Below are positions 1 through 64,000 of a stretch of 64,000 nucleotides of DNA, one piece after another (position 1 is the first letter of the stretch; the number at the start of each line of letters is the position of its first letter). Both the position numbers and the translations under genes were made by a program. The stretch covers positions 62,001-126,000 of the forward strand of contig JBBPIG010000002.1 in NCBI GenBank assembly GCA_038040445.1, given 5' to 3'. Under the pieces are notes generated by a model. That model did no database searches and was not told the DNA's origin. It was given only the letters and a program-made list of their open reading frames with translations. This stretch comes from Acidobacteriota bacterium (GTDB lineage: Bacteria; Acidobacteriota; Blastocatellia; UBA7656).

Positions 1-30
1 TCTCTGCTCTCTCTTCTTGAGCAACGCCAG

Positions 31-56
31 GCAGGCAGGGATGCCTGCGCTCCCAG
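31..56. repeat. 26-nt palindromic intergenic repeat, copy 1
   Basis: Contains a 7-bp stem (GCAGGCA, loop ggga, TGCCTGC). The reverse complement of these 26 bases is present without mismatch at 6772-6797, so two inverted copies bracket the cytochrome bc operon. It lies just beyond the stop codon of the multihaem cytochrome gene. It could act as a transcript end, but there is no T-run after the stem, so a dispersed REP-like repeat is the safer label. Confidence 0.7.
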
Positions 57-60
57 GGCT

Positions 61-3000
61 CTACGGCGCTCGAATTGCCGCAATTGTTCCCCGCCCACCT
101 GTCCGGCGAGACTTTCGATCCATCGTCGCCGTCTTTCCCGCGGCTGAAGCGGGAGCCGTGCTCGGAGCACCGCCACCAGTGCCAAGCCGTTTCTGTTCCT
201 CGGGTGAAATCTGGAACATATATCTTACAAGCAGATCGACGTGATCCTTCTCATAGGTCTCGAATGACGGCGGAGTCGGACCGTTGAACACCCATCGATC
301 GTGAGACTGGTCGCGTTTGAACAGCTCCGAAGGCATCGAAGTGCCCGGGCTGATCAACTGCGGATCAAGCAGCCACCGTCGAGTCCAGGCTGGCTTCAAT
401 CGTTCGGGTGCGACCAGGAAGTTTGGCGCAGTCGCTCGCGCGTCGTGCGCGGGATCGCCGGTCATGTGGCACTTCAAGCAAGGCGCGGCATTCGAGCTGA
501 ACAGCGCGCGAGCCATGCCCTGCTCTTCGGTCGCCAGTGGATCGAGCCGCTCGGGTATGTACGGTTGAGCTTGAGACGAGGCGCCCATGAAGAAGTTCAC
601 CAGCGCTTGCAGCTCGTTGGGCGAGAAGTTGAACGTCGGCATGCGCGCCATCAGATATCGCCTCACGCCGTTGCGATTCAAACCAGGTTGGGCGCGCAGC
701 GCGAGGCTCTCGCTCCAATCGTCGCCTCCGCTTTGCGAGTGACCGGCAATGGCTTGCGCCAGCGACGCTCGCTCGGAGGGCGCAACTTGCGAGGGGTCCT
801 TCAAGAAGCGCAGCAGCCAGTCCGGATTGACCCGCGCGCCTTCGCTTGTGAGCCTGGGGGGTAACTGTTCCTTCCCGTCAGCGCTCTGATACATCGGCAG
901 TCCCATCAAGATCGAGTCCTGGCCCACCAACACGTTGTGACAACCCATACAGTTGTACTTCTGAACGATCCACCAGCCGTCCTGGACGGCTTTCTTCCCG
1001 CCGGCCGGGTTGTATCGCATAGATTCCGGGAGATTCGTTTCAACGCTGCCGAGCAGGAAAGTCGCGAGCGCGGTGACGTCGCTGTCGGGCAGGTAGATAT
1101 TCGGCATCCGCAAGCGCTCGTCGGGCGCTTTCGTCTTGCCTCGGTCGTAGATGTCCGGGCTTCGAAGCTTGTTTTCGAAGAAGCCCTTGTGGTCATACCA
1201 CGATTCCCTGCTTCGGCGTTTGATGTGCTCGCCGGTAATCGGATCCTTGCCCTGCATCGCAGGCTCTTGCAACAGAGCGAAGTCGAGCCGCTCGATCGGC
1301 TTGCTTCCTTCCAAGGTCAGCTCGGTTCCGATTCGCTGCTCATCTTCCATGCCCTTGATTTCGTGACACGCCGCGCATCCGTACCTTCGCACGAGCTGCT
1401 CGCCTTGCGACCTCAGCGAGGTATCGTCCAGGAACGAAGCGTTCTTATACTCGACACCAGGCCGCTTCTGCTGCATCAAGAACGTGGCGATGTCGCGAGC
1501 GTCCTGATCTGACAGCCGGAAGTTCGGCATCACCGTCATGTTCTGGATCTGAAGCTCACGCCCATCGACCGGGCTCTTGGAATGATCGTCGTCAAACACA
1601 AAAGGAAGGTTCTTCTTCTTATAGTCGGCCGGGGTAAGGTCACGCTTCAATGTGGGCGAGTAGGGCGCAAGCCGCTCACGCGGATTGTGCACCCAGCGGA
1701 CGATATAGTCGTAATTCGCTTTCTCACCCACGCGCGAGAGATTCGCGGCAAAGTCTCCGCCGATAATCTGATCACCCATGTCGATCGCCTGACCGTTGAT
1801 CGAATGGCAACCTAGACAACCCAGCGTCTTGACCAACTCCTTGCCGTGAGCCGCGTCGCCTTGCGCTTGAGAAGGCAACTTCACATCGATCGCGGATTGC
1901 CAGAGAAAAGCAGAAACGGCTTCGATCTCTTCGTTCTTGAGGAAGCGGAAGGTCGGCATCTTCGTTCCGGGCCGGAATGCCTGCGGATCCGCGAGCCAAA
2001 CCGGGATCCAGTCCTTGCGCAGCTTGGCCTTGATTTCTTTCAGGTTCGGCCCGATCTTCTTCACGTCCTGCATCAGGTACTTGGCTTGAATATCGAACTC
2101 GTCGATTCGCGCGTCCACATGTGAAATCATCTGACGAAGCGCTTCGGCCTTTTTTCGAAGCAGTGCGGCTTCTTCGTCGGTGGATGCCCCGTCAGCCGCG
2201 GCGTTCGTCTGCGCGATCTCGCGTCTTCGATTATCGCGCTCGAGGTCCAGAGTCTTGATGCTTTGACGAGCGTTGCTGAGGGCATCGGCTTCCCGATCGA
2301 ACGCTTCGTAGCGATGGCACCCGGCACAGCCGCGAACTTGGAACAGGTCCTTGCCGCGATTCAGCACGTTCGCCCCCTGCAGCACGCGGTCGCGGTTATG
2401 GCATTGATTGCACCCAGCCTCCATGTTCTCCTTGTAGTACATCGGCCACAACCAATGTTTGTATCTGCCGTGACCTTTCTCGACCGAAGTCGTGCCGCGC
2501 CCGTTGCCGCCGTGACAGGTCGAGCAACCGAAGCGATCGGGATCGTGCGTCTTAAGCAGGTCCTTGTTTGGATGCGACACAAACGCCGCGGCAGCAGCGT
2601 CCTCGCTGGGGTCTTCCCCGGTCCAGCCCATATCCTTCCGGGTTAGCTTGATCGGTTCACGGACTCCGAGGTGGCAAGACTCGCACCGGTCGATCACTAC
2701 GCCGCCTACGTTGATCTGCTTGATCTCGAACTTAAAGTCTTCGACTTTTTTCTGCAGGCCGCCCACCTGCTGCGCGGTCAAGCCGGCGAGGTGGTCTAGC
2801 ATATACTCGTCGCGCTTCTTCTGAGCAGCGTCGCGAGGTTGAGTGATCTGAACGCGCTCAGCCCCAAGGCGGGCTTTCTCGTCCCTCAAGCTATTGTAAA
2901 GAGTCTCGAGCTCGGTGAAAGTTAGCGACTTCTCTTCCTCTTTGCCCTCATCGTTGGGCATGGTGAAGTCGATCTTTTCTTGCTTCTTTTTTTCTATTGC

Positions 3001-3477
3001 GGCGCGAAGGCTGTTCTTTCCGGACTCGCTCTCCGTCACTTCAAGCTCATAAGTCTTGGCGACGATCCAGGAGCGCGCGTCGGTGAAGGGCGCGGTTACC
3101 GCTGTAATCTTGTCGTCGAGTCTCTTGCCCTGCGCGTCGATGGGATCTGTCTTCGCCTTGGCGGCGGCGGCGGCTTCCTTATAGGCCGCGTCGAGTTCCT
3201 GATACTCGGGCGAGCTCGCAACTTCCTTTTCCGATCTGCCCTGCCGCTCCTTCGCTGTGTCCAGGAACTCCTCGTACTTTGAGACGAAATCCTTTTGATA
3301 GCTCCTCCATGGCCGCTGTCCGTAAACCTCGTCGTAAAGCGACCAGAGAAGCGTCACGACCAGCAAGAGCGAAGATATCAATAGAGCGCCACTCATCGAC
3401 TGGTCGGCAATCGGGTCGAGCTCAGGAGTTTCTGGGGCCCTCTTCTCTAACTGCTCGCTTTCAGTAGTGTCTGCCAT
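61..3477 (-). CDS. Membrane-anchored octahaem c-type cytochrome of a bc-type complex
   Basis: Probable electron-accepting cytochrome subunit of the quinol-oxidising bc complex encoded just upstream. The 1138-residue protein has one N-terminal transmembrane helix (about residues 28-48), then a long charged, coiled-coil-like stretch (about 55-250), then eight CXXCH haem-attachment motifs: CESCH (~263), CSTCH (~317), CNQCH (~354), CAGCH (~382), CLGCH (~552), CAACH (~699), CMGCH (~842) and CLKCH (~999). The topology puts the haems in the periplasm. The gene is last in the order Rieske, cytochrome b N-half, cytochrome b C-half, multihaem cytochrome, all on the minus strand with short gaps. It is far larger than a canonical cytochrome c1 or f and looks like several mono- and dihaem domains joined. 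The function is inferred from context; the haem motifs are read directly. Confidence 0.88.
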   Translation of the reverse strand: MADTTESEQLEKRAPETPELDPIADQSMSGALLISSLLLVVTLLWSLYDEVYGQRPWRSYQKDFVSKYEEFLDTAKERQGRSEKEVASSPEYQELDAAYKEAAAAAKAKTDPIDAQGKRLDDKITAVTAPFTDARSWIVAKTYELEVTESESGKNSLRAAIEKKKQEKIDFTMPNDEGKEEEKSLTFTELETLYNSLRDEKARLGAERVQITQPRDAAQKKRDEYMLDHLAGLTAQQVGGLQKKVEDFKFEIKQINVGGVVIDRCESCHLGVREPIKLTRKDMGWTGEDPSEDAAAAAFVSHPNKDLLKTHDPDRFGCSTCHGGNGRGTTSVEKGHGRYKHWLWPMYYKENMEAGCNQCHNRDRVLQGANVLNRGKDLFQVRGCAGCHRYEAFDREADALSNARQSIKTLDLERDNRRREIAQTNAAADGASTDEEAALLRKKAEALRQMISHVDARIDEFDIQAKYLMQDVKKIGPNLKEIKAKLRKDWIPVWLADPQAFRPGTKMPTFRFLKNEEIEAVSAFLWQSAIDVKLPSQAQGDAAHGKELVKTLGCLGCHSINGQAIDMGDQIIGGDFAANLSRVGEKANYDYIVRWVHNPRERLAPYSPTLKRDLTPADYKKKNLPFVFDDDHSKSPVDGRELQIQNMTVMPNFRLSDQDARDIATFLMQQKRPGVEYKNASFLDDTSLRSQGEQLVRRYGCAACHEIKGMEDEQRIGTELTLEGSKPIERLDFALLQEPAMQGKDPITGEHIKRRSRESWYDHKGFFENKLRSPDIYDRGKTKAPDERLRMPNIYLPDSDVTALATFLLGSVETNLPESMRYNPAGGKKAVQDGWWIVQKYNCMGCHNVLVGQDSILMGLPMYQSADGKEQLPPRLTSEGARVNPDWLLRFLKDPSQVAPSERASLAQAIAGHSQSGGDDWSESLALRAQPGLNRNGVRRYLMARMPTFNFSPNELQALVNFFMGASSQAQPYIPERLDPLATEEQGMARALFSSNAAPCLKCHMTGDPAHDARATAPNFLVAPERLKPAWTRRWLLDPQLISPGTSMPSELFKRDQSHDRWVFNGPTPPSFETYEKDHVDLLVRYMFQISPEEQKRLGTGGGAPSTAPASAAGKTATMDRKSRRTGGRGTIAAIRAP

Positions 3478-3482
3478 CTTAG

Positions 3483-3532
3483 AGTCCTGTCCCTATAGCT
3501 CGTATTGGTCCTATAGGTCGTATCGCTCCTAT
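3483..3532. repeat. Short imperfect tandem repeat between bc-complex genes
   Basis: About two and a half copies of an 18-base unit of the form CCTATAG-n-TCGTAT-nnnn fill the gap between the subunit IV-like gene and the multihaem cytochrome gene. No clear promoter or terminator is visible, so the operon probably reads through. Confidence 0.5.
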
Positions 3533-4464
3533 ATATTGAACCACGGCGTAACCATCACGTACTTGATCCGGAATACTTGCCTTATCAAAAGCTTCACCGG
3601 CATGCTCACCAGCACTGTTATTGCGAAGAATTGAAAGATCGAGTACTGCAATAACGTCGTTCGCTCGAAGATTTTCTTTTCGAACTTACTCCACGTGATG
3701 ATGATGTGAATCAGCAGCCCGGCGATCAAGTAAAAAGCTCCTATCACGAGCAAGCCGAAAATCCCCTTCCAGGGTTGCGACGTAACCCCGAAAATGTCAG
3801 GAAGGTCGCGGTTGATCTCATAGAGCTGAACGTTGTGGTCCCACGTTTGACCCGGCCAGAACCATACCCAACCCGGACCTCGAATGAACGTCCCGATGAA
3901 GATCAGCATGATCCACATGATAAAGCCCCACAAGAACGCGCCGATGGCGACCTTGCGCTGCCTCCAGGTGTAATAGCCGACGCCCAGCGGATTCGAGTCG
4001 AGGTATGGGAACGCCATCAACCCGACGATCATCAAGCTAGGCATCACCACACCGGCGATCCACGGATCGAAATAAACCAGCATCTCCTGCAGCCCTAGAA
4101 AGTACCAGGGCGCCTTCGACGGGTTCATCGTCAGGTTGGGGTTCGCTGGTTCCTCGAGCGGCGCGTTGAGAGTAATCGACCAGACGAAGAGGACAACTGT
4201 GACAATGAGGACGGCCAGGAACTCGATCCTCAGCAGGTAAGGCCATACGTGCAACTCACGTGACCAGTGCGGCTTCCACGGCCACGTCTTGCGATGATGC
4301 GTTTTGGCAAGCTTGGGATCGGCTTCTAGTTGCTCCGCAAGCCGGTCATTCGCCCGCGCCTGGCTAAGGCCCATCCACATGAAGAATGGAACCAGGAACA
4401 ACATTGCCACAATTGGCACGTTGTCAGGCGCCGACACGATAGTCCAGAGTTGTGCCCAATCCAT
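3529..4464 (-). CDS. Cytochrome b C-terminal half (subunit IV-like) of bc complex
   Basis: Membrane subunit that completes the quinol-oxidation (Qo) site of a bc complex with split cytochrome b. The 311-residue protein opens with a hydrophobic segment and carries the Qo-loop region near residues 105-130, reading KAPWYFLGLQEML. The position that is PEWY in many cytochromes b reads APWY here, so the usual glutamate is replaced by proline. Several further hydrophobic helices follow (near 155-175, 180-205 and 240-290). It lies 51 bp upstream of the multihaem cytochrome and 79 bp downstream of the cytochrome b N-half, in the same operon. A split cytochrome b is the b6/subunit IV arrangement, also common in menaquinol-oxidising complexes. 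The family call is firm; the quinone type is not shown by the sequence. Confidence 0.9.
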   Translation of the reverse strand: MDWAQLWTIVSAPDNVPIVAMLFLVPFFMWMGLSQARANDRLAEQLEADPKLAKTHHRKTWPWKPHWSRELHVWPYLLRIEFLAVLIVTVVLFVWSITLNAPLEEPANPNLTMNPSKAPWYFLGLQEMLVYFDPWIAGVVMPSLMIVGLMAFPYLDSNPLGVGYYTWRQRKVAIGAFLWGFIMWIMLIFIGTFIRGPGWVWFWPGQTWDHNVQLYEINRDLPDIFGVTSQPWKGIFGLLVIGAFYLIAGLLIHIIITWSKFEKKIFERTTLLQYSIFQFFAITVLVSMPVKLLIRQVFRIKYVMVTPWFNI

Positions 4465-4476
4465 TAAGCCTCCGGC

Positions 4477-4540
4477 GGTTTCGGGTTCAGAGTTCCTGGT
4501 TCAGGGTTAACCCGGAACCACGAACCCCGAACCCTAAACC
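4477..4540. repeat. Heptad-unit hairpin between the two cytochrome b genes
   Basis: Two contiguous 32-base arms (4477-4508 and 4509-4540) form an imperfect inverted repeat centred on GGGTTAACCC; about 27 of 32 positions pair. Each arm has a 7-base rhythm: GGTTCAG/AGTTCCT on the left and xxxGAAC repeated on the right. It belongs to the same architectural class as the hairpins near 15788, 31662, 33598, 41881, 44918 and 52911. In the operon transcript it would fold between petB-like and petD-like coding regions and could affect their relative expression. Confidence 0.75.
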
Positions 4541-4543
4541 GAT

Positions 4544-5515
4544 TCATCCCACTTGTTTCTTCACCGCCCTCGCTCCGGGCGCCTTCATCTCTGACTCAAG
4601 CTGAACAGGCGCGGGGCCCGATATGCCGCCATCCTTGCGCACTCGCCAGAAGTGTACGGCCATCAGGACGCTGGCGATAACCGGGATCGCTATGCAGTGC
4701 CAGATGTAGCTCCGAAGCAACGCGTTCGCATCGACGATGGATCCGCCCAGCAGCGCGAACCGCACGTCGTTGTACAGCGACATTCCCATCTGCGGGCCGA
4801 ACGGCCCTTCGGCTCCGAGGCCCGGAGTCGCGCGAGCCATGTTCGTCCCCACCGTCACCGCCCAGAACCCAAGCTGATCATCGGGCAACAAGTAGCCGGT
4901 GAAGCTCAGCAGCAGCGTCAGCACTAACAGCACAACGCCAACCGACCAGTTGAACTCACGCGGCGTTTTGTACGAGCCCGTAAGCACCACGCGAAGCATG
5001 TGCAGCCAGGTCGTTATCACCATCAAATGCGCCGCCCATCGGTGCATGTTGCGAAGCAGTTTGCCGAACGGCACATCGTTCTCGAGATACAGGATGTCTT
5101 GAAAAGCCTGCCCCTTCGACGGGTGGTAATAGAACATCAACAGGATGCCGGTGAAGGTGAGCACGATGAAAAGATAGAAGGTGATGCCGCCCATCCCCCA
5201 TGTGTAGCTGAAGCGCACCGCGTCGCGATTGATCTTGGCCGGGTGCAGATGCAAGAAAACGTTTGTCAGCACGCCCAGCGACCGCGATCGCGGCGTCGGC
5301 TCGTGCTTGACCCGAAACATCGATTTGTAGATCTGAGTCTTTGTCGGGTCCTTGAGGTCGTCGAGCTCTTGAAGAACAGAGTCCTTCTGAATCTTCTTCT
5401 TCAGAAGTTCGATCTCTTCTTTGACGTTTTCTTTGACGCTCGGCGGGGCTTCCTCTGCGACAGTCACAGCCGCGCCGGTCTTCACTTCGGGTTTGTCAGG
5501 CTTCTCAGGTTCCAT
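4544..5515 (-). CDS. Cytochrome b N-terminal half (b6-like) of bc complex
   Basis: Four-helix dihaem cytochrome b core that binds haems bL and bH and passes electrons across the membrane. The 323-residue protein has a charged, probably cytoplasmic N-terminal extension of about 70 residues before the membrane core. The histidine pairs are visible: HRWAAHLMVITTWLH (ligands 14 apart) and IWHC...AVHFWRVRKDGG (ligands 15 apart). The second spacing is that of cytochrome b6 rather than mitochondrial cytochrome b. It ends with the RKDGGISGP segment typical of split cytochromes b. It lies between the Rieske gene (78 bp upstream) and the subunit IV-like gene. The N-terminal extension, rich in Glu and Lys, is unusual. 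Confidence 0.93.
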   Translation of the reverse strand: MEPEKPDKPEVKTGAAVTVAEEAPPSVKENVKEEIELLKKKIQKDSVLQELDDLKDPTKTQIYKSMFRVKHEPTPRSRSLGVLTNVFLHLHPAKINRDAVRFSYTWGMGGITFYLFIVLTFTGILLMFYYHPSKGQAFQDILYLENDVPFGKLLRNMHRWAAHLMVITTWLHMLRVVLTGSYKTPREFNWSVGVVLLVLTLLLSFTGYLLPDDQLGFWAVTVGTNMARATPGLGAEGPFGPQMGMSLYNDVRFALLGGSIVDANALLRSYIWHCIAIPVIASVLMAVHFWRVRKDGGISGPAPVQLESEMKAPGARAVKKQVG

Positions 5516-5593
5516 TACTAAGCTCCGCGGTGGATTGTGCTAGAGAGCGAAGACTTGCAACACAGGACGTTCGAATCAAAACAGCGAATCGGT

Positions 5594-6274
5594 TTACACC
5601 TGTATGAACGCGCCCGGCTCGTCGAAGTGGCCCGGCGCCACGTCGCCCTTCGGCCACTCATACAATTTAGCGGTGTTGACTACGATTTGCCCCGTCGGAT
5701 CAAGCTCTACGTGAGCGCGATCCATCGGACGCGGCGCGGGTCCTTCGAAGTTGATACCTTCGCTGGTATATCCGCTTCCGTGGCACGGGCATTTGAACTT
5801 GTTCTCGCCGGGCTTCCAGTCGGGCGTGCACCCAAGGTGAGTGCATCGGGCGTAAATCACAAACAACCTTTCGGCGTTGCGAACGACCCAGACGCGGTAT
5901 TGCTGTTGGAATTTCGTGTCGACCCCGAATCCAAAATCGGTCGGGTATCCGACTCTGAATACGGTGCTGGGTTCGAAGATGGTACGCGGAAGGAAGAAGC
6001 GCAGGAACATCAGAAAATTAACCGCAAGGGAGGCGCCGACTGCGGTCCATATGAACCGGCGGCGCATCTTGTTGACTGGGTCGGGTGGCGCGCTTTCTAC
6101 AGTCTTGCTCTTAGCCCCTGCCGAAGTGCCGACTGCCGGCTTAGCGGCGGCTTTAGGTTTGTCTGCTGATGCTGACGCTTTCGGCGCCGGTGGTGTAGCT
6201 TTCTCTGCCGTTGCGGTTACTGTCTGCTTGTCCTCGCCCTCAACCTTCTGGTTCGCATCCTGAACGGTGTCCAT
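5594..6274 (-). CDS. Rieske iron-sulfur protein of bc complex
   Basis: Carries the [2Fe-2S] cluster that takes the first electron from quinol. Both cluster-binding boxes are present: CTHLGC and CPCHGSGY, which include the disulfide cysteines. A transmembrane anchor (RRRFIWTAVGASLAVNFLMF) precedes the soluble domain, and a long Ala/Pro/Lys-rich N-terminal linker lies before it. The reading frame is open back to a TTG at 6334, but an ATG at 6274 has GGAG about 9 bases upstream, so 6274 is chosen (226 residues); ATG codons at 6304 and 6301 are alternatives. It is the first gene of the four-gene bc operon. There is no twin-arginine pair in the usual context, though RRRF precedes the helix and could serve for Tat targeting. 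Confidence 0.92.
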   Translation of the reverse strand: MDTVQDANQKVEGEDKQTVTATAEKATPPAPKASASADKPKAAAKPAVGTSAGAKSKTVESAPPDPVNKMRRRFIWTAVGASLAVNFLMFLRFFLPRTIFEPSTVFRVGYPTDFGFGVDTKFQQQYRVWVVRNAERLFVIYARCTHLGCTPDWKPGENKFKCPCHGSGYTSEGINFEGPAPRPMDRAHVELDPTGQIVVNTAKLYEWPKGDVAPGHFDEPGAFIQV

Positions 6275-6502
6275 GCTGGAGGTCTCCACGATTCCGTCCA
6301 TCATTAGAGAGACGATTAGTACGACGTGTTCCAACGAGTGCGCCAGACGCGCCTCGCCGACATATACTGTATGAATTCTGCTGAACGTTTCTCATCGAGC
6401 CTGAACTTTACAACCGGACTGCTTTATTATGAAGTGATCGGGTTTTAGCATGTCGCCGCAAAGTTTGTCAAGCAAAGCCACTGAAGAGCGCGGGTCTGGT
6501 TT

Positions 6503-6766
6503 ATGACTCAGATGAAAAGAGCAACGGTGACAATCTACACACGGCCACGCTGCCACCTGTGCGACGAGGCGAAGGCGGCGATTAATGCTTCTGGTTGCGA
6601 CGGCGAGTTCGAATTGGAAGAGGTCAACATCGACCAAGACCCGGCGCTTAGCGAGCGATACGGCTTAGACATACCGGTGATCTTCATCGACGGAGTGAAG
6701 GCTTTCAAGCACCGCGTTGATCCGGGCGAGTTCAAGCGTAAGCTTCGCCGGCTAGCGCGAACTTGA
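6503..6766 (+). CDS. Glutaredoxin-like thioredoxin-fold protein
   Basis: Small cytoplasmic thiol-redox protein of the glutaredoxin-like (DUF836) type, 87 residues. It has the order expected of the fold: strand TVTIYTRPRC, redox motif CHLC (residues ~17-20), and IPVIFIDG with the cis-proline. It is divergent from the bc operon. The likely role is disulfide or thiol exchange; the substrate is unknown. The start at 6503 gives MTQMKRATV; an internal ATG four codons in (6512) is an alternative. Confidence 0.82.
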   Translation: MTQMKRATVTIYTRPRCHLCDEAKAAINASGCDGEFELEEVNIDQDPALSERYGLDIPVIFIDGVKAFKHRVDPGEFKRKLRRLART

Positions 6767-6771
6767 GGCTC

Positions 6772-6797
6772 CTGGGAGCGCAGGCATCCCTGCCTGC
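6772..6797. repeat. 26-nt palindromic intergenic repeat, copy 2
   Basis: Exact reverse complement of positions 31-56, with a GCAGGCA-tccc-TGCCTGC stem-loop. It lies between the convergent 3' ends of the glutaredoxin-like gene and the anti-sigma gene, where a bidirectional transcript end would be useful, but no T-run is present. Confidence 0.7.
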
Positions 6798-6817
6798 TGG
6801 CCTCACTTGGGTAACCT

Positions 6818-7747
6818 TTAGCGCAGCGATCCATCTGAAACTTGCTTTGGTTTCAAACTCTCTATGAAGTCCTGATCTCTCGTACCCTGATGGCACACTA
6901 TGCAAGACTGCTGGCCGCGTTCTTCCAGGTCAGATACCAGCGCATAGGTCAGCCCTCGATCTGACCAGGTGATGACCTTCAATCCCTGAATCGAGTCGAA
7001 ATGGAACGTCAGGCCTTTGGAGACTATCTCTTCGCCCCCCGAGGGCCGGGCGACCGCCTCTGACGTCACTACCAGGCTGATCGGCCGCAACCGCATCTTA
7101 TAAGCAACGTAGGCTGCATAGTCATTCTTATATCCAACCAACCGCGCCCCTTCGAGGTCGTAGAGCTTCTCCTGCCCCGACGATTCCTGATAGTTCGGCA
7201 GCTTCACGCTAAAAGGGACCTTTCCTGCGAACCACGCTGAGATTCGCTCGGGCACGGCGGATGCAATCTCGAGCGGAAGCTGACTTCGCAGATGTCGCTG
7301 ATGAGTGTCTACTGCCATCAACGCAAAGTCGGACGGAGGATTGGGGCGTTGCTTCCGGTACTCAGTTACACCCCAGATGCCAATCAGCAACGCTACAGCG
7401 GCCACTGCCGCCAAAGCCGCAACACGGCGAGAGTGAATAAGCCCGGAAGCGGTAGTAGCACCTGGCCAGAGAGACCAGCGTATGCGATGACGCAATCGCT
7501 TCGAGGCTGCGTGGGGAGAAGGCGTATCCGCAAGCACCTGTTCGACCCTCGCCCGAAGCTCTAGAGGCGCGACATGAAGAGGCTGAGAAGCGCGGATGAC
7601 CTCGAGAAAGCGCTGCTCACCCTCGAATAGTCTCCGACAAGCCTCGCAGCCACGCAAATGGGTTTCGAGCGCGGCTCGTTCATTGCCTTGCAGTTCGTCG
7701 TCCAGATGGAAAGTCATCTGGGCACGGATTTCGTCACACTGATTCAT
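6818..7747 (-). CDS. Transmembrane anti-sigma factor with zinc finger and periplasmic CXXCH
   Basis: Probable membrane-bound inhibitor of the ECF sigma factor encoded 3 bp upstream. The N-terminal cytoplasmic part has the anti-sigma zinc-finger pattern HLRGCEAC (HxxxCxxC, about residues 30-37). One transmembrane helix follows (about 107-128), then a periplasmic domain of about 180 residues. Near the C-terminus (about 282-286) is CIVCH, a haem c attachment motif, placed in the compartment where c-type haem is attached. That makes a haem- or thiol-based sensor plausible. The protein is 309 residues; the sensor-domain family is not one I can name. The pairing with a dihaem peroxidase and matching promoters nearby supports a redox-stress role. 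The zinc finger and sigma linkage are read directly; haem binding is inferred. Confidence 0.85.
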   Translation of the reverse strand: MNQCDEIRAQMTFHLDDELQGNERAALETHLRGCEACRRLFEGEQRFLEVIRASQPLHVAPLELRARVEQVLADTPSPHAASKRLRHRIRWSLWPGATTASGLIHSRRVAALAAVAAVALLIGIWGVTEYRKQRPNPPSDFALMAVDTHQRHLRSQLPLEIASAVPERISAWFAGKVPFSVKLPNYQESSGQEKLYDLEGARLVGYKNDYAAYVAYKMRLRPISLVVTSEAVARPSGGEEIVSKGLTFHFDSIQGLKVITWSDRGLTYALVSDLEERGQQSCIVCHQGTRDQDFIESLKPKQVSDGSLR

Positions 7748-7750
7748 ACT

Positions 7751-8317
7751 CTAATTCGCTCGAGCTGATCTCGTCGCGGATGTTGTCCGCCAGTCGGCGA
7801 GCAATCGCCGGAGTTTTTCTCGCGCTCGCCCAAGCCGGGACATAACAGTGCCGGCAGGACATCCCAGTATGCTTGCAATCTGCTGGTAGCTGAATCCTTC
7901 GATGTCACGAAGCACGACGATCTCGCGTTGCGGCAACGGAAGGCTCTCAATCGCGGCTCTGACTTCCTCGCACTCCAGCTTTCTGAGATAGACCACGTGC
8001 GGGTCGTTGGCAACGTGGTCGAGCCATTGGGCGCGGCCGTCTTCTTCTGCATCAAGCTCTACAAATCGCGGCCCACCGCGCGTATGCCGAAGCTGGTTGA
8101 GCCAGGCGTTTCTCATTATGGCAAAGAGCCAGCTCTTGAGATTGCTGTCGGGCATCAGCCGGCCGAAAGCCCGAACGGCCCGCAGATATGTTTCTTGTAC
8201 AAGGTCCTCAGCCTCAGTCCGATTACGGGTCAATGCCATGGCAAACCCGTAGAGCGCATCGAGGTGCTCAAGGGCACCATTGGTAAACGTGGAGTTGCGA
8301 TGGCCGGCTTCGCTCAT
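7751..8317 (-). CDS. ECF-family RNA polymerase sigma factor
   Basis: Directs RNA polymerase to stress promoters. The 188-residue protein has region 2 (DALYGFAMALTRNRTEAEDLVQETYLRAVRAF, read in two parts) and region 4 (LPLPQREIVVLRDIEGFSYQQIASILG and GTVMSRLGRAREKLRR), and no region 1 or 3, as expected for group 4 sigma factors. It starts at the ATG at 8317, about 24 bases from a promoter-like GGAATA-N13-CGTGTTATT on the same strand. It is followed by its anti-sigma gene after 3 bp, so the two are cotranscribed. The matching promoter on the opposite strand points at the dihaem peroxidase gene as a target. Confidence 0.93.
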   Translation of the reverse strand: MSEAGHRNSTFTNGALEHLDALYGFAMALTRNRTEAEDLVQETYLRAVRAFGRLMPDSNLKSWLFAIMRNAWLNQLRHTRGGPRFVELDAEEDGRAQWLDHVANDPHVVYLRKLECEEVRAAIESLPLPQREIVVLRDIEGFSYQQIASILGCPAGTVMSRLGRAREKLRRLLADWRTTSATRSARAN

Positions 8318-8340
8318 TCAGTTCTCGATGACTTCCCTAA

Positions 8341-8369
8341 GAATAACACGCAACCGAGTAAAGTATTCC
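8341..8369 (-). promoter_or_regulatory. Putative ECF promoter of the sigma/anti-sigma operon
   Basis: Reading on the minus strand from 8369: GGAATA, 13 bases, then CGTGTTATTC ending at 8341, about 24 bases before the sigma start codon. The same two boxes with the same 13-base spacing occur on the plus strand at 8382-8410. Box composition and spacing fit ECF promoters, which use a GGAA-type -35 element. Autoregulation is the usual pattern for ECF operons. Confidence 0.65.
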
Positions 8370-8381
8370 TCTCACAGTCGC

Positions 8382-8410
8382 GGAATAAGATTGCTCCTCG
8401 CGTGTTATTG
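8382..8410 (+). promoter_or_regulatory. Putative ECF promoter of the dihaem peroxidase gene
   Basis: GGAATA (8382-8387), 13 bases, CGTGTTATTG (8401-8410). It matches the sigma operon promoter in both boxes and spacing while the spacer sequences differ. It would give a leader of about 130 bases that contains the hairpin at 8441-8503. Confidence 0.65.
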
Positions 8411-8440
8411 CTCATGCGCGGGCTTGCACCGCGAACGCGA

Positions 8441-8503
8441 ATGTACCGTAGACTGTCCGGCCTGCGGTTGTGCTGTCCGCAGACTGGACAGTCTACAGTA
8501 CAT
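8441..8503. repeat. Imperfect 27-bp inverted repeat in the peroxidase leader
   Basis: Arms 8441-8467 and 8477-8503 pair with three mismatches around a 9-base loop. Each arm contains GACTGTCC/GGACAGTC and ends in ATGTAC/GTACAT. It lies between the putative ECF promoter and the peroxidase start codon. It may be a dispersed palindromic repeat that has become a 5' UTR structure. Confidence 0.75.
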
Positions 8504-8544
8504 GTGACATCGATGATCACATCCTAACCAGGGAACGGAGGACT

Positions 8545-9930
8545 ATGACAACATCAAAACGAACCAAGATGCTCGTGACACTTGTCTTCATCGTAATGGG
8601 TGCTGCCGCGATCTACGTCAGTCCGCAAGCACGCGCACAGCAACAGCCGTCTTCCTTTGGAGGGGTGGTCGAGGAGCCCTTCGCCGTGGTGCTGAAACGC
8701 GACAAAGGGGCGAAGGCGCGGGTGATGGCCGAGCATCAAAAGCTGCTCGACGCGCGCTACGATCTGAGCCGCCGCGTCGACGCGAACGTGAAGATGACTC
8801 GCGGAAAGCAGATTCCGGTTGGCCCTACGGCGCGGCTCAAGGGCGTGACCTGGGAGCAACTCGGCAAAATGTCGCCCGACGAGATTAAAGAGAAGGGCGT
8901 GTTCCCTTACCTTCCTCTCCCGCATATCGCCCATCCGGTGGGCGGCATGGTCTTTCCGCAGGCGGAGGTCAAAGCACTGGCAAGGCTTGAACGATTTGAT
9001 ATGGATTTCGATCTGCCGGAGCACTTCTTACCCGAATTTCCACCGGCGATGTTCCTGATCACTCGGCCCGACCTTGGCGATGTATCCAAAGGTCAAACGG
9101 TAACGATCGACAACTTCTACGAGCTTTTCAACGGCATCCTCAATCCGAAACAGCTCGATGGGTTGCGTCTGCTTCTCACTCAGTTTCCCCAGCAGCAGTT
9201 CAACGCCACGGCGGATCGCAAGACCGAAAAGCCCGACGGCATGCGTGGCGTGACCTGCTTCGATTGTCACGTCAACGGACACACGTCAGGGGCGACGCAC
9301 CTTGCCGGCGACGTACGGCCGCAAGAGTTTCGCCGCCGGATCGAGACGCCTTCGCTGCGCGGCGTCAACATCCAGCGTTTGTTCGGATCGCAACGTGCCC
9401 TAAAAAGCGTGGAAGACTTCACTGAGTTCGAACAGCGCGCAGCCTACTTCGACGGCGACCCGGTGCTTGCGAGCAAAAAAGGATTGAGCATTTTGGAGCG
9501 TGGCTCGCAAGTTCACAACATGGCTGAATTTCAAGAGCTGCTCGATTTTCCGCCCGCGCCGAAGCTGAACCTGTTTGGCCGCCTCGACCGGACGAGGTCA
9601 ACCGAGAGCGAGATACGCGGCGAAGATCTGTTCTTCGGCAAAGCTCAATGCGCGGTCTGCCACACAGCGCCTTACTACACGGACAACCTGATGCACGATC
9701 TGAAGGTCGAGCGCTTTTTCAAGCCTCGGATGGAAGGCGGGATGATGATCACGGCTCAAGGTCCGATCAAGAACTTCCCGCTACGCGGCATCAAGGAATC
9801 GCCACCGTATCTGCACGACGGAAGGTTGCTAACATTGGAAGACACAGTCGAGTTTTTCAATCTGATTCTGCGACTTGATCTGGCGATGCAGGAGAAGAAG
9901 GATTTGGTTGCGTTCCTGCGGGCGTTGTAG
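8545..9930 (+). CDS. Dihaem cytochrome c peroxidase / MauG-family protein, exported
   Basis: Periplasmic dihaem protein of the bacterial cytochrome c peroxidase/MauG superfamily. It probably reduces peroxide with electrons from c-type cytochromes, or oxidises a protein or small-molecule partner. The ATG at 8545 follows GGAG and begins a signal peptide (MTTSKRTKMLVTLVFIVMG...ARA). The CXXCH motifs are CFDCH (~238) and CAVCH (~369), and the C-terminal signature FPLRGIKESPPYLHDGRLLTLEDT is split around the conserved YLHDGR. The mature part is about 430 residues, longer than classical CcpA because of an N-terminal extension of some 200 residues. It is divergent from the ECF sigma operon and has a matching promoter, so it is the best candidate for an ECF target. 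The exact substrate is unknown. Confidence 0.9.
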   Translation: MTTSKRTKMLVTLVFIVMGAAAIYVSPQARAQQQPSSFGGVVEEPFAVVLKRDKGAKARVMAEHQKLLDARYDLSRRVDANVKMTRGKQIPVGPTARLKGVTWEQLGKMSPDEIKEKGVFPYLPLPHIAHPVGGMVFPQAEVKALARLERFDMDFDLPEHFLPEFPPAMFLITRPDLGDVSKGQTVTIDNFYELFNGILNPKQLDGLRLLLTQFPQQQFNATADRKTEKPDGMRGVTCFDCHVNGHTSGATHLAGDVRPQEFRRRIETPSLRGVNIQRLFGSQRALKSVEDFTEFEQRAAYFDGDPVLASKKGLSILERGSQVHNMAEFQELLDFPPAPKLNLFGRLDRTRSTESEIRGEDLFFGKAQCAVCHTAPYYTDNLMHDLKVERFFKPRMEGGMMITAQGPIKNFPLRGIKESPPYLHDGRLLTLEDTVEFFNLILRLDLAMQEKKDLVAFLRAL

Positions 9931-9961
9931 CCGGGCGCTGACACGTCGGTGGCTCCAGAGT

Positions 9962-9991
9962 AGGCTGGCCAAGGCTCGCCTTGGCCAGCCT
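9962..9991. repeat. Perfect 14-bp palindrome downstream of the peroxidase gene
   Basis: Arms 9962-9975 and 9978-9991 (AGGCTGGCCAAGGC and its exact complement) with only two bases between. It sits between convergent genes. It has no T-run, so it is not a standard intrinsic terminator, but it could stabilise or end transcripts. Confidence 0.7.
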
Positions 9992-10008
9992 CGAAACTCA
10001 GGAAGGGT

Positions 10009-10689
10009 TCATCGCGCAATGCTTCGTGGCTTCGTCGAAGGCGGTCGCGCTGGCTTACGGATTGACGATACGATACGCCACGTTTGATCGGCAGCGTCGA
10101 TGTCAACGTCCAGGCTCTGGCAGATTCCTATCCAGCGTTCGCGAGACATCGATGCGGCCCATGCCCGATCGAGCAGAGGCGACGCTGGTACGGCGGCCCC
10201 GCCACCGCGAAGAATCAACAGGCGCTGGACATCCCGCCGGATACGTAGACCGTAGTACGCACGACGCGCGGGGGCTAAGTCGTGCTGATATCTATCCAGC
10301 GCTGCGAGTCGTGCTTTCACGAGTCTTTGCTTGTGTGCCACTGCTATTGGTGAGACAAACACTCGCTCCCGCCAGTGGCTCGTGCCGAGAAGCCATACTC
10401 CATAGGCCGCTATATGGCCAGCCAGCTCGGAACCAAGCCACTTCTCTGTGAACGTTTCGGCGGAAGGGACCCACACGAGATGGACAGACCCAACTCTTGA
10501 AGTCGAACCCTCGCCTACGCAGAAGAGATCCCAGTCGGAATCCTGGCCTGCCATACCCTGTGCCCTGGAGCCAAACAACACGATCTCGTGGGCTCTTCGT
10601 GCCAAGACTGCCCACGGAAGGCCACCGACTTCAAGTTGGCGGTGGAGTTCACGCGGGACCCTTGGAGATTGTCGGCTTTTATTGGTCAC
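10009..10689 (-). CDS. Nucleotidyltransferase-fold protein (MNT-like)
   Basis: The 226-residue protein has a nucleotidyltransferase active-site pattern near its N-terminus: IVLFGSRAQG (GSRAQG at 40-45) followed by DSDWDLF (Asp52 and Asp54). This is the GSx...DxD signature of the polymerase-beta-like superfamily. The later strand that often carries the third carboxylate reads SVHLVWV, with His where an Asp is common, so activity is uncertain. The C-terminal half is helical, positively charged and unrecognised. It overlaps the preceding gene by 4 bp (ATGA), as the last gene of a tight three-gene minus-strand operon. Such folds occur in toxin-antitoxin, antibiotic-modifying and defence systems. 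The specific role is unknown. Confidence 0.72.
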   Translation of the reverse strand: MTNKSRQSPRVPRELHRQLEVGGLPWAVLARRAHEIVLFGSRAQGMAGQDSDWDLFCVGEGSTSRVGSVHLVWVPSAETFTEKWLGSELAGHIAAYGVWLLGTSHWRERVFVSPIAVAHKQRLVKARLAALDRYQHDLAPARRAYYGLRIRRDVQRLLILRGGGAAVPASPLLDRAWAASMSRERWIGICQSLDVDIDAADQTWRIVSSIRKPARPPSTKPRSIAR

Positions 10690-11087
10690 GCCCCCTTCTC
10701 CTTGGGGGGCTTCGCTTGAGAGTGTTTCTTGGCAAGGGACTCGATCGCATCCTGCAGGTGTTTGTGCAGAGTAGTAAGGAGCTCCCCTGGCCTTTCTCTT
10801 GGCGTGCTCCCGAAAGGGTACAAATCTCCAATGGCTTCCTCGAATTCGTCTGGGAGCAAAGCGGCTTCCTCTGGGAGAATTTCCGCGCGAACCAATGCGT
10901 CCAGAACCTCTGAGATACCGGGAGCCTTGTGATCCATGCTGAGGTCTTGAAACAGAGGGTTTCTCGCCAGTTTGCTGCCGATAGCGTCGAGGGCCATGTC
11001 CATATAGAACTCGATATCGCGGCTCTTAACCAAGTCGCTTATTGCTTCCAGGGCCTGCTCTCGGAATGTTTTTCCTTGATCAGTCAT
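10686..11087 (-). CDS. Small soluble protein of unknown function in NTase operon
   Basis: A 133-residue acidic, largely helical protein; I do not recognise the family. It has no signal peptide, membrane segment or metal-binding motif. It ends in a lysine-rich tail (KKHSQAKPPKEKGA). It overlaps both neighbours by 4 bp (ATGA at each junction), a strong sign of translational coupling and of a shared function with the membrane protein before it and the nucleotidyltransferase after it. Confidence 0.75.
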   Translation of the reverse strand: MTDQGKTFREQALEAISDLVKSRDIEFYMDMALDAIGSKLARNPLFQDLSMDHKAPGISEVLDALVRAEILPEEAALLPDEFEEAIGDLYPFGSTPRERPGELLTTLHKHLQDAIESLAKKHSQAKPPKEKGA

Positions 11088-11608
11088 TGCTGAGCTCCTG
11101 TGATCGGCACTTCCGAGGGCGACACTATTTGAATCTTGATTGGCTTTTGGTCCTGATCCGCTCGAAGGATGCTAGCCGCCGTGAATGCAAGGATGAGCAC
11201 CGTGAGAAGCAGGTAGAACAATGGCGCCTCCCAGGAAAAGAGGAATCTGCGAACCCGATTCCCGGTCTGGGCTGTCATGGCAATCGTATAAACGATTCCG
11301 GGACTCCGGGCACTGCGGCTATCATGTGAACCCTTAACAAGCTGATTCTCCAGATCGCGCAAGCGCCTAGTGAATGAGTTCTGCCAGACCTGCTGATTGC
11401 TGTCAAGAAGGTAGAACAGGCCAACAACGAAAAGACTGGAGAGGAATGCGACGCTTGGGATGTTTGCAGCAGTCCCGCTGACGAGAAACGCGACCATTAG
11501 AGTAATCGCCCAGCCGCGAATTTGAAACTTGAAAGTGCCTATTCCGTCAACTTTGGCTTGGAGCAGTTTATACTCCCCACCGTCTGTCCTCCGGCTCCGG
11601 CATAGCAA
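11084..11608 (-). CDS. Small membrane protein, first gene of NTase operon
   Basis: The 174-residue protein has two closely spaced transmembrane segments (about residues 32-68) and a third near 125-148, with a soluble loop between. The N-terminal segment GEYKLLQAKVDGIGTFKF is amphipathic. The start is a TTG at 11608 with AGGAG four bases upstream; an ATG five bases on is out of frame and closes after eleven codons. It leads a three-gene operon with 4-bp overlaps. The architecture recalls membrane effectors encoded beside nucleotidyltransferases in defence loci, but I cannot assign a family, and that idea is inference only. Confidence 0.68.
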   Translation of the reverse strand: MLCRSRRTDGGEYKLLQAKVDGIGTFKFQIRGWAITLMVAFLVSGTAANIPSVAFLSSLFVVGLFYLLDSNQQVWQNSFTRRLRDLENQLVKGSHDSRSARSPGIVYTIAMTAQTGNRVRRFLFSWEAPLFYLLLTVLILAFTAASILRADQDQKPIKIQIVSPSEVPITGAQQ

Positions 11609-11725
11609 GAATCTCCTTTTGTCTGCTGCAAAATACGTGGCCCGCCGCGTTGCACCAGTCTACCACGCCATCCGTTCGTCAACCCGGTCGCCCTCGCGAA
11701 GGTTCAGATCAGCATTGAGAAATAT

Positions 11726-14700
11726 TCACTGCTCCAACCCAACCGGCGTGCAATTGACCCGGTCCCCTCGCAAGCTCACATCATCGATGTACCAACCAAG
11801 CCCTTTGCCGTCCGGGTCAGTCCCGATTCGGAACCTGATCGTCACCGTCTTGCCCGCGAAACTGCTCAAGTCGACCACCACCTGCTGGAACGTCCCCAGC
11901 CGGCCTTCGACCCAGGCGGGCCGGTCGGCAAGTGGGTTCGAAGTGAACTCATAAACCGTTCCGGTGTAGCGGCCTTTCAAGATCTTTGAGCCGAGGTCTT
12001 CAAAGTCGGCTCCAGTCGATATTTCAATCACCCCGCCGTCGAACGTCCCTCGCTCGAATTCGAACGTGTGGAAAAAGACCAACTGCAAGTTGCGAGAGTC
12101 GGCCGGAAGCTGAATCGCAACGGTGTCGAGATGGGCGTCGATGACTTGAGATCCCGGGTCGGGCGTGAACCACGAGCTTGTCCCTGAATGGACTCGCTTC
12201 GTAGCAATCACCCACGTGTCTTGACGAAATTTCTTCTTCTTGACGCCGCTCCCGTGGGTCCACTTCAACTCACCCGCCTCGATGTCGTCGGAGAAGAACT
12301 GCGCCGCTTGTGTATTTCCCACCGCGACTGCGAATGGCACTCTCGATGTTGACCCGAGACTGGTCACGTCAAGCACGAAGTTGATCACGCTGCCGCACGC
12401 CACGCTTCCGGCTACCGTGAACGTGAAAGCAGACAAGCCCTCGGCGTTCTGGCCCGGGGCGATGTTCGGAAAATCAACACCAGCAACGGTGACTGTTACG
12501 CCGGTGGTCGTCGATGAGAGCGTCCCGTGAGCCGATGTAAGCGCGATCGGCGAAAGATCGCCAAGGCTGAGCCTGAGCGAAACCGTCTCGCCCGGGTCGG
12601 CAAACGCGTCCGCGCCGCCCGCGAGCGTGACATTCACAATCGTCGCGACCGGAACATCTTTCTTTTCGCCGTTGTAGACAACGAGCGCGAAGTCCTGATC
12701 GGTAGGATCGCCGTTACTCGGAACGCCGTCGCCCGCTATGTTGGCGGCTCTCACTCGGACGACAAAGCTGCCGACGGCGCCAATCGGAAGCCATACCCCT
12801 TCGACGTTGTTCTTTGTGTCGGGATCGCCGCCGGGTTTGGAAGCCTGACCCGAAAAGTTGTTGCCGCGATAGACCTGACCATTGATGGTGACCTCCAGGT
12901 CCAGATTATTTACCCAGGGCGCGACGCCCGAAAACCCGGGCGCATCAGTCCACGCTAGTGTCACGCGAAACGGCTGCGTCGAGTCTTTGACTTCACCGGT
13001 GATGACGAACTCCTGACCGCTGTCGGTAAGCGTGTTCGTCTGGTTGACGAGTATCTTCGGCGTTGTGTCGAACGCGCGATTGAGATTCAACAGACCCCAG
13101 CCCTGCCGCACCTGGGGAAGATCGCCGCCCGCAAGATTGCCGGTCATGTAAGTAGTCGTGTTGAGCAGCAGCGCTTTGATAAGCGCGGAGGTTGGCGGCT
13201 CGCCTTTGTTGATTAAGAACTGACGTACCAGCGCGGCGGCGCCGGCGACCTGCGGCGTCGAATGACTCGTTCCCGAAGACCAGGTGTAAAGGGTCTGCCC
13301 TTTCGGGAAGTAAGGTTTGCCGAAATCCTCGCCGCACACGCCTGATCCGTCGAATAGCGGGTTTTGCGATGCCGCGCCTTCAATATGCGTACCCGGCGCG
13401 GTGATGTCGGGTTTTATCCGGCCATCAAAAATGGGCCCCCCGGACGAGAAGAAGGCAATGTCCATAGCGCTGTCCGCGTCGGTATCCTTCACGTTGCAGC
13501 CATCAGTGCCGTCTTTGCGCGAGTTTTCTCCCGCCGCCACCGAGATCACATTCTTGGCCGTGCCTGGTGCGCCGATGCGTTGGACCGATCCTGAGTTTCC
13601 AGCCGCGAAGCATATTGTCGCCTCTTGATTGCCGGGTTGATCGGGCGCTGCGTCCCGTACGCGCGTGTCGTACTCTTGTGCGTCGATCGAATACGTGTTC
13701 GAAAGCTCCGCCCAACTGTTCGATAACACGCGGGCGCCGTCGCGATAAGCATCCGAGACAAGTTTGGTATAAGGATCGACTAGATCGAACGCCCCGTTGG
13801 ATTGGAAAATCTTGGACGAGCCGAGCAGAGCGAACGGCGCGATTCCCAAACCGTGATTGAAACCCGAAGTATCGCGCAAGTCTTTGTCCGAAGACGTGCT
13901 CCCGCCGCCGGCAATCGACAGGTTAATCGTGCCGTGTCCGGCAACGTCCCCGGGATCAAGCTCCGAGGTGTAATCGCGCGCGTAAAGCACGCGGCTCTGT
14001 TTATTGGAATCGAGAAAATCCGGATGCAGCTTGTCGGGCGTTATCGCCCCGCGATCCAATCCGCTATCAGAGACGTCAATGGCGAAATTGAACGTGGATG
14101 AAAACCCGTGGGCGGCGAGCCATGTCGCGTAGCCAGGACCTTGGGCCGCCGTGAGATCGGCCGTCAATTGCCCGGCGATTATCTGCCCCGCGCGTTCGTC
14201 CATTAACCGAGGAGCAGTCCACGGTTCGATGTTAACCACGCCTTGCAGCGCGGCAAGGCCGGCGATCCGGCCAGCGTCGATCTTGATTCGCAAGTTGGTG
14301 AAATTGAGCACGCCGTAAGCGTCAACTAACACCCGTGACGCCAGCTTTCTGGCTTGTTTTACATCGGCGTTGTCTCGCGCATTTTGCTCGCCCTTCCCAA
14401 GAGCGAGCTGGACGGCAACCGTTAATTCACCGCCGGCAGCTTCTCTCAGCGCGGGATGAATCTTGTGTTCGTCAAGGAACGGGCCTTCCCACTGAATAAA
14501 GCCTTCGCCACGCGCTGCGGCAATTTGATTGCGGCTCATCAACCGCCCGCGCGCGTTGGAATCAGCTCGCACGAGGTAGCCATTGTTCGGCACGTAAGCC
14601 ACGGCCTCAACGCCGCTCGCTTCGAGCTGCTCGAGCCACGCTCGCTTGACTGGGCCGACGAATTGCACCAAGCGAAGCAACCCGCTATCGTCGCCGATTG

Positions 14701-15196
14701 GCGAAGCAAGAGAATGCAACCCGTACGACGCGGCTGGGCGGCCCATTCCAACGAAGGTACCCGTCGTTTCGACATCGGTTGTATCAATTGCTGCGGATCG
14801 TAAGAGCAGCACGTTTAGATCGTCGCGCACGACCAGCGAACCAAGGGAGTTCGGAAGCAGGACTGACGTATGGTCTCCGCCCGCACTCAGCTCCTCAGCG
14901 CTCTGGAGTGCGTCGTCATCCATCGCAAACAGCTTGTAAGACCCGTAGTCAGAGATTTCAATCGCCCCCGATGCTTTTGCTTGAGCGAGCGCTTCGAGAT
15001 CCTCGGTAGAAACCATGGCTTTGTGAAGCTTCCCGGGACTTCGGTAAGAACTCGCACTGATCGAGCCGCTTTCGTGGACGGCGAATTTTACCGGCGACCG
15101 GGAACTGACGCCCTTTGATTCGCGATTCGCACTCACCGCTGAGATGGACACAAACAGCGCGATGGCGAGGAAACAAAATGCTAAGCGCATTCGCAT
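11726..15196 (-). CDS. Secreted subtilisin-like serine protease (S8 family)
   Basis: Large exported endopeptidase. The ATG at 15196 has AGGAGG five bases upstream and starts a signal peptide (MRMRLAFCFLAIALFVSISAVSA), giving 1156 residues; the frame is open further upstream but without this context. The S8 triad is visible: Asp in AIDVSDSGLDRG (~375), His in VAGHGTINLSIAGG (~419) and Ser in SSGTSHSTPQVAGAA (~643). An N-terminal region of about 340 residues precedes the protease domain and may be a propeptide. After the catalytic domain come beta-rich modules, ending with a jelly-roll-like domain (FRIGTDPDGKGLGWYIDDVSL) of the kind found in immune-inhibitor-A and MAM-like proteins. It is adjacent to a lipoprotein gene in the same orientation, separated by an inverted repeat. 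Confidence 0.92.
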   Translation of the reverse strand: MRMRLAFCFLAIALFVSISAVSANRESKGVSSRSPVKFAVHESGSISASSYRSPGKLHKAMVSTEDLEALAQAKASGAIEISDYGSYKLFAMDDDALQSAEELSAGGDHTSVLLPNSLGSLVVRDDLNVLLLRSAAIDTTDVETTGTFVGMGRPAASYGLHSLASPIGDDSGLLRLVQFVGPVKRAWLEQLEASGVEAVAYVPNNGYLVRADSNARGRLMSRNQIAAARGEGFIQWEGPFLDEHKIHPALREAAGGELTVAVQLALGKGEQNARDNADVKQARKLASRVLVDAYGVLNFTNLRIKIDAGRIAGLAALQGVVNIEPWTAPRLMDERAGQIIAGQLTADLTAAQGPGYATWLAAHGFSSTFNFAIDVSDSGLDRGAITPDKLHPDFLDSNKQSRVLYARDYTSELDPGDVAGHGTINLSIAGGGSTSSDKDLRDTSGFNHGLGIAPFALLGSSKIFQSNGAFDLVDPYTKLVSDAYRDGARVLSNSWAELSNTYSIDAQEYDTRVRDAAPDQPGNQEATICFAAGNSGSVQRIGAPGTAKNVISVAAGENSRKDGTDGCNVKDTDADSAMDIAFFSSGGPIFDGRIKPDITAPGTHIEGAASQNPLFDGSGVCGEDFGKPYFPKGQTLYTWSSGTSHSTPQVAGAAALVRQFLINKGEPPTSALIKALLLNTTTYMTGNLAGGDLPQVRQGWGLLNLNRAFDTTPKILVNQTNTLTDSGQEFVITGEVKDSTQPFRVTLAWTDAPGFSGVAPWVNNLDLEVTINGQVYRGNNFSGQASKPGGDPDTKNNVEGVWLPIGAVGSFVVRVRAANIAGDGVPSNGDPTDQDFALVVYNGEKKDVPVATIVNVTLAGGADAFADPGETVSLRLSLGDLSPIALTSAHGTLSSTTTGVTVTVAGVDFPNIAPGQNAEGLSAFTFTVAGSVACGSVINFVLDVTSLGSTSRVPFAVAVGNTQAAQFFSDDIEAGELKWTHGSGVKKKKFRQDTWVIATKRVHSGTSSWFTPDPGSQVIDAHLDTVAIQLPADSRNLQLVFFHTFEFERGTFDGGVIEISTGADFEDLGSKILKGRYTGTVYEFTSNPLADRPAWVEGRLGTFQQVVVDLSSFAGKTVTIRFRIGTDPDGKGLGWYIDDVSLRGDRVNCTPVGLEQ

Positions 15197-15212
15197 TGAA
15201 GCCTCCTGGAAT

Positions 15213-15282
15213 AGCACAGACTTCAGTCTGTCTGGTTGGGTTATGCCGACCGATTTAACCGGCACAGACTAAAGTCTATGCT
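15213..15282. repeat. Inverted repeat of the AGCACAGACT type
   Basis: Arms 15213-15233 and 15262-15282 each contain the motif CACAGACT..AGTCT and pair at about 17 of 21 positions around a 28-base loop. It lies immediately upstream of the protease ribosome-binding site. REP-like repeat; a regulatory role is not shown. Confidence 0.65.
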
Positions 15283-15288
15283 TACTGA

Positions 15289-15702
15289 CTACTGCTTCGG
15301 CTTGAGGGCGAAACCGAACAGCTTCCACTCTCCGCTATCATCCTGGAACATCAACGTAACTTCTCCCCTCCCCTGCTCGAACTGGACCTTGTAAACCGGC
15401 AACACCATCCGGTCCTTGCCTTCGCCCTGAAACTGCATACTTACCCGGACAAATCCGAGGGTCTTTCCAAAGGCCCTTAGTTGTGTGAGGTTTTCTGTGA
15501 CCGTTTCCCGGGACTTGTTCGCCTTGAATTTCTTCGCCGCGTCGTTATAAATCGTATCGTATTCGCCCTTGTCGAGCCGCTGGAAAAACAGGGTCGCAGC
15601 CTTATCGACGTCCTCGGCGGGAGCTTCGTGAGAGAGCAGCGCGCAGCCGCCAAAGAGCATAGCGATAGAACAAATGACTGGAGCAGCTACCTTTCGAAGC
15701 AT
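15289..15702 (-). CDS. Lipoprotein resembling DUF4019/DUF3887 family
   Basis: Exported 137-residue lipoprotein. The N-terminal signal MLRKVAAPVICSIAMLFGGC ends in the lipobox LFGGC, so acylation at Cys20 is expected. The mature domain (VDKAATLFFQRLDKGEYDTIYN... and GEVTLMFQDDSGEWKLFGF) has the cystatin/NTF2-like pattern of proteins that begin with an A-x-x-F-x-x-x-L-D-x-G-x-Y helix and end with a W-K-L-x-x-F strand. The role is unknown. It sits between the protease and the DUF3352-like gene on the same strand. Confidence 0.8.
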   Translation of the reverse strand: MLRKVAAPVICSIAMLFGGCALLSHEAPAEDVDKAATLFFQRLDKGEYDTIYNDAAKKFKANKSRETVTENLTQLRAFGKTLGFVRVSMQFQGEGKDRMVLPVYKVQFEQGRGEVTLMFQDDSGEWKLFGFALKPKQ

Positions 15703-15787
15703 CTATACCTCTTTGTCCGGAATTGGGTGGTCTTTGAGCCGAGAGAAACAATAGCAGTAGAGCCAACAGCAGAGCAATGAGGGGAGA

Positions 15788-15915
15788 GTCAGTAGTCCGT
15801 AGTCCGTAGCTCTCTAGCCTGGCGGCTGCTGATAGTGGCGATGGACCAATCGACTAACTGATCAATGACTACGGACCACGGACTACGGACTACGGACTAC
15901 GGACTACTGACTACC
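15788..15915. repeat. Inverted heptad arrays (GACTACG units)
   Basis: The right array, 15867-15915, is seven consecutive 7-base units (GACTACG four times, plus GACCACG, GACTACT and GACTACC). The left array, 15788-15809, is the complement-oriented counterpart; 15788-15809 and 15890-15911 form an exact 22-bp inverted repeat around an 80-base spacer. The right array runs into the stop codon of the gene ending at 15911. The gap from 15703 to 15787 shows nothing else recognisable. Confidence 0.85.
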
Positions 15916-17761
15916 AAGAATAAACAACCCGCTCGGTCATCACCGCGCTGACGGACGCCCGGCTGAGGCGCACTTCGCGGATATCCGACGCGGCAACGAG
16001 GCTCGACAAGTTCTCGCTAAAGAATTTCACCTCGGGCTCTTCTTCGTCGTCCCTTTTTGGCTTCGGTTTACTTTGCTGATCCCGCCCGTCGAGCTTCGAC
16101 ATCAAGGTGTCGAAGACAGGCTTAGCAGCGGCCACCCGAACCAGCGCGTAGAAATCAACCGGCGCATCGGGTTTTTCCATCGAGCTTGAGGCCTTCGCAG
16201 CTTGCAGGATGTCGTTGGCGAACTCTTTGCTCGACGCCAGCACAAGGTAGTTTCCCAAAACTGAGTACGCCGCGCCCTGTTCCAGAAGTGACTGCGCAAC
16301 AAAACGAACCGCGCCTTGATCCTGCCACTCGAGCCGCGGCCGTGTGCCGGCAACTACAAACCTCGCGCGCAACTCGTCAACTATCGCGCGCTCCAACATC
16401 TCCCGGTTGACGGCGGCTCCCTCCTTCAACTGAGCCACGATGGCGCGCTCGAATCTCACGAACGGCTTCCCCGCTTCCGTCTTTGATCTTACAAGCTCGG
16501 AATAGGCTGCCGGTGAAAGTCCCGTGAGAATGGACTCAACGCTCTTCGTGAAGCCGCCGCCGGTAACCTCATATGAAGTCTTCGTCCCCGTAGCCTTAAC
16601 GCCGGTTCCCGAGCCGCGCTTCGGCGCCTGTTCGTCGTCAACGTCCATATCGAAGCGAGCGTCGAGCCGGCTGTAGCGCTCAGCGCGCGTGTTCTCATCG
16701 TCATTGCCGGAGCTGCGAGTGCGATCGGGGATCTCCGCCGGCGACCACGATTCTTCGGGGAGCTTTCCGAATAGGGCTTGCTCAATCGCTGACGGTAACT
16801 GTTCCTTTGCAGCAGTGCCGCGCACTTGAACGAGCTGCGCGTCGGCGGGAGCAAACTTCATCAGCGCCGCGAACTGCTCTCCGGACATCGCGCTAACCCT
16901 TACCCTCTGACCCCCAACCCCCATCTTGAACCATCGCTGCTCGGTCATTCCGTCGCGCGCGATTCTCAAATCTATGAGCCCGGTTTCGATGGCCGCCAGG
17001 GCACCGTCTGCGTTGTGATGAATCCAGTAGTTGTCAAAGTAGCGATTGCGGTTCAATCGCTCCTGGTCGAGCCACATCGTTACGTCGTGCGCCGCGAATC
17101 CAGCAGCTTCGCCGGCCAACCCTACGACATCGGAGAGCAGCGAGTCAGAGCCCACCGCCTTCGCGTTGCCCATAGCGCGGATCATCAATCCTTCGGTGGT
17201 GGTCACAATCAGCTTGCCTTCGACGTACGCAAAGCAGAACTGCTGATTCAGCCGTCCGCCGTCGGTGGTAACATCGCGGACGTAATATGAAGTTCCATCG
17301 GCCGACCGCTCCGAAAACTGCGACGCTTGTTTGAAGAGTACGGACGCGACGGCTCGGGCGCGCGGGACTTCGGTGACGAAAACCATCTCGATCTTACCGA
17401 TATCATAGATCGAAACGGCCGAGGCGCGGCCCGCAAGCTCGGCTAGCCGTTTCTCGTCGAGCCCGAAGCCGATCGCGGTCTCGAAATCCTTCTTGCGATC
17501 CTGAAGCTTCAGGTACACACGCGACTTCTGAAACGCCGTGAAGCTCGCGCTGTCGTAAAACTGAGAACGCACAGGCGAAGCGAGCCAGGTCTTGAGCAAC
17601 GCCCCCAAATCGTTTGCCTGCACGTACACGATTGCGCCGCGCGGCATCACTCCGGCGAGCCTGAGCTGTTCGGCAACCGGCCTCGCTTGTTGTCCATCAG
17701 ATCGATGCGATACCGCAAGTATCAAAACGGCAATCGATAGTATGAGCTTCCTCGTTCTCAT
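15911..17761 (-). CDS. Exported protein resembling DUF3352
   Basis: A 616-residue exported protein. The ATG at 17761, preceded by GAGG, opens a signal peptide (MRTRKLILSIAVLILAVSHRSDG); upstream codons in the same frame are derived from a palindromic repeat and are excluded. The mature start (AGVMPRGAIVYVQANDLGALLKTW) resembles the YVP.x.x.YV/VNDL opening of DUF3352-type proteins, and the gene at 31757-33538 has the same design. A charged low-complexity segment lies near residues 370-400. No catalytic motif is visible. The function is unknown; it is probably periplasmic. It lies downstream of the giant TPR gene, from which it is separated by a palindromic element. Confidence 0.75.
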   Translation of the reverse strand: MRTRKLILSIAVLILAVSHRSDGQQARPVAEQLRLAGVMPRGAIVYVQANDLGALLKTWLASPVRSQFYDSASFTAFQKSRVYLKLQDRKKDFETAIGFGLDEKRLAELAGRASAVSIYDIGKIEMVFVTEVPRARAVASVLFKQASQFSERSADGTSYYVRDVTTDGGRLNQQFCFAYVEGKLIVTTTEGLMIRAMGNAKAVGSDSLLSDVVGLAGEAAGFAAHDVTMWLDQERLNRNRYFDNYWIHHNADGALAAIETGLIDLRIARDGMTEQRWFKMGVGGQRVRVSAMSGEQFAALMKFAPADAQLVQVRGTAAKEQLPSAIEQALFGKLPEESWSPAEIPDRTRSSGNDDENTRAERYSRLDARFDMDVDDEQAPKRGSGTGVKATGTKTSYEVTGGGFTKSVESILTGLSPAAYSELVRSKTEAGKPFVRFERAIVAQLKEGAAVNREMLERAIVDELRARFVVAGTRPRLEWQDQGAVRFVAQSLLEQGAAYSVLGNYLVLASSKEFANDILQAAKASSSMEKPDAPVDFYALVRVAAAKPVFDTLMSKLDGRDQQSKPKPKRDDEEEPEVKFFSENLSSLVAASDIREVRLSRASVSAVMTERVVYSW

Positions 17762-17781
17762 AAATCCGGTCCTCAAGTCTC

Positions 17782-17870
17782 GAATAGACCACGGATAGGA
17801 CGGATTCGACGGATTCTCGCCGATCTGATCCGTGCAAACCCGTCTTATCCGTGTCATCCGCGGACTATTC
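17782..17870. repeat. Palindromic intergenic element with GAATAGACC ends, copy A
   Basis: About 89 bp with inverted ends (GAATAGACCACGGAT at 17782-17796; near-complement at 17856-17870) and several ACGGATT/ATCCGTG motifs inside. The right end supplies the TAG stop of the TPR gene (17865-17867). A related element is at 28471-28557. Confidence 0.75.
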
Positions 17871-20800
17871 CTTTCCCAGCACGCGCATCGCGTAAATCGA
17901 TTCGGTCGCGTTCGAGCGATTGATCCGTGTTAGCAACGCGAGCCTCAATTGCCTTGCCTTTTCGGCGGCCATTATCTCCGCAAGCCGCTTCTCAATCGCC
18001 GTCTTCTCTTCCGGCTTCACCGCGTCTGCGGCTCGCAACCGTTCAATCGCCATTGCCCGATCATACTCCCCGAGCTTCGCCGCCGATTCGACAAGCGAAG
18101 CCAACAGCTCTCCAACCAGTCGTGACGCAATCGATTCATTCATCTCTGCGAGCGTCTTAAGCCCCGCCATCCTCGATCGCGCAATCTCGAGAGACGGTTC
18201 GAATGAAACACTGGCCTGCGCCTCTCTGCGCCCCGCTCCCGAAGAAAGCGCTCTTCGCACTGCCGAGCTGATCGAGGGCTGGGAACCGGACTGCTCGCCT
18301 TCCGCAAGACGAATCGCCGCCAGGTCGCGTCCATTCTTGCCGTAGAGGATGATCAACTGCGCCCGTGGTCCGGGCGCCCGGAAAGCAATCGCCTCGGTGA
18401 TCTCGCCATCGGCGTCCAGGTACAATGCTCGCTCGAAGCTGGTCACCGCTTCTGCATCGCGCCCGGCGGCAGCGGCAATCAATCCGATCTTCATCTGCGC
18501 GACCGCCGCAAGCGGTCCGGCATTCACACTCGCAAGCGCCGCGCGAGCTTCTTCACGATTGCCCGCCGCTTCATACACGGCCGCCCGCGCCAGCATTGCG
18601 GCCGCATCGCTCCGGCCACGCTGATCGAGCGAGGAAGCGCCGCGCGACGCAAGCGAACGATCCGCTCTCACCAACTCGCCGAGCACCTCCGCCGCCTGGG
18701 CGCGCACGGTGTTGGGTGTAGCTCGCTCCCCGATCAACGAGATGATCCGATCGACCGCGTCGACAGCTCGGCCGGACGCCGCGATCGCGCGCGCAAGCTC
18801 GAGCTTGTTTGTCGCGTTGTCAGGATTGGCGCGCGCGATCTGCTCGCGAAACTCAATCGCGTCGCCGTAGCGCCCCGTTCGAGCGGCGGTCTCCGCTGCG
18901 AGCTGCAAAGCCCTCGCGTTTTCGGTTGAACGCTCAACAAGAAGCTTCAACAACCGTGAAGTTTCGTCGCCGCGGCCACGGCGCGCTTCGATCTCCGCCA
19001 ACCCGGCAAGGACCGCGTCATCCGAGTACCGAGACCGCACTTGCCTGGTGTAAGCGTCGTAGAGCAAGGCGTCCGCGTCTTGTTCGCGGCCCTCGGCCAA
19101 CAAGAGCACATAAGCCCTCGAACAACGCTCGTGCAAACCGGTTTCGTCCTGACTGCCTTCCGCCTTCTGCCTTCCGTCTTCTGTCTTCTCGAGCCCGCAG
19201 TAACGACGCAGCTCCGTGATTGCCTTAGCCGCGTCGCGTCCGCCGCGAAGCTCGATCAATGCCGAGGCAAGCGGCAACCAATAGTATCGGCTGGCCGGCG
19301 TAGAGCCTTCTTCGTCGCCCTCGAGCGCGATCGACAGGTCACTCACTTCGCGCTTGATAGTCGCGATCAACAGCCGCGCTTCATCAAAAGAGCGCGTGCG
19401 AATCAGGTAGTCGGCCAGTCGTTTCCGCCAGGTAGCAAGCTCGCGCGCGGGGTAGACGTACTCGGTTCCGCTGTAGAATCCATTTTCGTATGCCGGGGTG
19501 CCTAACACCGATGACGCGAGGTCGGAAATTCGCTGATGCATTGTGCGGTAGATGCCGGCGAGTGTGTTCTCCGGGAGCAGGCTCTCTTCAATCAGCATGC
19601 GCCCGATAACCATGTCGCCGGGCATGCCGTTGATCGCGTTGTGGAAGAACGTGGCCACGTCGTTCGCAGTCTTCGAATCTTGGCGCGCGCGATCGGCGAT
19701 CTCGCGAACGAGCGGCTTGATGGCTTCTATTCGATCCGGCGCCCGCCTGTCCCGCGACGCACGATTGACGAAAGAGACGAGGAAATTCTCCAGTCGCGGC
19801 AGCGCTTCGAGCAAGAAACCGTTGTCGGCCATCACCTTCAAGTAAGCCTGCGCATCGGCAATCGTCACACGGCCGCTCATAATCGCGCCCCACGCGTCGA
19901 GCGCGCCTTTGTGGTCGCGGCTCGCAAGCGCAACTGCTCCGCGCATCACCGCAACATCTCTCTCGCCGGGCGCAAGCTCACTCGCCAGCGCAACGTGATC
20001 GGACGCGCGGGCGGTGTTCTTCCGGTCGAGATAATACGCAGCGAGTTCCAACTGAGCGCGCTCGCTTGATGGATGACCTTCAATCTCACCGGCAACAAAT
20101 TTGCGGCTGTCGATCTCGCGGCCCACCAGTCCAAGCCAATACCCGTAATTCCGCGACCCGGCGAACCAGTCGCTTCCAACCAGAGCGCGGCCTCCCTCGA
20201 TTCGCCGTCCGAGCATCTGCCCGATGGGCTTGATGTCGAGCGCCTCTTTGAAAAATGGTTCGTTCTCCGGCGACGTGTCCTTCAGGAACAGCCCGACCTC
20301 ACCGCTGCGTTGCTGCACCCACGCAGGCGATTGTTTGGCGCTCGCGATCGCATCCAGCGCCAGCAGCTTTTCGTTCTTCTCGACCAGGAAATTGATGAGC
20401 TGCAGTTGATATGCGCTGTAGGTCGAAGCCAGCCGCTGAAGCTCGCTTCGTTGACTAGACGCGTGCAGCAGCGAAAGATAACGGTCGACCCAGTCGGTGT
20501 AGTTAGTCGTCAAATCGCCGCTCGCGCCGGCATACGCCGCACGCAGCCACTCGACCTCGCGATCGCGATCCCCGGCGAGCCGGTATTGAGTCGCGATCTG
20601 GTTCTGATAGTCGAAGCGATTCTTGTATGGATCGCGTCTGAACTCGGCCGTAAGCAGCTCGGCCGCGCGCCCGTACGCAGCGTGGCGGCCGTAGAAGGCG
20701 ACGGTCGCTCGAAGCTCGCCGTAATAAGCGGTGTCTTGCGCCGTGACCGTCCGCGAGTTCTTTGGCCGCGCTTCGAACGCCGCATCCTTTAGCCGAATCT

Positions 20801-23800
20801 GGATCTGCTCTTCGACTTCGACCAGAGCTGCGCCCCGCGCGATTCCAAGATAACGTTGCAGCGCCGCGGCGTCGGAGTACGTGGTCAGCTTCGCGATCGA
20901 GGCTTGAAGCGCTGACGCGAGCGCCGGCGTCTCATCGGCAGCCGCGTATTCAATCACACCTTTGCCGAAGTCGCTGCGCATCGCTCGATCGATAGCTTCG
21001 ACGATGCTTTTCGCTTTGTATTCCTGAGTGTTCTCGGCAATCGCGAAGAACTGCGCGCGCAACCGTTCGAGCTTTTGATACGCCCCGGCGGGCGGCTCGC
21101 TGCGAATCAGCGCCTTAACGTAGCCGGCAAAGCTCGCGCTCGGGACGTACTCGTCGCTTTCGAGCTTCTTTGGCAACTCGGCGAAGACCTGCTCGTATAT
21201 CCGCACAGCCTCGCCGTTCAATCCCCACGCCGCCAGTTGAGCCGCTATGTTGGTTTGAGCCTCGGAAGTCGCGTTCTTCTTCGCTGCCAGCGCCTGACGA
21301 ATCGTCTTCACTGCTTCGTCGCGCTGGCCTTGTTGGACCTGAATCCGGGCGACCTCGATCAACCATTGCGGATCGCGGCCGGCAAGCGTCCAGCCTTCGC
21401 GCAGCGTGGCGATCGCTTCATCGTAGCGGCGCTGGCGGGTTAGCACCGACGCCAGCGTGAAGCGTAGCTCCGACCGCTGAGGCTCGTTTAACACCGCTAT
21501 TCGATATTGCTCTGCCGCGCCGGCGAGATTTCCTCTCCGCTCGTAGATTCGGCCAAGCACCAATTGCCAGCGATAATTCTTGTTCGACTCCTTCGACAAC
21601 TTCTCGTAGTAACCGACGAGCCGTTCGATCAAGCTGTGTTGCTCCGCATACTCAATCGCGGCCGCGAGCCGGTCCGTGTCTTCGGGAAAGCTGTTGATGA
21701 CCTCGATGTGCTGATCGACCGCCTCTTGATACTTGCCAAGCGAGTCCAGCGCGCGGATCATCCCGGCGCGAAGGTCGGCCACCCGCGCCCGAGTCTCCTC
21801 TCCCCCCAAACCGGCTTCGCGAGCCTCCTTGAAGGCTTCCTGATAAAGCGCGGCAAGCTCGTTGAGCTTGTTTTCAGCTCCAAGCGTTCGCGCCAGCTCG
21901 CCGAACACCTCGGTATCGAAGCGGTTCTCGTTGTAGAACGCGCGCAACGTTGCCTCCGCCTCCGCGAGCTTGTTCGCGTCCACTTGTCTGCGCGCCAGCA
22001 GCAGCGCGAAGCTGCGCCGATTCGTCCCGAGCGCGCGAGCCAGAGTCCGCTTGTACAGATCGAGCGATTTGTCGAGCAGCCCCGCGCGCCAATAGAACTG
22101 CGCCGACTCTTCAACAACCCCGACGTTCGTCGGATAATCGCCGGCCAGCTTATCGATGAGCGCAATCGCGGCATCGACCTGGCCGTGACGTTCGAGGAAT
22201 GAAGCGAGTTGCAATCGATACATCATCGCTTCGCGCTCGTCGCGCGCTACGGTCATGAGCCGGGTAATAACTTGCTGCTCGTCCTCCGGCCGAAGTATCG
22301 CGCGGAACAGATCACGCACCGATTCGAGGAACGCGACATCGCTCGATCTCGCGACCTCGGTGCGAAGCATCGCAAGCGCATCGGCTTGCTGTTCGCGCTC
22401 GGCCTGGTAGTTTGCGTACCCGATTATTAACTGCCAGTCGGCTGGATTGGCCGAACGAGCCCGCTCATACGCCGCTACGATCTTTTCAGCCAGACCCGTT
22501 CGCTTTGAAAGCTGAGCGAGTCGCTTTGCCACGGTATCGCGGCCCTCGCCGGGTTCAGACAGGACCTTGACGTACTCTGCGATAGCCGAATCCATGGAGC
22601 CTTTGGCTTCGTAGACCGCGCCCATTCGATACGCGTAAATGGTTTGCTCGCCTGTCGCGTTGCGCAGCTCTTTGAACACGCGAATGGCTTGATCGAATTG
22701 ATAGTAGTCCCAGAAGACGGTGGCGACTTCCAAATAGGTGTTCCGCTCGCCGGGCTCGATCTGAATCAGCTTGTCCCACTGCTCGGCTGCCCGTTTGAAA
22801 TCGCCGAGCTGAGCGTAGACCTCGCCCGCTTTGATTCGATAGGAATGATCGGACGGATAGATATCCGCCATCTGCGCAAAAGCTCGGGCCGATTCCTCGA
22901 AGAGCTTGTCCGACTGCTGTCCGAATGAACGAGTCAGGTCGGCAAGCCGGTCAGCATACTGCGGCTCACCTGGATAAAGCGCGACCAGTTGTCGATACGC
23001 ATCGAGCGCTTCGTCGTGATGCGAAATCCACAGCGCGGCGTCGGCGCCGAAAATCTTGTACGTGGTCAGGACTCCAGCGCCCCCGTTTGTGCGAGCCTTG
23101 TTGCACCGCTCCCGGAGTTGTCCCTGCTTCGACAGCCACGCGAGGTATGCCTCTCGAATCGACCGGTCCGCGAAATAGTATTCCGTCGAAAGCTTCTCCC
23201 ACTGCGCGCGATCATTCTTCTCTTGATAACTCAGCATGCCCCGCACAAAGAACACATTCCTCGGGAAACGCGTGCGAGCAAAGCTGTACAAATCAAAGGC
23301 CAATCGCTCATCCCAATTCATCGCGTCACCGGCCGCCGTCGCGCCGTAGCCGGCGAAGCGCAGCAGGTAATCCGTGATTTCGTCTTCATCGAAAACCGAA
23401 ATCAACTGCCTTGAATACCTCGTAAGATCTTTCCCGCGTTTCTGCCGCACGTACCAGCGAGCCAGCCGGTGATACCAGGTGTTCGAATCGAACTGCTTGA
23501 TCGCCGAGTCGTAAGCCTTCAACTGGTCGTTGATCAATTGAGCCTGGCCCAGCCATCGCAGGAAGCGCTCGTACAGACCTTCTTCCTTCGGGTGCTTCTT
23601 GATCTCACCCCAGAAGAACGCGACGGTCTCGGTCTTCTTGTCTTCAGCCGCAAGCGACGACACGTACCGCTCGAGCACGCTGCTGTAAGCCGGCCCCCGT
23701 CTGGCTTCGTTCTCAGCGGGCCGCGGCTCGACGTCGGTCACTTCGGATTCGGTCTCGCTGTCCTCACTCTCGTCAGTCGCGGCCTTGTCGTCGGTCGGGT

Positions 23801-25655
23801 CGTAGGTATCGCTGTAGGCTTCGGCGTTGTACTTGATCTTGTCGATGAGGTTTTCGATCTGGGGCGTGATGCCGTAGCTCCAATGCTTGGGCGAAACGGC
23901 GACCAGCGGAATGCCTTTCGGTTGATTGCGCGCTAAGCGATCGAGCAATTCACTAAGCACCGCGCGCTCATTCGCTCGGTCCTTCAGCGCTACGTAAGAA
24001 TCCGCGATCCGAAGCGAGACCTCCGCATAGCGAGGCGACTCAGGATAGAGCCTTTGAAACTCGCGGCCTGCTTCAATGGCCAGCTTGTGCTCCAGAAGCG
24101 ACGCGAACACGTTGACCGTCCCGAGATACATCTCAGGCAGGTGTGTCGATTGGGCATATTCCTGCTTGAACGAGGTGAAGATGCGATAGGCGAATGCGCG
24201 GTTGAAGTAACCGGCGGCGGCTTTCTCTTCGGTGGCGAACTCTTGAGATGGACTCGTGCCCGAAAGTACAAGCGACAGCACGCCGTTCAAGAAGCCGGGA
24301 TTTTGATCGACTTCAGCGATGTCGCGGTAGAACGAGAGGTCCCCACCGCCCACGCGGGTTGGAGTGCCCGCAGCGTCGAGCATCACTTTGAACAAACGGT
24401 ATAGCGCTTCCTCGCGCGATGAAGTTCCGGGTTCAAGACCGCCGACCAGATAGAACGTGTACAGGTACCGCGACGCCTGATCGTAGTGCCCTACCGAGGC
24501 GAACATCCCGGCTACCGTTTCAAGCTCGCGCGGAGTCCACGACGAAGAAGCAACAGCGCCGGTTTGTGGCTGAGCGCCTGCCGGCGACTTCTTGCCGGCG
24601 CGCCGGTCTTCAAGCTCGAGCAGCAACCGCGCGGCTTGCTCGTAGCCGCCTTCGTAGGTGTATACGCTGAACAACCGGGTTACGGTATCAAGATCAGTCG
24701 CGCCCGCTCTAACGCGTTCCTGGAGCGCGCGGCGAACGATTCGATAGCGGCCAAAGCGCCGTAACAGTTCGTAGTAATCACCCGCAAGCGCTCGCGGCCA
24801 GTTCGGATCAAACACCGGCGCGTAGACTTCTTCGGCGCCGCGGCGGTCGCCGGTCGTCTCGAGAATCTGGGAACGGCTCCGCAGAAAATAAGCAAGCTCA
24901 GAGGGAAACCTCGGCTGGTATGAAGCCAGCACCGCTAGCGCTTCTCTGTACTGCTTCGCAAGCTGGAGTTCTTCAACGTAGTCTTTGATCGGCTGAATGT
25001 TCGAAGGATCGGCGGCTACCAGTTCGGCGAAGAAATCAGCCGGCTTGAACTCTTTCAATGACCGCGTGCGAACCAGCTCCGCAGCCCGCTTGTAGATCGC
25101 CGTTCGCTCGCTGGCTGCTGATGCCCTGGCTAATTCCTGAAGCGTTCTCACTTCATCGGCGAACCGCGCGCGGTGATCATAGAAACCAGCCAGCCTTCGA
25201 AGCGCATCTCGCGAGCGTCCTCTCAGGTCCGCGTACCCGCGCATCTCGGTGATAGCCCTATCAAACTGTCCGGTTCGTTCCGAAAGCCTCGCGGCGTACA
25301 GATGGAGCCTCGGGTCTTTCGGATACCTGGCAAGCAGCGCATCGATTCGTTGAAGCGCGATTGCGTAAGGCCTGGCGACGGATGACTGACTTCCGAAGAA
25401 CTCTTCGTTGGTGTACAACGCATCGTCTACAAGCTTCTGCGGCGCGCGATTGGGATCAGCAGGCCGGGCCGGCCCGGTGATCGCAGTAGTATTGCGGTTA
25501 GCAGCAGGTCTTCGTTTGGCAGCACGTTGTGCAGGCGACGGCTTGTGCGCCACTCGTTTTCGTTGGGCGGACTTCTGCGCTACGACGAACGTGGCAACAG
25601 CGAGGGACGCTAGCGCGATCGTTATTGCGATTGTTGAATAGATACGTTTGCGCAT
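17865..25655 (-). CDS. Giant exported TPR-repeat protein
   Basis: A 2596-residue protein with an N-terminal signal or anchor (MRKRIYSTIAITIALASLAVATFVVA), then a basic Lys/Arg/Pro linker, then almost continuous helical hairpins with tetratricopeptide patterns such as GDFKRAAEQWDKLIQIEPGE, GNLAGAAEQYRIAVLNEPQR and RYDEAIATLREGW. A Glu/Asp-rich spacer lies near residues 620-650. No enzymatic domain is visible, so it is probably a periplasmic or surface scaffold. Near residues 2155-2167 a five-unit heptad DNA repeat encodes KTEDGRQKAEGSQ and interrupts the helical pattern. It sits in a minus-strand set with VIT/VWA and propeller proteins, suggesting a cell-envelope assembly. The gene is intact over 7.8 kb. 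The partner is unknown. Confidence 0.85.
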   Translation of the reverse strand: MRKRIYSTIAITIALASLAVATFVVAQKSAQRKRVAHKPSPAQRAAKRRPAANRNTTAITGPARPADPNRAPQKLVDDALYTNEEFFGSQSSVARPYAIALQRIDALLARYPKDPRLHLYAARLSERTGQFDRAITEMRGYADLRGRSRDALRRLAGFYDHRARFADEVRTLQELARASAASERTAIYKRAAELVRTRSLKEFKPADFFAELVAADPSNIQPIKDYVEELQLAKQYREALAVLASYQPRFPSELAYFLRSRSQILETTGDRRGAEEVYAPVFDPNWPRALAGDYYELLRRFGRYRIVRRALQERVRAGATDLDTVTRLFSVYTYEGGYEQAARLLLELEDRRAGKKSPAGAQPQTGAVASSSWTPRELETVAGMFASVGHYDQASRYLYTFYLVGGLEPGTSSREEALYRLFKVMLDAAGTPTRVGGGDLSFYRDIAEVDQNPGFLNGVLSLVLSGTSPSQEFATEEKAAAGYFNRAFAYRIFTSFKQEYAQSTHLPEMYLGTVNVFASLLEHKLAIEAGREFQRLYPESPRYAEVSLRIADSYVALKDRANERAVLSELLDRLARNQPKGIPLVAVSPKHWSYGITPQIENLIDKIKYNAEAYSDTYDPTDDKAATDESEDSETESEVTDVEPRPAENEARRGPAYSSVLERYVSSLAAEDKKTETVAFFWGEIKKHPKEEGLYERFLRWLGQAQLINDQLKAYDSAIKQFDSNTWYHRLARWYVRQKRGKDLTRYSRQLISVFDEDEITDYLLRFAGYGATAAGDAMNWDERLAFDLYSFARTRFPRNVFFVRGMLSYQEKNDRAQWEKLSTEYYFADRSIREAYLAWLSKQGQLRERCNKARTNGGAGVLTTYKIFGADAALWISHHDEALDAYRQLVALYPGEPQYADRLADLTRSFGQQSDKLFEESARAFAQMADIYPSDHSYRIKAGEVYAQLGDFKRAAEQWDKLIQIEPGERNTYLEVATVFWDYYQFDQAIRVFKELRNATGEQTIYAYRMGAVYEAKGSMDSAIAEYVKVLSEPGEGRDTVAKRLAQLSKRTGLAEKIVAAYERARSANPADWQLIIGYANYQAEREQQADALAMLRTEVARSSDVAFLESVRDLFRAILRPEDEQQVITRLMTVARDEREAMMYRLQLASFLERHGQVDAAIALIDKLAGDYPTNVGVVEESAQFYWRAGLLDKSLDLYKRTLARALGTNRRSFALLLARRQVDANKLAEAEATLRAFYNENRFDTEVFGELARTLGAENKLNELAALYQEAFKEAREAGLGGEETRARVADLRAGMIRALDSLGKYQEAVDQHIEVINSFPEDTDRLAAAIEYAEQHSLIERLVGYYEKLSKESNKNYRWQLVLGRIYERRGNLAGAAEQYRIAVLNEPQRSELRFTLASVLTRQRRYDEAIATLREGWTLAGRDPQWLIEVARIQVQQGQRDEAVKTIRQALAAKKNATSEAQTNIAAQLAAWGLNGEAVRIYEQVFAELPKKLESDEYVPSASFAGYVKALIRSEPPAGAYQKLERLRAQFFAIAENTQEYKAKSIVEAIDRAMRSDFGKGVIEYAAADETPALASALQASIAKLTTYSDAAALQRYLGIARGAALVEVEEQIQIRLKDAAFEARPKNSRTVTAQDTAYYGELRATVAFYGRHAAYGRAAELLTAEFRRDPYKNRFDYQNQIATQYRLAGDRDREVEWLRAAYAGASGDLTTNYTDWVDRYLSLLHASSQRSELQRLASTYSAYQLQLINFLVEKNEKLLALDAIASAKQSPAWVQQRSGEVGLFLKDTSPENEPFFKEALDIKPIGQMLGRRIEGGRALVGSDWFAGSRNYGYWLGLVGREIDSRKFVAGEIEGHPSSERAQLELAAYYLDRKNTARASDHVALASELAPGERDVAVMRGAVALASRDHKGALDAWGAIMSGRVTIADAQAYLKVMADNGFLLEALPRLENFLVSFVNRASRDRRAPDRIEAIKPLVREIADRARQDSKTANDVATFFHNAINGMPGDMVIGRMLIEESLLPENTLAGIYRTMHQRISDLASSVLGTPAYENGFYSGTEYVYPARELATWRKRLADYLIRTRSFDEARLLIATIKREVSDLSIALEGDEEGSTPASRYYWLPLASALIELRGGRDAAKAITELRRYCGLEKTEDGRQKAEGSQDETGLHERCSRAYVLLLAEGREQDADALLYDAYTRQVRSRYSDDAVLAGLAEIEARRGRGDETSRLLKLLVERSTENARALQLAAETAARTGRYGDAIEFREQIARANPDNATNKLELARAIAASGRAVDAVDRIISLIGERATPNTVRAQAAEVLGELVRADRSLASRGASSLDQRGRSDAAAMLARAAVYEAAGNREEARAALASVNAGPLAAVAQMKIGLIAAAAGRDAEAVTSFERALYLDADGEITEAIAFRAPGPRAQLIILYGKNGRDLAAIRLAEGEQSGSQPSISSAVRRALSSGAGRREAQASVSFEPSLEIARSRMAGLKTLAEMNESIASRLVGELLASLVESAAKLGEYDRAMAIERLRAADAVKPEEKTAIEKRLAEIMAAEKARQLRLALLTRINRSNATESIYAMRVLGKE
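19155..19189. repeat. In-frame heptad array inside the TPR gene
   Basis: Five consecutive 7-base units (GCCTTCC, GCCTTCT, GCCTTCC, GTCTTCT, GTCTTCT on the plus strand) lie within coding sequence and are translated as KTEDGRQKAEGSQ. Thirty-five bases do not make a whole number of codons, so neighbouring bases must compensate. It looks like an insertion of the same kind of repeat found between genes. Confidence 0.8.
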
Positions 25656-25671
25656 ATCAACCGGTCGTTCT

Positions 25672-25765
25672 TAACGCGAGGACGCGAAGGCGCAAGGACG
25701 CGGCGGCGAATCGGTCATTCTTGTATCTTTGCGCCTTTGCGTCTCTTTGCGCCTTTGCGTTCAAC
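25672..25765. repeat. Inverted repeat rich in CTTTGCGC/GCGCAAGG units
   Basis: The left part (25672-25702, ACGCGAGGACGCGAAGGCGC) and right part (25725-25765, repeated CTTTGCGCCTTTGCGT) are roughly complementary and flank a short spacer. Units are 8-9 bases rather than 7. It lies just upstream of the TPR gene and downstream of nothing on the plus strand. Confidence 0.6.
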
Positions 25766-25822
25766 TCCTAACACCTCAACCGTTCAACTCCCCAGCGTTT
25801 AGGTATTTTTAATTCGCGTACA

Positions 25823-25837
25823 GAGTGTTGTACACTC
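25823..25837. promoter_or_regulatory. Small palindrome upstream of DUF433 gene
   Basis: GAGTGT-tgt-ACACTC is a perfect 6-bp inverted repeat 23 bases before the start codon and overlaps a possible -10 (TACACT). Antitoxin-like proteins often bind such operators, but binding here is inference. Confidence 0.35.
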
Positions 25838-25859
25838 CTCTCCAAAGGAACTAAAAGCT

Positions 25860-26087
25860 ATGACACTCGTGCTTGACGAAAAAGAAATCGAAAGCCTTCC
25901 AATAACCGTCGATCCTGAAATCGTTAGCGGCACTCCGGTGTTTACTGGCACTCGCGTTCCCATCGACGCTCTGATCACTAATCTTGAAGCCGGTCTCACG
26001 CTCGATGAGTTTCTCGACAACTTTCCGAGCGTGACCCGCGAGCAGGCGCTCCAAGTCCATCGCCAAACATCTCAGTCACCCGCTTAG
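25860..26087 (+). CDS. DUF433 antitoxin-like protein (orphan)
   Basis: A 75-residue protein matching the DUF433 pattern: ITVDPEIVSGTPVFTGTRVPIDALITNLEAG, then LDEFLDNFPSVTREQALQV (pattern given in parts). DUF433 proteins act as DNA-binding antitoxins, commonly paired with a PIN-like toxin gene directly downstream. Here the next gene is on the opposite strand and overlaps the 3' end by 4 bp, so the toxin is missing. AAAGGA precedes the ATG. The C-terminus after QALQV (HRQTSQSPA) does not look like the usual helix, so the last few codons may be altered. Confidence 0.8.
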   Translation: MTLVLDEKEIESLPITVDPEIVSGTPVFTGTRVPIDALITNLEAGLTLDEFLDNFPSVTREQALQVHRQTSQSPA

Positions 26088-28633
26088 GCACCGCCAATAA
26101 CCTCAACAACCAACTCCACCACGCTCGAATTATGAGCGAAGTCCTCCGCCGTGATCTGAATCGTGTAACTCCCCGACGGCAAGCCGGCCGGTATCCTCAA
26201 GTGTCCGATGTTGGCCTTTGCCTTCGCGTCCCACACAACCGGCGCCGGCAGCGAGCCGAAGATGCGCGCCGCGATCACCCGAGTGTCGCTGTCTGCTCGA
26301 ACCGTGACCACCAAATCTTCGCCGGCATGGGCGACAGTTTGATTCGACGTTTGACCCAGGGACGCTTGAAGCCGAGGCGGCCGGCTGTCTATCACAAAGC
26401 TCTTCTCTTCCTGATAGGCCCTGCCCTGCCGATCAACCAGCACCAACCGGCAGTGATAAACCCCATCAGCCATTTCGCGCGGAGCGATGAACCGCGTCTC
26501 CCAAACGTCTTCATTCTTGATGTAGGTCATTCGCTTAGTCAGACCGAATGGAAAGACGGCGGTGACTTCGGTGATCGACTCATCGGCTCGCACTTTCAGC
26601 ACAGGATCACCCGGCCGGATCACTCGCGGACGAAGCAGCGAGCGCGGCGCCGCAAGAAACGAGGTGTACGGAGTCACGAACTTGTACTTCTTCGACAGCG
26701 CAATGATCTCGTCGATCGCTTCTTTTGTTTCGCCGTCGAGCGCGATTTGCCGGAGCAGCGCATCGACGCGAGCCCGCGCCCACATTCGCGGAACATGCGG
26801 GTGCGCGTCGTCACGTTGGGGAAGCTCGACAGTTTGCGTAAGCCGAACCGGTTTGCCGGCTTCATTCCCGGTCAACGTGAGCGAAGCCGGCCCCGGGCGT
26901 TTGTAGCGGCCGACGAACGACAACCTCGCTCCGTCATAAGCCGTCGCTTCATAATCGGGATAGACCTGGTAGAAGTTCGAGGCGTCGGCGTTTTGCAGCT
27001 TCAATGAATCGATCGGGTCGCGGCCGACTTTGCTCACGAATGACTTCAGCTTGAACGAGAGATCATCAGTCTCGCGACTCCAATCGAAGTAGCCGCGAGA
27101 CGCGCGCGCCAGCTCACCCAACAATCTGAGGTTTGTGTCAGAGCCAATGCCGAACACGTACAACCGAGCTTGCGGACCGGAGTCGTTCGCCTTTTGAAAT
27201 CGATCGACTATCGCCTTCGTGCGCGTGGTCGCCAGCGTCGAGTTCCCGTCGGTGATCATCACGATCGAACGCTCTTTTCTTGAAGGCATGGCCTTCGCCA
27301 AGCTGGCCGCGCGATCCAGAGCCAAGCCTACATCGGTGCCGCCCGACAGGTAGCTCGCCTTGATGAAAGCGAGCGCGCGTTCGACTTGATCCGAACGCGC
27401 GTCTACGGCGTTGTTGCTAAAGACCGCGACGTCGTCGTTGAACAGCATCACGTTGAACGTGTCTTGTGGCGTGAGCGAGCGCAGCAGGCCTTCGGCCGCT
27501 TCGTAAGCGCGGTCGAGTTTTTCAAACTGCATCGACAGCGACGTGTCGAGCATCACTAGAATCGATCGAGCAGGCGGCGGCGAAGAAGCTCCGGGAGAGC
27601 GGCCGCCCTGGTTGAAGACGGCGGCGGCTTCGAAGTAGCCGTCAGGCTCGCGCTCGGCCAATCGCGGATCGCGGAGCTCGTCGGCGGTGATGCGTTCGGG
27701 CGCCCGGTATGCCAGGAACTCGAACGCCGTGCCTCGGACGTTCAAGCCGTAGCTGAAAGCAAAGTCTTCGGTCAGTTGAAAGTCGTTGGCCGCGAAGGTC
27801 GCCGACTTATATTGCGCCGAGTTGTCGATGAAGTTCAGCGGATAAGCTTTGCCCTTGATGCTCAGGTCGCTCATCGGAACACGCGAAGTGAGTTGCAAAC
27901 GGATCTCGAGATGACCGACCGACTGAGCGCCGTACTCGCTCGGCTTTAACGGAAACGAGAAGTAAGATTCAAGATTGTCGACCGGCAGCAATTCGGTGTA
28001 CTCGAGCTCTAGCCGTTTGGTGCCGTAGGCGGGTATGGGCGCGACCTGAACGGTGAATGCCGTGCTTGCGGTGTCTTCGCCTTCCTGCTTCAACAAACCG
28101 GGGTCGATCGATTGCAGCGCGAGGTCTGTGTAGATCTCTTCGGCGCGGCGCTTTTCGAGAATGACTCCAGGGATTCGCACGTCTCCATCCCACACCGCGA
28201 AGTCCGAGATCGACGCGGTAGTCGGGATCAAGAAAACATAGCGGCCTTCTTGAACGCGATCGGTGCGATTGCCGAAGATCTGAGTCACTCGAACGCGAGC
28301 ATACTGATTGTCGATCAGAACATTCACGCTCATTTCGTCAAGCGAGAGCACCGATGGATCGGGTTTCTCGGTGCTCGAGGGGATGAGCACGCCCGACTGA
28401 GCACGAGCGACTGCTGGCGCGAACATCAGGAAGGCGACCGCTATCAGGATCTTCGCCGACGTTCGTTCCAGAATAGACCACGTATCGCGCGGGTTGGGCG
28501 GATTTTCACGGATGATCCGTGTACATCGGTCTAATCCGCGTGATCCGTGGTCTATTCTTGCTTCATTGGACGACTCTTTTTTCAATTCGTACCAACCCGT
28601 TGAATGTGCCCACATAAACAAACCGATCATCAC
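26084..28633 (-). CDS. Exported VIT and von Willebrand factor A domain protein
   Basis: Protein of the inter-alpha-trypsin-inhibitor heavy-chain-like type. A signal-like segment (AKILIAVAFLMFAPAVARAQ) is followed by a VIT domain (about residues 95-225) and a VWA domain whose MIDAS reads DTSLS (~358), with RSILVMLDTSLSMQF around it. C-terminal beta-rich modules follow. The start is unclear: no ATG, GTG or TTG lies between the palindromic element at 28471-28557 and the signal segment, and the open frame continues through the element into the 3' end of the upstream gene. Candidates are ATG at 28633, 28630 or 28615, or TTG at 28585; the longest is given. The likely role is metal-dependent adhesion or scaffolding at the cell surface. 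Confidence 0.82.
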   Translation of the reverse strand: MMIGLFMWAHSTGWYELKKESSNEARIDHGSRGLDRCTRIIRENPPNPRDTWSILERTSAKILIAVAFLMFAPAVARAQSGVLIPSSTEKPDPSVLSLDEMSVNVLIDNQYARVRVTQIFGNRTDRVQEGRYVFLIPTTASISDFAVWDGDVRIPGVILEKRRAEEIYTDLALQSIDPGLLKQEGEDTASTAFTVQVAPIPAYGTKRLELEYTELLPVDNLESYFSFPLKPSEYGAQSVGHLEIRLQLTSRVPMSDLSIKGKAYPLNFIDNSAQYKSATFAANDFQLTEDFAFSYGLNVRGTAFEFLAYRAPERITADELRDPRLAEREPDGYFEAAAVFNQGGRSPGASSPPPARSILVMLDTSLSMQFEKLDRAYEAAEGLLRSLTPQDTFNVMLFNDDVAVFSNNAVDARSDQVERALAFIKASYLSGGTDVGLALDRAASLAKAMPSRKERSIVMITDGNSTLATTRTKAIVDRFQKANDSGPQARLYVFGIGSDTNLRLLGELARASRGYFDWSRETDDLSFKLKSFVSKVGRDPIDSLKLQNADASNFYQVYPDYEATAYDGARLSFVGRYKRPGPASLTLTGNEAGKPVRLTQTVELPQRDDAHPHVPRMWARARVDALLRQIALDGETKEAIDEIIALSKKYKFVTPYTSFLAAPRSLLRPRVIRPGDPVLKVRADESITEVTAVFPFGLTKRMTYIKNEDVWETRFIAPREMADGVYHCRLVLVDRQGRAYQEEKSFVIDSRPPRLQASLGQTSNQTVAHAGEDLVVTVRADSDTRVIAARIFGSLPAPVVWDAKAKANIGHLRIPAGLPSGSYTIQITAEDFAHNSSVVELVVEVIGGA
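28471..28557. repeat. Palindromic intergenic element with GAATAGACC ends, copy B
   Basis: About 87 bp with perfect 12-bp inverted ends (GAATAGACCACG at 28471-28482, complement at 28546-28557) and internal ATCCGTG/CACGGAT motifs, related to 17782-17870. It occupies the place where the start of the VIT/VWA gene should be and has no stop in that frame. Confidence 0.75.
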
Positions 28634-30596
28634 TCGTTATCGCCGTGACGTTCTGAGACGCCAGTCCAGCGCTGATCCGAGACCATTTTCGATCGCGCGT
28701 ATTATAGACTAAAAGCCCCCGGTCGCTAGTCCCAACATAAAGCCGCTCTCCATCGTAATGCATCGCGTTCTGATTGACCTCGACCTTCCCAATCTCATCG
28801 CCGAAGGTCATCCACTCGCCGGTAGGAAGCAGGGCGTCTACGCCGCCGCCGTTGGTGCCCACATAAAGCGTGCCATCCGCTTCCGCAAGCGCGGTCACCC
28901 AATCATGCGATAAGCGCGAATTCGAAGTCTTGTAGGTGCGTAAGACTCTCAAGCCCTCGATCTCGGCGAGACCAGCCAGGCTCCCGGCGAATAGGCGAGA
29001 GCCTACCGCGGCCGACGTATAGAGATGATTGCTCGCAAGCCCGTGAAACGCGGTGATCGAGCGAGTCCGGCCGCCGATGACTTCGGTCAGCCCTCCCGCC
29101 GTCGCAAGCACCACCGCCCGGCCCTGGATACCCCGCAGGTTCTCCAAAGCCCGTCCGCCGGTCGTAGCCAACAACCGCGAATCGATATCAGCAAGGGTGA
29201 CGTGCGCAACCGAATCGTTTATCAAGCCGCTTTGCTCGCGGGTCATCACCGTTTGTTTCAAAGCGCCGCCGAACACCACCAGCCCCCGCGACGTCGCGGC
29301 CAACATTCGGTCCTCGCGGTTGTCAAAAGCGAGGTGATTGATCTCGCGCACGCGATCGTCTTCGATGTGGGAGAGCCGTTCGCTTGTTTCCGCCGAGATC
29401 AAATCGATTCCGCGATCGAAGTACCCAACCCACAACCTGCCCGCTCCGTCAGACGCGAGCGCGGTTATGTGACCTGAGCTCAAGACTCGATCGCCTACAA
29501 GCGGTGCAGCCAGGGATTCAAACGCGGGGCTGCTGCCTCGCTCATCGCGCACGAACGCTCCCTCGGAAGTCAACGCCCACAGTTTGCCGTCACTCGCGCA
29601 AACTATCGCCGGCGCGGAAGCCGGTATGCCCGCGGCTTCAGACAGACTCGATCTGCTTTCATTAGCGCGGCCTCGCCTACTCCCCACGTTGGCATTCAGA
29701 TCGACGATGCCGCCGCCAAACAGGCCAGCCCACAAATGCTCACCGCTGACCGCAAGCGAGGTGATGTTCGGGCGATTCGAGATCGGCTTGATCTCATTTG
29801 CTTCATTGAGCGCGACAACTGCGAAGTCGGTCGCAATCGCGACCGATCCTTTATCGGACGAACTCGCCGGCAGCACGCTCATCGCCGTCACGTGCGGAGA
29901 GGGCAGCCCTTCATTCGTAGTGAGGTGTTCGATATGGGCCTCGCGCCAGACGTACAACCCGCTGTCTTGAGTCCCGATGTACAGCCGTGACTCGAACGGC
30001 AGCAGCGCAGTCACTCGGCTGAAATCGGCTCCTGTAGCCGAGTTGAATCGGCGCGAGAACTGCTGGCCGTCGTATTCGAATAGCCCTCCATCGAGGGTGC
30101 CAATCAGGAGTTCGCTCTCGGTTGGAACCAGAACGCTGACGCGCGTCGCCTTGGGCCTCGCGAAGCGGTAACCGGTAAACCCGTTCCCATCAAACGCCAC
30201 AAGCCCGGCACTCGCGGTGCCGGCAAACAGCCGCTCGCGAAAAACAGCCAACGCGGTCAGGTCGTTGTCAGGCAATCCATCGAGCGTGGTAAATCGCCGC
30301 TTAACATTGCCACCCTCATCGAGAGCGATCAGCCCGCCGGACGTCGCCAGGTAACGGACCCCCTTGAAGCTTGCGACGGCTCGCACATCGGAGGCGTTCA
30401 GATACAAAGTCAGACCGTCAGTCAAAGGCGCGCGCAACGAGTGCTCTTCGACTTCGACGCGCGTTGCCGCCGTCTGGCGTTCTCGCTCACCGGCGAGGCT
30501 CCGGTTGAGCCGGACGATATAAATAAGGATGACGGCAATCAGCAACGAAGCGCCCAACGCCGCTGCGATGAGCGCCCGGCCGCGAGTAAGTTTCAT
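28563..30596 (-). CDS. Membrane-anchored beta-propeller protein (two-component-regulator propeller repeats)
   Basis: One N-terminal transmembrane helix (MKLTRGRALIAAALGASLLIAVILIYIV, in parts) followed by about 600 residues of blade repeats of the regulator-propeller type. Examples are FTTLDGLPDNDLTALAVF, TTNEGLPSPHVTAMSVL and YVGTNGGGVDALLPTGEW. Such domains form the extracytoplasmic sensor of hybrid histidine kinases, but here no kinase follows, so it is a stand-alone sensor or scaffold. An ATG seven codons upstream (30617) is also possible; 30596 gives the better signal-anchor start. It lies just upstream of the VIT/VWA gene on the same strand. Confidence 0.8.
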   Translation of the reverse strand: MKLTRGRALIAAALGASLLIAVILIYIVRLNRSLAGERERQTAATRVEVEEHSLRAPLTDGLTLYLNASDVRAVASFKGVRYLATSGGLIALDEGGNVKRRFTTLDGLPDNDLTALAVFRERLFAGTASAGLVAFDGNGFTGYRFARPKATRVSVLVPTESELLIGTLDGGLFEYDGQQFSRRFNSATGADFSRVTALLPFESRLYIGTQDSGLYVWREAHIEHLTTNEGLPSPHVTAMSVLPASSSDKGSVAIATDFAVVALNEANEIKPISNRPNITSLAVSGEHLWAGLFGGGIVDLNANVGSRRGRANESRSSLSEAAGIPASAPAIVCASDGKLWALTSEGAFVRDERGSSPAFESLAAPLVGDRVLSSGHITALASDGAGRLWVGYFDRGIDLISAETSERLSHIEDDRVREINHLAFDNREDRMLAATSRGLVVFGGALKQTVMTREQSGLINDSVAHVTLADIDSRLLATTGGRALENLRGIQGRAVVLATAGGLTEVIGGRTRSITAFHGLASNHLYTSAAVGSRLFAGSLAGLAEIEGLRVLRTYKTSNSRLSHDWVTALAEADGTLYVGTNGGGVDALLPTGEWMTFGDEIGKVEVNQNAMHYDGERLYVGTSDRGLLVYNTRDRKWSRISAGLASQNVTAITSDDRFVYVGTFNGLVRIEKRVVQ

Positions 30597-30745
30597 CTTG
30601 TGAATGAGAGCGCACATCCGAAGTCGTTTGCCGGTTGAGTTAGATGCGGCAAATCGGAACGCGGATGAACAAAGCTATAAAAAAAGTTGCCCACCGGATT
30701 TCACCCGCTTGTTCATCCGTATTCGAATTTATCTGTAGACGCGGA

Positions 30746-30774
30746 TTGACAATGAAGCAGGGTAAAAATATAGT
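30746..30774 (+). promoter_or_regulatory. Strong sigma70-type promoter for pgsA
   Basis: TTGACA (30746-30751), 17-base spacer, TATAGT (30769-30774). The predicted transcript begins near 30781, about 90 bases before the TTG start of pgsA. Confidence 0.7.
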
Positions 30775-30870
30775 CAAGCAGGTAAGAAGCAAGGATGTGC
30801 CGCTTCGACTAATCGCCCTCGTCTTGGCTTTAACGTTTGTGCCCAAGAGACTAATTCAGGAAACTGGAAC

Positions 30871-31653
30871 TTGAACCTTCCGAACGCGCTAACGCTGTCC
30901 AGAATATTCGTCGTCCCATTGCTGGTCGTCGTCCTGCTGACGAAATTCCCAAGCGACTGGCTGGGCATACCTCAACAACTGTTCGGGCTTGCTTTGTTCG
31001 TAGGCGCTTCAATCACGGACTGGGCAGACGGCTACATCGCGAGAAAGCGCGGACAGGTGTCTACACTGGGTATCCTGCTGGATCCGATCGCCGACAAGTT
31101 GCTCATCTCTGCCGCGCTGGTGTCGTTGGTCGAGAACCGGCTCGCGCCTGCCTGGGCGATCGTGATCATCATCGGCCGCGAGTTTGCCGTGTCGGGATTG
31201 CGGTCGATCGCCGCCGCCGAAGGCTTCACCATCAGCGCATCAAAGAAGGCCAAGTTCAAGATGCTGACCCAGGTGATCTCGGTGACGCTGTTGATTCTGG
31301 GAAGCTCGCCTGGCGGACCCTCAGGGCTTCAGCCGCCGAACGGGGTCAACTCCGAAGTCCCCTTCGCTTCGTTCGGAGAGATGGGCCGCACGCTCGCGAC
31401 AATCGCGAGCAACGGAGCGATGTCGCTCGATGAGTTCCGCATACTCTGCTACGGCGCGGGCCGCGCGATGCTGTGGCTCGTAGTGTTCTTTGCGTTGTGG
31501 TCGATGTACGACTACTTCACCAAGTTCTACGGCAAGGTGCGCGATCGCATCGAAGTTCGCGAACGCCGCCGCTCTCGCATCCTTCGCCGCCGAAGAAGAA
31601 AGACTCCCGCCGCCGTGCTGGGCTCAACCCGCGGTGACGGAGTAAATGGATGA
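30871..31653 (+). CDS. pgsA: CDP-diacylglycerol--glycerol-3-phosphate 3-phosphatidyltransferase
   Basis: Makes phosphatidylglycerophosphate from CDP-diacylglycerol and glycerol-3-phosphate, the committed step to phosphatidylglycerol, in the inner membrane. The CDP-alcohol phosphotransferase motif is complete: DWADGYIARKRG...LLDPIADK (D-x2-DG-x2-AR-x8-G-x3-D-x3-D). There are several membrane helices. At 260 residues it is longer than usual because of a loop near residue 150 and a basic C-terminal tail (RERRRSRILRRRRRK). The start is TTG at 30871 with AGGA upstream and MNLPNALTLSRI as expected for the family. CdsA, which makes its substrate, is also in this window at 52076. Confidence 0.93.
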   Translation: MNLPNALTLSRIFVVPLLVVVLLTKFPSDWLGIPQQLFGLALFVGASITDWADGYIARKRGQVSTLGILLDPIADKLLISAALVSLVENRLAPAWAIVIIIGREFAVSGLRSIAAAEGFTISASKKAKFKMLTQVISVTLLILGSSPGGPSGLQPPNGVNSEVPFASFGEMGRTLATIASNGAMSLDEFRILCYGAGRAMLWLVVFFALWSMYDYFTKFYGKVRDRIEVRERRRSRILRRRRRKTPAAVLGSTRGDGVNG

Positions 31654-31661
31654 AGGACCGC

Positions 31662-31735
<74 letters not shown>

Positions 31736-31756
31736 GCGCGTCGCTCGCTCCCCCGG

Positions 31757-33538
31757 TCACTCTCCGCTCCCAATGAGCGAAGCTATCGAGCTGAAATTCC
31801 CTACCGCTGAATGAGTCTGAGTGTAGACGCCGTAGCTGCGAAACTCTGTAAAGCTTATTGAGGGCGGCAGACGATCGATCGCTTTTCGCGCCTCATCTCG
31901 ATCCAGTAACTCTTGTGAGCCGTCGCTGACACGCATCAACTTCGAGATCCCAAGCAATAGCTTTCCGGCATCTTCAACTCGAGGACGATAAGAGACTATC
32001 GAAGCTTCAGCCGGACGAGTCGAGAGACCTTGTTTGAGCCGCTCATCACCGTCGATGCCGTCACGGTTCGCTTGCGTGGCGATGATCGTCCCAATCTGAT
32101 CGCGGGTCCCGAGTACGAGAAAGTCTCCAACAAAAGCCGCCGCGCGCCGGTCCTCGTTCGACGAAACCAGGACTTCGATGCCGGTGTCTTGTTCGGCCGT
32201 AATCCTGGCCGCTTTGCGAGCCAAATACCTGTTTACGATCGGCGCGATTCGAGACCGGTCATTCACACGAAGAAGCATCATTCTCGGTTGGCTCGGTTGG
32301 CTCGGTTGGCTGTCGCCGAAACTGACCACCGCGATTTCGCTACCCAGCGCATCGCCGACCGAATCCGACGGCGCAAGCCCGTATGGTTCGCGAAAGCTTA
32401 TGACGAACTCTCGAAGCGCAACACCCGCTACTACATCGATATTTGGCGAGAGCTGTTTAAGAACGCGCTCGGGCAGCTCACCGGCTCCTTCCACATTCAG
32501 GAGCACCAGGCTCTCGATGGTCCGGGGGATCATTCCCAGCGACGCAAAGCCCGCTTGCGAAGCCGACTTCAAGGATTGACTCAACGCTTCCGCGATCTGC
32601 GGACGCAGAACCGTAAGATATGTTTCGGTGACCCCGCCTTCTCCGAACTCAGAAGAATAAAGCACCCCGGCTCCGGCTTGCTTCGAGATATGCTCGATAA
32701 GATCGGCAAACAAGCTGATGCCCTCAGGCACAGGTCCGCGACCGGCGATCAACACCGGCCACAACTCCACAAGCTTCTCGATCCCGCTCGGCGTCACATA
32801 CGCGAAGGCCGACGGGTCGCGTCCAACCTCCGGGCGCATCCGCTTAAGCGTCGAATCTTCGGCGAGAGCAGCGGCGCGCCCAGCGATCGCGTCGAGGCAC
32901 AACTTCATCGCGTTCGCTTGATTGGCTACGATTATGACGCTTCCCGTGGATGAAACTACCAACTGCCGCGTAGCGTCCGGGCCATGGAAAACCAGCAAAC
33001 GCGAACCGCGATAGTCATCCGAGAGCTCAACAACGGATTCTCCGTAGATACGCTGTGCAATCAGCGAGGCTCGCTCACCCACAAGCCGGGACGCAGTCTC
33101 GGGGTTCGAATGAGTCTCGATTATCAGCGCAAAATCGGGCTTCAGATGAAGGTAGGCGCCCTCTTCAGTCTCTCCCGCTTTGGACTCAATGCCGGTGATC
33201 GCGATGGCGTATTGAGCGCGGCCGGCAACCACGGCTTCGTCGGGACCGAGACCGGAGCGGCCAATCAAGTCTGCCGCGAAGCCAACCTGTCGAAGCTGAC
33301 TGGAAAGCCCGAGCACCGGCGCCAGTTCGCGCCAGGCCTTCGTGCTTGTCAGACCATCGATCAGATCTGCAAGATTGTTGATCTCGACATACGCCAGAAC
33401 GTCCTTCGGCACATAGCGATCCATCGCGACTCGGGGCGGGCGGCGCAAAGCGAAGAAACCGGCGACTACCAGACCAACTACGAGGACCGAAGAAGCGATA
33501 ATGATTTTCTTTCGAGTTAGGGCATCGCGAAGCTTCAT
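31757..33538 (-). CDS. Membrane-anchored protein resembling DUF3352
   Basis: A 593-residue protein with an N-terminal anchor (KKIIIASSVLVVGLVVAGFFAL) and a large extracytoplasmic region. The start of the mature domain (MDRYVPKDVLAYVEINNLADLIDGL) follows the DUF3352 pattern, in which a proline and a YVEINNL-type strand open the domain. The gene at 15911-17761 is of similar design. A 9-base DNA repeat encodes QPSQPSQPR near residue 415. No catalytic residues are evident. The function is unknown. Confidence 0.78.
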   Translation of the reverse strand: MKLRDALTRKKIIIASSVLVVGLVVAGFFALRRPPRVAMDRYVPKDVLAYVEINNLADLIDGLTSTKAWRELAPVLGLSSQLRQVGFAADLIGRSGLGPDEAVVAGRAQYAIAITGIESKAGETEEGAYLHLKPDFALIIETHSNPETASRLVGERASLIAQRIYGESVVELSDDYRGSRLLVFHGPDATRQLVVSSTGSVIIVANQANAMKLCLDAIAGRAAALAEDSTLKRMRPEVGRDPSAFAYVTPSGIEKLVELWPVLIAGRGPVPEGISLFADLIEHISKQAGAGVLYSSEFGEGGVTETYLTVLRPQIAEALSQSLKSASQAGFASLGMIPRTIESLVLLNVEGAGELPERVLKQLSPNIDVVAGVALREFVISFREPYGLAPSDSVGDALGSEIAVVSFGDSQPSQPSQPRMMLLRVNDRSRIAPIVNRYLARKAARITAEQDTGIEVLVSSNEDRRAAAFVGDFLVLGTRDQIGTIIATQANRDGIDGDERLKQGLSTRPAEASIVSYRPRVEDAGKLLLGISKLMRVSDGSQELLDRDEARKAIDRLPPSISFTEFRSYGVYTQTHSAVGNFSSIASLIGSGE

Positions 33539-33597
33539 AAGGATGAATGTAGCATGGCGGGTGTTCAGCGGTCAGGGTGAAGGAGTCTAGGGGCTGG

Positions 33598-33647
33598 AGA
33601 ATTGAAAATTGAAAATTTTCAATTTGCAATTGTCAATTTTCAATTCC
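33598..33647. repeat. AT-rich heptad hairpin (AATTGAA units)
   Basis: AATTGAA steps on the left and TTCAATT-type steps on the right form an inverted repeat between the divergent DUF3352-like gene and the zinc-ribbon gene. A TATAAT box at 33675-33680 lies just beyond, without a good -35, and may serve the zinc-ribbon gene. Confidence 0.7.
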
Positions 33648-33726
33648 GGCTCCCGATCAACCTGTTCCCTCGTGTATAATTCCCGCCGAGCCCTCACAAC
33701 CACTCAGCCCCGAGAGTGAGAAACCC

Positions 33727-34689
33727 TTGAGCCAAGACGTGACTAACTGCCCGCGCTGTCAGCGGCGAACGCCTGCCGCTCGCGGCGAATGTATCTACTG
33801 CGGCGAGTCATTGCCGTTCGCAAGCATCCAGTCCGCGCCGCCTCAGCGGAACATCGATCCCGCCGATCACGCGTTCAACACAATACTCGAGCCCTTCCCC
33901 GCACGCTCCCCCGCGCGCTCCAATGAAAGCGTTGTTGTGGCGTTTGCCTCCGCGCTGCAGCTCGAGCTGGCGGAAGCCGAGGCGTTGATCGGCGCGGAAA
34001 AGCCCGTTCCGCTCGCGCGGAGCCGCACTCGCGCTGAAGCCGAGATGATCGTCGCGCTGGTTCGCACATGCGGATTGAGAGCCGTTGTGGTTGCCGATGA
34101 AGAAATGCAGCTTGACCGCGAACTTCTCCGCGCGCGCCGCCTCACTTTGACTGACGACCAGATTCGGGTCTTTCACTCCGGCGCGGAGATGACCGTGAAC
34201 AAAGCCGAAATAAAACTGCTGGTGCTGGGCGAGCTGCGCAACAAGCGTGTGGACTATACGGAGGGCATCGGCCGAAGGAGCGCTCAGCCGGCCAGCGTGC
34301 TTGATACGTCCGAGTATCGTTCAGAAGAAACGTTGCTCGACGTTTACACCGCTTCTTTGGATCAGAGTTTCCGAATCAAGTCCGATGCGTTCGACTATTC
34401 CGGATTGGTTTCGCCGCTGTCGGTCAGATCGGATATGAACTTCCGGGCGGCGGTCGCGACTCTGCGTGCTGCTACGCCCGGCGCGATAGTTGATGAGGAT
34501 TTCCCGAAGGTAAGAAGCTTGCTCGAGCATGCATGGCCGGAGCGGACTCGCAATGAATCACGCGGCATCAAGCGGACTGGCTTAGCGTTTCGCGCCGTCG
34601 CGCGGGCGAGTTTGATCAGCGACCACCGCGATCAGTTCGATCGCTACTCGAGGCTTATGTTTCTTTCGCTCGCTCGCCGGACAACTTAG
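33727..34689 (+). CDS. Zinc-ribbon protein of unknown function
   Basis: A 320-residue soluble protein. It opens with a zinc ribbon (CPRC...CIYC, about residues 8-26). The rest is alpha/beta with no motif I recognise; RSRTRAEAEMIVALVRTCGLRAVVV could be a nucleotide- or ligand-binding half-fold. The start is TTG at 33727 after GAGTGAG. It converges on the zinc-ribbon pseudokinase-phosphatase gene; both begin with a CxxC...CxxC ribbon, which hints at related regulation, but no direct link is shown. Confidence 0.7.
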   Translation: MSQDVTNCPRCQRRTPAARGECIYCGESLPFASIQSAPPQRNIDPADHAFNTILEPFPARSPARSNESVVVAFASALQLELAEAEALIGAEKPVPLARSRTRAEAEMIVALVRTCGLRAVVVADEEMQLDRELLRARRLTLTDDQIRVFHSGAEMTVNKAEIKLLVLGELRNKRVDYTEGIGRRSAQPASVLDTSEYRSEETLLDVYTASLDQSFRIKSDAFDYSGLVSPLSVRSDMNFRAAVATLRAATPGAIVDEDFPKVRSLLEHAWPERTRNESRGIKRTGLAFRAVARASLISDHRDQFDRYSRLMFLSLARRTT

Positions 34690-34752
34690 GCGCAAAGGAT
34701 TTGGCCTTGAAACTGTTTAGCTTAAGTTGGGGCCCTATGTTGGGGGGGGGTA

Positions 34753-36528
34753 TCAACTAATCCGCACGACCAGTACTGAAGTGTTGTCTTCGCCACCGGC
34801 GGCGTTGGCGGCTACGACCAACTCTTTTGCTGCGGCATTCGGATCGGGGTTCACTAAGAGGATGTCGCGAATCTGATCGTCGCCAAGCATCCCGTTCAAC
34901 CCGTCGCTACACAGCATCAGCATGTCGCCGCTGATGAGCTTTCGACGCACGATGTCTATCTCGATCTGCTCGTCGGCGCCGATCGAGCGGTAGATCACAT
35001 TGCGATAAGGATGACTGCGCGCTTCGGTCCGCGAGAGATTGCCCGTGTTGACCATCTTCTGAACAAGCGAGTGATCTTCCGAAAGTTGTTCGAGCCGGTC
35101 GCCCGACAGCAAGTAGCAGCGGCTGTCCCCGACGTGAGCAATGGTCAGCACTTCTCCAACCACCATTGCCACTGTCACCGTGGCGCCCAATCCGCGCTCC
35201 TGTGGATTGGCAGCCGCGTAAGCCATCACCTCGCGGTTCGCAGCGATCACGGCTTGCTTCAACATCTCAGTGGTAGCCATCTCGTGACCGTTAGCAACCG
35301 CCAGCCGCAAGCCTCCAGTCTGAGTGGGCGCGGCAATCTTCTCATCGTGGGTCGACTTGAGCGAAGCCGAGATCAACTTTTCGGTCATCCATTCGGCGAC
35401 CGCGCGCACTGTGACTCGTGAGGCTACTTCGCCGGCAGCCTCGCCGCCCATCCCGTCCGACACGATGTAGAGCCCTATTTGCGTCTGGACCGATTCGTAA
35501 TACTGCGTCAGGTTTAGCGCCAGCACGCTGTCCTCATTCAACTCCCGAATCAGACCGACATCGGTGAAATGACCAGATTGCAACAACACCGGCAGATTCA
35601 AATCAGTCAGCGCTTCGCGAAGCTCAGCTATGCTTTGAAACCGGTCGCCGGGCTCTTCCGCAATTGCGCGCGCCAGAAGCCGCTCGAAGTTCGGGAAGAC
35701 TGTAGCGATTGGATAAAGGCCCGACGTGTCGCCCATGGTTGCGCTTTCCCCCGCTAGCAAGAAGTGCAACATCGCGCCAATCGAATAAACGTCGGACCTG
35801 ACGTCGTAGACTGCGTCGGGGCTGAACAGCTCCGGCGCCGTGAACCCGCGACTCGGATAAATCGGCGCGTCCTGGACCGCGGTGCCTGCCTGCCGCGCAC
35901 GATCGAAGCCGATCAGTCGCACATGTTTCTCCTGGTCCAGCACGATGCCGTAGGGCTCGAATCCGTTGTAGACCCATCCATGCCGGTGGAACTGCTCCGC
36001 AAGCACGCAAAGCTGCAGACCGATCGCGCGCGCTTCCTTCTCATCAGTCTGATCGAAGTGCGCGACGGCCTGCCCACGGATGTGTTCGAGCACTATGTAC
36101 ACGTCGTCGCCGTCGATCGCGTGCTCGATGGGCTTGAACAGCCCAAATCGCTCGAACGCGGGAGCGGCTTCTTCGAGAGAACCGGAAACTCTCCCTTGAT
36201 CGCTGCCCTCAGGCGTGACCGGCGACACTCCGGCAAGCGGATCGTCGAAGCTCAGCCTCTGCTCGATAATCGTGTGACGTAACGAGGAAGAACCCTGCAC
36301 CAATGCTTCGTAAGCGTTGTATGTCGGAGCGGTCCAAAGCAGCGATTGAACGATGAAGCGGCCCGCTATGATCTTGCCGGGCTCACACGCGTTGGGGGGT
36401 GCCGGTGGCTGGAGCAGGGCAGAGCTGAGCTTCGAGCCGCACGTCTGGCAAAAGGTGGAATCAGGCTCGCTTTCGACTGCACCGCAGTTGGGGCAGGCTT
36501 CTTCTAGATGTCCCGATTTTTCGTTCAT
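34753..36528 (-). CDS. Zinc ribbon - pseudokinase - PP2C phosphatase fusion
   Basis: A 591-residue cytoplasmic signalling protein. Order: zinc ribbon CPNC...CQTC (12-30); protein-kinase-like fold (about 50-315) with the late-lobe pattern FTAPELFSPDAVYDVRSDVYSIGAMLHFLL and PGDRFQSIAELREAL; then a PP2C Ser/Thr phosphatase domain (about 325-590). The kinase part appears inactive: the catalytic loop reads YNGFEPYGIVLD instead of HRDLKPxNIL, and the DFG position reads IGFD. The phosphatase metal motifs are all present: NEDS, SDGMGG, GLGATVT, HVGDSRCY, CSDGL and GGEDNTSV. The likely role is a phosphatase regulated by a ligand- or partner-binding pseudokinase. No Shine-Dalgarno is obvious before the ATG at 36528. 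Confidence 0.88.
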   Translation of the reverse strand: MNEKSGHLEEACPNCGAVESEPDSTFCQTCGSKLSSALLQPPAPPNACEPGKIIAGRFIVQSLLWTAPTYNAYEALVQGSSSLRHTIIEQRLSFDDPLAGVSPVTPEGSDQGRVSGSLEEAAPAFERFGLFKPIEHAIDGDDVYIVLEHIRGQAVAHFDQTDEKEARAIGLQLCVLAEQFHRHGWVYNGFEPYGIVLDQEKHVRLIGFDRARQAGTAVQDAPIYPSRGFTAPELFSPDAVYDVRSDVYSIGAMLHFLLAGESATMGDTSGLYPIATVFPNFERLLARAIAEEPGDRFQSIAELREALTDLNLPVLLQSGHFTDVGLIRELNEDSVLALNLTQYYESVQTQIGLYIVSDGMGGEAAGEVASRVTVRAVAEWMTEKLISASLKSTHDEKIAAPTQTGGLRLAVANGHEMATTEMLKQAVIAANREVMAYAAANPQERGLGATVTVAMVVGEVLTIAHVGDSRCYLLSGDRLEQLSEDHSLVQKMVNTGNLSRTEARSHPYRNVIYRSIGADEQIEIDIVRRKLISGDMLMLCSDGLNGMLGDDQIRDILLVNPDPNAAAKELVVAANAAGGEDNTSVLVVRIS

Positions 36529-37179
36529 AAGGAAGGGGGATACTAGGATAACACAAGGTTCCGTTAGTTTGAATCAGCAAATGCCCCGACAGTGCGCATC
36601 AGAGTTTCGCGGTGGCTGCATCGCGGCTTCCTACCGACAGCCGAGCACGGGAGCACAGGCCAGGCCGCATAGCGGCTTCCTGTGGATAGACAAGGTCATC
36701 ACCGGGCAACCCAGCCTTCGAAAGCGTCGCCGGACTCAGCCAGCCGCTATGGGTCCAGCGGAAGCGGCCCACCATGGTGCGCGAGAATCTAACGCATGCC
36801 CTCGATGCCACGTCTACTAAGCGTCATTCACGGCATTGTTCCGGCGTCTTCGCCGATCATTCGGTTGCACGAGCGCCATCCCACTCCCCGGCTGCACTCC
36901 GCTCGATGCGCTGAAACGTATTTCTTTGACATGGTTTCCTCGCACTCGCTATCATCATGCTTTAAGGACCATGTTAATAAACCGAGTTGGCGGTTCGTTT
37001 GCACAATGTGAGGCAATGCGGCGGCAAATCGATCGAGCAGAGGAGCAGAAACAGCGAGCGAGGGACTGAGGTAATCGTCGTAGCAAGCGCTTAGATTTAT
37101 TGAAACCTCTAGAAGAACAAGGGCGTACTACGAGGCGGTTGCATGTTCGCTTAAAACATTCGGAGGACAATCTTTATCC
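36529..37179. other. Intergenic region with degenerate repeats and a promoter
   Basis: About 650 bases between divergent genes with no convincing coding sequence. 36590-36790 contains degenerate inverted GC-rich motifs (CCGCATAGCGGCTTCCTGTGG and CAGCCGCTATGGGTCC...). A sigma70-like promoter is at 36926-36955. The last 200 bases would be the leader of the adaptor gene. Confidence 0.55.
36926..36955 (+). promoter_or_regulatory. Sigma70-type promoter upstream of efflux cluster
   Basis: TTGACA (36926-36931), 18-base spacer, TATCAT (36950-36955). It predicts a leader of about 218 bases before the adaptor gene at 37180. Confidence 0.55.
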
Positions 37180-38628
37180 ATGCAGTTCAAGACTACACGT
37201 AAGAAGAAGACTGTAATAATAACGGCGGCAGTCATCGGCCTGATCACAATCGTCATCCTCTCAAAAGCCGTCCAGAAAAAGGAAGGTGAACCCGTACAGG
37301 TAGGAAAGGTCGAGCGCAAATCGCGGCTTGAATCGAAGGTGACTGCGTCCGGCGACATCCGTCCGGTACACCTGTATAACCTGACTGCGGAAGTTCCCGG
37401 CCGTGTCGAACAGATTTTTGTCAGCGAAGGGGATCCGGTTAAGAAGGGTCAGCCGCTGGTTCGCGTAGACCCGACTCAATCAAGCTTCGCGGTAACCGCA
37501 GGCGAGGCCTCGGTTCGCGTAGCGCAGGCCGACGCCGCCAATCAACAGGTTGCGGTGCAGCAGGCCCAGAACAATATCAATCAGGCGAAGGCCAATCTTG
37601 TGGGGGCCGAGGCCGACCTCGAGCGCACCAAGGCCGACTTCATTAACGCAGAAAGCGAGTACAATCGCTATCAGCAATTGGTCGAGAACGGTGTAGCCAC
37701 CAAGTCTCAATTCGATTCGGCCAAGTCGCGCTACGATCAGGCCCGAGCCGTGGTCAATTCCCAGCAGTCCCGCATAACTCAACTGAAGGTGCTGCTGCAC
37801 GATGCAGAGCTTGGAGTTGAACGCTCGAAAGCGTCTTTCCACTCAAGCGAAGCGCGCGTCAAACAGGGTCAGGCGGATCTCGCGCGCCAGGCCGACCAGC
37901 TCAAGAAGTCGACACGATTCTCGCCAATCGACGGGGTAGTCTCGAGTTTGCCCGTCAAAGTCGGCGAGTATGCACTGGCGAGTTTTTCGACTACACCGCT
38001 GATGACCGTTGCGGATATGTCGCAGATCAATACCGAGGTCAAAGTCGATGAAACCGATATCGCCGATGTGCAGGTAGGTCAGAAAGCCAAAGTGAAGGTT
38101 GATGCTCTGGGCGACTTCGAGATCGACGGCGAAGTGATTGAGAAGGGTGCTTCCGCCATCACGCGATCCGGTCAAACAATTGCGCAGTCAGCGAACACTC
38201 AAGAAGCCAAAGACTTCGTCGTTAAGATCAAGCTCAACCCTACTGAACCGGTTCGTGAAAAACTCAGGCCGGGCATGTCGTCGACCGCGGTCATCACCAC
38301 GGCGACCGTTGTCGAGGTGCTGACCGCGCCGCTGCAAGCGATAGTTCCCCGCGAGGCGCCAAAGGACCAGCAGCCCGCGGAACAGCCCGCGACCGGCTCA
38401 TCGAAGAAGAAAGAGGTTGAGGGCGTGTTCGTATTCAGCAAAGACGGACGAGGCCACTTCACCCCGATCACCACGGGTATAAAGGGCGACCAGGAGATCG
38501 AAATCAAGAGCGGGCTGAACGAGGGCGACGAGATAATCATTGGTCCTTACAAGACGCTGCGCACGCTGAAAGACGGCGATCAGGTCAAACGAGAAGCTGG
38601 ACCAGTTAAGGTTGAAGAGAAGAAATAG
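37180..38628 (+). CDS. Periplasmic adaptor / membrane fusion protein (MacA-like)
   Basis: Links an inner-membrane ABC pump to the outer membrane. The 482-residue protein has an N-terminal anchor ([21 protein letters not shown]), a biotinyl-lipoyl half ([24 protein letters not shown]), a long coiled-coil hairpin (about 110-230), the second lipoyl half ([21 protein letters not shown]) and a beta-barrel domain. The C-terminus carries a charged linker. A GGAGG lies 13 bases before the ATG. It is followed after 8-44 bp by the ABC ATPase gene and further on by two MacB-type permeases, so this is a tripartite efflux or export cluster. The cargo is unknown. Confidence 0.92.
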
Positions 38629-38672
38629 CAGGAGGGATGGGGGACCATTCAGAAACAACCAGAGGCGACGAT

Positions 38673-39416
38673 ATGATGATCGAAGAAGCAGTGCTCGACA
38701 AGGAATTGGCCTATCTGGGCGCGGCTGCGGGAACCGACAGCGTGATCCGCACGGACGATCTTTGGAAGACCTATCAGATGGGAGCTGAGGAAGTGCATGC
38801 GCTGCGCGGCGTTTCGTTCGACGTGCAGCGCGGCGAGTATCTTGCGATCATGGGCCCGTCCGGATCAGGCAAGTCGACTCTGATGAATCTGATCGGCTGC
38901 CTCGACACGCCGACTTCGGGGCAATACTTTCTCAACACCAAGCTAGTATCCGAGATGGATGACGACGAGCTCGCTCACATCAGGAACAAAGAGATCGGAT
39001 TCGTATTTCAGACTTTCAATCTGCTGCCGCGCGCGACCGCCCTGCATAACGTCGAGCTACCGCTGATCTACAACGGCACGCCGCGAAGCCAGCGAATCGA
39101 GATGGCTAAGTTGGCTCTTCAACGTGTCGACCTCACCGACCGGATGAATCACAAGCCTAACGAGCTGTCGGGCGGTCAGCGCCAGCGCGTAGCGATCGCG
39201 CGCGCGTTGGTGAACAATCCGTCGATCCTGCTGGCCGACGAGCCGACCGGAAACCTCGACTCGCAAACATCGCACGAGATCATGCGCTTTTTCGATGAGC
39301 TTCATCTCCAGGGCAATACCATCATCCTGGTCACCCACGAACACGACATCGCCGAGCACGCTCATCGAGTGCTCCACATCCTCGACGGCCGCATCAATCT
39401 GGACGAGCGAAGGTAA
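38673..39416 (+). CDS. ABC transporter ATP-binding protein (MacB/LolD type)
   Basis: Energy-coupling subunit for the FtsX-type permeases downstream. It has Walker [10 protein letters not shown], signature LSGGQRQR, Walker [13 protein letters not shown] and the H-loop THEHD. The ATG at 38673 has GAGG seven bases upstream and is preferred; an ATG at 38637 in the same frame lies too close to its AGGAGG. Unlike MacB of enterobacteria, the ATPase is a separate protein. It ends 3 bp from the stop of a TIR gene on the opposite strand, and its permeases resume 1.2 kb later. Confidence 0.93.
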
Positions 39417-39419
39417 AGG

Positions 39420-39923
39420 TCACTCGATCCTTAGCTCTGCTGTTGCGAGAAGAAGCCTAGCCTGATTTTCGCCTAGGCTTTCTCGTACGCGCAGCCCGAC
39501 TCTTCTTTTGCTTTGGCGTATCAAGTCAACTTCCCAGACCTTCAGAAGCTCGCGATAGCCCTCCTCGATCGACTCTGTAAAGTCCACTATCTGGAAACTG
39601 GACAGTGTCCAGGAAAGTTTCTCGTACTTGCACTTCTTGTAAAGCACCGGGGCGATCTTGTCTCTGTAGCGACGCTGGTTTAGGGCAAAGAGCAATTCGT
39701 TCTTCACCCACATCGAATCAACGGCGCCTGGCGAGAGGATGATGACAAACCACGTACATCTTGCCAGTGCGCGGCCAATTGCGTCGTGCCATTGCCGCGC
39801 TCCACGAATATGAGTCTTGCTGTACCACACGGGGATACCATGGCGCCGCAACACTTCGGCCAGTTCAGTAGCAAACTTGCGGTCCTGGCTCGAGTGAGAA
39901 AGGAAGACTTCTCTTTGGGGCAT
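39420..39923 (-). CDS. TIR-domain protein 1
   Basis: A 167-residue soluble TIR protein. The fold's landmarks are REVFLSHSSQDRKFATELAEVL (first strand and helix, in parts), GIPVWYSKTHIRGARQW (BB-loop region) and SMWVKNELLFAL, where Glu76 in the WxxxE context matches the catalytic glutamate of NAD-cleaving TIR domains. There is no second effector or sensor domain, only a C-terminal helical tail of about 40 residues. GGAGGAG precedes the ATG. It follows another TIR gene by 111 bp on the same strand, and both lie inside a plus-strand ABC export cluster. NADase activity and a defence role are inferred from the family. Confidence 0.88.
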   Translation of the reverse strand: MPQREVFLSHSSQDRKFATELAEVLRRHGIPVWYSKTHIRGARQWHDAIGRALARCTWFVIILSPGAVDSMWVKNELLFALNQRRYRDKIAPVLYKKCKYEKLSWTLSSFQIVDFTESIEEGYRELLKVWEVDLIRQSKRRVGLRVRESLGENQARLLLATAELRIE

Positions 39924-40034
39924 AGTCTCCTCCCAAAGAATCGCTCTCTCTTGAGCTTAACCGGCCAATGCACAAAAAGATGGGACCGGCGTCACATGTA
40001 CCTGTTGTGGGTCGAATCGGTTGTCGCGCACGCT

Positions 40035-40445
40035 TCACGCAGCTTGTGCGAGTCTTTGGGCGATTTGTTGGATTGCCTTCCTCTGGTTCCCATGCTCCGG
40101 GACGCTGATAGTCTGCAGTCTCCAGAGGATCCAAGGAACGCTGTTTCTTTGGATCTTATCCGGTGAACCGACGATGACTGGGATCAGACGGTTCTTGAAC
40201 GCCTGGCTGCCTAGAGCGTATTCAATCTCCCAGCGGACCTGTTCGGAGAGGACACCGTCCGGGGTCAGCAGGACAACCATCGCATCAGATCCTCGGAGTG
40301 CCTGGGTTGCCTTCTCCGACCAAAGGTCACCCGGCAATACGTCACGTCTATAGTCCCAAACGGTCAAACCAGCCTGACTAAGGCCATCTCCTATCCTTCT
40401 TGCCAACTTCTCGTCTGACTTGGCATAGCTGAGAAAGACTTTCAT
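40035..40445 (-). CDS. TIR-domain protein 2
   Basis: A 136-residue protein that is essentially one TIR domain: MKVFLSYAKSDEKLARRIGD, GLTVWDYRRDVLPGDLW (BB loop) and SEQVRWEIEYAL with Glu73 at the position of the catalytic glutamate. AGGA lies upstream of the ATG. It is first of the two minus-strand TIR genes. The two are clearly different in sequence (SHSSQD versus SYAKSD; different BB loops), so they are not a recent tandem duplication. Two TIR partners could form mixed filaments, with one as sensor; that is speculation. Confidence 0.86.
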   Translation of the reverse strand: MKVFLSYAKSDEKLARRIGDGLSQAGLTVWDYRRDVLPGDLWSEKATQALRGSDAMVVLLTPDGVLSEQVRWEIEYALGSQAFKNRLIPVIVGSPDKIQRNSVPWILWRLQTISVPEHGNQRKAIQQIAQRLAQAA

Positions 40446-40583
40446 AGTTCAATCCTTTGTCGAAGAGACGCTGTCATTATATTCCGGGCCATTAGGCATA
40501 ACAAGCATCAGTCACAAGCTCGGTCGCTCCGATTTGATCGGGTAACTCTCCGGACGGGCATTATGCAAACCCTGACCAGTTGC

Positions 40584-40589
40584 TATAAT
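40584..40589 (+). promoter_or_regulatory. Possible -10 element before the first MacB-type permease
   Basis: TATAAT lies 34 bases before the permease ATG at 40623. The -35 at the expected distance is poor. A separate promoter would be needed if the TIR genes interrupted an original operon. Confidence 0.3.
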
Positions 40590-40622
40590 CGGGAATCGCA
40601 CGGGCTTCACGCATCGCATTCT

Positions 40623-41858
40623 ATGAACAAGTTTATTGAAGCCGCCGCCATTGCCCTCTCTTCGATAATGGCCCACAAGCTGAGGTCGTTCCTCACTCTG
40701 CTGGGTGTCATCATCGGCGTGGCAGTGGTCACCGCTGTCGCCACTGTCATCGAAGGCGCGAACGTTTATATCAAAGAGAAGATTGCGACGCTCGGCGCGG
40801 GTGTGTTCAGCTTGCAGAAAGCCAGCGTCACCAGCTTCGGCGATTTTCAGAAATTCCTCGACGCCTTTCGCCGCAACCCCGACCTGACAATCGACGACCT
40901 TGCGGCGTTGCGCGAATCGGTTACCCTCGCCGAGCAAATCGGCGCGCAGGATGGCGGCTCGAAGCCCGTCAAATACGGGAACGTCACCCTGGACGGCGTA
41001 GGCGTTCAAGGTGTCACCCCGAATACCTTGCTGCTTTCAAGCACTGAAATAGCGCAGGGCCGGTACATAAACGATTTCGACAACGAAAGCCGCAAGGATG
41101 TTGCGTTCCTGGGCTCTGAGGTGGCAGAGGGCTTGTTCCCGCAAATCGATCCGATCGGCAAAGACATAAAGATCGGCCCGGATTTGTATACGGTTATAGG
41201 AGTGGCTAAGAAGCTAGGCTCCGTGCTCGGGCAATCTCAGGACAATTTTGTTCAGCTTCCGCTGCTGACTTTCTTCAAGGCATTCGGCAAGCGAAGCTCG
41301 CCCACTTTTCGAATCATCATCCGCGGGCGCCCGGATGTCCCTCCCGAGAAGGTTCAGGATCAGGTGCGAGTAATGATGCGCACCCGTCACAAGCTCGACT
41401 ACAGCAAGCCGGATGATTTTTCGATTGCCACCGATGAAGCCACCGAGCAATTGCTCGGATCTATCGTCAGCGTGGTCGCCGCCGTGGCTTTTCCGGTGGT
41501 CGGAATCTCGCTGGTGATCGGCGGCATCGTGATTATGAATATAATGCTCGCCAGCGTGACCGAACGCACGCGCGAAATCGGGATTCGTAAGTCCCTCGGA
41601 GCGACTCGGCGAGACATACTCATGCAGTTTCTCGTCGAGTCGGCGATGATGTCAGGAATCGGAGGTCTGATCGGTCTGCTGCTCGCAGTCGTCAGCATGG
41701 CCATCCTGAAGCAATTCGTGCCGGTGCCTGTGGCCATCCCGCTTTGGGCTCCGGTCATCGCGATTTCGGTATCAACGCTCGTCGGAGTATTCTTCGGGCT
41801 CTACCCTGCGAACCGCGCCGCGCGGCTCGATCCGATCACCGCGTTGCGAGCAGATTAG
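40623..41858 (+). CDS. MacB-type ABC transporter permease 1
   Basis: Four-helix FtsX-superfamily permease, 411 residues from the ATG at 40623 (MNKFIEAAAIALSSIMAHKL); an ATG 20 codons upstream is less likely. Helix 1 is TLLGVIIGVAVVTAVATVI, followed by a large periplasmic domain (about 50-290), then three helices with the family's NIMLASVTERTREIGIRKSL segment, and PANRAARLDPITALR at the end. It uses the ATPase at 38673. The second permease at 42006 has the same design, so the active pump may be a heterodimer. Confidence 0.92.
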   Translation: MNKFIEAAAIALSSIMAHKLRSFLTLLGVIIGVAVVTAVATVIEGANVYIKEKIATLGAGVFSLQKASVTSFGDFQKFLDAFRRNPDLTIDDLAALRESVTLAEQIGAQDGGSKPVKYGNVTLDGVGVQGVTPNTLLLSSTEIAQGRYINDFDNESRKDVAFLGSEVAEGLFPQIDPIGKDIKIGPDLYTVIGVAKKLGSVLGQSQDNFVQLPLLTFFKAFGKRSSPTFRIIIRGRPDVPPEKVQDQVRVMMRTRHKLDYSKPDDFSIATDEATEQLLGSIVSVVAAVAFPVVGISLVIGGIVIMNIMLASVTERTREIGIRKSLGATRRDILMQFLVESAMMSGIGGLIGLLLAVVSMAILKQFVPVPVAIPLWAPVIAISVSTLVGVFFGLYPANRAARLDPITALRAD

Positions 41859-41880
41859 GAAGGAACGTAATGATAAGTGA

Positions 41881-41997
41881 ACCGTGATTCGTGAGCAGCG
41901 ATGCGTGATTCGTAACGCGTGATGCGTGACTGAGTGGTTGAACTCTGACCTCCGGTCACGCATCACGCATCACGCATCACGAATCAACAATCACGCA
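41881..41997. repeat. Inverted heptad arrays (TCACGCA/TGCGTGA units)
   Basis: The right array 41956-41997 is six 7-base units (TCACGCA x4 including the last, TCACGAA, TCAACAA). The left side, 41881-41930, holds the complementary TGCGTGA units; the innermost 14 bases of each side (41917-41930 and 41956-41969) pair exactly. It lies between the two permease genes. The unit is a rotation of that in 52911-53089. Confidence 0.85.
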
Positions 41998-42005
41998 CTA
42001 CTGCT

Positions 42006-43268
42006 ATGCATATTCAAGAGATCGGCGAAAACGTTTTGATGGCGCTCGACACGCTGCGGACGCACAAGGTGCGTTCCGCTCTGACAATGCTCGGCGTGAT
42101 CGGCGGCACGATGACCGTTATCGCCATCTCGTCGTTCCTGACGGGACTCAGCGAGTTTGTGCTGGAACAAACGAAACGTTTCGGCCCTGACATCGTGTTC
42201 GTCACCAAATGGGACAACATCGGGATTCGGTTCAGCCGTCCTTCGCAATCCGAGCGCTCGCGTAAGAACCTGACCATCGACGACGCGCGAGCGGTTGCCG
42301 AGCTTCCCTCGGCAGAGAGCGTAAGCCCCACGATGATTGTAGGGTCTTTCGGACCCGGCGGCACGCAGCCCGTCGTAAAACACAAAGGCATCGAAGCGAA
42401 CCGGCCGCTGATCTTCGGCGTGTGGCCTAACTACGACGTGGTTCGCAACGTGTACATCAGGAGCGGCCGATTCTTCACCCCGGCCGAGCAGGACCATCGG
42501 TCACAGGTCGCTATCCTCGGGTCGGCGATCGCTGAGACCCTCTTCGGCGCGCTCGACCCGCTCGACCGGGAAGTCGAAGTGGACGGAAAGATTTATCACG
42601 TGATTGGCGTGATGGAAAAGGCGCCAGGCGGACTGTTCGGCGGCGACCCCGTCGAAGACCGGCAACTGATATTGCCGTTCGAGACGCTCAAGCGCGATCA
42701 CCCGGAGATCGATGACATCACCATCAACGTGAAAGCCAGGCCCGATCGGTTTGGCAGGCTCATCGATGAAATAACCGAGCTGATGCGGCGCCGTCGCGGC
42801 GTGCCCAACGACAAACCGAACGACTTCGGCATCAGCACACCCGGCTCAATTTTCGAAGTGATCTCGCAGTTCGCTTCAGTCGCCAGCGTCATCGTCTTTC
42901 CGCTATCGGCGGCTGGCTTGCTGGTAGGCGGAATCGGCGTGATGAATATTATGCTTGTCTCGGTTACCGAACGGACCAAGGAAATCGGCGTACGCCGGGC
43001 GATCGGGGCCAGAAAGAGCGATATCATCTGGCAGTTCCTGACTGAGGCTATAACATTAACTGCCGTGGGCGGGGTGATCGGCATCTTTGCCGGTTGGGTG
43101 ATCAGCCTGGCGCTCAGACAACTGGCCCCGACGCTTCCTTCGGTGATTCCTTTGTGGGCAGTCGTGCTTGGGTTTGTTGTATCCTGTTCCGTGGGCTTGA
43201 TCTTTGGGATGTGGCCCGCCATGAAAGCCGCTCGCCTGGATCCAATCGAGGCACTAAGGTACGAATAG
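42006..43268 (+). CDS. MacB-type ABC transporter permease 2
   Basis: A 420-residue FtsX-superfamily permease. Helix 1 is LTMLGVIGGTMTVIAISSFL, the periplasmic domain spans about residues 50-285, and the last three helices include GGIGVMNIMLVSVTERTKEIGVRRAI. It ends PAMKAARLDPIEALRYE, the usual end of MacB permease domains. No Shine-Dalgarno is visible; the heptad hairpin ends 9 bases before the ATG. It forms the last gene of the export cluster with the adaptor, ATPase and first permease. Confidence 0.92.
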   Translation: MHIQEIGENVLMALDTLRTHKVRSALTMLGVIGGTMTVIAISSFLTGLSEFVLEQTKRFGPDIVFVTKWDNIGIRFSRPSQSERSRKNLTIDDARAVAELPSAESVSPTMIVGSFGPGGTQPVVKHKGIEANRPLIFGVWPNYDVVRNVYIRSGRFFTPAEQDHRSQVAILGSAIAETLFGALDPLDREVEVDGKIYHVIGVMEKAPGGLFGGDPVEDRQLILPFETLKRDHPEIDDITINVKARPDRFGRLIDEITELMRRRRGVPNDKPNDFGISTPGSIFEVISQFASVASVIVFPLSAAGLLVGGIGVMNIMLVSVTERTKEIGVRRAIGARKSDIIWQFLTEAITLTAVGGVIGIFAGWVISLALRQLAPTLPSVIPLWAVVLGFVVSCSVGLIFGMWPAMKAARLDPIEALRYE

Positions 43269-43358
43269 ACTCTTCGTAGTACCCGTCAGCGTGTACAGAT
43301 CTGAGAATAGACGTCCTAAGGCGATACACCGCACTGAGGCATATTGTCGCACCGGCGT

Positions 43359-43745
43359 CTAGTTTGTGACCATGTAATAGCCGGCTTGTTTTGCAACGGG
43401 CTGGTTCGAACCTGACCACTGAACCTCGCCCATGTCGTCGAGCAACATAAGCATGCTGCATTCAAGATCAGTGTAGGATGAGACATACAGCACCGGCCTT
43501 AACCCGCTGGCTGCACGCTGAAACAGCATCTCCTCCATGAGGTCGACCATATCGACGCCGGTTCGCGGCTTTGTCTTTGTGATGTCATTGGCTGCCGTTT
43601 TTTTCACGTCCTGGTTGGAGCAATCATTGTGCCGCAGAGCAAGTCGTCCGGCAGTCGGCCGGGCCTCCCTCAAGAAAACCAGTTTCGTTACCCCGGGATC
43701 ACGAGTGGCGGTTGATGAGATTGCAAGGACGCGGCGGCGCTCCAA
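43359..43745 (-). pseudogene. Possible remnant of a phage-like gene (capsid-like pattern)
   Basis: A 128-codon open frame (start 43745) with no close functional match I can name. The run ALRHNDCSNQDVKKTA, followed by TGVDMVDLMEEML and GLRPVLYVSS, reminds me of the central part of some phage major-capsid proteins, with a piece missing between TKTK and TGVD. Size, isolation and the adjacent MITE-like element suggest a decayed gene. This is a weak recognition. It could equally be an uncharacterised small gene or a chance frame. The stretch 43269-43358 shows nothing else. Confidence 0.3.
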
Positions 43746-43828
43746 CTAAGATGCATGAGCGGATTAATATCGAGCCCTGCACCCAACGTTGCGCGACAGG
43801 CCACCGACGGTGAGTGCTAGGCGTCGGG

Positions 43829-44041
43829 TAGTGTCCTAATCTTGTGTTGATATTCGCAAGTGCCCTGGCGCAAGACCGATGACGGGCGACGGAATATTTG
43901 GACTGCGGCGGCTTTTGTGCGTTGGCTTTCTGTGGCTTCGTCGGGAGAACCAAAAGCGGTGGAATGCACAGACGCCACCGCAGTCCAAATACGCGCTAGC
44001 TTGGTAGTGTTCTAGTCGACCAACACAAGTTTAGGACACTA
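43829..44041. mobile_element. MITE-like element with 21-bp terminal inverted repeats
   Basis: A 213-bp element with ends TAGTGTCCTAATC... (43829-43849) and its complement (44021-44041), one mismatch in 21. It has no coding capacity. Inside lies a second palindrome (ATTTGGACTGCGG... and ...CCGCAGTCCAAAT), apparently another repeat nested in the first. A third copy of the end is at 55492-55512. No target-site duplication is evident. Confidence 0.7.
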
Positions 44042-44061
44042 TCAGGCGTCCAGTCGTTACG

Positions 44062-44889
44062 TTAGCCTCCGAACACCGCGGCCCAACCGACTTTGACCAG
44101 AACATACACTGCCCAGAAGCCGAAGACCACCGTGGCCGTCTTTCCGGTTGTGATCTTGCGTGATCCGGCGATCGCTGCAAAGCCAATCGTTAACAATATC
44201 AAGAACCAGATAGAAAAGATGTCAATCGAGCCGGCTACGGACTTGATCACAGCCGACGTCTCGGACGAAAGAAACGCCGCCAAATTCGACGGCACTATAC
44301 CGCTCGACTGGGTTGGGTCGATGCTTCGAAGGCCCTCCTCGTCGCGCACCATGAGCGAAGCCATGGTCACAACGGTCGCGACAATCCCGGTTGCGGCGGA
44401 GCTCCACGCGACTACTGATAGAATCTTCTTGAATGTTGTCTTAGCTTGGATGAACATCAGGCCAAGCGCGAAGATGCCGGCGAGTATCACATAGATGATC
44501 GGCGTGAAGACCGCCGCGATGATTGGAGAGAACTTCGCGATACTCTTCCCGAAGTCGACGCGCTGCTGCATCTGCTCTTCGGTGAGCGATTGGTTGCTCT
44601 TCTCCATTTGCTTCTTCATCTGGTTGCGCATGATCGAATCCCAATCGGGATGCACTCGCCATTGAAAGAAGAACGTTGAAGCAAGAACCGTCGCGATGCC
44701 GATGATCATCGGAGCAATCCAGGTTGGTTTTCGATTCACATCCGCAAACGTCTCGCCGGGCGACAGCAACACGCCGGTGAGCCTGGCCAGGGGTCCAAGC
44801 CGCGCAGGTTCATCAACGGGTGTTTGGTCTTGCTGGTGAGGCGCGCCATACGGCGGGGTTGCAGGGATCTGATCTTCGGGCTGACTCAT
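44062..44889 (-). CDS. Yip1-family membrane protein
   Basis: A 275-residue inner-membrane protein with a proline-rich cytoplasmic N-terminus (about 45 residues), then the typical LARLTGVLLSPGETFADVNRKPTW segment of bacterial Yip1 proteins, then about five hydrophobic segments. A charged loop after the first helix (MRNQMKKQMEKSNQSLTEEQMQQR, in parts) is also typical. The function of bacterial members is not established. It starts at 44889 after a GGAGATAA-like sequence. Confidence 0.82.
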   Translation of the reverse strand: MSQPEDQIPATPPYGAPHQQDQTPVDEPARLGPLARLTGVLLSPGETFADVNRKPTWIAPMIIGIATVLASTFFFQWRVHPDWDSIMRNQMKKQMEKSNQSLTEEQMQQRVDFGKSIAKFSPIIAAVFTPIIYVILAGIFALGLMFIQAKTTFKKILSVVAWSSAATGIVATVVTMASLMVRDEEGLRSIDPTQSSGIVPSNLAAFLSSETSAVIKSVAGSIDIFSIWFLILLTIGFAAIAGSRKITTGKTATVVFGFWAVYVLVKVGWAAVFGG

Positions 44890-44917
44890 TTTCGTTTATC
44901 TCCTGAGGGCAGTGTGA

Positions 44918-44998
44918 GATTTTGGATTTTAGATTGTGGATTTTGGATTGCAGTCATCACTCATCAATCCAAAATCGAAAATCTAAAGTCCAAAATTC
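44918..44998. repeat. Inverted heptad arrays (GATTTTG units)
   Basis: Left: GATTTTG, GATTTTA, GATTGTG, GATTTTG in exact 7-base steps from 44918. Right: ATCCAAA, ATCGAAA, ATCTAAA, GTCCAAA in 7-base steps (about 44967-44994). The two sides pair around a spacer of about 15 bases. It lies between the oppF-like gene end and the Yip1 gene start. Confidence 0.85.
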
Positions 44999-45010
44999 CT
45001 CGTGAGCCTA

Positions 45011-46000
45011 CTAGGTTTTCTCAGATGGCGCAACCACCATGCACGCAACAAAATGACCCGAACTCACTTCGATCAGTTGAGGCTCTGAGTCTGCGCACCG
45101 AGGCTCGGCGATCGGGCAGCGCGTGCGGAAGCGGCAACCGGACGGAGGCTCGATTGCCGTGGGGATGTCTCCCGTCAACCGCAGCCGTTCACGTCGAATC
45201 TCCGGATCGGGAATCGGTATGGCAGACAGCAGGGCGCGCGTGTACGGATGAAGCGGATTGTGAAATATCTCTTCACTGGAAGCTATCTCAACCAGTTTGC
45301 CGAGATACATGATGCCGACCCGAGTGGAGATATGCTCGACCACCGACAGCCCGTGCGAGATGAACAAATACGTCAGACCGAGCTGCTCTTGCAGATCTTG
45401 AAGCAGGTTCACCACCTGCGCCTGAACTGATACGTCGAGCGCCGACACTGGCTCGTCGCAAACGATGAATCTGGGATTGAGCGCCAGCGCTCGGGCGATG
45501 CCGATCCGCTGCCGCTGGCCGCCTGAGAATTCGTGCGGATAGCGATCCGCGTGCTCGGGTTCGAGTCCGACCAGCCGGAGCAATTCCGCTACGCGATCCC
45601 GCCGCCCGCCTCGATCGCCGATACGATGAATGGTAAGCGGTTCCCCGACGATCCGGCCCACCGTCATTCGTGGGTTGAGCGATGAGTACGGGTCTTGAAA
45701 GATAATCTGAATATCTCGCCGCAGCCGGCGCAGATCGTTAGAACTCAGCGCGAGCAAGTCCTGGCCGTCGAAGCTCACGCCGCCGGATGTAGGCTCGATC
45801 AGTCTGAGGATGCAGCGTCCCGTGGTTGATTTGCCACAGCCCGATTCACCCACCAGGCCAAACGTTTCACCTCGACGGATGCTGAAGCTGACGTCGTCGA
45901 CGGCTCTCACAGCGTCGCGCCCGATGCCGAGGAGTCCACTGCCCACTGGAAAATGTTTCGTGAGGTTCCGTACTTCGACTAAATTTGGTTCAACGGTCAT
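45011..46000 (-). CDS. oppF: Oligopeptide ABC transporter ATP-binding protein
   Basis: ATPase of the peptide/nickel importer family, 329 residues. Walker [10 protein letters not shown], signature FSGGQRQR, Walker [14 protein letters not shown]-loop SHGLS. The C-terminal oligopeptide-transporter extension includes the cysteine cluster [14 protein letters not shown], which binds an Fe-S cluster in some family members. It follows the oppD-like gene by 39 bp. No permease or binding-protein gene is nearby, so the membrane part must be encoded elsewhere. Confidence 0.92.
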
Positions 46001-46039
46001 CTGTTCAATTCAAGTTGCCGCGAGTCAGAAGTGGCCGTT

Positions 46040-47095
46040 TTACGACATGCCAACGCCCGTTTTTGTTTGCGCGTTGCTTGAGCGCTCAGAATGAGTCTTT
46101 GCTGGTTCATCGCCGACCTGATCATATCGAATACATCGCGCGCGATGCTCGTCGCTCACCGCAATCAGTGGGACCTCGCCCTTCTTGCATTGATCGATCA
46201 CATACGCGCACCTCGGCGCGAACTTGCAACCCTCAGGCAAATGCAACAGATTTGGCACGGCGCCTTCGATCGTCTGAAGCCGGCGCAATTTCAACCCTTC
46301 TTCCGTAAGACGCGGCACCGAACGCAACAGCCCTTCAGTGTAAGGATGCCGCGGGTTATGAAAGATCTCGCGGACCGAAGCTTCTTCGACGATGCGCCCC
46401 GCATACATCACGGCTACGCGGTCCGCGGTCTCCGCGACGACGCCGAGATCATGGGTGATCAGCAGCATCGACAGAGCGAAATCCGCTCTCAAGTTTCGAA
46501 GCAACTCGAGAATCTCGGCCTGAATCGTCACGTCAAGCGCGGTGGTCGGCTCGTCGGCGATAAGCAGCCTGGGTTTGCATGACAATGCCATAGCGATCAT
46601 CACCCGCTGGCGCATGCCTCCCGACAGTTGGTGCGGGTAATCCTTCGCGCGCCGCCCGGCATCCGTGATCTTCACACGGGTCATCATCTCAACAGCTTTC
46701 TTCCAAGCTTGCCGGGGCTGAAGACCCTCGTGAAGCTCGATTGCTTCGGCGATTTGGTCTCCGACCGTATAGACAGGATTGAGCGAAGTCATCGGGTCCT
46801 GAAAGATCATAGCGATCTCTCGACCGCGCAGCCGCCGCATCTGCTCATTGTCGAGCTTCATGAGGTCGCGGCCATTGAATATGATCTCGCCCGCCATGAT
46901 TTTTCCTGGCGACGGAACCAATCGCATGATGGAGAGGCTGGTGACCGACTTGCCGCTGCCGGATTCTCCGACAAGCGCGAGCGTCGACCCGGGCTTGATA
47001 GCGAAGCTCAGGTCATCCGCGGCTTTGATAGTGCCGGCCCGGGTTAAGAAGTGAGTGCTGAGGTTTTTGACTTCAAGAATGTTGTCAGTCATCAC
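46040..47095 (-). CDS. oppD: Oligopeptide ABC transporter ATP-binding protein
   Basis: Partner ATPase to the OppF-like protein, 351 residues. Walker [10 protein letters not shown], signature LSGGMRQR, Walker [14 protein letters not shown]-loop THDLG. The C-terminal extension has [14 protein letters not shown]. Two adjacent ATG codons (47095 and 47092) can start it. It lies 75 bp downstream of the mutase gene, on the same strand. Confidence 0.92.
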
Positions 47096-47170
47096 TTCGG
47101 CCTACTGAGGCGCTTTCAACAGGTTTGACCGGCGATCGTGCCGTTGGTCCTGAAAGTAGAGAGATTCGGA

Positions 47171-48772
47171 TTATTCATAGCTCGCGCCGGTGTACTCTCC
47201 AAACACCGCGCGCAACCGGTCGGATATCTCGCCAAGCGTTGCGGAAGCTTCAACGGTTCGAATGATGCGAGGCATCAAGTTCTCATCAGAGCGAGCGGCT
47301 TGCTCCACTTCATCGAGCGCCGCACTCACCGCGTCTCCATCTCGGCGCGCACGCACGCGATTGAGCCGCTCGATCTGCTGCCGCTCGAGTTCCGGATCAA
47401 TCCTTAGCAACGGCACCGTAGCCGACTCGTCTGACGTGAATCTATTCACGCCGACGATCGTCTGTTCCCCCGATTCAACTCTGCGCTGATACTCGTACGC
47501 CGCGTGCTCGATTTCGCGCTGAACAAACCCCTTCTCTATTGCTCGCAGCATCCCGCCGATATCGTCGATCTTCTGAATGTAGTCGGAAGCCAATCGCTCG
47601 ATCTCATTGGTCAGGTGTTCGATTGCGTACGCCCCGCCGAGCGGATCGGCCGTGTCGGGCACACCCGATTCATAACCGATCACCTGCTGCGTTCGAAGCG
47701 CGATGCGCGCGGCGTGCTCGGTTGGAAGCCCCAACGCTTCGTCCATCGAATTCGTGTGAAGCGATTGCGCTCCGCCCAGCACCGCCGCCAGCGCTTGAAT
47801 CGTCGTGCGGACGATGTTCACCTCCGGCTGCTGAGCAGTCAGCGATGAGCCGGCGGTCTGCGCGTGGAAGCGAAGCATCTGAGATCGTGGATCGCGGGCG
47901 TTGAAGCGCTCGCGCATTATTCGCGCCCACAACCTGCGAGCCGCCCTGAACTTTGCCACCTCTTCCAGAAACTGATTGTGTGAGTTGAAGAAGAACGCCA
48001 TGCGCGGCGCGAACTGGTCGACGTCCAGACCGCTGTCCACCGCAGCCTGCACATAAGCGATTGCATCCGCCAACGTAAAGGCCACTTCCTGGGCGGCCGT
48101 GGAACCGGCTTCGCGAATGTGATAACCCGAAATCGAGATCGTGTTCCAACGCGGCACTTCGCGGGCGCAGTAAGCAAAAATGTCGGTCACGATCCGAAGA
48201 CTTTCGCGAGGAGGATAGATGTAAGTGCCTCGCGCGATGTACTCCTTCAGAATGTCGTTTTGAATCGTCCCCGAAATTTTGTCGGGCGAGACGCCTTGCT
48301 TGTTGGCAACAGCGATGTACATCGCGAGCAGTATCGCGGCGGTCGAGTTGATAGTCATCGACGTGGAGACTTTGTCGAGCGGAATCTGATCGAACAGCAT
48401 TTCCATATCTTCGATTGTGTCGATCGCGACGCCGACCCTGCCGACTTCCCCGCGCGCCATCGGATGGTCCGAGTCGTAACCCATTTGCGTTGGTAGATCG
48501 AACGCGACCGACAACCCGGTCTGCCCTTGCTCAAGAAGGTATCGATATCGAGCATTCGAATCAGCCGCCGATGCATATCCCGCGTACTGCCGCATGGTCC
48601 ACAGCTTGCCGCGATACATCGTCTCGTAAGGTCCGCGCGCATACGGGAACTCGCCGGGATCGTTTAAATCGCGCTCGTAGTCTACCGGCGCGTCCTCGGG
48701 CCGGAAGACGGTTTTCATCTCAATACCCGAGCTCGTTTCGGCCTTTCCTTCGGTGCGCTTTTTCGTGCTCAT
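47171..48772 (-). CDS. Methylmalonyl-CoA mutase, catalytic subunit (large chain)
   Basis: Interconverts methylmalonyl-CoA and succinyl-CoA using adenosylcobalamin, in propionate and odd-chain metabolism. The 533-residue protein carries [16 protein letters not shown] (substrate-contacting TMRQYAG), [34 protein letters not shown] and [20 protein letters not shown], which fit methylmalonyl-CoA rather than isobutyryl-CoA mutase. It lacks the C-terminal cobalamin-binding domain (DxHxxG), so a separate small B12-binding subunit is expected elsewhere; none is in the window. The N-terminal start [16 protein letters not shown] is plausible. Confidence 0.93.
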
Positions 48773-48801
48773 GTAGTCTCCGCTGATCTCGATGGTTCAG
48801 A

Positions 48802-50139
48802 TTAGCAAACGCGAGGTTGCTTGCCAAACTTCGAGTCCTGCGAGTCCTGGGAGCGCACCTGCTTACCAGCGCTTGCGACGCAGGCTATGAAGATCAATAG
48901 CGCGCCCGCGAAAACTAACGAGTGGGCGTCTGCCCATTCGGCTGCCGCAAGACCGATCACCCGCGGACTTGTAAGATTGAAGAGGCCAAATGCAGCGAGC
49001 AACGCCGCAGCTATCAAGCACCTCGGCGCCTTAGCCGACGCTCTCGCCCGCACGAACAGTAACGTCACTGGCAAGATCAGAATGACGTAGTGTGCTTTCC
49101 AACTAAGCGGCGAGAGCAACACAATGCAACAAAAGAACGGCGCCGCGGCGGCCAGGTCGCTTCGAGCGCGGACCGCTGCGAAGCTTGCCAAGGCGAGCAG
49201 CGCAATCGAGATTAGCAACGTCGTTGCGTCCCCCGGCCGGCGAGATGACCCTTCGTTGTTGGGCTGGGCGGCTTCATTCGCGTGCGCCGTGAGCCTTGCG
49301 ACCGCACCGCGCAATGATTGATTGCCTGCGTACGCAAAGTCGTAGCCCTGTTCGTTCTTCACGGTCCGGTTCACGAACACTCGAAAAGCATCAGTGCTGT
49401 GCGCGCCAAACGGCAAGAAGCTCAAGGCTGTGACTGCAACCAGAAGCGCGGCGCAGGCTGCCGCGAATTTCAATCTGAGCTTGGCGATGTGATACACGAG
49501 CAGCACTGCCGGGGTCAGCTTGATCGAAACAGCAAAGACCAACGCGACCGCCGATAGTGCCTTTCGGTCACGCGCGTAAAGGTACACGTGAGCAACCGAG
49601 AGCGCTGCAACCAGCGGATTAACCTGTCCCAAACTCAAACTGTCGAGCACGAAGCGGAAAACGATCACCACCGCGCTCGCCGCAATTACCGCTCGCCACG
49701 CAAACGACTCGTCGACGGATTGCTTCAGTGCTGCAGAGTCGCGTTTTTTGCCGTCACTCGCAAGATTAGCTGACATCCAGGCGGCGGCAGCAACCGACCC
49801 AACATTGATCAGAAACCAAAAGTAAGCGGCCACCGGCAAAGGCAAAAGAGCGAACGGAGCGGTTAGCTCTGCAAGAAGCGGCGGATAAATGTAAGGCGTC
49901 CAGTCACCCAGCGAGTGCTGGTATGGGTCGCGGCCGGCGATCACCTCGCGCGCGGCGTGATAGTAGACGCTAAAGTCGTTCCCGTAAACATTCGGATCAG
50001 CGCCGCTCTTGCGAGCGAAGTAGAACCCGCTCAACAAGGCGACAACGGCGAGCGCTACGACGACAGCTCGCGTCGCCGTTAATCGGCCTCTCCGCCGCCG
50101 TCCCGAAGATGTCGCCCGTAATAGACCAGTATCTGCCAT
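48802..50139 (-). CDS. GT87-like (DUF2029) polyprenol-dependent mannosyltransferase-type membrane protein
   Basis: A 445-residue integral membrane protein with about ten hydrophobic segments. The first extracytoplasmic loop reads NDFSVYYHAAREVIAGRDPYQ and YIYPPLLAELTAPFALLP, the signature of GT-C family 87 (DUF2029), in which the first loop carries the catalytic Asp. It probably transfers a hexose from a polyprenyl-phosphate donor to an envelope glycan. It is adjacent to another GT-C-like gene and to UppS and CdsA, which make polyprenyl and phospholipid precursors. The last codons (SQDSQDS) come from a short DNA repeat. Confidence 0.85.
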   Translation of the reverse strand: MADTGLLRATSSGRRRRGRLTATRAVVVALAVVALLSGFYFARKSGADPNVYGNDFSVYYHAAREVIAGRDPYQHSLGDWTPYIYPPLLAELTAPFALLPLPVAAYFWFLINVGSVAAAAWMSANLASDGKKRDSAALKQSVDESFAWRAVIAASAVVIVFRFVLDSLSLGQVNPLVAALSVAHVYLYARDRKALSAVALVFAVSIKLTPAVLLVYHIAKLRLKFAAACAALLVAVTALSFLPFGAHSTDAFRVFVNRTVKNEQGYDFAYAGNQSLRGAVARLTAHANEAAQPNNEGSSRRPGDATTLLISIALLALASFAAVRARSDLAAAAPFFCCIVLLSPLSWKAHYVILILPVTLLFVRARASAKAPRCLIAAALLAAFGLFNLTSPRVIGLAAAEWADAHSLVFAGALLIFIACVASAGKQVRSQDSQDSKFGKQPRVC

Positions 50140-50208
50140 TCCTCACCGTATTTACTCAACACAGCTCGCTGGTTCGGCTAACAACAGAACCTTACTCAGG
50201 ATCAAGGT

Positions 50209-50335
50209 CGGGAAGGGTGGCTTGCCCCCGCTTAGCGTCCTTTGCGAGTCTTTGCATTCTTTGCGCGAACCGTATTTCTCGCAAAAGCACGCTAAGACTC
50301 GCAAAGTACGCTAAGCGGGCCAGACACCCTTCCCG
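50209..50335. repeat. Long inverted repeat containing CTTAGCGT/CTTTGCG motifs
   Basis: About 57-base arms (50209-50265 and 50279-50335) pair over most of their length, with ends CGGGAAGGGTG and CACCCTTCCCG and internal GCTTAGCGT and CTTTGCGAGTCTT. It fills most of the gap between the two membrane-protein genes. Confidence 0.75.
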
Positions 50336-50354
50336 ACCGCCAGCTTGAGAATTG

Positions 50355-52061
50355 TCATGGCGCCAGTGAACCGAGTTCCTGAGTAACTTCAAAAATCTCA
50401 ACATCACCATGCCGATATGCAAGCTTGAGCCAACTGGGCGGCGCGAAGCTATCCGAAATCTCCCTCTCAAATGGTCCGTACACGACATGGCGCACTCGGT
50501 GCTCCATAAACAACTCCCGCGCAACCTCGTCATTCATCGTCCCTCCGTAGAACGCGGTGACTTGAGCCCCCTTCTCATCACTGTGGATTGTCTGCCCGTA
50601 GTGACCAAGAAACACATGCAAGCCGGTCATTGACGGGGCAAGACTGCCCGTAAAATAAGACGAGAACACCACGGCATCACGATCTGTGTTCGCTCTCAAC
50701 CAGTCGAAAGCCGCAATCAAATCAAGGGGCACGTATCGTCTTGGATCGGTAGAATCGATAGACTCAGGGCCAGGTCCTCGCGCGATCATTTGCCCGATGA
50801 CGAAACCAACATTCGTGAGGGAACCAAACGTGACAGCGCCAACCAGGAACAATTTTCGGTAATGCGCCCCGGCGGGCCGTTTGAAAACTTTGCGCACGAT
50901 CCAGAACAGCGCAACTGAAGCCGCTATCGAAAGCGGCAACTGCAGACCTTCAACGAGCCGCCGCTGGAAGCTCAACGGCGCATAGAGCATCGCGGTTTGC
51001 ACGAGAGCCCAAATGAGAAGCAAGCGGCCGTGCGGCGCCCGAGTCCTCCACATCAGGAAAAAGCCAGGCACAGCCAACATCGCCACGATGCCGAAGCCGA
51101 GAGCGTATTCCCAGGGCGGGGGCGACAAGGTATCCGTTATTCGCAACCACTCGCGTAAGACTTCGTTTGATCGGTTCAGATAAACCATGTACGCGACGCC
51201 TGGAATAGTCCCGGCGGTAAACCCGGCAGCCGCCACACCAATTGCCGCGTTATAGTACGAGCGCCGTCTTTTCGGTCCGTCGTTCCACCACGGCCACGTT
51301 AGCAATGCCACTCCCGCCACTCCCCAAACCACGACGACCAGATACGGATGCACAACGGCAAGCAGCGATACCAGGATTCCCGCGATAAGCGCCCGGCTTG
51401 GTTTCTTCTCGACGAGGGCGCTGGACAACAGCTTGATCGAAGCAAAAATCAGAGCTGCTCCCACTGCAAAATGCACCTGCGCGAAGACCGACCGAAACGC
51501 GATCGCCTCGGGCATGTTCAAGTCCGCTGAGCCCGATGCTGCGTGGACGCCGAACAAGTCGCTTCTGTTTTTCACGGCATAAACAAGCCACCCGAAGCCA
51601 CCCGACATCGCATATAACCACAGCGAGTACCGCACTCGCGTTCGGGATTTCATCACGCTGGCAGCGAGCGCACTCGCGACGAGTAAGAGCACCAGACCCG
51701 CGAGGAGTCTCGCGGCATGAAACGTCAGCGCTACAGGCATTCGAGTGACCCGAGCGATTGCCCCGAGTATGGTCCACAGCGGCAGAAAAAACTCACAGGA
51801 TTGCGGCTCAGAGGTGAACAGGTCACACATGAGCAGACAACCATCAGCGCCCTGTCTTATCCATGCAAAGTAGGTGAAGGTGTCGTCGTACGCGGTCAGC
51901 ACTCCAGTGAACGCGTAGCCATTAGGAGTGCGTAGAGCGGCGGCGGCATATGGAATCGTCGTCAGAAGGGCGAGCGCGAGCCAGACCGGCCCAACATCTC
52001 GAAGGGCGCGTAAGCCGAAGACTGATAGACGTGAGATGAACGATTCTTCCTCATCCTTCAT
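50355..52061 (-). CDS. GT-C-type polytopic membrane protein, putative glycosyltransferase
   Basis: A 568-residue protein with about a dozen hydrophobic segments. The first large loop contains TGVLTAYDDTFTYFAWIRQG, with the acidic pair DD expected in the first loop of GT-C enzymes, and a long C-terminal soluble domain (FDWLRANTDRDAVVFSSYFTGSLAP, in parts). It resembles uncharacterised dolichyl-phosphate-mannose-type transferases. The family is not pinned down. It lies between CdsA and the GT87-like gene on the same strand. Confidence 0.72.
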   Translation of the reverse strand: MKDEEESFISRLSVFGLRALRDVGPVWLALALLTTIPYAAAALRTPNGYAFTGVLTAYDDTFTYFAWIRQGADGCLLMCDLFTSEPQSCEFFLPLWTILGAIARVTRMPVALTFHAARLLAGLVLLLVASALAASVMKSRTRVRYSLWLYAMSGGFGWLVYAVKNRSDLFGVHAASGSADLNMPEAIAFRSVFAQVHFAVGAALIFASIKLLSSALVEKKPSRALIAGILVSLLAVVHPYLVVVVWGVAGVALLTWPWWNDGPKRRRSYYNAAIGVAAAGFTAGTIPGVAYMVYLNRSNEVLREWLRITDTLSPPPWEYALGFGIVAMLAVPGFFLMWRTRAPHGRLLLIWALVQTAMLYAPLSFQRRLVEGLQLPLSIAASVALFWIVRKVFKRPAGAHYRKLFLVGAVTFGSLTNVGFVIGQMIARGPGPESIDSTDPRRYVPLDLIAAFDWLRANTDRDAVVFSSYFTGSLAPSMTGLHVFLGHYGQTIHSDEKGAQVTAFYGGTMNDEVARELFMEHRVRHVVYGPFEREISDSFAPPSWLKLAYRHGDVEIFEVTQELGSLAP

Positions 52062-52075
52062 CCTACCTTCTCCGC

Positions 52076-52906
52076 TTAGAAGTTCGTGGCAAACAATCGC
52101 GAGTAATAGAAGAGCACAGGCGCGCAGAACAGGATGCTGTCGACGCGATCCAGCATTCCGCCGTGGCCAGGCAATAAAACGCCTGAGTCCTTCACGCCGG
52201 CGCCGCGCTTCAACATTGACTCGGCGAGGTCACCGATCTGCCCGATCACTCCCATCGCAGCGCCAAGCGCCAACGCGTGCACAACAGGGATTTCATGAAA
52301 GAAGGTCAGCTTGCAAAGGTAGCCGGCGACGACCGCCATCACGAACCCACCGATCGCCCCTTCTATCGTTTTGCCCGGGCTGATGCGCGGAGCAAGCTTG
52401 TGACGTCCAATCGCGCGCCCCGTGTAGTACGCTCCTGTGTCGGTCATCATCACGATGGCGAAGAACGTCATTAGCAGCTTCGAGACAAGATGAGGAACGG
52501 GCGTCGACGACGCTACCTCGGACATCATTCGAACTCCGACCAGACAACCCGCAAGTAGAGCCACATAGACAACGCCGAAGACAGTTGCCGAAACCGACAC
52601 CAGCGACTTCTTGATATCGTTCGGCTGAGACATCGCTCCCGAGAGCGACGCGATCGACAGCGCAGCTATCCCTGCGACCGTTAGTGCCGGTTCCTCGAAG
52701 ACGAAGCTCGCAATCACCACCAGCCCTGCGCCGTATCCGGGAACAACTTGCGGTTTGCAGCCAACCTTTGATGCCAGGCTATAAAACTCGCCCAAAGCGA
52801 GAACAACGGCGATGGTCGTCAGGGCCACGAAAAAGTATGGCGATTGGCTCCAGACGGCGTAGAGCAGGATGGGAAGCGCGACGATGGCGGTGAGGATACG
52901 TTTCAT
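52076..52906 (-). CDS. cdsA: Phosphatidate cytidylyltransferase
   Basis: Makes CDP-diacylglycerol from phosphatidic acid and CTP at the inner membrane. The C-terminal family signature is present: SPGKTIEGAIGG and, at the end, GQIGDLAESMLKRGAGVKDSGVLLPGHGGMLDRVDS (in parts). The preferred start is the ATG at 52906 (MKRILTAIVALPILLY, 276 residues). Upstream in-frame codons run through the heptad array and encode HHASRFTHH-like sequence, so they are excluded. No Shine-Dalgarno is visible because the array abuts the start. Adjacent to uppS, the usual cluster in bacteria. Confidence 0.94.
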   Translation of the reverse strand: MKRILTAIVALPILLYAVWSQSPYFFVALTTIAVVLALGEFYSLASKVGCKPQVVPGYGAGLVVIASFVFEEPALTVAGIAALSIASLSGAMSQPNDIKKSLVSVSATVFGVVYVALLAGCLVGVRMMSEVASSTPVPHLVSKLLMTFFAIVMMTDTGAYYTGRAIGRHKLAPRISPGKTIEGAIGGFVMAVVAGYLCKLTFFHEIPVVHALALGAAMGVIGQIGDLAESMLKRGAGVKDSGVLLPGHGGMLDRVDSILFCAPVLFYYSRLFATNF

Positions 52907-52910
52907 AAAG

Positions 52911-53089
52911 GTGATGCGTGGACCGTGATGCGTGAAACGTGATGCGTGATGCGTGATGCGTGACCGGATGAGGTGGAAGTGCGCGTTCATAGCCTCGATC
53001 CGGTCACGCATCACGCGTCACGCATCACGCCTCACGCATCACGTTCCACGCACCCGTTTCACGCCTCACGGATCACGGATCACCAACCA
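52911..53089. repeat. Large inverted heptad arrays (GTGATGC / GCATCAC units)
   Basis: The left array 52911-52966 is eight 7-base units in exact phase (GTGATGC five times, plus GTGGACC, GTGAAAC and GTGACCG). The right array begins at 53001 (CGGTCAC, GCATCAC, GCGTCAC, GCATCAC, GCCTCAC, GCATCAC, GTTCCAC) and continues in looser 7-base steps to about 53085. The spacer is 34 bases. It fills the whole uppS-cdsA gap, so any cotranscript would carry a large hairpin just before cdsA. Confidence 0.9.
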
Positions 53090-53090
53090 C

Positions 53091-53915
53091 TCATTTCATG
53101 TTTGCGGCGATCAGTGAATTCTTTGCCCCCGGTTTGACGTCGCCGTATCGCCGCTCTCGCTTCTGATACTCGATGACGGCTTCGAAAAGATTCGCGCGGC
53201 GGAAGTCGGGCCAAAGCACTTCGGTCACGTATATCTCGCTGTAAGCGATTTGCCAGAGCAAGAAGTTCGACACGCGCATTTCCCCGCTGGTGCGAACGAG
53301 AAGATCGGGATCCGGCAGGTCCCTGGTGAACAGATGCTGTTCGATATCGTAGTCGGTTATTTCTGAAGGGTCGCGGCCCCCGGCGCGACACTCGGCGGCA
53401 ATCTCGCGGCAAGCCTCAACCAATTCCGATCGCCCGCTGTAGTTGAGCGCCACGGTGAGCACCGTTCCGCTGTTGTCAGCGGTCTCGCGCCGAGCGCGAT
53501 CAATCTCGCGCCGGAGTGCGCTCTCGAGTCCTTGCTCTCGGCCGATGGTTTGGAAACGGATGTTGTTCGCTTTGAGACTACGGATTTCCTTGCGAAGAAA
53601 CTCGCGCAGCAATCCCATCAACGCTTCCACTTCGAGGCGGGGGCGCTTCCAATTCTCCGCCGAGAACGCGTAGAGCGTAAGGTAAGAGATGCCCAACCTG
53701 GCCGACGCTTCAACAGTTGCGCGCACAGCCTCGGCGCCGGCGCGGTGCCCGGCAACGCGAGGTTGATTTCGCCGCGCAGCCCACCGGCCGTTGCCGTCCA
53801 TGATGATCGCAATGTGCGATGGGAGTCTGGCTGAGTCGATTTGCCTGAGAAGGAATTCGTCCGCGGAACCGCTCTCGATGACGCTCTCAGACTCTCTAGG
53901 AATATTAATGGTCAT
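53091..53915 (-). CDS. uppS: Isoprenyl (undecaprenyl) diphosphate synthase
   Basis: cis-Prenyltransferase that makes the C55 lipid carrier for peptidoglycan and other envelope glycans. Conserved regions: HIAIIMDGNGRWA (catalytic Asp), LTLYAFSAENWKRP, LNYSGRSEL and DLLVRTSGEMRVSNFLLWQIAYSE (in parts). The start at the ATG at 53915 gives 274 residues; the frame extends to a TTG at 53951. It lies directly upstream of cdsA. Confidence 0.95.
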   Translation of the reverse strand: MTINIPRESESVIESGSADEFLLRQIDSARLPSHIAIIMDGNGRWAARRNQPRVAGHRAGAEAVRATVEASARLGISYLTLYAFSAENWKRPRLEVEALMGLLREFLRKEIRSLKANNIRFQTIGREQGLESALRREIDRARRETADNSGTVLTVALNYSGRSELVEACREIAAECRAGGRDPSEITDYDIEQHLFTRDLPDPDLLVRTSGEMRVSNFLLWQIAYSEIYVTEVLWPDFRRANLFEAVIEYQKRERRYGDVKPGAKNSLIAANMK

Positions 53916-53976
53916 TATTTCTTTGAAGCGATGAGTGAATCCGACGAGCAACGGGGGCTACTCGACACTCGTCAAT

Positions 53977-54711
53977 TTAATAGTCCACGCAAACCAAAGT
54001 CAACCCGTTGGCAGGAGCAGAAGGACCGGCATTTGCGCGATCGCGGCTCTGGATTGTTGTGGCTACACTAGCCGCCGTTCGCTTACCTCGCCCCACTTCG
54101 ATCAGCGTTCCGGCAATGGTCCTGACCATGTAACGGAGGAAGCCATCAGCCGAGACCATGATCGAGACTTCGTCCGCTTCCTGTTCGATATCCAGGCGGC
54201 TAAGCGTGCGAACATGGTCTTCGACTTCAGAGTTTGCAACGGTGAACGCGCTGAAGTCGTTCGTACCGAGGAGGGCGGCGGCGGCGCGTTCCATCCCCAC
54301 GGTATCGAGTCCCGCGCGATAATGATGAACGTATCGATAGACAAACGGACTGACCACATCACCAGTCCATATGCGATACCGATAGGTCTTTTGCGTGGCC
54401 GAGTAGCGAGCGTTGAACGCATCTGAGACGGGCACGACATCCAGGACGCGAATATCGCGGTCAAGATTGCCGTTGATCGCGTCCCGCAACCAACGGGGTT
54501 CGAAGTCACGTTCAACGAAGAAGTTTGCGACCTGGCCTTCAGCGTGTACGCCCGCGTCGGTGCGTCCGGCGCCGTAAACGGTGACGGGGCGATGATCGAG
54601 GATCGAGAGCGCTCTGGTGAGCTCGCCCTGAACCGTGCGGCCATTCGGCTGCACCTGCCAGCCGTGATAGTTCGTGCCATCGTATTGGATAATGACCTTG
54701 CAGTTCTGCAT
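53977..54711 (-). CDS. truA: tRNA pseudouridine(38-40) synthase TruA, copy 1
   Basis: Converts uridines 38-40 in the anticodon stem of tRNAs to pseudouridine. At 244 residues it has the full family pattern: VIIQYDGTNYHGWQVQPNGRTVQGEL, GAGRTDAGVHAEGQVANF (catalytic Asp), FNARYSATQKTYRYRI, and FLRYMVRTIAGTLIEVGRG (in parts). A second TruA lies at 62163-62966 and differs throughout, so one may have a shifted specificity. Confidence 0.95.
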   Translation of the reverse strand: MQNCKVIIQYDGTNYHGWQVQPNGRTVQGELTRALSILDHRPVTVYGAGRTDAGVHAEGQVANFFVERDFEPRWLRDAINGNLDRDIRVLDVVPVSDAFNARYSATQKTYRYRIWTGDVVSPFVYRYVHHYRAGLDTVGMERAAAALLGTNDFSAFTVANSEVEDHVRTLSRLDIEQEADEVSIMVSADGFLRYMVRTIAGTLIEVGRGKRTAASVATTIQSRDRANAGPSAPANGLTLVCVDY

Positions 54712-54855
54712 TTCAGAGATCGTAGCAATCCAACGCCGCGTTTGAAATGCCGGAATAACCCTAACAACAGATTGAGTCTTTCAGAAGCGCTCAGCAAAAA
54801 ACAGAACAGAAAGGAACTAGAGCGTGAAGGCAGGAAGTTAGCGAGGAGAGAAAGT

Positions 54856-55017
54856 TCATGAAGACCGAGATGGTCTTGCAAGCTCGGGATCTTTCCAAGC
54901 ATAGCGCTTTCGTTTCAGGATTCGCTCGACTCTACCGTATTCGTCATTCTGATCGCCTGCCAGAAGATCAAGCGTTTCATCTTCAATGTCCTTGCCGCGC
55001 GTGCCGAGTTTACTCAT
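54856..55017 (-). CDS. Small 53-residue protein coupled to the upstream gene
   Basis: Starts with an ATG overlapping the stop of the 155-codon gene (ATGA, 55014-55017) and runs 53 codons: MSKLGTRGKDIEDETLDLLA, then GDQNDEYGRVERILKRKRYA, then a short tail. Mixed-charge, soluble. I do not recognise it. The 4-base coupling supports a real gene despite its size. It could be the small partner of a two-gene module. Confidence 0.45.
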   Translation of the reverse strand: MSKLGTRGKDIEDETLDLLAGDQNDEYGRVERILKRKRYAWKDPELARPSRSS

Positions 55018-55481
55018 CCAGGTTCCTCGGCGTGTCTGCCTTGCGGCATGACTAGGCGTCGAAACTTCCGCTCTATTTCATGTACAAAGCTATCATCGGG
55101 GAAATGAATGCCGAGTTGATCCAGCAGGACGGGCAAGCTGACTCCTCTCAGTTTCGCGAGTTCGACCAGCGCCGCTAATCGGTCAGCGTGAAGCTCCTCA
55201 GCTTGATCTCCGAGCCGAGTCAGTTCCTCGTATTCGGCATCGGAGATTGTCTCATGCTTGCGTTTGGCCTTGAGAGTGGCCAAGCGTTCCAATAGGTCTG
55301 CCGGCAAACCCTCATTTATGCGGACCAGCAATGCAGACTCCGCAGGTGACAAATGCGCCGCCTTGCGTTCAGCCTGAAGCGCCAGGACATGGTCAAACAC
55401 TTCTTCGATCTCCGGCAGGCTCAACTGAGCCACCGCAAGGATAATCTCATCAGTTGAAAGTCGGCCTGATGTGGTTTCCAT
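55014..55481 (-). CDS. Helical protein of unknown function, first gene of a small coupled pair
   Basis: A 155-residue soluble helical protein (ATG at 55481; the frame continues upstream into a repeat end and is excluded). The pattern LLVRINEGLPADLLERLATL ... KRKHETISDAEYEELTRLGDQAEELHADRLAALVELAKLRGVSL (in parts) matches a widespread uncharacterised bacterial family. In my recollection such genes often precede an HNH endonuclease gene. Here a 53-codon gene follows instead, overlapping by 4 bp. A copy of the MITE-like end lies 11 bases upstream, so the pair may have moved or been reached by that element. Confidence 0.7.
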   Translation of the reverse strand: METTSGRLSTDEIILAVAQLSLPEIEEVFDHVLALQAERKAAHLSPAESALLVRINEGLPADLLERLATLKAKRKHETISDAEYEELTRLGDQAEELHADRLAALVELAKLRGVSLPVLLDQLGIHFPDDSFVHEIERKFRRLVMPQGRHAEEPG

Positions 55482-55491
55482 AGCACTCAAC

Positions 55492-55512
55492 CAACACAAG
55501 ACTAGGACACTA
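55492..55512. repeat. Solo end of the MITE-like element
   Basis: CAACACAAGACTAGGACACTA matches the right end of the element at 43829-44041 with two differences. No opposite end is visible within the nearby gaps. Confidence 0.7.
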
Positions 55513-55537
55513 CCCAAGCTCGGCTCAGTCTCTCACA

Positions 55538-55567
55538 TTGACATAGCTCATTCCCGTGCGGTAAACA
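55538..55567 (+). promoter_or_regulatory. Possible sigma70-type promoter of MBL hydrolase gene
   Basis: TTGACA (55538-55543), 18-base spacer, TAAACA (55562-55567). The -10 is weak. Leader of about 43 bases to the ATG at 55617. Confidence 0.4.
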
Positions 55568-55616
55568 GTCACCTTCAATTCAGCGCAAGACTTCCCTTCA
55601 ACGCCCGGAGCTATAT

Positions 55617-56912
55617 ATGAAACTTCTCTTCCTACGCATTTGCCTTTGTCTGGCGGTGCTTCTGACAACCAGCAACTCTTTTGTCGTGCGCGGTCAACAA
55701 GGAATGGTCGCCGACAACCCGAGCGACCTGCTCCGAATCGGCGACAAAGTCGTCAAGGTCAACGAGGCCATCAGTATGGTCCAGGGCTTCGGCAACACTT
55801 TCATGGTGACCACCAGCGAAGGGAACGTGATCATCGACACCTCGATCGCGATGCACGCGCGAAGGCACCATCAACTGCTGACTGCCGAGAACAAAGGACC
55901 AATCAAGTACATTATTCTGACCCACGCGCACGGCGATCACACCGGAGGCCTGCCGCTCTGGAAGGAAGCCGGTACTCAGATCATCGCTCAAAAGAATCAC
56001 GTCGAGTTCGTGCACTATCAGACGCGGCTCGCTGGCTTCTACGGAAAGCGCAACGCTGCGCAATTCGGTTTGCCCGTTCCCGAAGCTGGCAAGTGGGCGG
56101 GCAACTACGGCGCGAAGATCCAACCGACTATTCTCTTCGACGACAAGTACGAGCTCACGCTGGGCGGAGTCAAGTTCGAGATCTATCGCACGCCGGGCGA
56201 GACATACGACCACCTGACGGTCTGGGTGCCAAAGTACAAGGCGGCATTCACCGGCGACAACTACTACGAGTCATTCCCGAACATTTACACACTGCGCGGG
56301 ACCCCCCCGCGATGGGCGCTTGATTACGTCAACTCGCTCAATACCATTTTGGCGTTCAAGCCTGAGATCGTTCTTCCGAGCCACGGGCGTCCCATTCCCG
56401 GAAATGACGAAATCACGCGCCGGCTGACGCGCTATCGCGATGCTATTCAGTATGTCCATGACGAGGTGGTCAAAGGAATGAACGCCGGCAAGGACGTCTA
56501 CACGCTGATGCGCGAGATCAAGCTGCCGCAGGCGCTCGACCTCGGGGAGAGCTACGGCAACCTTGTGTGGTCGATCCGAGGGATCTATGAAGGCTACGTC
56601 GGATGGTTCGATCTCAATCCCTCGACGATGTATGACAGGCCCGCCTCTTCGGTCTACCCTGACGTGGTTAAGCTGGCCGGCGGGCCTGACGCGATTGCCG
56701 CGCTCGCCATCGCGCGCGTGCAGGCCGGAGACGCCATCGCTGCTCTCCATCTGACTGACATCGCGCTGGCAGCGGAATCCAATCACCGAAAGTCGCTTGA
56801 AGCGCGGCTGAAAGCTCTTGAGATACTCCGCCAGCGCTGCAAGAATACTAACGAAAGAGGCTGGCTGGATTACAGCATCAAGGCTACTACTGCCAGGCTT
56901 CCCGAAAAATAA
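55617..56912 (+). CDS. Exported metallo-beta-lactamase-fold hydrolase (alkylsulfatase-like)
   Basis: A 431-residue periplasmic zinc hydrolase. Signal peptide MKLLFLRICLCLAVLLTTSNSF; the metal motif THAHGDHTGG (HxHxDH) is at about 101-110; further ligands lie in ETYDHLTVW, FTGDNYYES and LPSHGRPI. After the MBL domain comes a helical domain (about 270-420; VWSIRGIYEGYVGWFDLNPS) like the dimerisation domain of BDS1/SdsA alkylsulfatases. The substrate is not fixed by sequence. A poor Shine-Dalgarno (GGAG about 15 bases upstream) precedes the ATG. Confidence 0.88.
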   Translation: MKLLFLRICLCLAVLLTTSNSFVVRGQQGMVADNPSDLLRIGDKVVKVNEAISMVQGFGNTFMVTTSEGNVIIDTSIAMHARRHHQLLTAENKGPIKYIILTHAHGDHTGGLPLWKEAGTQIIAQKNHVEFVHYQTRLAGFYGKRNAAQFGLPVPEAGKWAGNYGAKIQPTILFDDKYELTLGGVKFEIYRTPGETYDHLTVWVPKYKAAFTGDNYYESFPNIYTLRGTPPRWALDYVNSLNTILAFKPEIVLPSHGRPIPGNDEITRRLTRYRDAIQYVHDEVVKGMNAGKDVYTLMREIKLPQALDLGESYGNLVWSIRGIYEGYVGWFDLNPSTMYDRPASSVYPDVVKLAGGPDAIAALAIARVQAGDAIAALHLTDIALAAESNHRKSLEARLKALEILRQRCKNTNERGWLDYSIKATTARLPEK

Positions 56913-56985
56913 TGAAGCTGTGGTTCAGTGCTCAGATAACGAATTAGAAACGGGAAGCAATAGAGACCGAGGACCAACGCCGCTT

Positions 56986-58662
56986 ATGAAACTTGCAGCC
57001 ATAGATATCGGATCAAACTCGATCCACCTCGTAATCGTTCGAGCCGTGCAAGGCCAGCATCCTGAAATCATCGACCGCGAGAAGGAAATGGTCCGGCTGG
57101 GCGCCGGCACACTGCGCGAGCATCGCCTTTCAAAAGAAACCATCGAGCGAGCTATAACCACACTCGGGCGATTCAAGAAGATGGCTGAGCACAATGGCGC
57201 TGATCCGATCATCACAACCGCCACCTCCGCAGTTCGCGAATCCCGTAACTCCGCCAAGTTCATTGACCGGGTTCGGAAGGAAGTCGGTCTGGACGTTCAA
57301 GTGCTGCCGGGTGTCGAAGAAGCGCGGTTGATAGCGATGGCTGTCTCTGAAGTCACTGACTTCAACAACCGGCGGGCTCTGATAATCGACATAGGCGGCG
57401 GCTCGACCGAGTTCATCATAACCGGCGGCGGCGAGCCCGAGTTGTTGTTGTCGCTGCGCATCGGCGCGGTACGGCTCGCCGAAAAATTCATCAACACCGA
57501 TCCGATCTCGACCGAACAACGCAACCGCTTGATCGCAAACATCAGAGCTGACTTCACCCGAGCGGCCTGGCAGATCAAGGGGGTTGGTTATGATTTCGTC
57601 ATCGGTTCATCCGGCACGGTGCTCAACATGGCAAGCGCGCTGGTGCAGGGCGATGAACCCTACGGAAGTGACAGCGTGCCCGAATATGAATCCTTCAACA
57701 AGACCGTCACGTTGCATCAAATCGAATGGTTGAATCGCAAGTTGGCGCGTATGACTCTTCGAGAGCGGCGTCGCGTTCCGGGAATTGAGAAGGGGCGCGC
57801 CGATATCATTGTCGCGGGCGGACTGCTGCTGCAGTACATACTTTCCGATCTGGGCGCGACCGAGATAACCAGTTGCGACTGGTCGCTTAGAGAGGGAGTA
57901 ATACTCAACTACTTGCGGCGCAGGCGCGAAATACATGCGGTTCCGCAGATTCAAGTACCGGCGCTCGCACCCTCGGGCCGCCAAGATGCGCTGTTGTATC
58001 CGGTGACTGATGATTCGACTCTTGATGTGCGCGGCCGGTCGGTGTTGTCTGTGGCAAGACGTTACGACTACGATGTGACTCATTCGCATCACGTCGCGCG
58101 GCTGGCGACGCAGATATTCGATGATACGGCAGAGGTGCACCAGCTAAGCGAACAGGATCGCAAGCTGCTGCAATACGCGGCGATTCTTCACGATATCGGA
58201 TTTCACATCGCACACAACAATCACCACCGTCATGGTTTGTATCTCATAAAGAACTCGGAGATGCCCGGCTTCAGCGGGGATGAGATCGCCGTGATGGCCA
58301 CGATGGTGCGGTATCATCGCGGCTCGCTTCCCAGGAAATCAAACGACGCGCGTTCGCGCCGCGAGCACGAAGACTATTACGGGCTCGACCGCGGCAAGCG
58401 AGCGACGATGCTTCGCCTGGCTTCGATACTCCAGATAGCCGACGGGCTCGACCGCTCACATCGACAGTTGATAAGCGATGTGCGCTGCATGGTGGCCGAC
58501 GGTAACGTGACGTTCATCGGTTCAAGCGCAGGTGAGTGCGAGTTGGAGATGTGGTCGGCAGAGCGCAAGTCCACATGGTTCAGCGAGATTTTCAAAGTCG
58601 GGGTGCGATTCGACCGCCGGCCCGCGCTTTCAGCGCAAACAGAATCCGCAGCCGCGATGTAG
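56986..58662 (+). CDS. Ppx/GppA exopolyphosphatase family protein with HD domain
   Basis: Hydrolyses polyphosphate and/or pppGpp. The ATG at 56986 (MKLAAIDIGSNSIHLVIV) begins the family; the open frame upstream overlaps the previous gene and is excluded. Motifs: phosphate-binding AAIDIGSNS, TTATSAVRESRNSAKF, and LIIDIGGGSTEF. The C-terminal HD domain has SHHVARLA, LHDIGFHI and HHRHGLYLI, as in long Ppx/GppA proteins. 558 residues. A possible link to stringent response or phosphate storage. Confidence 0.93.
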   Translation: MKLAAIDIGSNSIHLVIVRAVQGQHPEIIDREKEMVRLGAGTLREHRLSKETIERAITTLGRFKKMAEHNGADPIITTATSAVRESRNSAKFIDRVRKEVGLDVQVLPGVEEARLIAMAVSEVTDFNNRRALIIDIGGGSTEFIITGGGEPELLLSLRIGAVRLAEKFINTDPISTEQRNRLIANIRADFTRAAWQIKGVGYDFVIGSSGTVLNMASALVQGDEPYGSDSVPEYESFNKTVTLHQIEWLNRKLARMTLRERRRVPGIEKGRADIIVAGGLLLQYILSDLGATEITSCDWSLREGVILNYLRRRREIHAVPQIQVPALAPSGRQDALLYPVTDDSTLDVRGRSVLSVARRYDYDVTHSHHVARLATQIFDDTAEVHQLSEQDRKLLQYAAILHDIGFHIAHNNHHRHGLYLIKNSEMPGFSGDEIAVMATMVRYHRGSLPRKSNDARSRREHEDYYGLDRGKRATMLRLASILQIADGLDRSHRQLISDVRCMVADGNVTFIGSSAGECELEMWSAERKSTWFSEIFKVGVRFDRRPALSAQTESAAAM

Positions 58663-58678
58663 CACGGGCCTCACGGGG

Positions 58679-58737
58679 TAGCGCAGGCTTTAGCCTGTTT
58701 GATGTCCTTCGGGAGGCTTAGGCTGAAGCCCGCGCTA
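58679..58737. repeat. Inverted repeat of the TAGCGCAGGCTTTAGCCT type
   Basis: Arms 58679-58696 and 58720-58737 pair with two mismatches in 18, and a third, partial arm (AAGCTGAAGCCCACGCT) lies near 58771-58788. REP-like repeat in the 319-base gap between ppx and the HU-like gene; a promoter follows at 58864. Confidence 0.7.
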
Positions 58738-58863
58738 TCTTTTGCCTGGGTGATGTTCTTCAGGAGACCACAAGCTGAAGCCCACGCTGCCCCTTGAGCG
58801 TTGCCTTCACATTGCCCAGCTAAACCGCTGTCAAAGCTAAGGGTTTCCAAGCTACAGCAGTCA

Positions 58864-58892
58864 TTGACACCGTTCGCTTGTTTGCTTAACAT
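58864..58892 (+). promoter_or_regulatory. Sigma70-type promoter of the HU/IHF-like gene
   Basis: TTGACA (58864-58869), 17-base spacer, TAACAT (58887-58892). Leader of about 80 bases to the ATG at 58982. Confidence 0.6.
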
Positions 58893-58981
58893 AGGGCTGC
58901 GCGGATTCTGCGGCCATAATCCGCGCTCTCAGTCTGGTGGACGCCGGCCTCGGGACTGTACTTCGAGCAAGGGGCAGGGCA

Positions 58982-59251
58982 ATGACCAAGGCCGACATCG
59001 CACGGGTTGTTCACCTACATCACGGCGGCCTGACAAATCGCGAAGCGCTACGTCTGGTCGATTTGCTGTTTGATATCGTCAAGCGCCAGCTCCGGACAGG
59101 CGAGAGGATTCACATAATCGGTTTTGGCACCCTCGAAGTCGTGAATCGCAAACCAAGGAGCCGGCGAAACCCCATCACCGGTGAGCCGATTGAACTTGGC
59201 GGTCATCGGGCTCTGGTCTTCAGACCGTCGCGGTCGATGCGCTCGGTTTGA
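58982..59251 (+). CDS. HU/IHF-family nucleoid DNA-binding protein
   Basis: An 89-residue DNA-bending protein. It starts MTKADIARVVHLHHGGLTNREA and carries the beta-arm signature GFGTLEVVNRKPRSRRNPITGEPI with the intercalating proline (RRNP). The sequence is closer to IHF-alpha-like proteins than to HU in the N-terminal part, but the type cannot be fixed. The ATG at 58982 is chosen because the previous ATG (58937) gives a non-family extension. It is followed after 41 bp by a MerR regulator, an arrangement also seen for ihfA and merR-like genes. Confidence 0.9.
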   Translation: MTKADIARVVHLHHGGLTNREALRLVDLLFDIVKRQLRTGERIHIIGFGTLEVVNRKPRSRRNPITGEPIELGGHRALVFRPSRSMRSV

Positions 59252-59292
59252 GAGCTCGAGCAAGCTCAGCCCTTTAAGGCGCGGATAAAATC

Positions 59293-59733
59293 ATGGAATC
59301 CGCATCAATAATTCCCGAAAAGTTGTTCTTCAGGATCGGAGAAGTGTGCGATCTGATAAAGGTCCAGCCGCACGTGCTTCGGTACTGGGAGACTGAGTTC
59401 CCGATGCTCGCGCCTCAAAAGAACCGAGCCGGTCAGCGAGTCTATCGCCGCAAAGACGTAGAGATGGTTCTTCGAATCCGTGATTTGCTCTACGAAGAAA
59501 AATTCACCATCGCCGGAGCGAAAAAAAGACTTCTTGACGAGATCCGAGGAGGCTCGGCACGGGTGAGGCTTCCCGAGGAGCACGCACCGGAAACCGTTGA
59601 GCGTGGCGCCGCAACTTCATCAACAGCACATCAATCAACCTCACCGCAAACCCGCCGTGTGCTGCGAATGATCAAGAGCGATCTTGAGGATTTATTGACA
59701 CGTCTAAACACGGATGCTAGCATCAAACGTTGA
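59293..59733 (+). CDS. MerR-family transcriptional regulator
   Basis: A 146-residue regulator with an N-terminal winged helix: FFRIGEVCDLIKVQPHVLRYWETEFP and RVYRRKDVEMVLRIRDLLYEEKFTIAGAKKRL (in parts). The C-terminal part is short, polar and lacks cysteines for metal sensing or a ligand domain, like the MlrA/CarA-type regulators of this group that sit after ihfA in many genomes. The ATG at 59293 is accepted. Confidence 0.9.
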   Translation: MESASIIPEKLFFRIGEVCDLIKVQPHVLRYWETEFPMLAPQKNRAGQRVYRRKDVEMVLRIRDLLYEEKFTIAGAKKRLLDEIRGGSARVRLPEEHAPETVERGAATSSTAHQSTSPQTRRVLRMIKSDLEDLLTRLNTDASIKR

Positions 59734-59762
59734 ACGTGACGATGCATGAGCATCTATGTGGA

Positions 59763-59836
59763 CGGGACGTGGCGCAGCCTGGTAGCGCGCTTCCTTGGGG
59801 TGGAAGAGGTCGCTGGTTCGAATCCAGTCGTCCCGA
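59763..59836 (+). tRNA. tRNA-Pro (anticodon GGG)
   Basis: A 74-base cloverleaf: acceptor stem CGGGACG/CGTCCCG, D-arm GCGC...GCGC, anticodon stem CTTCC/GGAAG with loop TTGGGGT (anticodon GGG), variable loop AGGTC and T-arm with TTCGAAT. Discriminator A, CCA not encoded. It lies 29 bases after the MerR gene on the same strand. Confidence 0.95.
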
Positions 59837-59973
59837 TTAGAATCCCGACCCAGCACGGAAGACCTGAGACAGAGACCCTCCAAAGTGTAATCCCGCCAAA
59901 ACGGCGTCAAAGCCCGGGTCCGAGTCTGCAAGCTTTCGTCCTGGGCCTTCTCGTTTTTGCGCGCACCTAACGT

Positions 59974-60738
59974 ATGCCCAAGATACTGGTAACCAACGAC
60001 GATGGAATACACTCGGCGGGAATAATCGCACTGGCCGAGGCGCTCGGGGCACTCGGCGAAGTGCTGGTCGTCGCGCCCGCTCACGAAATGAGCGCGGCTT
60101 CGCATTCACTCACGTTGACGCGCCCGCTTCGAATCGAAAAGATCGATGACCATCACTTCTCGGTGGACGGCACGCCGACCGATTGCGTCACGCTTGCGAT
60201 GAACCATCTGCTGAAAGGTGATCTCCCCTCGCTCGTCGTTTCCGGCATCAACAAAGGCGGCAACCTGGGTGAGGACGTTACCTATTCGGGCACGGTTGCC
60301 GGCGCGTTAGAGGCTTCGATATACGGCCTTCCCGGTATCGCTGTGAGCCTGGTTCAGAGGACAAATTTCGATTTCGCTGCAGCCGCGGAATTCGCGACCG
60401 AGATTGCGAGGCGGGTGCTCGGCGACGGCTTACCGCAAGGAACCTTGCTCAACGTCAACATCCCACCCGGCCCGATTCGCGGCGCTCGGATCACCCGGCA
60501 AGGAACGAAAAACATCAGACCCAACATAATCGAAGGGACCGATCCCCGGCAGCGAAAATATTACTGGATTGGAGAAGAATCGCTGGCCTGGAATGAAGAA
60601 GCCGGGACCGACTACGAAGCGCTGGGGCGCGGGTTGGTATCGATCACTCCGTTGCGTACCGACATGACCGACTACCGCATGCTCGAAGAGTTCAAACTGC
60701 GAGACTGGAACATGGTTTTGGACGAACAATCGAAATGA
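59974..60738 (+). CDS. surE: 5'-nucleotidase SurE
   Basis: Metal-dependent nucleoside monophosphatase, 254 residues. Motifs: MPKILVTNDDGIHSAGI (metal ligands Asp8 and Asp9), SAASHSLTLTRPLR, VDGTPTDCVTLA and VSGINKGGNLGEDVTYSGTVAGALEA (metal Asn in SGIN). Followed with a 4-bp overlap by pcm, the classic surE-pcm pair of stationary-phase maintenance. Confidence 0.96.
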   Translation: MPKILVTNDDGIHSAGIIALAEALGALGEVLVVAPAHEMSAASHSLTLTRPLRIEKIDDHHFSVDGTPTDCVTLAMNHLLKGDLPSLVVSGINKGGNLGEDVTYSGTVAGALEASIYGLPGIAVSLVQRTNFDFAAAAEFATEIARRVLGDGLPQGTLLNVNIPPGPIRGARITRQGTKNIRPNIIEGTDPRQRKYYWIGEESLAWNEEAGTDYEALGRGLVSITPLRTDMTDYRMLEEFKLRDWNMVLDEQSK

Positions 60739-61409
60739 CAAACCACACGGTAGAACAAGCTTCCAGTGCCGACCTATACCAGTCTCATCGCGCTCGGATG
60801 ATCGATCTGCTGCGGACCCGCGGTATCCGCGACGAACGCGTGCTCAAGTCAATGGGCGAGATTCCGCGTCACCTGTTTGTGCCCGAAGCGCTGGAGGCAA
60901 AAGCTTATGGGGATCACGCGCTGCCGATCGGTGAGATGCAGACAATCTCTCAGCCTTACATGGTGGCTCGGATGACCGAGCTTGCGGAGGTGGACAAAGA
61001 TTCAACGGTTCTCGAGATCGGAGCGGGCTCGGGCTATCAGACTGCGGTGCTCTCGGCGGTTGCCGGGCGCGTGTTCGCGATTGAGCGGATCAGCGAGCTC
61101 GCCCGGTCGGCTCAAAGGAACATCCGGCAATTGGGCTGCTACAACGCGACGGTGAAATGGTTCGACGGCACGATCGGTTGGAGCGATCACGCTCCCTATA
61201 ACGCGATCGTCGTCGCAGCCGGCAGCCCCGATGTGCCCGAACCGCTTGTCGCGCAGCTAGCAGTCGGCGGGCGGCTGGTGATTCCCATAGGCGACGCCGA
61301 GCATCAGACGCTCGTTCGCGTGATAAAGACCGAAAGCGGCATTGTTCAGGAGAACCACGATGCCTGCGTCTTTGTTAAGCTTATCGGGCGGCACGGCTGG
61401 CCGAACTAA
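60735..61409 (+). CDS. pcm: Protein-L-isoaspartate O-methyltransferase
   Basis: Repairs isoaspartyl damage using S-adenosylmethionine. 224 residues. PRHLFVPEALEAKAYGDHALPIG, TISQPYMVARMTELA and SAM-binding VLEIGAGSGYQTAVL match the family. It overlaps surE by 4 bp (ATGA). The DedA gene follows after 54 bp. Confidence 0.95.
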   Translation: MTNHTVEQASSADLYQSHRARMIDLLRTRGIRDERVLKSMGEIPRHLFVPEALEAKAYGDHALPIGEMQTISQPYMVARMTELAEVDKDSTVLEIGAGSGYQTAVLSAVAGRVFAIERISELARSAQRNIRQLGCYNATVKWFDGTIGWSDHAPYNAIVVAAGSPDVPEPLVAQLAVGGRLVIPIGDAEHQTLVRVIKTESGIVQENHDACVFVKLIGRHGWPN

Positions 61410-61463
61410 TTTCCCGCGGAGGAGTCGATCGAAGTGCGTCGTTAGTCCGGCGCTCGGAATCAT

Positions 61464-62144
61464 ATGGAATTGATCAGCAAGCTGATAGACCTTTTTCTTC
61501 ACCTCGACAAACATCTCAACGACATAATCGGCCAGTATGGGACCTGGACCTATCTGATCCTGTTCCTCATTGTCTTCTGCGAGACCGGGCTGGTCGTTAC
61601 GCCTTTCCTGCCGGGCGACTCTCTGCTATTCGCCGCGGGAGCCTTTGCCGCTTTGGGATCGTTGAACGTATTCTGGCTGTTCGTGCTTCTGTCGATTGCG
61701 GCCATCGTAGGCGACACGGTCAATTACTGGTTGGGTCACTGGGTGGGCCCGAAGGTGTTTCATCGCGAGAACGTCCGGCTGTTGAATAAGAAGCATCTGG
61801 ACCGGACGCATGCGTTCTACGAACGGTACGGCGGCAAGACGATAATTATCGCGCGGTTCATACCCATCGTCAGGACCTTTGCGCCTTTTGTTGCGGGCCT
61901 CGGAAGAATGAACTACTGGCGGTTCATAGCCTATAACGTGATCGGCGGAGTGGCGTGGGTCGCGATATGCGTCTTCGCGGGTTACTACTTCGGCAATCTC
62001 GAGATCGTCAAGAATAACTTCTCGCTCGTTGTCATAGCGATTGTGCTCATCTCGGTGCTGCCGATGCTGGTGGAGTACATCCGTCATCGTGCCCGCCGGA
62101 CTACCTCGGCCACGACGCCGGCAAAGTTTCCCTTAGACTCGTAG
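61464..62144 (+). CDS. DedA-family membrane protein
   Basis: A 226-residue inner-membrane protein. Landmark segments: FLPGDSLLFAAGAFAALG, GDTVNYWLGHWVG and RFIPIVRTFAPFVAGLGRM, the last containing the conserved Arg of DedA proteins. About five hydrophobic segments. DedA proteins act in lipid or undecaprenyl-phosphate flipping and proton-linked membrane homeostasis; the specific role here is unknown. Confidence 0.92.
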   Translation: MELISKLIDLFLHLDKHLNDIIGQYGTWTYLILFLIVFCETGLVVTPFLPGDSLLFAAGAFAALGSLNVFWLFVLLSIAAIVGDTVNYWLGHWVGPKVFHRENVRLLNKKHLDRTHAFYERYGGKTIIIARFIPIVRTFAPFVAGLGRMNYWRFIAYNVIGGVAWVAICVFAGYYFGNLEIVKNNFSLVVIAIVLISVLPMLVEYIRHRARRTTSATTPAKFPLDS

Positions 62145-62162
62145 CAAGCCTGGCGATAGTCG

Positions 62163-62966
62163 TCACTCTCTTCGCGCCGGAAACGCCGGTGAAAGTGGCC
62201 CCGGTTTTTCATTCTTCTCGTACACGACGCGTTCAAGAAACAGCCCCGAAGGCGGCGCCGTGTGCGAGGCAACGTCGAACCGACCGGCGTCGCCAGCAGC
62301 AGGCCGCGAGTCAATGAGGCTGGCGAATTCGGCGGCGCCGATCGATCCGCGGCCAACCTCTACCAGCGCTCCGACGACCCGTCGCACCATTTTCCAGAGA
62401 AAGTGCGACGCGCCAACTCGGAAGAGAAGCAGATCTCCGTCAGTCCCAAACTGCACATCGTTGACAACCACGATCGTTGAGCCTTCGCCGGCCCTCTTAT
62501 CACAAAAGCGCGCGAAGTCGTGGCGTCCCAGGAGCGACTGCGCCGCCTCGCGCATCGCCGCCTGGTCCAGCTTGTCTTTCACCCACCACACGAACCGCTT
62601 GGCGAACGCGGTGCGTCTGGTCGAGATCTGATAAAGGTAGTAGCGCGCAAACGCTGCCCTTCGCGGATCGAACCCCCCTCGCGCTTCCTCGACTCTTAGA
62701 ACATTGATGTCCGGAGGCAGTCTGTCATTCAGTGCGGTAAGCAGATCGACACGCTTTTGTCGCCAATCGGTTCGCAAGCGGGCGACTTGTCCGAGCGCAT
62801 GCACTCCAGCATCGGTGCGCCCCGCTCCGGCGATCTCTACGGGCTTTGCAAAGAATTCTTCAGCCGCAATGCGAATCTCCCCCGCAACGGTGCGTGCGTT
62901 TCTTTGCTCCTGCCAACCGTGGTAACGCGTGCCGTCGTATTCAAGCGTGAGGTTCCATGCCGCCAC
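62163..62966 (-). CDS. truA: tRNA pseudouridine(38-40) synthase TruA, copy 2
   Basis: A 267-residue TruA: NLTLEYDGTRYHGWQEQRNARTVAGEI, GAGRTDAGVHALGQVARL (catalytic Asp), FDPRRAAFARYYLYQI and FLWKMVRRVVGALVEVGRG (in parts). It converges on the DedA gene with an 18-bp gap. Two different TruA genes in 9 kb is unusual. Confidence 0.94.
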   Translation of the reverse strand: MAAWNLTLEYDGTRYHGWQEQRNARTVAGEIRIAAEEFFAKPVEIAGAGRTDAGVHALGQVARLRTDWRQKRVDLLTALNDRLPPDINVLRVEEARGGFDPRRAAFARYYLYQISTRRTAFAKRFVWWVKDKLDQAAMREAAQSLLGRHDFARFCDKRAGEGSTIVVVNDVQFGTDGDLLLFRVGASHFLWKMVRRVVGALVEVGRGSIGAAEFASLIDSRPAAGDAGRFDVASHTAPPSGLFLERVVYEKNEKPGPLSPAFPARRE

Positions 62967-63103
62967 CCAGGCCTCCTGATCGATTGATGAGTTTTATCTG
63001 AGATTGCGGGCCGCCAGCCGTTATGTCAACCGCCAGTTGCTATGATTCAAACCTCGAGGTTCATAGCGAAGATTCATACCGAGTCCAATGCGTAACTTTT
63101 TTG

Positions 63104-63132
63104 TTGACCTCAGCCATTGGCGGGGATATTAT
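63104..63132 (+). promoter_or_regulatory. Sigma70-type promoter of the Lrp-like gene
   Basis: TTGACC (63104-63109), 17-base spacer, TATTAT (63127-63132). Start about 30 bases before the ATG at 63170. The region is AT-rich relative to its surroundings. Confidence 0.65.
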
Positions 63133-63169
63133 AAGCGCACTCGACATTTACTTGGATTATCTTACTGAA

Positions 63170-63682
63170 ATGAACTTAGACACGATAGATTATAAGCTTC
63201 TCGATTTGCTTCAGCTGAGCGCCAGGGCGACACAGATGGAAATGGCGGCCGCCGTCGGTCTTTCACAGCCGGCAGTGGCCGAGCGAATGCGAAAGCTCGA
63301 ACAGGAAGGCATCATCACCGGCTACACGGCGCGAGTCGATGGGCGGAAGCTGGGCAAGGACATCACAGCATTTATTGGGGTTCGCATCGAGCACCCGAAG
63401 TACAATGAGGGCTTTGCAAAGAGGATTCTCGCCCTGCCGGACGTTCTCGAATGCCATCGCATCACCGGCCCTGATTCTTACCTGCTCAAGGTCGTTACCG
63501 AAGACACGAATAGTCTCGACCGCCTGATATCGGATCTACTGCGCCACATCCCCGGGGTGACCAGGACACTCACCACGGTGGTCACGTCCTCAATCAAGGA
63601 AGGCTCGCACATCACGCCCGCGTCACCGGACGCTGCTCCAAAACAGCGCCGCCGAAGCGCTGCAAAACGGACTCGAAGATGA
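63170..63682 (+). CDS. Lrp/AsnC-family transcriptional regulator
   Basis: A 170-residue regulator starting MNLDTIDYKLLDLLQLSARATQMEMAAAVGLSQPAVAERMRKLEQEGIITGY (in parts): an AsnC-type helix-turn-helix (about residues 5-60), then the RAM ligand-binding domain (FIGVRIEHP...LECHRITGPDSYLLKVVTED). A basic tail follows. The earlier ATG at 63023 would place the promoter inside the gene and is rejected. It lies 35 bp upstream of an aminotransferase gene on the same strand, so control of amino-acid metabolism is likely. Confidence 0.92.
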   Translation: MNLDTIDYKLLDLLQLSARATQMEMAAAVGLSQPAVAERMRKLEQEGIITGYTARVDGRKLGKDITAFIGVRIEHPKYNEGFAKRILALPDVLECHRITGPDSYLLKVVTEDTNSLDRLISDLLRHIPGVTRTLTTVVTSSIKEGSHITPASPDAAPKQRRRSAAKRTRR

Positions 63683-63717
63683 GCTGTGATGCTGCAAAAA
63701 GAAAACGGAGGAGATGA

Positions 63718-64000
63718 ATGGCTACTCAACGCAGATCAATCGAAGTGATGCCCCCGGCAGTTCTCGACGGGAATAGTCATCGCTTTGCGAGCCGAATGTC
63801 GCGGATGCATGTATCGGCGATTCGCGAGTTGCTCAAGGTCACCGAGCAGCCGGAGATCATCTCCTTCGCCGGAGGCCTCCCCGCACCGGAGATGTTCCCG
63901 GTGGCCGCAATCGCTCAGGCATATGCCGATGTGTTCGCCGCCGACGGGCCGGCCGCGTTGCAATACAGCACCACAGAAGGTTGGCGTCCGCTGCGGGAAT
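63718..64000 (+). CDS. PLP-dependent aminotransferase, N-terminal part (runs off the window)
   Basis: Open from the ATG at 63718 (after GGAGGAG) to the end of the window: 94 codons, no stop. The text MSRMHVSAIRELLKVTEQPE, ISFAGGLPAPEMFPVAAI and ALQYSTTEGWRPLRE is the N-terminus of fold-type I aminotransferases of the MocR/2-aminoadipate (LysN) group. An overlapping ATG at 63714 gives a short frame and is rejected. With the Lrp-like gene just upstream, a role in branched-chain, aromatic or lysine-type amino-acid turnover is likely. Confidence 0.88.
   Translation, partial: MATQRRSIEVMPPAVLDGNSHRFASRMSRMHVSAIRELLKVTEQPEIISFAGGLPAPEMFPVAAIAQAYADVFAADGPAALQYSTTEGWRPLRE

Follow-up and report, generated by a model that had tools for sequence, protein, structure and literature searches.

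A 64-kb stretch of acidobacterial DNA (the window, meaning the whole stretch analysed) carries what we take, with a probability of about 75%, to be an ECF sigma/anti-sigma system that regulates itself and defends the periplasm against peroxide or oxidants, haem-based sensing included. The putative promoter boxes of this system, their linkage to its sigma factor and their repeated pairing with peroxidase-type genes are established by comparison across genomes. In the proposed circuit, a SigR/SigH-type sigma factor would recognise GGAATA-N13-CGTGTTATT and drive its own operon as well as a divergent gene for a periplasmic peroxidase-type enzyme, and the anti-sigma factor would keep the sigma factor at the membrane through a cytoplasmic zinc-type domain. 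The periplasmic RseB-like domain of the anti-sigma factor ends in a CxxCH motif, which probably holds one c-type haem, H249 being a candidate for the second ligand. Acting on this haem, an oxidant (H2O2 is the likeliest, with haem redox state or NO as further possibilities) would alter the periplasmic domain, and release of the sigma factor, via conformational change or proteolysis, would follow. The identity of the signal and the release step are inferred, and only weakly so.

The locus of this switch, whose source is described as a soil bacterium, comprises the following features:

6818..7747, minus strand: membrane anti-sigma factor, 309 aa, with a zf-HC2 domain, one TM helix and a terminal CIVCH at residues 282-286
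7751..8317, minus strand: ECF sigma factor, 188 aa, with Sigma70 regions 2 and 4 and SigH/SigR-type best matches
8342..8369, minus strand: putative promoter box GGAATA-N13-CGTGTTATT toward the sigma/anti-sigma genes (sequence read and pattern search; kept in relatives)
8382..8409, plus strand: putative promoter box GGAATA-N13-CGTGTTATT toward the di-haem gene (sequence read and pattern search; kept in relatives)
8441..8503, plus strand: palindromic dispersed repeat with a strong hairpin, lying in what is predicted to be the 5' leader of the di-haem gene
8545..9930, plus strand: secreted di-c-haem protein of the MauG/CCP superfamily, 461 aa, with CFDCH at 238-242 and CAVCH at 369-373

With regions 2 and 4 only and an anti-sigma gene adjoining it (3 bases separate the sigma stop from the anti-sigma start), the sigma factor meets the criterion for an ECF sigma, and its own operon is preceded by a conserved bipartite promoter, as autoregulation would require. 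Its nearest solved relative in a PDB profile search is SigH of M. tuberculosis (5zx2, E 2e-40). Its score against the SigR/SigH subfamily model TIGR02947 is 135.6 bits, below the curated cut-off of 251.6; it is a relative, not a member, of that subfamily.

The divergent peroxidase-type genes

The gene divergent from the sigma factor is of three kinds among the loci compared, namely a MauG-superfamily di-haem protein as in the window, a CCP_MauG peroxidase, and a KatG bearing a signal peptide; a GSDH-family protein (L041) or an esterase (L084) also occurs in this place. The first-pass annotation had named the window gene a dihaem peroxidase. The gene with two CxxCH motifs is indeed present at 8545-9930 on the plus strand, but the peroxidase name needs correcting: the protein belongs to the MauG/CCP superfamily as a divergent member without a match to Pfam CCP_MauG (PF03150), and only its C-terminal part matches the MauG model (E 5e-10, far below the model cut-off). 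The equivalent gene in L038, L040 and L132 matches CCP_MauG at about 1e-58. Both CxxCH motifs of the window protein are invariant, and a phenylalanine (F438) occupies the position of the distal ligand of the C-terminal haem, Met or Tyr in CCP/MauG proteins, in a weak alignment; F438 lines up there with the Met of 1iqc and with the Tyr of MbnH, so a different haem ligation is to be expected. The predicted structure of the protein was unusable (pLDDT 41, seven sequences). The window enzyme is called peroxidase-type here; that it acts as a peroxidase is not established.

The gene could instead encode a maturation enzyme like MauG or a protein of electron transfer, and the circuit would then respond not to peroxide but to a respiratory or haem signal. 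The restriction of the superfamily match to the C-terminal part, the residue at position 438 and the bc-complex genes that adjoin the locus all lend themselves to this interpretation. Relatives, however, fill the same promoter position with CCP_MauG proteins and with KatG, which is unrelated in fold to the CCPs and has peroxide turnover as its only common ground with them. We consider this alternative unlikely, though it is the one that survives best.

A membrane anti-sigma factor with a periplasmic CxxCH

The anti-sigma factor is laid out as a cytoplasmic zinc-type domain (H30, C34, C37), a TM segment at about residues 104-133 and a periplasmic RseB-like domain capped by the CxxCH. That it carries a periplasmic haem-attachment motif, as first proposed, agrees with CIVCH at 282-286, the one TM helix and the predicted topology; placement of the motif on the periplasmic side of this single-pass protein rests on sequence and predicted topology only. 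The CxxCH is present in every intact anti-sigma factor of the clade and missing from those of the outgroups, and a near-invariant histidine of an FH pair in the periplasmic domain, H249, is a candidate second axial haem ligand. Structural matches of the periplasmic domain are led by RseB/MucB, whose C-terminal domain aligns over 92 residues (Z 7.8, rmsd 2.9); the match is weak (Z < 8), Foldseek alone gave nothing for the anti-sigma factor at E 0.001, and the model is of low confidence around the CxxCH (pLDDT < 50 from residue 285). The same genome also encodes cytochrome c assembly. Binding of one c-type haem by the CxxCH is probable, an inference of moderate strength and not a demonstrated property. 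A periplasmic haem or redox signal, likewise inferred, is plausible because the CxxCH goes invariably with this sigma type and does not occur in outgroup anti-sigma factors.

The cytoplasmic H-C-C zinc ligands are conserved too, so that sensing could sit there, and a zinc-thiol switch at this site is not excluded. The promoter circuit would then be real, oxidation of the H-x3-C-x2-C motif would free the sigma factor as in RslA and RsrA, and the CxxCH would have a structural or other role. The motif is present as the ZAS criterion demands, within a zf-HC2 domain that also has an RsrA-like match, and H30, C34 and C37 are invariant in 12 anti-sigma sequences; in M. tuberculosis, the membrane anti-sigma factor RslA is redox-sensitive through its CxxC (PMC2877774). 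Yet the fourth N-terminal cysteine is lacking in L045 and L047, and the zinc motif also occurs in outgroup anti-sigma factors without CxxCH, the clade being marked instead by the CxxCH and the FH histidine. Cytoplasmic sensing of this kind is a doubtful alternative, to be given slightly less credit than a non-peroxidase role for the divergent protein.

Paired probable promoter boxes and their recurrence

A pattern search of the window found two exact GGAATA-N13-CGTGTT sites, at 8369-8345 (minus) and 8382-8406 (plus), which when extended both read GGAATA-N13-CGTGTTATT (8369-8342 and 8382-8409) and diverge; no further copy of the extended pattern exists in the 64 kb. The direct read and the search bear out the original observation that the box lies on both strands of one intergenic region, with two spacers equal in length (13) and unlike in sequence. 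The sites as first placed stand, but their outer ends, given as 8341 and 8410, were one base too wide, because the boxes extend only to 8342 and 8409. Written equivalently as GGAAT-N17-GTT, the box falls within the GGAAT-N16-19-GTT range reported for SigR motifs (PMC2375139). When spacers of 11-15 were allowed, the genome of origin (6.75 Mb) gave five matches, the two window boxes and three within reading frames. No third credible box was found there, although changed -10 boxes could escape the pattern, and the description of the system as a closed circuit fits this genome; a wider regulon in it was rejected, the remaining near-matches falling within reading frames. The repeat at 8441..8503 is probably an insertion, its effect unknown; an Rfam identity for this hairpin was discarded, the only matches being to microRNAs below threshold and put down to chance. 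PADLOC gave zero matches.

Acidobacteriota relatives with the same sigma/anti-sigma pair have the box again at the sigma promoter, usually divergent (the window, L037-L047 and L083-L089, and L090-L094 with a variant -10), and a divergent box is seen where the peroxidase-type gene is divergent. Both boxes are kept in every relative found with the sigma factor, the anti-sigma factor and the same di-haem gene (L037, L039, L043), which is the conservation in orthologues that the first-pass annotation had proposed as its check. The pair also persists with a divergent CCP_MauG gene (L038, L083, L086, L087, and L092-L094 with a changed -10) and with a divergent secreted KatG (L085, L088). In three genomes (G013, G014, G018) the divergent CCP is missing and an orthologous CCP elsewhere in the genome has the box upstream; across that CCP clade (support 91/95) the box is found in 10/10 members against 0/21 paralogues. 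The exact 15-base box occurs at 10 sites in 396 genomes, seven of them located at this sigma factor or no more than a few kb away and three inside coding sequence, and with one mismatch allowed, 18 sigma-bearing genomes gave 18 matches to the box versus 2 to the reversed pattern. Over 35 boxes, the -35 carries 1.9 bits of information per position and the -10 carries 1.2, against 0.4 for the spacer. No box accompanies homologues of the di-haem gene without an adjoining sigma factor (L101, L102, L103), and none was recognisable upstream of the paired sigma factor at four loci with CxxCH-bearing anti-sigma factors (L095-L098). Edaphobacter relatives have one box only, with different targets; the sigma/anti-sigma pair is present in the cultured Edaphobacter lichenicola X5P2. 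Matches of the form TGAATAATTCCGT...CGTGTTATT in G011 share their spacer sequence, look like a different element and were not counted as regulon members.

Because of this recurrence at the sigma factor and the division between the CCP clade and its paralogues, the boxes are read as SigR/SigH-type ECF promoters, and the initial model of a shared sigma recognition site is therefore well supported. That this sigma factor itself reads them is strongly inferred, in the absence of transcription data. Taken together, the two boxes make up a large inverted repeat between divergent genes, as operators for a separate dimeric regulator might; against this, single boxes occur (L084, L110, L122, L123, L045-L047, L089), always oriented to the gene and in most cases some tens of bases ahead of it, the distance between paired boxes varies, the bipartite sequence fits an ECF -35/-10, and exact boxes track this sigma factor over the 396 genomes, all of which leaves such operators very improbable. 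Chance resemblance, a fair worry for a motif chosen by eye in a single sequence, is refuted by independent recurrence of the box in >10 genera and by dinucleotide shuffling of the 300 nt that precede the sigma gene, which regenerated either window box in 0/1000 each.

Known systems and significance

By profile, the nearest sigma family is that of SigR-RsrA (S. coelicolor) and SigH (M. tuberculosis), which shares the zinc-type anti-sigma domain. RsrA is soluble and cytoplasmic, whereas the window anti-sigma factor spans the membrane with a periplasmic CxxCH domain and the targets are periplasmic peroxidase-type enzymes. In RseA/RseB and MucA/MucB, to which the weak RseB/MucB match points, RseB is a separate lipid/LPS-sensing protein; the window domain would instead be fused to the anti-sigma factor and carry CxxCH. 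SigL-RslA (M. tuberculosis) has a membrane anti-sigma factor with a cytoplasmic zinc-type redox-sensitive domain, but the accessible part of the source does not describe a haem motif in RslA (PMC2877774). Systems of the BcrS-AbcS (Brucella) and SigF-NrsF type likewise couple an ECF sigma to an anti-sigma factor and switch on their own genes plus a neighbouring operon in oxidant defence, but the response is to hypochlorous acid and drives methionine sulfoxide repair, and a CxxCH anti-sigma factor is not described in as much of the report as could be consulted (PMC8315932). Extracytoplasmic sensors that gained a CxxCH are known in sCache_heme and GSU0582/GSU0935 (PMC12889525; PMC3460858); these have a Cache fold fused to chemoreceptors, kinases and cyclases, and anti-sigma factors are absent from PMC12889525. 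A c-haem anti-sigma factor was not met with in the searchable literature, which mostly excludes subscription journals and does not include the large ECF reclassification, and this is not proof of absence; the paper that classifies class I anti-sigma factors uses neither "heme" nor "cytochrome" in its main text. On balance, we lean toward an anti-sigma class in which an RseB-like domain has gained a covalent c-haem whose redox or ligand state (peroxide, NO, oxygen) would feed directly into sigma release, interchangeable peroxidases being the output.

Bacteria rely heavily on ECF systems for signalling, and most inputs of these systems are unknown. Here, comparative genomics fixes the output, a circuit of two promoters in which the periplasmic peroxidase-type enzyme is replaceable, and a haem on the anti-sigma factor itself is an obvious candidate input, so that whether a c-haem on an anti-sigma factor senses oxidant outside the cytoplasm becomes a testable question. 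A compact sigma/promoter pair is gained from the Acidobacteriota, a phylum of which little regulation is known, and the same promoters recur in related bacteria, including those in which an unrelated peroxidase has taken the place of this one or the gene has moved elsewhere in the genome.

Divergent promoter boxes at the sigma locus

The ECF sigma gene (7751-8317, minus strand) and the gene facing it, which encodes a di-haem protein of the MauG/CCP superfamily (8545-9930, plus strand), are separated by a region in which the first-pass annotation had placed two matching boxes of the type GGAATA-N13-CGTGTT (-35, spacer, -10), one on each strand. Direct reading and a pattern search bore out both:

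8369-8342, minus strand, promoter box toward sigma/anti-sigma, GGAATACTTTACTCGGTTGCGTGTTATT
8382-8409, plus strand, promoter box toward the di-haem gene, GGAATAAGATTGCTCCTCGCGTGTTATT

From the end of the minus-strand box to the sigma start codon (8317) there are 24 nt, and from the end of the plus-strand box to the di-haem ATG at 8545, itself preceded by a plausible ribosome-binding site, 135 nt. The genes for sigma (188 aa) and anti-sigma (309 aa) adjoin, with 3 bases between them. Both boxes also read GGAAT-N17-GTT, a spacing inside the range reported for SigR, GGAAT-N16-19-GTT (PMC2375139), and the nearest solved relative of the sigma is SigH of M. tuberculosis. Most likely, the sigma reads both boxes and so would switch on the peroxidase-type gene as well as the operon it belongs to; the anti-sigma is expected to hold the sigma back at the membrane.

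A palindrome of about 60 nt (8441-8503; strong hairpin, z -4.6) lies within the di-haem gene's predicted leader; it is a dispersed repeat with 30 matches in its own genome, in about four near-full-length places. In the related loci L039 (1286-1280) and L043 (3359-3353) only about 5 nt separate the end of the -10 box from the di-haem start codon, so that the transcript there may be leaderless and the repeat may have lengthened the leader in the window. Adjoining the sigma locus (61-6334) are bc-complex genes (Rieske, cytochrome b, and a further membrane subunit), accompanied by a 1138-aa protein with many CxxCH motifs.

Recurrence of the box

With the anti-sigma as query, 17 loci were recovered from genome contigs. 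In the Acidobacteriota loci L037-L047 sigma and anti-sigma stay together with a recognisable box upstream of sigma in each, the weakest having four mismatches (L045) and one a 14-base spacer (L041); Myxococcales and Gemmatimonadota homologues (L049-L053) have neither box nor CxxCH. Across a phylum survey of 396 genomes, 19 of which have the anti-sigma, the 15-base box has ten exact occurrences: seven at the sigma locus, one of these belonging to an Edaphobacter-type cluster in which it sits some 2.6 kb from where the anti-sigma matched, and three inside unrelated reading frames. Allowing one mismatch, 18 sigma-bearing genomes gave 18 matches against 2 for the reversed pattern. Genome-wide, the source genome held five matches (spacers of 11-15 allowed), the two window boxes and three inside reading frames.

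When each 300-nt upstream region was shuffled 1000 times, the box was never reproduced (0/1000), sense or divergent, in the window, L037, L038, L083, L085, L086 and L088; for L037 the best sense match scored was its divergent box read in reverse, and the sense box of that locus likewise has two mismatches. Values for diverged loci were weaker, mostly still significant. Mean information over 35 aligned boxes was 1.91 bits for the -35, 0.43 for the spacer and 1.19 for the -10; since these boxes were picked with the consensus in mind, the logo is only descriptive, and the independent test of recurrence is the genome counts.

Boxes also occur away from sigma. In genome G013, where the neighbour of sigma is an esterase, a CCP_MauG gene on another contig carries GGAATAAACCGCCGGGTCGCGTGTTCTT upstream, and in G014 and G018, with a single box at the sigma locus, the closest CCP lies elsewhere behind a box of variant -10. 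Among 31 CCPs compared (30 from these genomes plus that of L038, whose box was identified separately), one clade (support 91/95) has the box in 10/10, that of L124 with five mismatches being counted on position and an intact GGAATAA; the other 21 have none, their best match showing at least five mismatches. Only three of the ten boxed CCPs are independent of sigma, because seven are divergent from it and share its region. Window-type di-haem homologues without an adjacent sigma (L101, L102, L103) lack the box.

Edaphobacter-type loci (L080 (L089), L048) have extra boxes near sigma, upstream of cupin, DUF3455 secreted protein and glycosyltransferase-like genes, hinting at a wider regulon there. 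In L048 (3440-4881, an Edaphobacter MAG) sigma and anti-sigma are frame-broken, through either decay or assembly error, though boxes surrounding the two genes remain, among them the one kept upstream of sigma.

Interchangeable divergent genes

The "dihaem peroxidase" of the first-pass annotation stands in part: the product is secreted, has two CxxCH motifs and resembles MauG, MbnH and di-haem peroxidases in its C-terminal part, yet the Pfam CCP_MauG model gives no match. In a weak alignment its F438 (9856-9858) falls opposite Met in 1iqc and Tyr in MbnH, the supposed distal haem ligands; Phe is found there in all full-length members of its type, which suggests, from sequence, unusual haem ligation. 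The boxes persist while the type of divergent gene varies.

Divergent gene at related loci
Window-type di-haem protein: L037, L039, L043
CCP_MauG: L038, L040/L083, L086, L087, L092, L093, L094
Catalase-peroxidase (KatG): L044/L085, L088
GSDH-family protein (exception): L041
Esterase (exception): L084/L042

In Edaphobacter relatives no peroxidase gene is divergent from sigma. KatG and CCP are unrelated in fold, so the common factor would be peroxide outside the cytoplasm; both divergent KatGs have a signal-peptide-like N-terminus. In L038 (121-1993) and L040 (29-1937) the divergent CCP is followed by a metallophosphatase, whose N-terminus looks Tat-like, and by a SoxA/TsdA-type cytochrome, the three possibly forming one operon under the box.

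The anti-sigma as candidate haem sensor

The anti-sigma (6818-7747, minus strand) begins with a zinc-type anti-sigma domain, followed by a single predicted transmembrane helix (104-133) and then a C-terminal domain with CIVCH at its end. Its periplasmic CxxCH is present in every intact anti-sigma of the clade, including L095-L098, which have other promoters, and is missing from L049-L051, L099 and, in L100, from the second anti-sigma. H149 and H249, the latter in an FH motif, are invariant in 12 sequences; the FH histidine position is Tyr in L096, and LH replaces FH in L097. The predicted model has a mean pLDDT of 78; the periplasmic domain mostly scores above 85, but values fall below 50 from residue 285 on. 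The leading structural matches of this modelled domain, weak ones, are the C-terminal domains of RseB and MucB (Z 7.8, 2.9 A, 92 residues), a lead only, as the comparison tool cautions that Z under 8 can reflect a common arrangement.

Given the CxxCH pattern, the conserved histidines and the c-type cytochrome assembly genes in the same genome, the best reading is that the anti-sigma is a haem c sensor, an analogy drawn from Cache domains that have acquired CxxCH (PMC12889525); haem binding and signal are inferred only. The main alternative is sensing by a zinc-thiol site, as in RslA (PMC2877774).

Nothing in the searchable literature was found to describe a c-haem anti-sigma factor, subscription papers lying mostly outside the search. 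Every component of the system belongs to a known kind; the system is best described as an ECF/anti-sigma pair whose sensor is probably a haem and whose peroxidase-type outputs are interchangeable.
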